A stretch of DNA of 27,445 nt from a virus, in the IMG/VR virus record IMGVR_UViG_3300045107_000836, positions 1 to 27,445 of that record; one strand, written 5' to 3'. The notes below the pieces were generated by a model. The model was not told the DNA's origin. It saw only the letters and a list, made by a program, of their open reading frames with translations, and did no database searches. This document shows positions 1-27,445 of the stretch, piece after piece. The position numbers were made by a program, and so were the translations under genes. Numbering within the stretch: the first letter of the stretch is position 1; every line of letters starts with the position of its first letter.

Positions 1-213
1 ATGCGACCCGACGCCGATCCCGCCTTCCTGACCACCGCCGAGCGCTTCCGTGAGTTGGCCGGCATCCTGGCCGTGGGCATCCTGCGCCTGCGCGACCGTG
101 CCGCGCTCGCCGCCGATCCGGGCGAACATCCCGCCCCAGAAAATCCAGAGAAAACCGGCGACAGTTGCCTTGAGCTTTCGGGGAAAACCGTGCTCAGTGT
201 CCACGGTGGTTAA
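1..213 (+). CDS. Small hypothetical protein, possibly partial at 5' end
   Basis: An open frame runs from the first base to a TAA at 211-213 (70 codons). An ATG happens to be at base 1, but there is no upstream sequence, so the true start may lie outside the window. The visible part has a short amphipathic stretch (AERFRELAGILAVGILRLRDRAAL) and then a Pro/Glu-rich tail ending in LSVHGG. It has no recognisable catalytic motif. I recall similar small proteins just ahead of DUF2924/recombinase cassettes in planctomycetes, so it is probably the first gene of that cassette; this is memory, not a search. A 32-base gap separates it from the DUF2924 gene. Function unknown. Confidence 0.5.
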   Translation: MRPDADPAFLTTAERFRELAGILAVGILRLRDRAALAADPGEHPAPENPEKTGDSCLELSGKTVLSVHGG

Positions 214-245
214 CCGTTTCCGAAACTCCGAGAAAGGAGCACCGC

Positions 246-746
246 ATGGACCTGAACATCGGCAAAGAGCTGGCCGCGCTAAAGCGGCTGACCGTGAAAG
301 AACTGCGGGCGAGGTACGCCGAGGTCTTCGGCGAGGAGACCCTCGCCCAGAACCGGGCCTGGCTTGTCAAGCGCATCGCCTGGCGGCTGCAGGCGCTGGC
401 CGAGGGCGACCTGTCCGAGCGTGCCCGCCGCCGCGCTGCCGAGCTGGCCAATGACGCCAACATCCGCATGAACCCGCCCATCGCCAAGCCGGTCGCCGCC
501 ACAGCGGAAACGATGACCAGGACGCGCTCGCTGCGCATCCAGCCGGACGACCGCCTGCCGCCGCCGGGCACGGTCATCACTCGGCGGTACAAGGGCGAGG
601 TGCTGCAGGTGAAGGTGCTGCCGCACGGCTTCGAGTACGAGGGCGAGGTCTACGGCTCGCTCAGCGCTGTGGCCAAGGCAATCACCGGCTCACACTGCAA
701 CGGCTACCTCTTCTTCCGCATGGGCGAGAAGGGAGGTAACTCATGA
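246..746 (+). CDS. DUF2924 domain-containing protein
   Basis: This 166-residue protein follows a good ribosome site (GAAAGGAG, 232-239) and starts at ATG 246. The N-terminal half has the DUF2924 pattern: LAALKRLTVKELRARYAEVFGE, then NRAWLVKRIAWRLQ and a basic ARRRAAELA helix. The second half includes PPPGTVITRRYKGEVLQVKVL, F-EYEGEVYGSLSAVAKAITG and NGYLFF, also typical of the family. The molecular function of DUF2924 is not established; it is commonly found directly upstream of large serine recombinases. Here its TGA overlaps the recombinase ATG in an ATGA, so the two genes are translationally coupled and probably act together, perhaps in DNA binding at the recombination site (inference). Confidence 0.85.
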   Translation: MDLNIGKELAALKRLTVKELRARYAEVFGEETLAQNRAWLVKRIAWRLQALAEGDLSERARRRAAELANDANIRMNPPIAKPVAATAETMTRTRSLRIQPDDRLPPPGTVITRRYKGEVLQVKVLPHGFEYEGEVYGSLSAVAKAITGSHCNGYLFFRMGEKGGNS

Positions 747-2335
747 GGCGGAATCACAGGAACGGGACGCCGGCTACTCTGCCGATCGTCCGCTGCGCCG
801 TCTACACTCGCAAGTCCACCGAAGAAGGGTTGGAGCAGGAGTTCAACTCGCTCGACGCCCAGCGCGAGGCGGGCGAGGCGTTCATCAAGAGCCAGGCCAG
901 CGAAGGCTGGACGTGCCTGCCCGACCGCTACGACGACGGCGGCTGGAGCGGCGGCAACATGGAACGGCCGGCCCTCCAGCGCCTTCTGACCGACATCGAG
1001 GCGGGCAAGATCGACTGCGTGGTGGTCTACAAGGTGGACCGCCTCAGCCGCAGCCTGCTCGACTTTGCCCAGATGATGCAGACGTTTGACCAGCACCAGG
1101 TGTCGTTTGTCTCGGTCACGCAGCAGTTCAACACCGCGACCTCGATGGGCCGGCTGGTGCTGAACGTCCTGCTCTCGTTCGCCCAGTTCGAGCGCGAGAT
1201 CATCTCTGAACGGACGCGCGACAAGATTGCCGCCACGCGCCGCAAGGGGAAGTGGGCCGGCGGCCATCCCATCCTCGGTTACGACGTGGACCCGCACGGC
1301 TTTCGGCTGGTCGTCAACGAGGCCGAGGCCGAGCGCGTGCGGGTCATCTTCAAGCTGTACCTCCAGCACGAGTCGTTGCTGGCGGTGGTGCAGGAGCTGG
1401 AACGCCTCGGCTGGGTCAACAAGCGCTGGCAGACGCGAAAGGGACGCATGACCGGCGGGCAGCGCTTCACCCGGACCAACCTCTACCGGCTGCTGACCAA
1501 CGTCGCCTACATCGGCAAGGTGCGCTACAAGGACGAGGTCCACAACGGCGAGCACCCCGGCATCGTGGACCCCGGCATCTGGCAGCGCGTGCAGGCCCTG
1601 CTCGAACGCAACGGACGCACGGGGGGAGCGCCGGTGCGCAACAAATTCGGCGCCTTGCTCAAGGGCATCATCCGCTGCGTCCCCTGCGACTGCGCCATGA
1701 CGCCGTCGCACACGACCCGCAACGGCGGCAAGCGCTACCGCTACTACGTTTGCTGCAGTGCCCAGAAGCGCGGCTGGGACACCTGCCCGTCGAAGTCGAT
1801 CCCCGCCGGTCAGATCGAGGACTTCGTGGTCGAGCAGATCAAGTGCATCGGCCGGGACCGGGCCTTGCTCGAAGAGGTCCTCGACCAGGCCCGCCGGCAG
1901 GACGACGCCCGCGCCGCCGAGTTGGAAGCCGAACAGCGCGGTCTGGAGAAGGACCTATCGCACTGGCACGGCGAGCTGCGGAGCCTGTCGGCACAGCTGC
2001 GGCCGGGCGACGACAACGGCTCGCTCATCGCCCGGCTCGCCGACCTGCAGGAGCGGATCGGCGTGGTCGAGGGGCGAGTGCGGAAGATCCGCGAGCAGAT
2101 TCACACCATTCATCACCAGTTGCTCCACGAGGACGAGGCCGCCCAGGTGATGTCCATCTTCGACCCGGTCTGGGGCTCGCTGACGCCGCGCGAGCAGGTG
2201 CGTGTCGTCCAGCTCCTCGTCGAGCGGGTGGACTACGACGGGGCCCAAGGCAAGGTGTCCATCACCTTCCGCTCCACCGGCATCAAGACACTGGCCGAAG
2301 AGCTGGCCGATGACCGAAAGGAGAAACGTGCATGA
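743..2335 (+). CDS. Large serine recombinase (resolvase/invertase family)
   Basis: A 530-residue site-specific recombinase. The N-terminal resolvase domain (about residues 15-165) has the catalytic serine at position 25 (VYTRKSTEEG), the SLDAQREAGEAFI segment, VYKVDRLSRSLLDF and the FAQFEREIISERTRDK helix. The recombinase domain follows (GYDVDPHGFRLVVNEAEAERV, then the NLYRLLTNVAYIGKVRYKDE region). Next is a zinc ribbon around residues 312-350 (CVPCDCAM through CCSA and CPSK) and a long charged coiled coil (about 380-460). Size and order match large serine integrases and transposases. It overlaps DUF2924 upstream and the HTH gene downstream by four bases each. It could drive integration of the phage or of its own cassette; no att core could be identified by eye. 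Confidence 0.93.
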   Translation: MRRNHRNGTPATLPIVRCAVYTRKSTEEGLEQEFNSLDAQREAGEAFIKSQASEGWTCLPDRYDDGGWSGGNMERPALQRLLTDIEAGKIDCVVVYKVDRLSRSLLDFAQMMQTFDQHQVSFVSVTQQFNTATSMGRLVLNVLLSFAQFEREIISERTRDKIAATRRKGKWAGGHPILGYDVDPHGFRLVVNEAEAERVRVIFKLYLQHESLLAVVQELERLGWVNKRWQTRKGRMTGGQRFTRTNLYRLLTNVAYIGKVRYKDEVHNGEHPGIVDPGIWQRVQALLERNGRTGGAPVRNKFGALLKGIIRCVPCDCAMTPSHTTRNGGKRYRYYVCCSAQKRGWDTCPSKSIPAGQIEDFVVEQIKCIGRDRALLEEVLDQARRQDDARAAELEAEQRGLEKDLSHWHGELRSLSAQLRPGDDNGSLIARLADLQERIGVVEGRVRKIREQIHTIHHQLLHEDEAAQVMSIFDPVWGSLTPREQVRVVQLLVERVDYDGAQGKVSITFRSTGIKTLAEELADDRKEKRA

Positions 2336-2736
2336 CCGCCGCCGTCACCATCGAGCGCGAAATCCACTTCCACCGACGTGGGCAAGGTAGCCGCAAGGAG
2401 CTGCGCGATGGCCCCGCGCCAGAGCGCCCGGTTGAGCCGGGTCGGGTGCCGCGCGTCGCACGTTTGATGGCGCTCGCCATCCGCTTCGACCGGTTACTCC
2501 GCGATGGCGTGGTCGCCAGCTACACCGAGCTGGCCGCGCTCGGTCACGTGACGCGGCCGCGGATCAGCCAGATCATGAACCTGCTCCAGCTGGCCCCCGA
2601 CATCCAGGAGGACATCCTCTTCCTGCCGCGGACGGTTCGCGGCCGCGACCCCTTGCAGCTGCGCCAGCTGCAACCGATCGCGGCCGTTCTTGACTGGCGC
2701 AAACAACGGCAGCTGTGGCGCGAGTTTGTGCAGTAA
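2332..2736 (+). CDS. HTH protein coupled to the recombinase
   Basis: A 134-residue basic protein whose ATG overlaps the recombinase stop (ATGA at 2332-2335). A helix-turn-helix is visible at about residues 60-85 (VVASYTELAALGHVTRPRISQIMNLL), resembling the HTH of ParB/KorB-like proteins. LAPDIQEDILFLP and a basic C-terminus follow. Genes of this kind recur as the third member of DUF2924/recombinase cassettes. Its likely role is as a DNA-binding accessory or regulator of recombination, or of the cassette itself; there is no direct functional evidence. No terminator is visible after its stop. Confidence 0.7.
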   Translation: MTAAVTIEREIHFHRRGQGSRKELRDGPAPERPVEPGRVPRVARLMALAIRFDRLLRDGVVASYTELAALGHVTRPRISQIMNLLQLAPDIQEDILFLPRTVRGRDPLQLRQLQPIAAVLDWRKQRQLWREFVQ

Positions 2737-2804
2737 GCCAAGGCCGAGTAAATCGTTACAACTCCTTCGACCCGCACAGGCAAGTCGTTTTCGTTGCCAT
2801 TCTC

Positions 2805-2834
2805 TTGCTGCCGGCATGGAACATATACTATACT
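2805..2834 (+). promoter_or_regulatory. Candidate sigma70-type promoter for the unknown two-gene unit
   Basis: The 186-base gap 2737-2922 is clearly more AT-rich than its surroundings. It contains TTGCTG at 2805-2810 and TATACT at 2829-2834, 18 bases apart; a second TATACT starts five bases earlier (2824). These boxes lie about 90 bases ahead of the ATG at 2923. This is by-eye matching to consensus only. Confidence 0.4.
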
Positions 2835-2922
2835 TGCGTACACTTTAACCCGGGCGTGGGCTCCTCCCAGCCTGCCCGCGCCAATGGTTCGTCTTCCATT
2901 GTTCCATGCATCGAGGTGACAC

Positions 2923-4104
2923 ATGGCAACCTTTCGACTCCGACGCTTCTCCAACCCGGAGGTCCTTCGGGCCATCGCACCGAGGAGGCTGATCGCCTTC
3001 CTCCAGCCGCACCGCGCCTTCTTCGAGGCACGCGGCCTCGTCTTCCCGCGCGCCCCCAGCACAGGCCCGATTGACTACGAGGCGCTGGTCGGTCTCTTCA
3101 TGGACCCGGGAGCCGGCCTGCCCAAGGAGCTGCTCGACGCGCTCTTCCTCGTGGACGAGATGGCGACGCCACACGGCATGGACGCCTTGCTCAACGCTCC
3201 TGGCCTCTCTCTGGAAGAGAGCGACGACGACTCGCCCGCCGACATCGCCGTCCAGACCTGGCTGCTGGACCGGCAGCTCCTGGAAAGCAAGCACGCCGAG
3301 CTATTCCTCGTCCGGCCGCGCTCTTTCGAGTGCTACCAGACCGCCAGGGCCAAGGTCCCGCCCTTCACGTTGCCGGATGTTGTCGCCTGTGGCAATCTCG
3401 AACGCGACCTGGATGACTGGTTCGAGGCGAAGAAGCGCGGCCGGGGCACGCGCGTGTTCGTCTACCCGCGCGAGGACGGCATCTGGTTCCTGGTCCGCCA
3501 CGGCGAGCCGTTCCAACGCGAGGAGAGCCTCAATGGCTCCGAGACCGCCAGTATCTGCTACCGGCCTCTGAAGTACGATGTGCTCGTCTACCAGCCGGGG
3601 ATCGGCGAGTTGCGGATCAACGCTCGCTCCAAGGGCGAGAAACGCCTCTACCGTAGCCTGTTCGGCACGCACCTGTTCGGCGACGAGGACTTCTTCCCCG
3701 GCGACAGCAAGTACACGCTGGAGCCGCTGCTTACCCGCGGCGAGGTAGCGCTGACCTGCGTGGACGTGCCCGGCATGGAATGGGTCCGGCTCCGCGAGGC
3801 GCACTTCTTCCTGGGCGGCCCCTCCAATGAGGTCGAGGTCCACCGGGCCGACGACGTCTTCGCGGCGTTCAGGTCGCGGGACGGCAAACCGCCCGTGGGG
3901 CGGATCATCCGCGCGGTCTTCCTGGTGAAGTTCACCGACTCCAAGCGGCCGCGCTCGGTGACGATCCGGCCGTCGAACATCGCCCAGTATACCCGTGACG
4001 ACGATGCAGAGCTGGTCGAGCAGTGGCTTGCGCGGCGCGGGTTCATCCTCGCGGGCACCAATTCGGGAAAGGGGGTGAGCCATGCGACTCTGGCAAGCGC
4101 TTGA
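2923..4104 (+). CDS. Hypothetical protein, first gene of unknown pair
   Basis: A 393-residue protein starting at ATG 2923 after GAGGTG (2913-2918). I do not recognise a named family. It looks like a soluble multidomain protein: a helical N-terminus (about 1-130), a middle part rich in aromatic residues and strands (about 150-280: RVFVYPREDGIWFLVRHGEPF, YDVLVYQPGIGELRIN, FGDEDFFPGD), and a C-terminal region ending VTIRPSNIAQY, DDDAELVEQWLARRGFIL. There is no signal peptide or membrane helix and no clear nuclease, ATPase or protease motif. It overlaps the next gene by 23 bases, implying coupled expression. It lies between the recombinase cassette and the phage early genes, with its own promoter candidate and a shared terminator, which is the layout of a cargo or defence unit (inference). 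Confidence 0.75.
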   Translation: MATFRLRRFSNPEVLRAIAPRRLIAFLQPHRAFFEARGLVFPRAPSTGPIDYEALVGLFMDPGAGLPKELLDALFLVDEMATPHGMDALLNAPGLSLEESDDDSPADIAVQTWLLDRQLLESKHAELFLVRPRSFECYQTARAKVPPFTLPDVVACGNLERDLDDWFEAKKRGRGTRVFVYPREDGIWFLVRHGEPFQREESLNGSETASICYRPLKYDVLVYQPGIGELRINARSKGEKRLYRSLFGTHLFGDEDFFPGDSKYTLEPLLTRGEVALTCVDVPGMEWVRLREAHFFLGGPSNEVEVHRADDVFAAFRSRDGKPPVGRIIRAVFLVKFTDSKRPRSVTIRPSNIAQYTRDDDAELVEQWLARRGFILAGTNSGKGVSHATLASA

Positions 4105-5125
4105 GGCCATGCCCGGCCCGGCGGCGGTGCTGGCCGAGTGGCGCCGGCTCGCTGGCGAGGAATTGAACCTGCTCACGCCCTATCTCCAGCCGCGGCAGCG
4201 ATTGGCGGCCTCCTATCCGCGCCTGGCCGGCGGCGAGCCAACGTACCCGTATGAGGTCGTCGAACACGGGCCGGACGACTTCGTCGGCATCTGCCCCGAG
4301 ACGGAAGACCGGATCGTGCTCACCCGGAACGACCTGATCGTCTACGAGCTGGACTGGCCCCTGTTCCTGGCCGACATCGCGGCCGCGCTGGGCTTCCAGC
4401 GCCGGGCAGCCGACCCGGACGGGCTGCCGCCGCTGACACGCCTGGTCGGCGATTACCGGCCGACCGCGGGCTACTCGTTTCCGGCCTACCTGACCGTTCC
4501 TCTGGAGGCCCGTGGACTGACGAGCGCCGTCTGCATGTTGGTCTCAATGAGTGATGACGCGCTCGTCCTGCTGACACCGACCCGACACTGGCTGCGCCCG
4601 GACGCACAGCAAATCCTGGAGCGGAAGCGGTGCTGCTTCCTTCCGCTGGAGGATTCCCTCGCTGCGACGGGACTGAGGCAGTGGCAGGCCACGGACGCGG
4701 CCGTTCAGGCTTTGCGCGACTTCACCAGTCTGCACCTTCCATCAACCGAGGCGGCTAACGGGGCGGTGTTCTTCCCCACCCCGGCTGGCATCGGCTGGAG
4801 CGACCTCATCATTCGCTTCGTGGACGGGCACTCGGTTTCGGTCGCTGCGGGCGAGGTCACGCGAACCCTCCACTACGCCCAGATGGGCATGGCCGACGGC
4901 CGCAACGCCAGGCCGGACAGGCAGTGGGAGTTGCTCCGCGCCTTCGCCCAGGGCTACGGCACGCTGACATGGAAGAGCCGGGACGCGGACCGGAGGAACC
5001 AGAAGCGCCGCGAGTACCTGGCTCGCGACCTGAAAGCGTTCTTCCGTATCGACGGCGAACCGATCGTGCTGACCGAAGACGGCAAGGGATGGCGCACCGT
5101 CTTTCGCATCGAGGCGGACGGCTGA
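4082..5125 (+). CDS. Hypothetical protein, second gene of unknown pair
   Basis: A 347-residue protein with ATG 4082 inside the end of the previous gene; the ribosome site GGGAAAGGGGG lies at 4066-4076. No named family is recognised. Visible parts: a helical N-terminus (LEAMPGPAAVLAEWRRLAGEELNLL), a central region with repeated FxxxDL/LVYELDW and LVLLTPTRHWL strand patterns, and a C-terminal segment (about 285-347) that reads like a winged-helix domain: WELLRAFAQGYGTLTW, a basic RRNQKRREYLARDLKAFF helix, then a hairpin DGEPIVLTEDGKGWRTVFRI. DNA binding is therefore possible. It is the last gene before a strong terminator. With its partner it forms a two-gene operon of unknown role. Confidence 0.75.
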   Translation: MRLWQALEAMPGPAAVLAEWRRLAGEELNLLTPYLQPRQRLAASYPRLAGGEPTYPYEVVEHGPDDFVGICPETEDRIVLTRNDLIVYELDWPLFLADIAAALGFQRRAADPDGLPPLTRLVGDYRPTAGYSFPAYLTVPLEARGLTSAVCMLVSMSDDALVLLTPTRHWLRPDAQQILERKRCCFLPLEDSLAATGLRQWQATDAAVQALRDFTSLHLPSTEAANGAVFFPTPAGIGWSDLIIRFVDGHSVSVAAGEVTRTLHYAQMGMADGRNARPDRQWELLRAFAQGYGTLTWKSRDADRRNQKRREYLARDLKAFFRIDGEPIVLTEDGKGWRTVFRIEADG

Positions 5126-5134
5126 CGCGGACTG

Positions 5135-5162
5135 GCCCAGCGATTTTTCGCTGGGCTTTTTT
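5135..5162 (+). terminator. Rho-independent terminator
   Basis: A perfect 9-bp stem (GCCCAGCGA at 5135-5143 with TCGCTGGGC at 5148-5156), a TTTT loop and a run of six T lie nine bases after the stop at 5125. This closes the unknown two-gene unit. The following 5163-5411 stretch holds no convincing gene; its only visible structure is a 7-bp CACGGGC/GCCCGTG inverted repeat near 5343-5377. Confidence 0.9.
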
Positions 5163-5411
5163 GTTGACCCGCTAAGTTTTTTCGGCTTTTTGCCCGCTCC
5201 GCATCTCCTTGTTCTCCTTTCAGTTGCATCAACGCTGCTTGTGAGCCTGGCCGTCATCCCGGCCCCGCCAGCGATTTCTCGACAGTCGGGGGCGACGGGT
5301 CTGGCGACACCGCTTTTCCTTCCCGCAACGGCGGGCCGAAGTCACGGGCACCACTCACGCCGGACCTGTCGCCCGTGGGCTTACTATGGCCCCGACTTTT
5401 GGAGGTCCGGC

Positions 5412-5741
5412 ATGCCAATCCCCATGTCCAAGGCGGCTCTGTCTCCGGCGCGGCGCCGGCTGGTCGAGCTGCTCCAGCAACTCAACTTCGGTCGCGTCGA
5501 GGGCCTGAGCATCCTCGACGGCGACCCCATCTTCGACCCGCCGCCGCGCCTCGTGCGCGAGGTCAAGTTCGGCGGCGAGAACGGCTCGCGGCCCGAGGCT
5601 GCCGCGGCCAACTTCCCGCTCAAGTCCCAGGTCATCGAGCTGTTCGCCCACTTCGACGAGATCGGTGACGGCACCATCGACGTGCTGGAGGTCAAGCACG
5701 GCCTGCCCTTCCGCATGGTCGTCGCGGAGGCCGCCGCCTGA
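5412..5741 (+). CDS. Small hypothetical protein, first gene of phage early region
   Basis: A 109-residue soluble protein. The start is placed at ATG 5412 because GGAGG stands at 5401-5405; the frame is open further upstream but without a ribosome site. It begins MPIPMSKAALSPARRRLVELLQQLNFGRVEGLSILDG as three pieces of helix and ends in an acidic IDVLEVKHGLPFRMVV strand pair. There is no motif I can name. It may be a small DNA-binding or regulatory protein, but that is a guess. The sequence up to the sigma-like gene contains a large inverted repeat. Confidence 0.65.
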   Translation: MPIPMSKAALSPARRRLVELLQQLNFGRVEGLSILDGDPIFDPPPRLVREVKFGGENGSRPEAAAANFPLKSQVIELFAHFDEIGDGTIDVLEVKHGLPFRMVVAEAAA

Positions 5742-5804
5742 CCGCGGGCTCGGCCCCCGCTCGGACAACAACGTTCTTTAACCATCACCTGACATTTTGC
5801 CGGC

Positions 5805-5867
5805 CGCGAAGCGGAGGCGATTGTGGGCGACGCCGGTCCAGGCGCACCGCATCGCCTCCGCTTCGCG
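5805..5867. repeat. 17-bp perfect inverted repeat (hairpin) before sigma-like gene
   Basis: CGCGAAGCGGAGGCGAT at 5805-5821 is exactly reverse-complementary to 5851-5867, with a 29-base loop. It lies 69 bases ahead of the GTG start at 5937 and after the stop at 5741. There is no T-run, so it is not a simple terminator. It could be a leader hairpin, an operator, or a relic of a small element; no flanking direct repeat is seen. Confidence 0.8.
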
Positions 5868-5936
5868 TTGGCTTGCCTCTCCTCGCCGGTCGTCGTGGCC
5901 CACGCCTGCTCTTCCGCGGCCGGGAGGAGCTTCCCT

Positions 5937-6476
5937 GTGATTCATGACGACAAGATCGTTCTCGACCGTTTCTGTTGGGGCATCATCCGGCGCAAGGCCC
6001 GGCAGATGATCGGCCGCGCCGGGATCAAGAAGCAAGACTACGAGGACCTTGTGCAGGAGCTGATGCTCCGGCTGCTCAGGAGTCTGCGGCTGTTCGACGC
6101 GGCCCAGGCCGACCGCAAGTCGTTCGTCACCGCGGTTGTCGAGCGCAATGCCGCCAAGATCCTCCGGGACCGGCGGGCCAAGAAGCGCGACGGCGGCCGG
6201 GTCGAGTCGCTCGACGTGCTGCTGGAGAACCTGGACGAGGAGCCGACCGACCTGGCCGTCGATGACCACGCGGCCGAGCAAACGGACCTGGCCATCGACG
6301 TGGCGGACCTGCTCGCCCGGCTGCCCGCCGAACTGCGCGACCTGGCCGAGCGGCTTCAGAGGCAAACGCTGTCCCAGGCCGCGCGCGAGATGGGCGTCGC
6401 GCGTTCGACCTTGCAGCGCCGCGTCGCGCGCCTGCGGCGCCACTTCCAGGATACCGAGCTGCGGAATTATTGCTGA
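5937..6476 (+). CDS. Sigma-70-like (ECF-type) RNA polymerase sigma factor
   Basis: A 179-residue protein. The start is set at GTG 5937 because GGAGGA (5923-5928) sits eight bases upstream; an in-frame start at 5823 would run through the inverted repeat. The N-terminal half resembles sigma region 2 (IIRRKARQMIGRAGIKKQDYEDLVQELMLRLLRSL, then KSFVTAVVERNAAKILRDRRAKK). The C-terminal half resembles region 4 (LPAELRDLAERL, then an HTH in SQAAREMGVARSTLQRRVARLRRHF). There is no anti-sigma partner next to it. In phage context it may redirect host RNA polymerase to phage promoters, or act as an HTH regulator of sigma descent. It stands first in the early block that continues through the recombination genes. 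Confidence 0.75.
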   Translation: MIHDDKIVLDRFCWGIIRRKARQMIGRAGIKKQDYEDLVQELMLRLLRSLRLFDAAQADRKSFVTAVVERNAAKILRDRRAKKRDGGRVESLDVLLENLDEEPTDLAVDDHAAEQTDLAIDVADLLARLPAELRDLAERLQRQTLSQAAREMGVARSTLQRRVARLRRHFQDTELRNYC

Positions 6477-6480
6477 GCCA

Positions 6481-6529
6481 TGCGTCAATTCCGCCGCCAA
6501 CTGGAAAGCTCTTCCTGTAGGGGGTTGTT
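6481..6529 (+). repeat. Dispersed repeat, copy 1
   Basis: This segment matches 23165-23213. It has an identical 11-mer TGCGTCAATTC, five differing bases, an identical 24-mer (6497-6520, containing CTGGAAAGCTCTTCC), then a diverging GTAG-GGG-TG tail. It ends about 20 bases before the ATG at 6549 and is in frame with that gene. The role is probably a promoter, an operator or a translation leader. Confidence 0.85.
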
Positions 6530-6548
6530 TCCTCGCCAAGGGGCCGCG

Positions 6549-6854
6549 ATGACGAAGGAACTGTACCGCTACGCTTTCCATCCGCACGTGCCGCTCGAAG
6601 AGATCGCGGCCTCACTTCTCCTGGCCGTCTGGGGCGCCGTCAGTCTGCACGGTGAGGACCGCGTCGCGGCCGACGCGACCCACTCCCTGGACCCGCACCG
6701 GCGTGCCTGCGTCATCGACGCGGGCACGCCGGCCGGCCGCGACCTCAACCGTCTGTTCGCCCACTTCGTCCGCCGGGAGTTGAGCGCGGACTCCTACCGG
6801 GTGGACCGCATCGTTACCGACACCAACCACGCAATCGCCGAGGCATACACATGA
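6549..6854 (+). CDS. Small hypothetical protein ahead of exonuclease
   Basis: A 101-residue protein if started at ATG 6549; an in-frame ATG at 6480 would add 23 residues translated from the dispersed repeat. Neither start has a strong ribosome site, so the start is uncertain. The sequence (LYRYAFHPHVPLEEIAASLLLAVWGAVSLHGEDRV, then HRRACVIDAGTPAGRDLNRLFAHFVRREL) looks like a compact soluble domain without a known motif. Its TGA overlaps the exonuclease ATG (ATGA at 6851), so it belongs to the recombination operon. Its role is unknown. Confidence 0.65.
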   Translation: MTKELYRYAFHPHVPLEEIAASLLLAVWGAVSLHGEDRVAADATHSLDPHRRACVIDAGTPAGRDLNRLFAHFVRRELSADSYRVDRIVTDTNHAIAEAYT

Positions 6855-7699
6855 ACCAAACCCTGGCCTGGAAGCGCTCGAAGAACGGCACCGCCGGCCG
6901 GCTCGATCCGCTGGCCTTCCTGATCCGTGAGCCGGCCGAGGTTTATCACGCCAGGTCGAAAGAACACCTGACCAGCCACGGCCTGGCTGACTTCCGCGAG
7001 AACCCGCTCTTGTATCGCAAGCGGCAACTCGGCCTCGTCGTCGAGGAAGACCGGCCAGCCTTCCAGGTCGGCCGGGCCGCCCACACCCTCATCCTGGAAG
7101 GGCGCGACGCCTACCGGCGGCAGTATGCCTTCGGCGGGCCGACCAATCCGGCGACCGGCAAGCTCTTCGACAGCCGTTCCAAGGCCTACCAGGAATGGGC
7201 CGAGCGCCAGGCCAAGCCGGTGCTGACCGACCGCCAGGCGGTCCTAATCGAAGAGCTGGCCGCTGCTGTCCAGCGCCATCCCGCTGCCGGCGAACTGCTC
7301 GCCGAGGGCGTGCCCGAGGGCGTCATCCGCCGCGACTATTGCGGTGTCCCTTGCCAAGCCAGGTTCGACTGGCTCAATCCCGTCAAAGGCCTCGTCGATC
7401 TCAAGACCTGCGATCACCTCAAGTACCTCGAAGCCGACGCCCGGTCGTTCGGCTACCTGCACCAGCTCGCCTTCTATCGCGCCCTGCTGGCGCTGGAGAC
7501 CGGCGAGTTGCTCCCGGTCTACCTGATCGCCGTCGAGAAGCGCGAACCATACCGCTGCGGTGTCTGGCGGATCGACCCGGGCGTCCTGGCTGTCGCGGAG
7601 CAGGACAACGAGGCCGCCCTGGAGCGCCTGGTGCGCTGCCGGCAGCTCGACCACTGGCCCACCGGCTACGAGGAACTGCGCGTTTTCGACCACCTATGA
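6851..7699 (+). CDS. PD-(D/E)XK exonuclease, RecE/DUF3799-like
   Basis: A 282-residue nuclease. The motifs of the RecE/Cas4-like fold are visible: GRAAHTLILEG (about residues 77-87) with the conserved histidine, RFDWLNPVKGLVDLKT with the catalytic D and D-x-K (about 172-189), and YLHQLAFYRALL with the Q-x-x-x-Y helix (about 201-213). The length fits the phage DUF3799/exodeoxyribonuclease VIII group. Such enzymes chew double-stranded ends to give single strands for an annealing protein. The Sak4-like RecA protein and DUF669 protein downstream would supply annealing and single-strand binding. It is coupled by ATGA to the gene before it. A 76-base gap with a 10-bp inverted repeat (7713-7722/7751-7760) follows. 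Confidence 0.88.
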   Translation: MNQTLAWKRSKNGTAGRLDPLAFLIREPAEVYHARSKEHLTSHGLADFRENPLLYRKRQLGLVVEEDRPAFQVGRAAHTLILEGRDAYRRQYAFGGPTNPATGKLFDSRSKAYQEWAERQAKPVLTDRQAVLIEELAAAVQRHPAAGELLAEGVPEGVIRRDYCGVPCQARFDWLNPVKGLVDLKTCDHLKYLEADARSFGYLHQLAFYRALLALETGELLPVYLIAVEKREPYRCGVWRIDPGVLAVAEQDNEAALERLVRCRQLDHWPTGYEELRVFDHL

Positions 7700-7775
7700 G
7701 GCCGGAGGCTGCAGGCTGGAGGAAGACAAAGCTTTTCTGTTCGCCTCTGGCCTCCAGCCTCACGAGGAACCGAGC

Positions 7776-9572
7776 ATGAGTCTGTTGTCACAAGTCCAGA
7801 GCGGCAAGCGCATCGCTCCACGCCGCCTGCTGCTTTACGGCACCCACGGCGTGGGGAAGGCCCAACCGCTGACGGCGAAAGTCCTCACCCCTACGGGTTT
7901 CGTGGAGATGGGACAGCTCCACGTCGGCGATCAGGTCATCGGCTCGGGCGGACGCCCGTGCACGGTCCTCGGCGTCTATCCCCAAGGGGTCAAGGAGGTT
8001 TTTCGCGTCACGTTCCGCGACGGCTCGGCCACGGAGTGCTGCGATGACCACCTCTGGTTCACCACCACCGACAACGAACGCGCCCGCGGCCTGGGTGGGG
8101 CAGTGCGGACGTTGCGGGACATCCGTCAGTCACTCCGCTGCGGGACGCGGTTCAACCACGCCGTACCCCGTGTCCGGGCGGTCGAGTTCGAGGCCAAGTC
8201 GCTGCCTGTCGATCCGTGGCTGCTCGGCGTGTACCTGGGGGATGGGCATACCGACACCCATGCCATCATCACCAATCCCGAGGCCGACATCCAAAAGCGG
8301 GTCCGCGCGACGGTGGCCACCCAAGGAGACCAGGTCCAGATTTACGACCGGATACGTTTGCGGCTGGTCTCACCCAACCGCAAGGGTACTGATTTCAAGG
8401 CCGCGCTCGTCCAGCTTGGCTTGGCCGATGCGGTGGCCAAGACCAAGTTCGTGCCGCCGGAGTATCTGCTCGGTTCCGTGGACCAGCGCTTGGAATTGTT
8501 GCGGGGCCTGATCGACAGCGACGGGTACGTCACCAACCCTGGCTCGGTGGAGTATTCCACGGTCAGCCCCCAGTTGTCTCGCGACTTCTGCTTCCTCGTC
8601 CGGTCCCTCGGCGGCTCGGCGCGTGTGGTGACGAAACGCGGAGCGTACACCAAGAACGGCGTGAGGCACGACTGCCAACTCGTTTACCGGATTTACGCCT
8701 CCTTCCCGCCGGAGATCACGCCGGTTTCGTCCGCGAAGCATCTGGCGAAATGGGGTCAAGCGAAATGGCGCATTCTCCACACCATTCGGGACGTGGAGTC
8801 TGTCGGCCGCAAGGAATGCCGGTGTATCCGCGTCGATGCGCTCGACTCGCTCTACGTCACGGACGACTTCATCCTGACCCACAACAGCACCTTCGGCTCG
8901 CAGGCCCCTAAGCCGATCTTCGTCCAGACGGAAGATGGCCTGGGCGAGATCGATTGCGACAAGTTCCCTCTGGCCCTGTCTTACCCGGAAGCGCTCAAGG
9001 CGCTGGAGGCGCTCTACACCGAGCCGCATCCCTACCGCACGGTCGTCGTCGATTCGCTCGACTGGCTGGAGAGGCTGATCTGGTCCGAGGTCTGCCGCCA
9101 GCGCTCCGTCGAGAACATCGAGGACATCGGCTACGGCAAGGGCTACGTCTTCGCCTTGACGCTCTGGCGCGAGTTCCTCACCGGCCTGGACGCCCTGCGC
9201 AACGACCGCGGCATGACCGTTGTTCTCATCGCCCATTCCCGCATCGAGCGCTTCGAGAACCCCGAGACCGACAGCTACGACCGCTACGTGCCCAGGCTGC
9301 ACAAGCTGGCCTCGCAGATCATCCAGGAGTGGTGCGACGAGGTGCTGTTCGCCACGTACAAGGTTTACACCAAGCAGACCGACGAGGGCTTCAGCCGCAA
9401 GAAGACCAAGGGCATCGGCACCGGCGAGCGCGTCCTGTATACGACCGAACGCCCCTCTCACGTCGCCAAGAACCGCCTCAATCTGCCGGACGAGGTGCCA
9501 TTGGACTGGCACGCTTACGCTTCGTTTTTCCACCAACCCCACACACAGAATGGAGGACCAACCAATGGCTGA
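7776..9572 (+). CDS. Sak4-like RecA-family ATPase, interrupted by intein
   Basis: A 598-residue precursor; GAGGAA precedes ATG 7776. Without the intein (342 residues) the mature protein is 256 residues, fitting the phage Sak4/AAA_24 family of single-strand annealing proteins. The spliced Walker A is GTHGVGKS; the intein sits after the lysine, so the unspliced protein should lack ATPase activity. The extein continues with FVQTEDGLGEIDCDKFPL, a Walker B-like TVVVDSLDWLE, the GMTVVLIAHSRIERFENP sensor-like strand, and a C-terminal NRLNLPDEVPLDW. Context: exonuclease upstream, DUF669 overlapping downstream by eight bases (9565-9572), RusA next. The likely role is phage DNA recombination and annealing. 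The Sak4 assignment comes from motif and context; a general ATP-binding protein is the alternative. Confidence 0.88.
   Translation: MSLLSQVQSGKRIAPRRLLLYGTHGVGKAQPLTAKVLTPTGFVEMGQLHVGDQVIGSGGRPCTVLGVYPQGVKEVFRVTFRDGSATECCDDHLWFTTTDNERARGLGGAVRTLRDIRQSLRCGTRFNHAVPRVRAVEFEAKSLPVDPWLLGVYLGDGHTDTHAIITNPEADIQKRVRATVATQGDQVQIYDRIRLRLVSPNRKGTDFKAALVQLGLADAVAKTKFVPPEYLLGSVDQRLELLRGLIDSDGYVTNPGSVEYSTVSPQLSRDFCFLVRSLGGSARVVTKRGAYTKNGVRHDCQLVYRIYASFPPEITPVSSAKHLAKWGQAKWRILHTIRDVESVGRKECRCIRVDALDSLYVTDDFILTHNSTFGSQAPKPIFVQTEDGLGEIDCDKFPLALSYPEALKALEALYTEPHPYRTVVVDSLDWLERLIWSEVCRQRSVENIEDIGYGKGYVFALTLWREFLTGLDALRNDRGMTVVLIAHSRIERFENPETDSYDRYVPRLHKLASQIIQEWCDEVLFATYKVYTKQTDEGFSRKKTKGIGTGERVLYTTERPSHVAKNRLNLPDEVPLDWHAYASFFHQPHTQNGGPTNG
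7860..8885 (+). mobile_element. Intein with LAGLIDADG endonuclease, class 3-type
   Basis: This in-frame 342-residue insertion begins with Ala1 (AQPLTAKVLTPTGFV) and ends FILTHN, followed by Ser+1. Ala1 in place of Cys or Ser excludes the class 1 mechanism. The W-C-T set that defines class 3 inteins is present: Trp66 two residues after the block B histidine (DDHLWF), Cys322 at the block F position (CIRVDALDSLYV), and Thr340 before the terminal His-Asn. Two LAGLIDADG motifs, LLGVYLGDGHT (about 121-131) and LLRGLIDSDGY (about 213-223), mark a homing endonuclease. Excision joins GVGK to STFG and restores the Walker A. The endonuclease looks intact. Confidence 0.93.
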
Positions 9573-10020
9573 CCTGCACGGTTTCAACGCGAACGAAGTC
9601 GATCCGACGACCGACCTGGAGCCGATCCCCGCCGGCAAGTACCTGGCGATGATCACCGACAGTGAGATGAAGCCGACCAAGAGCGGCGACGGCCGCTACC
9701 TGCAGCTGACCTTCCAGGTGCTGGAGGGGACGTACAAGAACCGCTTCGTCTGGGCGCGGCTCAACCTGCACAACGCCAACGAGACGGCGGTGAAGATTGC
9801 CCGTGCCGAGCTGTCGGCCATCTGCCGGGCGGTAGGCGTGATGATGCCCAAGGACAGCTGCGAGCTGCACAACCTGCCCTTGGTCATCACGGTCAAGCTG
9901 AAGAAGCGCGAGGACACCGGCGAGCTACAGAACGAAGTCCGCGGCTACGCCAGGAAGGAGGCGGCTTCGGGCCAGCCGCAGCAGGCGGCTTCCAACGCGC
10001 CTCCCTGGCGGCGCGGTTGA
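9565..10020 (+). CDS. DUF669 phage protein, single-strand-binding-like
   Basis: A 151-residue protein starting at ATG 9565 with GGAGG at 9552-9556, overlapping the ATPase stop by eight bases. The DUF669 pattern is clear: IPAGKYLAMITDSEMKPTKSGDGRYLQLTF, then LEGTYKNRFVWARLNL, AVKIARAELSAICRAVGV and LVITVKLKKREDTGELQNEVRGY. A low-complexity Gln/Ala/Pro tail ends in PPWRRG, similar in style to SSB tails. DUF669 proteins accompany phage annealing proteins and are thought to bind single-stranded DNA. Here it sits in a classic recombination operon. Confidence 0.88.
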   Translation: MADLHGFNANEVDPTTDLEPIPAGKYLAMITDSEMKPTKSGDGRYLQLTFQVLEGTYKNRFVWARLNLHNANETAVKIARAELSAICRAVGVMMPKDSCELHNLPLVITVKLKKREDTGELQNEVRGYARKEAASGQPQQAASNAPPWRRG

Positions 10021-10031
10021 ACATTACCTCT

Positions 10032-10111
10032 GCGACCGCGGCACGATGTCGGGACAGGACACACACACTTTCTGCCTTAAAGGGTCCGCTTGTCGGTCGT
10101 GCCGTGGTCGC
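10032..10111. repeat. 15-bp inverted repeat before rusA-like gene
   Basis: GCGACCGCGGCACGA (10032-10046) pairs with TCGTGCCGTGGTCGC (10097-10111) with one G-T wobble, around a 50-base loop. A pyrimidine-rich CTTTCCTTTTTCTG follows. It occupies most of the 116-base gap before ATG 10137. It may be an attenuator- or terminator-like leader structure. Confidence 0.7.
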
Positions 10112-10136
10112 TTTCCTTTTTCTGTCGAGGGCCGGG

Positions 10137-10490
10137 ATGCTGACCCTGGAACTGCCATTTCCTCCAAGTCTGAACCACTACTACCGGCACCTCGGCCATT
10201 GCACGCTGATCAGCAAACGCGGCCGTCAATATCGCCAGGCCGTCATGGCGGTGCTCTCGGCCCTGAAACTGCAGCCGCTCGCCGGACCGCTGTCGGTGGT
10301 CATCGAGCTGTACCCGCCCGATCACCGCAGGCGGGACATCGACAACGCCCAAAAGGGACTTCTTGATTCCATTGCCCACGGAGGCGCCTACCGCGATGAC
10401 AGCCAGATCGTCCACCTGGAAACCTGGAAATGCTCCCCGGTGCGAGGAGGAAAAGCCATCGTGCGCATCAAAGAGCTTGCCTGTGGATGA
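10137..10490 (+). CDS. RusA-type Holliday junction resolvase
   Basis: A 117-residue protein. The start at ATG 10137 fits the family N-terminus (LTLELPFPPSLNHYYRH); an in-frame upstream extension would run through the inverted repeat. The RusA acidic residues are visible in HRRRDIDNAQKGLLDSI (two aspartates three apart in DIDN, plus D in LLDS) and AYRDDSQI. Length matches the family. It cleaves four-way DNA junctions, resolving recombination and replication intermediates, usually before packaging. Its position between DUF669 and the helicase fits the recombination block. The ribosome site is weak. Confidence 0.88.
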   Translation: MLTLELPFPPSLNHYYRHLGHCTLISKRGRQYRQAVMAVLSALKLQPLAGPLSVVIELYPPDHRRRDIDNAQKGLLDSIAHGGAYRDDSQIVHLETWKCSPVRGGKAIVRIKELACG

Positions 10491-10574
10491 CGAACCAAGC
10501 GGATGGGCCGGCGAGGGCGACTCGTTGCGTGGTGATTCGTTCTGGCATCTGTGGCTTGACCTTGGCGGAGAAGG

Positions 10575-12335
10575 ATGAACGGGCCGCTCATGATCCTGCG
10601 TCCTTACCAACGTGAAGCCGTCGAAGCCGTCTACGCTTACCTGCGCTCGCAGGACGATAACCCGTGCGTCGTCATTCCGACCGCGGGCGGCAAAACGCCG
10701 ATCATGGCGACGATCTGCAAGGACGCGGTGACGCGCTGGAACGGCCGGGTGCTTATCCTGGCCCACGTCAAGGAGCTGCTGGAGCAGGCGGCGGACAAGT
10801 TGCGCCAGGTCTGTCCCGAAGTCCGCTTCGGCGTTTACTCGGCGGGCCTCAAGCGCCGCGACACCACGCACCCCGCCATCGTCGCCGGCATCCAGTCTGT
10901 CTACCAGCGGGCCGAGGAACTCGGTGCGTTTGACCTAATACTCGTTGACGAGGCCCACCTGATCCCGGCCGACCGCGAGGGGATGTACCGGACCTTCCTG
11001 GCTGATGCCAAAACCAGAAATCCGCACCTGCGCGTCATCGGATTCACGGCGACGCCGTATCGCTTGGATTCCGGGACTATTTGCGGGCCCGACAAGCTGC
11101 TGCAATCGATCTGCTACGAAATTGGCGTGCGCGAGCTGATCGTCCAGGGCTATCTCTGCCCGCTGGTCACCAAGGCCGGCAAGACGCGGGCGGACACCAG
11201 CGGCCTGCACGTGCGCGGCGGTGAGTACGTCGCCGGCGAGGTCGAGGACCTGATGGACCAGGATGCCCTGGTGCGGGCCGCCTGCGCCGAGATCGTCGAG
11301 CAGACCCGCGACCGCCAGGCGGTCTTGATCTTCGCTTCAGGGATCAAGCACGGCGAGCACGTCGTGCGGGTGCTGAAAGAGCAGCACGGCATCGAATGTG
11401 CCTTCGTCAGCGGCGAAACGACTGATGGTGAACGGGACCGGCTCATTGCCAGATTCCGCCAGCAGGAGTGGGCGCGTCAGCTTCAGATCGATTTTGGAGC
11501 AAACGCCGCCGAGCCGCTGAAGTACCTGTGCAGCGTCAACGTGCTGACCACAGGTTTCGACGCGCCGAACGTCGATTGTGTGGTCCTGCTGCGGCCGACG
11601 CTGTCACCGGGCCTCTACTACCAGATGGTCGGCAGGGGCTTCCGGCTGCACCCCGGCAAGCAGAATTGTCTCGTGCTGGACTTCGGCGGCAACGTATTGC
11701 GGCACGGTCCGGTAGACGGGATCAAGGTCAAGGAGCGCACCCTTGGCGGCAGCGGACAGGCCCCGGCGAAGGAATGTCCCGAATGTCATTTGGTCATCGC
11801 CGCCGGTTACGCACGCTGCCCGGACTGCGGGTACGAGTTCCCGCTGCCCGAGCGCGGCAGGCACGATGCGAAGGCAAGCAGCGCAGGCATCCTCTCCGGG
11901 CAGGTGACGATCACGAAGCATGTCGTGCAAGATGTGTTCTACACCGTCCACAAGAAGCGTGACGCACCGGACGACGCCCCGAGAACCATGCGGGTTGATT
12001 ACAAGGTCGGCTGGCACGAGTACAAGTCGGAGTGGGTCTGCTTCGAGCACACCGGCTACCCCCGACAGAAGGCGGTCGCCTGGTGGAAGCAGCGCTCGCA
12101 CGAGCCGGTGCCGGAGACGGCCGAAGAAGCGGTTGCCCTGGCGCAAAACGGACGCCTGGCTCCCACGCGCGAGATCACCGTCCGCAGCGTCACGGGTGAG
12201 GACTTCGACCGGATCATCGGCTACGAGCTGGGCGACATCCCGCCGGCGCTTGACGACCAGGACGCGCCTGCCGACGCCCTCGATTTCCCATTCGGTTACA
12301 ACGCGGTCACCGCGGAGGAGGAGATTCCGTGGTGA
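10575..12335 (+). CDS. DEAD/DEAH-box helicase with zinc ribbon (RadD-like)
   Basis: A 586-residue superfamily 2 helicase; GGAGAAGG (10565-10572) precedes ATG 10575. The motifs in order: LRPYQREAVEA (Q motif), PTAGGKT (Walker A, about 35-41), VDEAH (about 123-127), FTATP (about 156-160), LTTGFDAPNVD and QMVGRGFRLHPGK (motif VI, about 349-361). A zinc ribbon CPEC-x-CPDC follows at about 401-420, then a 150-residue C-terminal domain with a tryptophan-rich segment (GWHEYKSEWVCFEHTGYP). The layout matches RadD-like and phage DEAD helicases that act on branched DNA. It overlaps the primase gene at its stop, giving coupled translation. Confidence 0.9.
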   Translation: MNGPLMILRPYQREAVEAVYAYLRSQDDNPCVVIPTAGGKTPIMATICKDAVTRWNGRVLILAHVKELLEQAADKLRQVCPEVRFGVYSAGLKRRDTTHPAIVAGIQSVYQRAEELGAFDLILVDEAHLIPADREGMYRTFLADAKTRNPHLRVIGFTATPYRLDSGTICGPDKLLQSICYEIGVRELIVQGYLCPLVTKAGKTRADTSGLHVRGGEYVAGEVEDLMDQDALVRAACAEIVEQTRDRQAVLIFASGIKHGEHVVRVLKEQHGIECAFVSGETTDGERDRLIARFRQQEWARQLQIDFGANAAEPLKYLCSVNVLTTGFDAPNVDCVVLLRPTLSPGLYYQMVGRGFRLHPGKQNCLVLDFGGNVLRHGPVDGIKVKERTLGGSGQAPAKECPECHLVIAAGYARCPDCGYEFPLPERGRHDAKASSAGILSGQVTITKHVVQDVFYTVHKKRDAPDDAPRTMRVDYKVGWHEYKSEWVCFEHTGYPRQKAVAWWKQRSHEPVPETAEEAVALAQNGRLAPTREITVRSVTGEDFDRIIGYELGDIPPALDDQDAPADALDFPFGYNAVTAEEEIPW

Positions 12336-14380
12336 CCCCTGACGATCTGCTGGCGGCTGCTCTCCGCTATGCCGAGCTGGGCTACCGGGTCTTCCCCTGC
12401 GCGCCGGGCGGGAAGGCACCGCTGACCGAACACGGCTTCCACGATGCCACAAGCGATGCCGAGCAGATCGAGCGCTGGTGGATGCAGCATCCGAACGCCA
12501 ACATCGGCATTCCGACCGAGGGCTTACTGGTCATCGACATCGATGGCGACAGCAACCGCTGGCCCAGCGACCCCGAACGCAGCGCCGATCTGGCCCAGAC
12601 CGGGGCCATGAGCCTCACGCCGCGCCGTGGACGGCATTACCTCTTTCGCCGACCGGCCGGCAAGGCATGGCGCTGCACGGAATCACGACTGGCCCCCCAC
12701 GTCGATACCCGCGCGGATGGCGGCTACATCCTTGTTCCACCATCGACAGTCGAAGGGCGTGCCTACCGCTGGGCGCCCGGCCTGGAACTCGACGAGCCGC
12801 CAGAATGCCTCCCCGAACCACCGCCCTGGCTGGTCCAGGAACTCGACGGGTTGGCCCACGGAACGCCCGCGTTGGCCCACGTCGCGGCCGGGCCGGCCGA
12901 GGCGAACAAAATCCCAACCGGGCACCGCAACGCGACCCTGGCACGCCTCGCCGGCACGATGCGCCGGGTCGGGATGGCCCAGGCCGAGATCGCCGCCGCG
13001 CTCTTGCAGACGAACAAGGACCGCTGCTTCCCACCGCTGTCGCCCCGCGAGGTCGAGCGCATCGCCGCCAGCGTTGCCCGGTACGAGCCAGACCAGATCG
13101 CTGTGGCAATGGCCGAGGGGCACTGGGACCAGATGATGCAGTCCCCGGCGCCGCTGGTTCCGGTCAGCCTGGCCGACCTGGTGGCGCGCTACCCTGGCCT
13201 GCGACCACCAGTGATCCACGGCCTGCTGCGCCGCGGCGAGACGATGAACATCATTGCTCCCAGCAAGCTGGGCAAGTCATGGCTTGTGACCGACCTGGCC
13301 CTGGCCGTTGCCACGGGCCGGCCCTGGCTCGACACCTTCGAGACCGATCCGGGGAATGTGCTGATCATCGACAATGAACTGCATGGCGAAACCTCGGCCC
13401 ACCGCATCCCCAAGGTCGCGGCGGCCCGGCAGATCAGCCTCGGTGAGATTGGCCAGCACGTCTTCGTGCAGAACCTGCGCGGCCACTGGCAGGACATCTT
13501 CTCGCTCGGACCGTACTTCCGGTCGCTGGAGCCGGGGCGATTCCGCGTGATCATCCTGGATGCCATGTATCGCTTCATGCCCCGGGAGATGGACGAGAAC
13601 GACAACGGCACAATGGCCAACATTTACAACGCGATTGATCGCTACGCCGACCTGCTGGGCTGCTGCTTCGTGCTGATCCACCACACGAGCAAGGGCAACC
13701 AGTCGGGCAAGGCGATTACCGACGTGGGCGCGGGCGCAGGCAGCCAGAGCCGAGCGACCGACACGCACCTGGTCCTGCGCCCGCACGAGGAGGACAACGT
13801 GGTCGTGCTGGAGGCGGCCGTGCGTTCCTGGCCGCCGGTCATGCCACGATGTTTGCGTTGGGCATTCCCAGTGTGGACGCCGGCCGACGACCTCGATCCA
13901 GCACTGCTGCGGAGTGAGCAGCCGAGGAGAGCACGCAAAGAAGAAGCGGGACGGGAATGGACGGTAGAGCAGTTCGTCACCGCCTTTGTCGAAGACCAGA
14001 CAAAGTTGTTGGACGCGATCCTGGTGGAGGCCAACAAGCACGGCGTCAACGACTTCAAGTGCCGCACGCTGTTGCGGAAGGCCGAGGCCGTTGGCCTGGT
14101 GCATCGCTGGGATATGGGACGGGGACGTTTGGGTTATGCCACGCAAGCGCCGCCTCAAGCAGCGTCGCCGGCAGCCGAGGAGACGGCTTCGAAGCGTGCC
14201 CAGGTGGAAGCGCTGTTGCGCGGGTCTCTCACGGCCAGTCTTGCAGAGATCGCCCGGCAATGTGGCGTGTCGCGCCAGTACGTGCATCACCTGCGCAAAG
14301 GTCTTGCGAACGCCTCTGTCAACCCGTCAACGGGGCCGTCAACAACACTTGACGAGCGTCAACAAGTTGACGCCGGTTGA
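12329..14380 (+). CDS. Bifunctional primase/polymerase with RepA-type AAA ATPase and C-terminal HTH
   Basis: A 683-residue replication protein. GTG 12329 and GTG 12332 are both possible starts; the second gives a GTGA overlap with the helicase, and GGAGGAGGA lies just upstream. Domain order: a prim-pol domain (about 5-180) with GGKAPL, NIGIPTEGLLVIDID (catalytic DxD) and GRHYLFRRP; a PriCT-1-like helical domain (GHRNATLARLAGTMRRVGM, about 190-250); a RecA/RepA-type ATPase with Walker A APSKLGKS (about 310-317), Walker B VIILDA (about 407-412) and CFVLIHHTSKG; and a C-terminal HTH (SLAEIARQCGVSRQYVHHLRKGL, about 635-660). It probably starts phage DNA replication as primase and helicase. The GTTGAC array overlaps its 3' end, right after the HTH codons. 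Confidence 0.9.
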   Translation: MVTPDDLLAAALRYAELGYRVFPCAPGGKAPLTEHGFHDATSDAEQIERWWMQHPNANIGIPTEGLLVIDIDGDSNRWPSDPERSADLAQTGAMSLTPRRGRHYLFRRPAGKAWRCTESRLAPHVDTRADGGYILVPPSTVEGRAYRWAPGLELDEPPECLPEPPPWLVQELDGLAHGTPALAHVAAGPAEANKIPTGHRNATLARLAGTMRRVGMAQAEIAAALLQTNKDRCFPPLSPREVERIAASVARYEPDQIAVAMAEGHWDQMMQSPAPLVPVSLADLVARYPGLRPPVIHGLLRRGETMNIIAPSKLGKSWLVTDLALAVATGRPWLDTFETDPGNVLIIDNELHGETSAHRIPKVAAARQISLGEIGQHVFVQNLRGHWQDIFSLGPYFRSLEPGRFRVIILDAMYRFMPREMDENDNGTMANIYNAIDRYADLLGCCFVLIHHTSKGNQSGKAITDVGAGAGSQSRATDTHLVLRPHEEDNVVVLEAAVRSWPPVMPRCLRWAFPVWTPADDLDPALLRSEQPRRARKEEAGREWTVEQFVTAFVEDQTKLLDAILVEANKHGVNDFKCRTLLRKAEAVGLVHRWDMGRGRLGYATQAPPQAASPAAEETASKRAQVEALLRGSLTASLAEIARQCGVSRQYVHHLRKGLANASVNPSTGPSTTLDERQQVDAG

Positions 14381-14438
14381 CAGGCTTGTTGACACCACTA
14401 AACGCTTATGCCGCAACAGGATAACTGGCTTTGTCAAC
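14318..14438. repeat. Iteron-like GTTGAC array, candidate replication origin or operator
   Basis: Nine copies of GTCAAC or its reverse complement GTTGAC occur in 121 bases: GTCAAC at 14318, 14326, 14338, 14358 and 14433; GTTGAC at 14366, 14376 and 14388; and one near-copy TTGAC at 14349. Except for the last copy, successive starts are 8-12 bases apart, close to one helical turn, so sites face the same side of the DNA. The array straddles the primase stop codon (14378-14380). Origins inside or beside the initiator gene are known in lambdoid phages. Confidence 0.75.
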
Positions 14439-14474
14439 AGGTTTGCATGCGTGCGACACAAAAACCCCCCATAC

Positions 14475-14521
14475 CCCCCTGCGTGCGAGCGGCCCGAAGG
14501 CCGCCGCACGCGGACAGGGGG
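14475..14521. other. Large GC hairpin downstream of the GTTGAC array
   Basis: GCGTGCG (14481-14487) and GCGGCC (14489-14494) pair with GGCCGC (14499-14504) and CGCACGC (14505-14511) around a CGAA tetraloop, with one bulged A. An outer CCCCC (14475-14479) can pair with GGGGG (14517-14521). No T-run follows, so it is not a simple terminator. The rest of the 281-base gap 14381-14661 holds C-tracts (14465-14479) but no convincing gene. Confidence 0.7.
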
Positions 14522-14661
14522 CGGAACATGGCGGAACTGTTCTGCGAACGGGTCGCGTAGGTACTACCGGAACGGAACAAAAAAATGACCGCCGCGGGAA
14601 CAGCGGCCAAGGTAAGCACAGTTTGTTTTCGAGGTCCGAACTTCTACGGAGCAGAGAAGCC

Positions 14662-16788
14662 ATGAAGATCGAGCTGCGGAAGCTGTCCGAGATCAAGCCC
14701 TACCCCAACAACCCCCGGCTCAACGACGACGCGGTCGAGGCTGTCGCCGCGTCCATCCGCGAGTTCGGCTTCCGCCAGCCGATCGTGGTGGACGCCGAGG
14801 GGGTCATCATTTGCGGACATACGCGCTACAAGGCCGCGCTGAAGCTCGGTCTGGAGAAAGTGCCCGTCCACGTGGCCAGGGACCTGACGCCGGAGCAGAT
14901 CAAGGCCTACCGCATTGCCGACAACAAGAGCGCCGAGCTGTCCGACTGGAACTACGACTTGCTGCCCATCGAGCTGGGCGAGCTGCAGGCGCTGGACTAC
15001 GACCTCGGATTGCTCGGCTTCGACCAGGACGAACTGGCCCGGCTGCTCGACCCCGTTGTCAAGGACGGCCTGTGCGATCCCGACGAATTGCCCGCCCCGC
15101 CCGACGAGGCGACCACGCGACCAGGCGACCTCTGGCTCTTGGGCAACCACCGCTTGCTCTGCGGCGACAGCGGCAAGCCCGAGGACGTGGATCGCCTGCT
15201 CGACGGCGCAGCCATTCACCTGGTCAACACGGACCCGCCGTACAACGTCAAGGTTGAGCCGCGCTCCAACAACGCCATCGCCGCCGGCCTGTCATCGTTC
15301 GGCGAGTCCAACACCCAGCCTCAGAACCATCATCAAGCCTTCGACGTCGCACGCCAGGGCCCCAAGGCGCCGACGCACAAGAAACTGCGGCCCAAGGACC
15401 GGCCCCTGGCCAACGATTTTGTCTCCGACGAGGCATTCGACCAGATGCTGCACGCCTGGTTCGGTAACCTCGCCCGCGTGCTGCTCCCTGGTCGGGCGTT
15501 CTACATCTGGGGCGGCTACGCCAATTGTGCCAACTACCCACCGGTCCTCAAGGCGTGCGAGCTGTATTTCTCCCAGGCGATCATCTGGGTCAAGGAGCAT
15601 CCCGTCCTCACCCGCAAGGATTTCATGGGCAACCACGAGTGGTGCCAACCGCCCGATACCTCAATCCTGACCGCTTCCGGTTCCTCAGCCCTCCGCGGGC
15701 TGCGCGACGGCGACCGGGTCGTGAGCTTTTCTCGGCGTCACTCGATGATGGTCGGCCTGCGTCAAGGCCAAGAGGTGCGGACCACGAGCCGCCGTTACCA
15801 CGGCCAGCTCTACGGAGTGGTCGTGGGTCCGCGGACGTCGTGGGCGACCGACGGGCACATTTGGAGCGTGCGGATGACGCCGGCTGCAAAAACGAAGTGG
15901 TGCGTCTACTTGATGCACCGTGGCCCCTGGTGGCGGGTCGGCCGCAGCAAGCTGTACACGACTTGGGGGCTCGGCGTCAAACAGCGGCTGGAGAAGGAGA
16001 ATGGCGACGGCGTGTGGATTCTGAAGACCTTTGACACGCGCGCGGAAGCCTCGACGTTCGAGCAGATCGTCTCCGTCGCTTACGGCATCCCGACGACGTT
16101 CTGGACCGAGGCCAACACTACCCGGCGCTCGCAAGCAATGATTCGGAAGATCTACGACCACCTCGACCTCGACCAGATGGAACGGTCGGCGCGGCAAGCG
16201 CTGGCCGAGTGCGGACGCAGCATCTACTATCCGCTCGTTACGCGCGATCAGACCCGGCACAAGTACGCGCAGCGCGTGTCGCTCCTGGCCCGAAGCTGCA
16301 ACCTGATTCCGGAAGTCATGGCGGTGCCGGTCCCCGCTCACGGCCAAGCGACCACCTGGGAACCGATCCGCGCGATTGACGTGCAGCCCTACGACGGCCC
16401 AGTCCACTCGATGGCCGTGGAGAAGTACCACCACTACGTCGCTGACGGGATCGTCACGCACAACTGCTTCTACGGCTGGCGTGAAGGCGCGGCTCACGTC
16501 TTCCTCGGCCCGAACAACGCGACCGATGTCTGGTCGATCAAGAAAGTCAACCCGCAGAACATGATCCATCTAACCGAGAAGCCGGTTGAACTGGCGGTGC
16601 GGGCGATGCAGTACTCGTCGCGGCCCGGCGAGAACGTCCTCGACCTGTTCGGCGGCTCGGGCTCGACGCTCATCGCCGCAGAGCAAACGGGCCGCCGGTG
16701 CTTCCTGATGGAACTCGATCCGCTGTACGCGGACGTCATTGTGCAGCGCTTCGAGAAGTTCACCGGCCGCAAGGCGGAAAGGAGGTAA
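14662..16788 (+). CDS. ParB-domain DNA methyltransferase (N6-adenine/N4-cytosine), interrupted by intein
   Basis: A 708-residue precursor from ATG 14662, 434 residues after removal of a 274-residue intein. The N-terminal ParB-like domain (about 1-105) shows KLSEIKPYPNNPRLND, REFGFRQPIVVD and ICGHTRYKAALKLG. The methyltransferase part has DPPYN (about 192-196, motif IV) before VLDLFGGSGSTLIAAE (AdoMet motif I, near the C-terminus), the beta-class order. The intein lies between HEW and CFYGWREGAAHVFLGP. Such phage enzymes methylate DNA, probably against host restriction; no cognate nuclease gene is visible. It follows the array/hairpin region and precedes the nucleotide genes; a ribosome site (GGAG) stands at 14649-14652. 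Confidence 0.92.
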   Translation: MKIELRKLSEIKPYPNNPRLNDDAVEAVAASIREFGFRQPIVVDAEGVIICGHTRYKAALKLGLEKVPVHVARDLTPEQIKAYRIADNKSAELSDWNYDLLPIELGELQALDYDLGLLGFDQDELARLLDPVVKDGLCDPDELPAPPDEATTRPGDLWLLGNHRLLCGDSGKPEDVDRLLDGAAIHLVNTDPPYNVKVEPRSNNAIAAGLSSFGESNTQPQNHHQAFDVARQGPKAPTHKKLRPKDRPLANDFVSDEAFDQMLHAWFGNLARVLLPGRAFYIWGGYANCANYPPVLKACELYFSQAIIWVKEHPVLTRKDFMGNHEWCQPPDTSILTASGSSALRGLRDGDRVVSFSRRHSMMVGLRQGQEVRTTSRRYHGQLYGVVVGPRTSWATDGHIWSVRMTPAAKTKWCVYLMHRGPWWRVGRSKLYTTWGLGVKQRLEKENGDGVWILKTFDTRAEASTFEQIVSVAYGIPTTFWTEANTTRRSQAMIRKIYDHLDLDQMERSARQALAECGRSIYYPLVTRDQTRHKYAQRVSLLARSCNLIPEVMAVPVPAHGQATTWEPIRAIDVQPYDGPVHSMAVEKYHHYVADGIVTHNCFYGWREGAAHVFLGPNNATDVWSIKKVNPQNMIHLTEKPVELAVRAMQYSSRPGENVLDLFGGSGSTLIAAEQTGRRCFLMELDPLYADVIVQRFEKFTGRKAERR
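15643..16464 (+). mobile_element. Class 1 intein with GIY-YIG-like nuclease domain
   Basis: This in-frame 274-residue insertion begins with Cys1 (CQPPDTSILTASG), has LRDGDRVVSF after block A, a block B-like ATDGHIW (residues 68-74), and ends YHHYVADGIVTHN before Cys+1. These fit a class 1 intein. No LAGLIDADG or HNH motif is present. Instead residues about 84-155 read KWCVYLMHRG, WWRVGRSKL, a conserved-type Arg115, WILKTFDTRAEASTFEQ with Glu140, and AYGIPT. The VYL and RVG triplets ten residues apart plus the later Arg and Glu fit the GIY-YIG nuclease pattern, though the R-to-E spacing is short. The nuclease assignment is inference; the intein itself is clear. Confidence 0.88.
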
Positions 16789-16793
16789 ACCGC

Positions 16794-17180
16794 ATGCGCG
16801 ACTACACGCTGCACGACTCGGGCGAGCGCCAGCAGTTTGCGACCGGGGCGGTGCGGGACCGGCAGGCCGGCAAGGGGCGGTTCGACCTGCTGCCCGCGCT
16901 GGCCGTGACCCGCCTGGCGCGGCACTTCGAGAAGGGCGCGGCCAAGTACGGCGACCGCAACTGGGAGCGGGGTATTCCGCTCAGCCGCTTCCTGGACTCG
17001 GCCCTGCGACACCTGTTCGCTTACCTGGCGGGCCGAGATGACGAGGACCATCTCGTGGCCGCCGCCTGGAACCTGCTGGCGTCACTGGAGACGGAGGCGC
17101 GAGCCGATGCCGGCCGGCTACCAGGAACGCTTATCGACATCGGCCCGCGACGGCTGAAGGAGACGAAGGAGGAAGCATGA
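16794..17180 (+). CDS. dATP/dGTP diphosphohydrolase-family protein (DUF5664-like, MazG-type)
   Basis: A 128-residue protein with GGAGG (16781-16785) before ATG 16794. It shows the family signature GKGRFDLLPALAVTRLARHFEKGAAKYGDRNWERGIPLSRFLDSALRHLFAYLAG in pieces, then DEDHLVAAAWNLL. This resembles the all-alpha nucleotide pyrophosphohydrolases with E/D metal sites (HFEKGA, DEDH). It would hydrolyse dNTPs to monophosphates, shaping the pool for phage DNA. It is coupled by ATGA to the DUF1937 gene. Substrate choice cannot be read from sequence. Confidence 0.82.
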   Translation: MRDYTLHDSGERQQFATGAVRDRQAGKGRFDLLPALAVTRLARHFEKGAAKYGDRNWERGIPLSRFLDSALRHLFAYLAGRDDEDHLVAAAWNLLASLETEARADAGRLPGTLIDIGPRRLKETKEEA

Positions 17181-17623
17181 TCGCGTACCTTGCATCACCG
17201 TACTCGCACCCGGACCCGGCGGTGCGCGAGCAGCGTTTCCGCGCTGCGTGCCAGGCGGCGGTCGCCTTGCTCCACGCCGGCCGGGTGGTCTTCTCGCCCA
17301 TCGCCCACAGCCATCCGCTGGCGCAGCACGGCCTGCCGGGCAACTGGCACTTCTGGGAGCGGTACGACCGCGCGTTCCTGGAGCGGTGCGATGAGGTCGT
17401 GGTCCTGATGCTCGATGGCTGGCAGGAGAGTGTCGGCGTGCGGGAAGAGATTCGCATCGCGCGGGAGCTGCGCAAGCCGGTGCGGTATCTGGCCCCGGAG
17501 TTGGCCGACGTTTCGCCCACGTTGGCCTGTGTCGTGTCCGGCCGCCTCGAGGCGGACCAGACGCCAACCGGGGCCGACTGCCCGCCCACGTTCGCCCACG
17601 TTGCGCCGGAGGTGCCGGGATGA
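17177..17623 (+). CDS. DUF1937 protein, nucleoside 2-deoxyribosyltransferase-like
   Basis: A 148-residue protein; GGAGG precedes ATG 17177, which overlaps the previous stop. DUF1937 hallmarks: MIAYLASPYSHPDPAVREQRF, GRVVFSPIAHSHPLA, WERYDRAFLERCDEVVVLMLDGW and SVGVREEIRIARELRKPVRYLAPE. The fold is related to nucleoside 2-deoxyribosyltransferases, which exchange bases on deoxynucleosides; actual activity of DUF1937 is not well known. Paired with the diphosphohydrolase, it suggests nucleotide remodelling. The last 35 residues form an odd tail with LAxVxPT-like heptads. A hairpin follows, and the next genes are on the opposite strand. Confidence 0.83.
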   Translation: MIAYLASPYSHPDPAVREQRFRAACQAAVALLHAGRVVFSPIAHSHPLAQHGLPGNWHFWERYDRAFLERCDEVVVLMLDGWQESVGVREEIRIARELRKPVRYLAPELADVSPTLACVVSGRLEADQTPTGADCPPTFAHVAPEVPG

Positions 17624-17642
17624 AGCACGCGGCCAACGAGAA

Positions 17643-17663
17643 GAGACCCCGCTGGGGGGTCTC
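17643..17663. terminator. Hairpin between convergent genes
   Basis: GAGACCCC (17643-17650) pairs with GGGGTCTC (17656-17663) around a GCTGG loop, in the 66-base gap between convergent stop codons at 17623 and 17690. There is no T-run on either side, so it is a possible bidirectional terminator rather than a sure one. Confidence 0.45.
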
Positions 17664-17689
17664 GTGGGCGAGGGGGTTGTCGGGGCGAG

Positions 17690-18049
17690 CTACGCTTCCG
17701 CGTCCGGCTGGTTCGGATCGTAGACGGTGCCGCAACTGTCACAGCGTACCTTCTCGTCGTCGAGCCAGACGAGGTGGTCGATGTCGTCCTCTCCACAATG
17801 CGGGCAGGCGGGGCCGGGCGGCGTCCAATCGTCCGCGCCTTCCTGGCTCTGGCAGAGGTCGTAGATGGCCATCGCCGCCAGCATGCCGACCAGCTGCTGC
17901 ACCGGCTCGTCCATGCCGGCCAGCCGACCGCCGGTGCAGTCGCGGAACAGCTCGACCAGGTCGTCGGGGTCCATGCGTTCGAGGGCCGTCCGCACGTCGG
18001 CCTGCGTCTGGTCGATATGGGCCATCAGTTTCAGAACCTCGCGGTCCAT
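17690..18049 (-). CDS. Zinc-ribbon protein, last gene of amidoligase cassette
   Basis: A 119-residue protein read on the minus strand from ATG at 18049; GGAGG stands upstream on that strand. The N-terminal two thirds are acidic and helical (VLKLMAHIDQTQADVRTALERMDPDDLVELFRD, then QQLVGMLAAMAIYDLCQ). The C-terminus has a four-cysteine ribbon: CPHC, then CDSC about 20 residues on. There is no catalytic motif. It lies 14 bases after the broken HARE-HTH gene and is presumably the last gene of the same operon. It may be a nucleic-acid or protein adaptor; function unknown. Confidence 0.75.
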   Translation of the reverse strand: MDREVLKLMAHIDQTQADVRTALERMDPDDLVELFRDCTGGRLAGMDEPVQQLVGMLAAMAIYDLCQSQEGADDWTPPGPACPHCGEDDIDHLVWLDDEKVRCDSCGTVYDPNQPDAEA

Positions 18050-18063
18050 CGTGGCCTCCGTTT

Positions 18064-18708
18064 CTACTTGGCCAGCGCGAACTTGCCGCGCTCGGTCTTG
18101 GTGAATCGGGACTCCTTGGCCTTGGTCGTGATCTCGCGCGCGATGGCGGCGTAGAGCGTGGCGGCAGGCGTCTTGCCGTTGGGGCTGCTCCAGTAGCCTT
18201 TGGCCGCCATCGCTTCGATCACCTCCTGGCAGGTCATCGCCTGGCCGGTTTCGCCCAGCACCTTGGCGGCGGCGTCCAGGCAGCCGAGCTTCTTCGGCTT
18301 GGCTTCGCCGTCGGCCTTGGCCCAGGGCCGTTTGCTGTTTCACACTGGGCAAGACGATTCGCCGTAAGTCCAAGAATGACGGCCAACCGACCGGCGCCCA
18401 ACCTACCCAGCTTGAAACAGCAAACGGCCCTGGGCCTTGGCCCTGGTCGTCTTCTTGCCCTTGGCCTTCGAGGCCTTCTTGCCGTCCTCGCTCTGAGCCT
18501 GGACCTCCGGCTTGGCCTGGGGCGAGCCGTCGCGGTTGGCCGAGCAGCGCAAGCGCTGGGCGCTCTTGATGCGGACCTTCTTGTCGGTCAGCAGGTTGGT
18601 CGCGTCCCAGCCGCCGTGCGCATTCTCCGCGTCGATGCGCACCGGAACGACCTTGTCGCTGACCTTGGCCAGGTACGTTCCGCCGACCTTGATCTCGTCC
18701 TTCTTCAT
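18064..18708 (-). pseudogene. HARE-HTH domain protein, broken by a small insertion
   Basis: On the minus strand the gene starts at ATG 18708 (GAGGAG ribosome site just upstream). The first part reads [39 protein letters not shown] and a Lys/Ala linker. It then enters a 120-bp insertion (18313-18432) and stops at TAG 18405-18403 after 101 residues. The second part, in the same frame, reads [26 protein letters not shown] in pieces, [22 protein letters not shown] and [14 protein letters not shown], a HARE-HTH winged-helix domain. Removing the insertion restores a 174-residue protein. HARE-HTH domains link DNA-modification and transcription systems. The C-half could restart at GTG 18261. Confidence 0.8.
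18313..18443. mobile_element. MITE-like inverted-repeat element with flanking direct repeat
   Basis: Two perfect 24-bp arms face each other (18319-18342 and 18413-18436; the core AGGGCCGTTTGCTGTTTCA pairs exactly with its complement), enclosing 70 bases without a gene. An 11-bp direct repeat GGCCTTGGCCC stands at 18313-18323 and 18433-18443, exactly 120 bases apart, as expected for a target duplication. Deleting one repeat copy plus the element restores the HARE-HTH frame. There is no transposase; it would be mobilised in trans. The family is unknown; an 11-bp duplication is seen in some IS4-group elements. Confidence 0.8.
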
Positions 18709-18804
18709 GGTGAGTCTCCTCATGGGAGGTTGCGATGGATTGGCTGCCATCATCAGGCGGCGGGAACCACCCGCCGCGACGCGAGGCAAGCCCGCGTTTC
18801 GGCT

Positions 18805-19461
18805 TTACGTCCCGAAGCGAAGTTCTCTGTCGTAGACCAAGACCCGCACGCGGTCGTCGGCGATCGGCAGCACCCGGCCCGGCAGGCCATCGGCCAGGGA
18901 GCCGAAGTAGAAGCCGTCGTGGGCCTCGCCGAAGTGGAGCGGGTTGCCATGACGCACGATCAGCAGACGCGGCGGCGCTCGCCAGACGCCAAGCAGCGCC
19001 AGCGGCCCCTCGGCGGCATCGACACCGATCGCCGCGCGGCGCTGCAGCGAGCCGGGCACCTTTGCCATCAAGAGGCCAAGGATCTCGCTGTCGCATTCGG
19101 TCTCCGGCACCAGGCCGTAGCGCTTCGCGATGCTGGCGTGGTTGCGGACGACGCCGTTGTGAACGAGCCAGCCGCGGCCGGCGCGATGCGGATGGTTGTT
19201 GCGGTTGTCGGCCGGGTCGCCGTGTGTCGCGTACCGGCAATGGCCCGCGACGATGAGCGCATCGCGGCAGCAGTCCAGCGCGTCCAGGTTCGCCGCCGCC
19301 GAGCCGGGACGCTTGAATGCGTGCAGCTTGCCGTCGGGTGTGACCCACGCCAGGCCGAAGGCGTGGACGCCGCGAATTTGCGTTTCCAGGGCGATGCGCC
19401 GGAGGCAGTCCAGGTCGGGGCCGCGTCCGGTCTTGCTCAGGTAGCCGAAGAGTCCGCACAT
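18805..19461 (-). CDS. Class II glutamine amidotransferase (Ntn hydrolase)
   Basis: A 218-residue protein on the minus strand. The start is set at ATG 19461 so that Cys2 (MCGLFGYLS) becomes the N-terminal nucleophile after methionine removal; an alternative GTG at 19470 would bury it. Class II landmarks: GHCRYATHGDPADN with NNHPH, WLVHNGVVRNH, and ETECDSEILGLLM. There is no synthetase domain; at this length it is a stand-alone glutaminase domain that gives ammonia, or acts as a related amidohydrolase. It lies 18 bases after the amidoligase, so the two very likely work together: amide nitrogen from one, ligation by the other. Confidence 0.9.
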   Translation of the reverse strand: MCGLFGYLSKTGRGPDLDCLRRIALETQIRGVHAFGLAWVTPDGKLHAFKRPGSAAANLDALDCCRDALIVAGHCRYATHGDPADNRNNHPHRAGRGWLVHNGVVRNHASIAKRYGLVPETECDSEILGLLMAKVPGSLQRRAAIGVDAAEGPLALLGVWRAPPRLLIVRHGNPLHFGEAHDGFYFGSLADGLPGRVLPIADDRVRVLVYDRELRFGT

Positions 19462-19479
19462 GGGTGTCACCTCGTGGCG

Positions 19480-20334
19480 TTAGCGTTGCGTGTCGTACTT
19501 CTTGGCCAGGCGGCGGAACTCCACCTTGACCGCGTCCTGGGTCTCGGCGTCGAGCATCCAGCCGAAATGCTGGCCGCCATGAATGCGGGCATAGCCCGGC
19601 GACCAGGCCAGGTAGCCGATCAGCCGTTCCGCCTCGCTCTGGCCCTCGCCGGCTTTCTTCCAGCCGCCCCGCGGCGGCCGCGGGCTGAAGCTCGGCATCC
19701 GCTTGGCGGCCAAGGCGCGCTGCACCAGGCCCAGGCAGACCTGAATCCAGCCGAGGACCTTCACCACCTGCAGCGAGCCGGAGAAGACCCGGAACTCGAC
19801 CGTGTCCTTGGTGCCGTTGGCCAGGTTGGTGAGGTTGAGGGCGTGGTAACGTCCGTTTTCGACCCGGTCCTTGGCGTGGTCTTTGTTGCCGTAGCGCCGC
19901 ACGCCGCCGCAATACGCGCCGCGTTCGCGCTGCTTGGTGCCGGTGATGGCGTACAGGCCCTTCTCGACGTAGGCGACGATGGTCACCAGCCGGGCCAGGG
20001 CTTCGCTGGGCCAGTCGCGTTTCCACCCGACATGCACATGCACGCCGGTCGAGCCGTTGACTCGATGGTTTTTGGCCTGCAACGTTCGCAGGACCTCGGC
20101 GACCTGGGCCAGCCCCTCGGCCCCCTGGAGGACCGGGCTGACGATCTCGCAGGCGTGGCCGCCGTCGGTGGGCCGGATCGAGCCGTCGCACTCGGCGGTC
20201 CAGCCTGGCGGCAGGTAGGGAACCTGGATGCCTCGGCGGTAGCTGCCGATGCGCAGGCCGTCGTGGGCGACGGCGCTGGCCGGGGCGATGGTCTCGATCT
20301 CGATTCCAAAGGTGAGTTGGTCGGCTTGGATCAT
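19480..20334 (-). CDS. Putative amidoligase (Amidoligase_2, glutamine-synthetase-like fold)
   Basis: A 284-residue protein on the minus strand from ATG 20334 (an upstream in-frame ATG at 20376 is possible; the ribosome site is weak). Amidoligase_2 motifs: FGIEIETI (9-16, metal-binding glutamates), ECDGSIRP (about 48-55), CEIVSP (62-67), TGVHVHVGW (about 96-104), NGRYHALNL (about 160-168) and TVEFRVFSGS (about 178-187). These enzymes are predicted to form amide or peptide bonds with ATP. Pairing with a class II GATase is a known genomic theme for predicted peptide or cell-wall modification systems. Substrate unknown. It is the first gene of the minus-strand operon that interrupts the phage gene order. 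Confidence 0.9.
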   Translation of the reverse strand: MIQADQLTFGIEIETIAPASAVAHDGLRIGSYRRGIQVPYLPPGWTAECDGSIRPTDGGHACEIVSPVLQGAEGLAQVAEVLRTLQAKNHRVNGSTGVHVHVGWKRDWPSEALARLVTIVAYVEKGLYAITGTKQRERGAYCGGVRRYGNKDHAKDRVENGRYHALNLTNLANGTKDTVEFRVFSGSLQVVKVLGWIQVCLGLVQRALAAKRMPSFSPRPPRGGWKKAGEGQSEAERLIGYLAWSPGYARIHGGQHFGWMLDAETQDAVKVEFRRLAKKYDTQR

Positions 20335-20467
20335 GGCGTGGTCTCTCGCAACTTGCCTGGGCGGACAGATGTACATGCGAACATCAGTCAGTTGCGCTGG
20401 GGTGCCGAGAAAGGCAAGGCGATTTGGCCGGAATTCCCGAGGAATTTCGAGATTTGTCGGAGCCGGT
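20335..20467. promoter_or_regulatory. Divergent intergenic region with palindromes
   Basis: 133 bases lie between the divergently read amidoligase and the packaging genes, so promoters for both are expected here. Visible: the 8-bp palindrome ATGTACAT (20369-20376) and a CGCAACT/AGTTGCG pair (20347-20353 and 20390-20396). The part near 20420-20460 is AT-richer with two GGAATT units. No box is convincing. Confidence 0.4.
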
Positions 20468-20683
20468 ATGACAACTGATTATCGCGAGGCGGCCAGCCTG
20501 AACCCGAACGCGCTGCCTTTGGCCGATGCCGCCCGCCTCTTGGCCCGCGTGGGCGGCCAGGCGGTCACCGTCGAGATGCTCCAGGCAGACGTGGCGGCCG
20601 GCGCGCCCACGAACGCCGACGGGACAATCAACCTGGTCCACTATGCCGCCTGGCTCTTGAAGGAGATGGGGCGTGCCGATTGA
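20468..20683 (+). CDS. Small packaging-region protein, TerS-like candidate
   Basis: A 71-residue protein from ATG 20468 to TGA 20683. It reads LPLADAARLLARVGGQAVTVEMLQADVAAGAP, then DGTINLVHYAAWLLKEM. The pattern RLL, then EMLQ, then an AG turn and L-YAAWL resembles the first 60 residues of the terminase ORF (CRLLNS, ERQLHRH, RAGLRI, LLRYVAWLV), suggesting a shared small DNA-binding domain. It overlaps the terminase start by 11 bases, so the two are translated together. A role as small terminase subunit is inference; no classic TerS was found elsewhere in the window. Confidence 0.65.
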   Translation: MTTDYREAASLNPNALPLADAARLLARVGGQAVTVEMLQADVAAGAPTNADGTINLVHYAAWLLKEMGRAD

Positions 20684-22940
20684 CCCGCGCAAGCTGCGGC
20701 CGAGCGAGTTGTGCCGGCTCTTGAACTCGACCCCGCTCGGCGAGGTGTTAAGCGAGCGGCAGCTCCACCGCCATCGGAGCCGGGCTGGCCTGCGCATCGG
20801 CGACGCCCGGCACGTGGACCTGCTGCGCTACGTCGCCTGGCTCGTGCAACTGCGGCATACGCCGAGGCCCGAACCAGAGCGCGATCCCTACGAGACGCTC
20901 AAAGAGCGCGCCCGCGCTCGCAACATCGCGCTGTCGCTGGCCGGGCGGGACATCGGCGAGCTGCCGGAAGTCGTGAACCCGGAGCGAAAGGAGAGGGCGG
21001 CGGCAGATTTCCGCTTCTTCTGCGAGCAGTATTTTCCGCTGACGTTCCACCTCCCCTGGTCGCGCGACCACCTGAAGGTCATCGCCAAAATCGAACAGGC
21101 CGTGTTGCGGGGCGGCCTCTTCGCAATGGCGATGCCGCGCGGCAGCGGCAAAAGCACGATCTGCGAGTGCGCCTGCATCTGGGCGGTCCTCAATGGGCAC
21201 CGCGAGTTCGTGTGCCTGATCGGTAGCGACGAAGGCCACGCGATGGACATGCTCGACTCGATCAAGATGGAACTCGACGGCAACGACCTGTTGCTCGAAG
21301 ACTTCCCGGAAGTGGTCTATCCGATTCAATGCCTGGACGGCATCGCCAACCGCTGCAACGGCCAGCTCTACAAGGGCGAGCGGACGCACATCGGCTGGAC
21401 GGCCAGGGAGATCGTGTTGCCGACGATCCCGGAGAGCAAGGCGAGCGGGGCGATCATCAAGGTCGCCGGCATCACCGGTCGCATCCGCGGCATGAAGTAC
21501 AAGCGCGCCGACGGCAAGACGGTGCGGCCCACGCTGGTCGTCCTCGACGACCCGCAGACCGACGAGTCGGCGCGGTCGCTGTCGCAATGCGCCACGCGTG
21601 AGAGCATCCTGGCCGGCGCGGTCCTCGGCTTGGCCGGGCCGGGGAAGAAGATCTCCGGCATCATGCCCTGCACGGTGATCCGGCCGGGCGACATGGCCGA
21701 CAATATCCTCGACCGCGACAAGCACCCGGAGTGGAACGGCGAGCGGACCAAGATGGTCTACTCGTTCCCCGCCAACGAGAAGCTCTGGCAACAGTACGCC
21801 GAGCTGCGCGCCGACAGCCTGCGGCGTGGCAACGCCGGAGAGGAGGCGACCGAGTTTTATCGACAGAACCAGGCGGCGATGGACGAAGGGGCGGTCGTCG
21901 CCTGGCCGGAGCGCTTCAACCACGATGAACTCTCGGCGATCCAGCATGCGATGAACTTGAAGCTGCAGGACGAGGCGGCGTTCTTCGCCGAATACCAGAA
22001 CGAGCCGCTGCCGGCAGAAACGGTGGACGCCGACGAACTCACGGCGGACCAGATCGCGGGCAAGCTGAACCGCATGAAGCGCTACGAGGTGCCCATCGGC
22101 TGCAATCACGTAACCATGTTCATCGACGTGCAGGCCAACCTGCTCTTCTTCGTGGTGGCGGCGTGGGAGGACGATTTCACCGGCTACGTCCTCGACTACG
22201 GCACCTTCCCCGACCAGAAGCGGCCGTACTTCACTCTCCGTGATGCGAGGCTGACGCTCGCCGGAGTGACTGGCGCGGCCGGCCTGGAAGGGGCCATCTA
22301 CGCCGGCCTGGAAAAGCTGACCGCCAACCTCCTGGGCCGAGCTTGGCGGCGTGACGACGGGGCCGACCTGCGGGTCGAGCGCTGCCTGATCGACGCAAAC
22401 TGGGGCTCGGCCACGGACGTGGTCTACCAGTTCTGCCGGCAGTCGGCGCACGCGGGCATCGTGCTGCCCAGCCACGGCCGGTTCGTGGGCGCCTCCAGCC
22501 AGCCGTTCAGCGAGTACAAGCGCCGGCCGGGCGACCGGGTCGGGCACAACTGGCGCATCCCCAACGTCCACGGCAAGCGGGCCGTCCGCCACGCGCTCTA
22601 CGACACCAACTACTGGAAGTCCTTCGTCCACGCTCGCCTGGCCGTTTCGATGGGCGACCGGGGCTGTCTGTACCTCTTCGGCGACAAACCGGAGATACAC
22701 CGTCTCTTCGCGGAGCACCTGACCGCCGAGTACCGCGTGCGGACGGAGGGCCGCGGGCGCACCGTGGATGAATGGAAACAGCGCCCGGAGCGTGGCGACA
22801 ACCACTGGCTGGACTGCCTGGTCGGCTGCGCCGTGGCAGCCTCCATGCAGGGCGTGGTCCTGCCGGGCACCGACGGCACCGGCCCCGCCAAGCGCGAGCG
22901 CGTCAGCTTCGCCACCATGCAGCGGGGGAGGCGGCGATGA
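20673..22940 (+). CDS. Phage terminase large subunit (GpA-like)
   Basis: A 755-residue protein; AAGGAG (20660-20665) supports GTG 20673. The N-terminus (about 5-65) is a small helical domain like the preceding protein. ATPase: Walker A MPRGSGKST (about 154-162), Walker B PTLVVLDDPQTDE (about 285-297). Nuclease: acidic positions in TMFIDVQANLLFF (about 481-493), CLIDANWG (about 570-577) and HWLDCLVG (about 709-716). It cuts and pumps DNA into proheads. The length and the long C-terminus fit the GpA-like group. The stop overlaps the next start by ATGA, and portal and capsid genes follow, so this begins the late module. Confidence 0.93.
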   Translation: MPIDPRKLRPSELCRLLNSTPLGEVLSERQLHRHRSRAGLRIGDARHVDLLRYVAWLVQLRHTPRPEPERDPYETLKERARARNIALSLAGRDIGELPEVVNPERKERAAADFRFFCEQYFPLTFHLPWSRDHLKVIAKIEQAVLRGGLFAMAMPRGSGKSTICECACIWAVLNGHREFVCLIGSDEGHAMDMLDSIKMELDGNDLLLEDFPEVVYPIQCLDGIANRCNGQLYKGERTHIGWTAREIVLPTIPESKASGAIIKVAGITGRIRGMKYKRADGKTVRPTLVVLDDPQTDESARSLSQCATRESILAGAVLGLAGPGKKISGIMPCTVIRPGDMADNILDRDKHPEWNGERTKMVYSFPANEKLWQQYAELRADSLRRGNAGEEATEFYRQNQAAMDEGAVVAWPERFNHDELSAIQHAMNLKLQDEAAFFAEYQNEPLPAETVDADELTADQIAGKLNRMKRYEVPIGCNHVTMFIDVQANLLFFVVAAWEDDFTGYVLDYGTFPDQKRPYFTLRDARLTLAGVTGAAGLEGAIYAGLEKLTANLLGRAWRRDDGADLRVERCLIDANWGSATDVVYQFCRQSAHAGIVLPSHGRFVGASSQPFSEYKRRPGDRVGHNWRIPNVHGKRAVRHALYDTNYWKSFVHARLAVSMGDRGCLYLFGDKPEIHRLFAEHLTAEYRVRTEGRGRTVDEWKQRPERGDNHWLDCLVGCAVAASMQGVVLPGTDGTGPAKRERVSFATMQRGRRR

Positions 22941-23137
22941 CCGCAACGCGGCCGGCCAGAGACGAACTCGGCATTCGCTGCCCCCGCTGCGGCTGCCGCC
23001 ACTTCTACACCACCAACACCGAGCCGCTCCGCGACGGCCGCATCCGCCGGCGGAAGGTCTGCCGCCACTGCGGACGTAAGGTCGTCACGTTCGAGACGAT
23101 CCCGGCCGCTAACCACAGGCGCGGTTGCCAGATGTAG
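22937..23137 (+). CDS. Small zinc-ribbon protein (NrdR-like ribbon)
   Basis: A 66-residue protein coupled to the terminase by ATGA. It contains IRCPRCGCRHFY, a basic RDGRIRRRKVCRHCGRK stretch and VVTFE, matching the zinc ribbon of NrdR, with nothing else attached. Such small ribbons recur after terminases in this type of phage. It is probably a DNA- or RNA-binding accessory; function not established. Confidence 0.75.
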   Translation: MTATRPARDELGIRCPRCGCRHFYTTNTEPLRDGRIRRRKVCRHCGRKVVTFETIPAANHRRGCQM

Positions 23138-23164
23138 CACGATCTTCTCGTTTTCGCCGCCTCC

Positions 23165-23213
23165 TGCGTCAATTCGCTCACCAACTGGAAAGCTCTTCCT
23201 GTAGAGGGCTGCA
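23165..23213 (+). repeat. Dispersed repeat, copy 2
   Basis: This matches 6481-6529, with the identical 24-mer at 23181-23204. It lies 38 bases ahead of ATG 23242 and in the same reading frame as that gene, as copy 1 is with its gene. The only substitutions inside the later part of the match are largely synonymous, yet identity includes third codon positions, favouring a nucleic-acid-level role. Confidence 0.85.
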
Positions 23214-23241
23214 TTTGCCGTTGCGCAGGGGAGCGTTCCTC

Positions 23242-23439
23242 ATGGCCGACGAACTCGACGACACGATCCGCCAGAACGCCCAGGGGCCAGCCAAGGCCTC
23301 GGGCGACGCCGGCAGCGTTGAACAGCACCAGCTCGACGAGCAGATCGAGGCGGACCGCTACCTCGCCTCGAAGGAAGGCGTGAAGTCGAAAAAACGCGGC
23401 CTGCGCTTCAACAAGCTCGTTCCGCCGGAGGCTTCGTAG
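23242..23439 (+). CDS. Small hypothetical protein before portal
   Basis: A 65-residue charged protein from ATG 23242 with GGGGAG at 23228-23233. It reads MADELDDTIRQNAQGPAKASGDAGSVEQH in pieces, then EQIEADRYLASKEG and a basic KSKKRGLRFNKLVPP end. I recall similar short proteins directly before portal genes in phages with GpA-like terminases, sometimes as head-completion or gpW-like proteins, but no motif proves that. Its stop abuts the portal GTG. Confidence 0.7.
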   Translation: MADELDDTIRQNAQGPAKASGDAGSVEQHQLDEQIEADRYLASKEGVKSKKRGLRFNKLVPPEAS

Positions 23440-24900
23440 GTGTTCGGTTGGTTATCCAAACTGTTTGCCGGTAAGGCGAGCGCCGTGCCCGACGCGCGCC
23501 GCGTCCGCTGGCTCCGCGCCCGCTACGATGCGGCTGCGACCAACCCGGACAACCGCCGGCACTGGGCCAACGCCGACGGTCTGTCGGCCAATGCCGCCAA
23601 CAGCGCCGAGGTGCGTCGTATTCTGCGGAACCGCGCTCGCTACGAGGTCGCCAACAACAGCTACGCCCGCGGCATCGTGCTGACCCTGGCCAACGACACC
23701 ATCGGCACCGGGCCGCGCCTGCAACTGCTCACGGCCGATGCCGAAGCGAACCGGCTCATCGAGCGCGAGTTCGCCGTCTGGGCCAAGGCCGTGAACCTGG
23801 CCGAGAAGCTCCGCACCATGCGCATGGCCCGAGCGCAGGACGGCGAAGCGTTCGCCGTCATGACGAGCAACCCCAAGCTGCCGACGCCGGTGCAGCTCGA
23901 CCTGCGGCTCGTTGAGGCCGACCAGGTGACGACGCCGGACACCACGGTGCTGACCGACAACTTCGTGGATGGCATTGTGTTCGACGACGCTGGCAACCCG
24001 ATCGAGTACCACGTGCTCAAGCAACATCCCGGCGACGCGATGGGACGCTACGTGCTGGAGTTCGACCGCGTTCCCGCTCAGTCGATGATCCACTGGTTCC
24101 GTGCTGACCGGCCCGGCCAGGCGCGCGGCGTCCCGGACATCATGCCGGCGCTGCCGCTGTTTGCCCAGCTCCGGCGCTTCACTTTGGCCGTGATCGCGGC
24201 CGCCGAGACCGCCGCCGACTTCGCCGGCATCCTCTACACCGATGCGCCGGCCGGCGGCGAGGCCGACGCCGCCGAACCGTTCGAGCCGATCGAGCTGGAA
24301 CAGCGGGCGCTGGTGACCATGCCCGGCGGCTGGAAGATGTCGCAGTTGCAAGCGGAGCAGCCCGCGACCACCTACGCCGAGTTCAAAAAGGAGATCCTCA
24401 ACGAGATCGCCCGATGCCTCAACATGCCGTTCAACGTCGCGGCGGGGAACTCGTCAGGCTACAACTACGCCTCGGGCCGGCTCGACCACCAGACCTACTT
24501 CAAGGCGATCCGCGTTGACCAGGCTCACCTCGAATGCGTCGTGCTGGACCGCCTTCTCGCGGCCTGGCTCGATGAGGCCGCGCTGATTCCGGCCTTCTTG
24601 CCTGCTGGCCTTGGCCCCATCGGCGACTGGCCGCACCAGTGGTTCTGGGACGGGCATGAGCACGTCGACCCCGCCAAGGAAGCGTCCGCCCAGGCGACGC
24701 GCCTGAGCAACCACACCACCACGCTCGCACACGAGTATGCCCGGCAGGGCCGGGACTGGGAGGAAGCCCTGCGCCAGCGAGCCAAGGAGATCGCGCTCAT
24801 GCAGGAGCTAGGACTCACGCCGGCGCAGACCCAGCCGACCGAACCCAAGGAGACCAACGATGAAATCGACGAGTCGGAAGCCCAGTGGGCAGCCGCATGA
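23440..24900 (+). CDS. Phage portal protein (lambda GpB family)
   Basis: A 486-residue protein beginning at GTG 23440 directly after the previous TAG. Lambda-type portal features: [76 protein letters not shown], then [32 protein letters not shown] and [18 protein letters not shown], each in separate stretches. Portal dodecamers form the DNA channel at one head vertex. The C-terminus after about residue 455 is Gln/Glu/Pro-rich. It overlaps the protease-capsid gene by 41 bases. Confidence 0.93.
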
Positions 24901-26845
24901 TTCGGGCGTGCCCAGCCTGCTCAACCTGGCCGCGACCGCCACGATTGAGCTGGCTGCCGGCGGCGACGCCGATGCCGACAAGGCGCTGCCGCGCTTCCGC
25001 ATGGTCGCCTACACCGGCACCCCCATGCGGGTGGCCGGCTGGCGGCACCCGGTGGTCCTCGACCTGGCCGGCCTGTCGATCCCGTCGCAGTCGCGGCCCA
25101 TCCGCTTCGGGCACGATCCGCTCTTTGGCGTGGGGCACACCGACAGTATCCGCATCGAGGAGGGCCAGCTCACGGCAACCGGCGTGGTCTCCCGCGATAC
25201 GGCCGCGGCCCGCGAGATCGTCGTGTCGGCCAAGAACGGCTTCCCCTGGCAGGCGTCGGTCGGCGCCAGTGTCGAGGAGTTCGAGTTCATCAAGGAGAAC
25301 CAGAAGGTCGTGGTCAACGGCCGGGCGCTGACTGGCCCGCTCAACGTCGTTCGCAAGGCGACGCTCGGTGAGATCAGCTTCGTCGATCTCGGGGCTGACG
25401 GCCGCACCAGCGCGACCGTCGCCGCGACCAACCCGCCGGGAGATGCACCCGTGAACACCCAAGACGCCAACACCGAGGCCGCCGGCGCGGTCTCGTCCCA
25501 AGCGCCGGAACCATCGGCGGACCCGCAGCCGACGGCCGAGGAGGTCCGTGCCCAGGCCCTGGCGGAGACCAGCCGCATCGCTGCCATCCGCCGGGTGTGC
25601 GCCGGCCGGCACGCGGACATCGAGGCGCGGGCCATCCAGGAGGGCTGGGACGCAACCCGCACCGAGCTGGAAATCCTCCGCGCCGACCGCCCACGCTCGC
25701 CCGCCATCCACATCGCCGACAGCACCATCACCGCGACGGTGCTCGAAGCGGCCTGCGTGCTCACGGCCAAGCTGGGCCGGGTCGAAGAGTTGTACGAGCC
25801 GCAAACGCTCGACCTGGCCAGCCGGCGCTTCCGCGGCGGCATCGGTTTGCAAGAGTTGCTTCTGGAAGCGGCCTGGGCCAACGGCTACACCGGCCGCAAC
25901 TTCCGCGACCACCGGGCCGTGCTACGCTTCGCTTTCGGACGCGGCATCGAAGCGTCCTTCTCGACCATCGACATCGGCGGCATTCTCTCCAACGTCGCCA
26001 ACAAGTTCCTGCTCGAGGGGTTCTTCTCGGTCGAGCGCACCTGGCGGAACATCACGGCCGTCCGCAACGTCAGCGACTTCAAGACCGTGACCAGCTATCG
26101 GCTGGTGGGCAAGGACCAGTATGAGCAGGTCGCGCCGGGCGGCGAGCTGAAACACGGCACCCTTGGCGAGGAGAAGTACGAGAACCGGGCCGACACCTAC
26201 GGTTTGCTGCTGTCCATCGACCGACGCGACATCATCAACGACGACCTGGGCGCGATCACCACCGTGCCGCGCAAGCTCGGTCGCGGCTCGGGTTTGAAGA
26301 TCAACGACGTTTTCTGGACCACGTTCCTCAACAACAGCACCTTCTTCACGGCCGCCCGCGGCAATTATCTCACGGGCGCCACGACGGCGCTGGGGATCGA
26401 CGGCCTGACCAAGGCGGAAGTGGCTTTCATGGAGCAAGTGGACGCCGACGGCAAACCGACCGGCGTCATGCCGGCCATCCTTTTGGTCCCACCCAGCTTG
26501 AGCGCCATTGGCTCGCAGCTGTTCAAGTCGATGGAGCTGCGCGACACGACCTCGAACCTCAAGTATCCGGTGTCCAACCCGCACCAGGGCAAATTCCGCG
26601 TCGAGGTCAGCCGCTATCTCGCCAACACGCAGTATCCCGGCAACTCGCAGACGGCCTGGTATCTCCTGGCCGATCCCAACGATCTGCCCGTGATCGAGGT
26701 CGCGTTCCTCAATGGGCAAGAAGGACCGACCATCGAGACGGCTGAAGCGGACTTCCAGACCTTGGGCGTGCAAATGCGCGGCTATACGGATTTCGGTTGC
26801 TCGCTGATCGAGTACCGCGGCGGCGTGGAGTCCGCCGGGGCGTAA
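24860..26845 (+). CDS. Prohead protease fused to major capsid protein
   Basis: A 661-residue fusion starting inside the portal gene (ATG 24860; GGAG shortly upstream). Protease part (about 45-185): [12 protein letters not shown], catalytic-type His85 in IRFGHDP, Ser133 in WQASVGAS, and [13 protein letters not shown], the pattern of HK97-type prohead proteases. A Pro/Glu/Ala linker (about 190-230) leads to the major head protein (about 240-661): [19 protein letters not shown], then [40 protein letters not shown] and [13 protein letters not shown]. In other phages these are often two genes; here cleavage during head maturation must separate them. No separate scaffold gene is visible. Confidence 0.92.
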
Positions 26846-26867
26846 GGGAACACGGGGAAAAGCGACT

Positions 26868-27362
26868 ATGACCACCGCTGAATTCATTCGCCGAGCCAAA
26901 GCGGTTCACGGGGAGCGCTTCGATTACGGCGCGGCCGCCTATCGGGGCTTTACCGCACCGTTGACTCTGGGCTGTCGCCGGCACGGCCTGTTCAGCACCA
27001 CTCCCAAGAGTCATCTGCACTCCAAAGCCGGCGGCTGCCGGCCGTGCATCGAGCGCGCTCTTCGTCCCGATACCCTGCAGCGGCAGCAAGACGCCTTCCT
27101 GCGAAAGGCGAGGCTGGTCCACGGCAATCGCTACGAGTACGGCCCGGGCGTCTCCGAAGACGGCCGTTGCTGGGTCACCGTGGTGTGTGCGAAACATGGA
27201 CCATTTCTGCTACGTCGGGCAAAGCACCTGCGAGGCCACGGCTGCCGGCAATGCTCCCACGCCCGCCTTTCCCAGGAGCGGCGGTTGTCCGTGTGGGAGT
27301 TGATAGATCGGATCGCGGCCGCCCAGGGGCTAGTGGGTTATCCATCTTCATTTGACGGGTAG
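26868..27362 (+). CDS. Zinc-finger repeat protein of homing-nuclease type (DUF723-like), truncated by IS
   Basis: A 164-residue ORF from ATG 26868, 22 bases after the capsid stop. It has two copies of one module: FIRRAKAVHGERFDY with CRRHGLF, HL and GGCRPC (about 6-60), and FLRKARLVHGNRYEYG with CAKHGPF, KHLRGHGCRQC (about 77-128). This is the repeat found in phage proteins related to Vsr/EDxHD-type homing nucleases. No nuclease motif remains after the second repeat. The last 10 or so codons overlap the IS630-type transposase end, so the native C-terminus seems replaced. Here it interrupts the head/tail gene order, like a free-standing homing gene. Confidence 0.7.
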   Translation: MTTAEFIRRAKAVHGERFDYGAAAYRGFTAPLTLGCRRHGLFSTTPKSHLHSKAGGCRPCIERALRPDTLQRQQDAFLRKARLVHGNRYEYGPGVSEDGRCWVTVVCAKHGPFLLRRAKHLRGHGCRQCSHARLSQERRLSVWELIDRIAAAQGLVGYPSSFDG

Positions 27363-27445
27363 AGTTTCCGCAACTTCTGTCGTGCCACGGCGAGGGTGAA
27401 GGTCCAGTGGATGCGTGCCTCCAGAGCGTTGCGTTTGCCCTCCCA
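27338..27445 (-). CDS. IS630-family transposase, C-terminal end (partial)
   Basis: A minus-strand frame entering at the window end reads WEGKRNALEARIHWTF, then LAVARQKLRKLYPSNEDG and TAA at 27340-27338. The RNA-x(4)-I-x-W-x-F-x(4)-AR-x-KL-x-x-LYP pattern is the usual C-terminus of IS630-type transposases, especially those of planctomycetes. The rest lies beyond 27445. The element end is probably at the TA around 27331-27332, since IS630 elements insert at TA. It overlaps the end of the previous ORF in antisense. Confidence 0.75.
   Translation of the reverse strand, partial: WEGKRNALEARIHWTFTLAVARQKLRKLYPSNEDG

Follow-up and report, generated by a model that had tools for sequence, protein, structure and literature searches.

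Phage systems that combine an amidoligase with a glutamine amidotransferase (GATase) were reportedly described by Iyer et al. in 2009, with ATP-grasp and gamma-glutamylcyclotransferase proteins as further partners. In MurT/GatD, which consists of a Mur ligase (MurT) and a class I GATase (GatD), and in AsnB-type amidation, an ATP-dependent ligase is served by a glutaminase, as in the pair studied here, which differs from MurT/GatD in uniting a glutamine-synthetase (GS) fold with a class II GATase. In LUZ24-like, OM43 and Arthrobacter phages, which were discussed after the 2009 work, and in the planctomycete phage ZRK32 (PMC10945688), an Amidoligase_2 protein is encoded beside a GATase_6-type glutaminase, just as in the viral DNA analysed here, and the known phage sets often also include a gamma-glutamylcyclotransferase. 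The present pair is set apart from those sets by forming a sequence clade of its own, with about 30% identity to phages of isolates, by a glutaminase that is a bare domain of 218 amino acids, and by its location in a reverse-strand island together with a HARE-HTH gene and a hammerhead ribozyme.

Aravind and Iyer are said to have reported in 2012 that HARE-HTH domains occur in ASXL1 and in restriction enzymes, and to have predicted that they bind DNA or modified DNA. The protein encoded here shares this domain and its gene adjoins a DNA methyltransferase gene, whereas the phage HARE proteins, unlike ASXL1 and the restriction enzymes, are small and stand-alone, carry an SH3/Tudor-like domain or a Lys/Ala/Pro-rich tail and have a median pI of about 10. 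A role as readers of DNA modification has been suggested for HARE domains (PMC11037411). For hammerheads, tandem intergenic copies flanking prophage genes have been described, with some arrangements shown to cut polycistronic RNA, and the flanked genes were not constant (Perreault et al., 2011; PMC3088659). The present hammerheads resemble them in being of type II, in having a pseudoknot and in lying between genes of the same strand, but differ in that a HARE gene stands downstream in 49 of the 53 distinct chromosomal cases. Intergenic prophage hammerheads are already known; a subtype tied to one constant partner gene did not turn up in the literature searched, which consisted largely of openly accessible papers.

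The window, that is the whole stretch of DNA that was analysed, comprises positions 1 to 27,445 of the 27,445-base virus record IMGVR_UViG_3300045107_000836. On balance, we consider it probable that in its segment 17690-20334 a temperate phage of Planctomycetia carries an accessory island on the reverse strand, consisting of a constant SH3-like/HARE-HTH gene with a hammerhead leader, an optional amidoligase plus glutaminase and a zinc ribbon, in which cleavage would split the message. An earlier reading of this DNA, made from the sequence alone, had placed four minus-strand genes against the plus-strand map between nucleotide genes and terminase. All four are present there, and the island is read in the order amidoligase, GATase, SH3-like+HARE-HTH and zinc ribbon. 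The gene content thus stands, whereas the HARE gene proved not to be one intact open reading frame owing to an insert, and the hammerhead had been overlooked.

On the plus strand the island is bordered on one side by nucleotide and methylase genes, namely those for a ParB-DNA methyltransferase, a dATP/dGTP diphosphohydrolase and DUF1937, and on the other side by terminase, portal and capsid genes. The ParB-N6/N4 DNA methyltransferase at the border (14674-16788, plus strand) matches PF01555 (E 1.7e-24), ParB_N and Intein_splicing; the window's gene contains an intein that the relatives' copies lack. The terminase large subunit gene (20673-22940, plus strand) is a neighbour conserved in the relatives, and a terminator-like hairpin at 17643-17663 on the minus strand, a pattern match only, may close the island. 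The same island is found at the same location in 17 close viral relatives, opposite in strand to terminase and methyltransferase, and gene order and strand are kept across related viral contigs. All genome matches belong to Planctomycetota, and the prophage layout is identical in 15 of 16 chromosomal regions examined. Together with a serine recombinase, encoded along with DUF2924 at the left end of the window, these chromosomal prophages support a temperate phage, in agreement with the lysogenic setting that had been proposed for the genes.

The amidoligase gene (19480-20334, minus strand; 284 amino acids) encodes a member of Amidoligase_2, as seen from its profile match (PF12224, E 3.8e-22; phrog_2443, E 1e-27), its GS-like fold and its conserved residues. 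The protein is 56-91% identical to its relatives, and the ExE, HxH and EFR residues (E12, E14, E63, H99, H101 and R182), which may have catalytic or metal roles, are invariant in 14 relatives. An AlphaFold model based on 14 sequences (mean pLDDT 71, pTM 0.75) resembles YbdK, glutamate-cysteine ligase, glutamine synthetase and Pup ligase (Foldseek E about 1e-4), with Z values of 9-11.5 against the same GCS/GS/Pup-ligase folds in VIA-align. The neighbouring gene (18805-19461, minus strand; 218 amino acids) encodes a stand-alone class II GATase (PF13522, E 5.2e-12) that shares 48-81% identity with its relatives and in which Cys2, Arg76, Asn102, Gly103 and Asp124 are invariant in 12 relatives. Its profile matches the glutaminase domain of GlmS, glucosamine-6-phosphate synthase (E 1.8e-22), and these five residues align with the active site, so that both the N-terminal cysteine nucleophile and the GlmS-like Arg/Asn/Gly/Asp site of class II enzymes are present. 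Since the protein lacks a synthase part, a partner must receive its ammonia, and in 112 islands the GATase gene never occurs without an amidoligase gene. The two form a tight pair of a kind known from phages, most naturally understood as carrying out ATP-dependent amidation with glutamine as the nitrogen source: the glutaminase, whose catalysis is predicted from its sequence, would free ammonia from glutamine, and the amidoligase would activate a carboxylate of a putative substrate with ATP to yield an amide, although an amine rather than ammonia is possible as acceptor. Amide synthesis with glutamine nitrogen had been suggested before, and the retention of the catalytic residues in the relatives together with the strict pairing speaks for it; a loss of these residues in most relatives, named in the sequence-only reading as a refuting outcome, was not observed.

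A different activity would follow if the amidoligase, in the manner of PafA or the gamma-glutamyl ligases, acted as a ligase of peptides or proteins that attaches an amino acid or a tag to a target while the glutaminase supplies glutamate or ammonia alongside. The model's matches to glutamate-cysteine ligase and YbdK (Z about 11), glutamine synthetase (Z about 10) and Pup ligase (Z 9.2) are compatible with such a role, as is a second amidoligase clade that occurs in these islands without a GATase. However, ammonia and amine substrates are indistinguishable by fold alone, and in the window's own clade the GATase accompanies the amidoligase, so that we regard a ligase of this type as possible but somewhat unlikely. 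An accompanying tag peptide was looked for and none was found; a 52-residue open reading frame located beside the cassette in four loci (L002, L006, L007 and L014) is missing from the window.

For ZRK32 it was proposed that such genes constitute a nitrogen-metabolism auxiliary set feeding the amino-acid synthesis of the host (PMC10945688). That phage encodes an amidoligase, a glutamine amidotransferase, a glutathione synthase and a gamma-glutamylcyclotransferase (PMC10945688), and the last of these is also found in one relative of the present island, L015 (PF06094, E 1.9e-17), with none in the window. We consider this role quite improbable for the present pair, as moving nitrogen from glutamine gives no net increase, as the genes are located in the cargo island of a temperate phage and as no ATP-grasp protein was noticed here in the general annotation.

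Surveys of related islands show which genes belong together. When loci were chosen by their terminase only (the 80 best matches), which avoids query bias, 49 complete islands were obtained, of which 48 contain a HARE gene, 12 an amidoligase gene and one a GATase gene. Among complete islands selected by amidoligase, a HARE or SH3-HARE gene is present in 20 of 21 and a GATase gene in all 21, while 37 of the 38 complete islands selected by HARE lack an amidoligase gene. The HARE gene is the core gene of the island and the amidoligase-GATase pair is optional cargo. Further cargo includes a Fic protein in nine of the 112 islands and the zinc-ribbon gene, which is sporadic; in the window this accessory gene (17690-18049, minus strand) encodes a small protein with a C-terminal CxxC...CxxC ribbon (CPHCGEDDID...CDSCG) whose Pfam matches to zinc ribbons are weak and below the cut-off.

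These counts bear on the proposal that all four genes act as one functional combination, for instance as a modification system in which amidoligase and GATase make an amide or conjugate that HARE and zinc-ribbon proteins guide to DNA-bound targets. The genes do adjoin on one strand, and the company of HARE in the amidoligase-selected islands dispels the concern, raised in the sequence-only reading, that amidoligases of this kind might never be found with the HARE or ribbon genes. However, HARE is present in nearly every terminase-selected island, with or without an amidoligase and mostly without, the zinc ribbon comes and goes, gene order varies among islands and the ribozyme would separate the enzyme message from the HARE message. 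A single system is therefore very unlikely, and HARE as a part of an amidoligase system was rejected on the basis of the island survey. A known anti-phage defence system was rejected as well, since none of the PADLOC defence models matched the amidoligase, the GATase, the HARE protein or the window's zinc ribbon.

The SH3-like+HARE gene spans 18064-18708 on the minus strand and is interrupted. Its 5' part (18406-18708) encodes the N-terminal SH3/Tudor-like domain, 74-84% identical to the closest relatives, and a basic linker, and ends at a stop derived from the insert; its 3' part (18064-18327) encodes the HARE-HTH winged helix (PF05066, E 2.6e-13). Membership in the HARE-HTH family is also seen in an intact relative (PF05066, E 1.2e-12), the model of whose HARE protein contains an SH3/Tudor-like barrel, and structure matches of the winged helix reach Z values of 7-8. 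More generally, a Tudor/SH3-like barrel or a Lys/Ala/Pro-rich tail precedes the winged helix in the HARE proteins, whose median pI is 10.1. The interruption is a palindromic insert at 18313-18443 (no strand assigned) with a 120-bp unit, inverted 20-bp ends CAGGGCCGTTTGCTGTTTCA and 11-bp direct repeats GGGCCAAGGCC on each side (18313-18323 and 18433-18443). It introduces in-frame stops, the joined flanks stay in frame, and the aligned relatives lack it and show a single uninterrupted SH3-like+HARE frame. Reading through the insert by means of recoded stops was rejected because TAG serves as an ordinary stop in the neighbouring genes, and a search for further copies of the insert found none, so that a spread repeat was rejected too. 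The ribozyme-HARE unit of the window is thus partly decayed. HARE genes were also observed near the phage's own DNA methyltransferase gene. For binding of DNA or of modified bases by HARE this proximity is only suggestive, and our best guess is that the protein would act as a chromatin-like or methylation-reading prophage regulator.

The space between the GATase and HARE genes holds a type II hammerhead ribozyme (18738-18804, minus strand; Rfam RF02276, 45.9 bits against a gathering threshold of 37, E 1.4e-6) that directly follows the GATase stop codon and leaves 29 nt between its own end and the HARE start codon. Its core is intact, a pseudoknot joins loop I and the tail, and cleavage is predicted 3' of window base 18778 at a GUC triplet. 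In all 55 copies examined the CUGANGA and GAAA core is intact, the cleavage triplet is NUH (GUC, GUA or GUU) in every copy to which one was assigned, and most copies begin -2 to +6 nt from the upstream stop. Stems I and III are loop-closed and stem II is open, which is the type II architecture, and the stems are held by covariation: across 23 distinct copies standard pairs make up 96.4% of the pair cells, double changes occur in 16 of the 20 pairs compared with 7.7 in shuffles, none of 500 shuffles reached any of five covariation measures, and slid structures score far lower. Of 49 distinct copies, 48 could pair loop I with the 3' tail in a pseudoknot of 4 bp or longer. Shuffled tails, however, reach this length in 57% of cases, and a double change from UGGUU/AGCCA to UGGGU/ACCCA therefore outweighs this count. 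Minimum-energy folds of single sequences are not always ribozyme-like, as for the window and one L002 copy. A covariance model of our own, built from nine hammerhead copies, gave 32 matches in 100 loci, of which the true ones are always on the island strand and one, in L130, is false because its core is broken.

Within the terminase-selected sample a hammerhead precedes 24 of the 48 HARE genes, and wherever a complete island contains hammerheads, at least one of them is located before HARE. It is found in 12 of 12 islands with an amidoligase and 12 of 37 without (Fisher p 3e-5, relatedness ignored), and the latter refute a hammerhead specific to amidoligase islands. A search with the ribozyme only, using our own model, detected hammerheads in 39 of 398 Planctomycetia genomes. 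The Rfam model exceeded its cut-off in 37 of the 398, in nearly the same places, and in none of 14 control genomes, which shows that the training set of our own model is not the cause. A phylum-wide sample of 392 genomes added one further genome. In 49 of the 53 distinct chromosomal copies a HARE or SH3-HARE gene follows directly, mostly with 23-29 nt to its start. Gene clustering around 106 distinct copies placed 84 of 100 downstream genes in one cluster and the upstream genes in 14 clusters, and about 15 of the 55 copies examined precede other small genes.

The leader gap of HARE measures about 93-96 nt with the ribozyme and has a median near 48 nt without it, and an Rfam search of 18 hammerhead-free HARE leaders yielded no other ribozyme match. 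Among loci selected by HARE similarity, none of 42 has a hammerhead, from which it follows that HARE does not need the ribozyme. Furthermore, no hammerhead was found beside the amidoligases of PaP3, gut, Geobacillus, Porphyromonas and Arthrobacter phages. Relatedness among the phages means that the hammerhead and HARE counts do not represent independent events.

As the ribozyme occupies the gap from GATase stop to HARE start, its self-cleavage would divide the message. On the enzyme mRNA, stem III would remain as a 3'-terminal hairpin immediately behind the upstream stop codon, ending in a cyclic phosphate, and the HARE mRNA would start with a 5'-OH end capped by the 8-bp hairpin of stem I. 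Judged from the sequence, the predicted ribozyme may well cleave in vivo, and its likely role is to cut the island mRNA so that HARE would have its own 5'-OH, hairpin-capped message. Such cleavage would probably stabilise both halves of the mRNA, and it would separate HARE expression from the variable cargo genes upstream. A more far-reaching idea, which we put forward tentatively, is that the hammerhead is a built-in expression module of the SH3/HARE regulator, in which cleavage, perhaps tuned by HARE binding to its own leader, sets the dose of the regulator and the state of the prophage.

Hammerheads are also known from mobile elements, and they might here be relics of such elements or spots of recombination, or might circularise RNA between tandem copies, in each case without contributing to the expression of HARE. 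Tandem hammerheads do flank the 52-residue open reading frame in the four loci named above, and the window's hammerhead looks like a recombinant or fusion of both tandem copies that would have deleted this frame. Against this, covariation is strong, the cores are intact, the distance to the HARE start is nearly fixed and most islands have single copies, and we consider an origin of this kind without a role in HARE expression unlikely. A role in the expression of HARE, by splitting of the island message, is the reading that we prefer.

The function of bacterial and phage hammerheads has been open since many of them were discovered in 2011, in part because the adjoining genes seemed not to be constant. 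Here, one hammerhead subtype is constantly accompanied by the same gene, at a nearly fixed distance, in a widespread family of Planctomycetia prophages, including those in sequenced chromosomes, and the role of the ribozyme therefore becomes simply testable through the HARE message. For the phages themselves it means that the island is built around a histone-like protein, which possibly reads methylation, and that the amidoligase and glutaminase are cargo carried by some islands only.

A second amidoligase clade directly adjoins terminase genes in loci L201, L206, L211, L218 and others, all of which belong to related prophages and phages and lack any gene for a class II glutamine amidotransferase (GATase). 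In the island of locus L015 (4873-6870), two divergent amidoligase genes lie on opposite strands together with a gamma-glutamylcyclotransferase gene, a partnership also found in a gut phage of Christensenellales (L145, 4323-7180), where the two genes lie on the opposite strand and adjoin ParB and terminase genes. Nine islands encode a SoFic-type Fic protein, including that of L209 (2840-4006; E 1.7e-110, PADLOC), and in only one of the nine does it share the island with an amidoligase.

Within the window, the ParB-DNA methyltransferase gene (14674-16788) is interrupted in frame by an intein at about residues 323-597, in which a GIY-YIG-like stretch was spotted by eye; the genes of relatives carry no intein. 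The AAA_24 gene (7560-9569) has a LAGLIDADG homing endonuclease embedded in it, probably a second intein. At 18313-18443, the SH3-like and HARE-HTH gene is broken by a palindromic 120-bp insert flanked by direct repeats of 11 bp. The insert resembles a small element that arrived by transposition, and no further copies of it were found.

In two loci with tandem hammerhead ribozymes (L002, 6874-7785; L006, 874-1785), no stop codon closes the GATase frame within the first hammerhead, and it continues into the reading frame of 52 aa between the ribozymes, so that an uncut message would yield a fusion protein.
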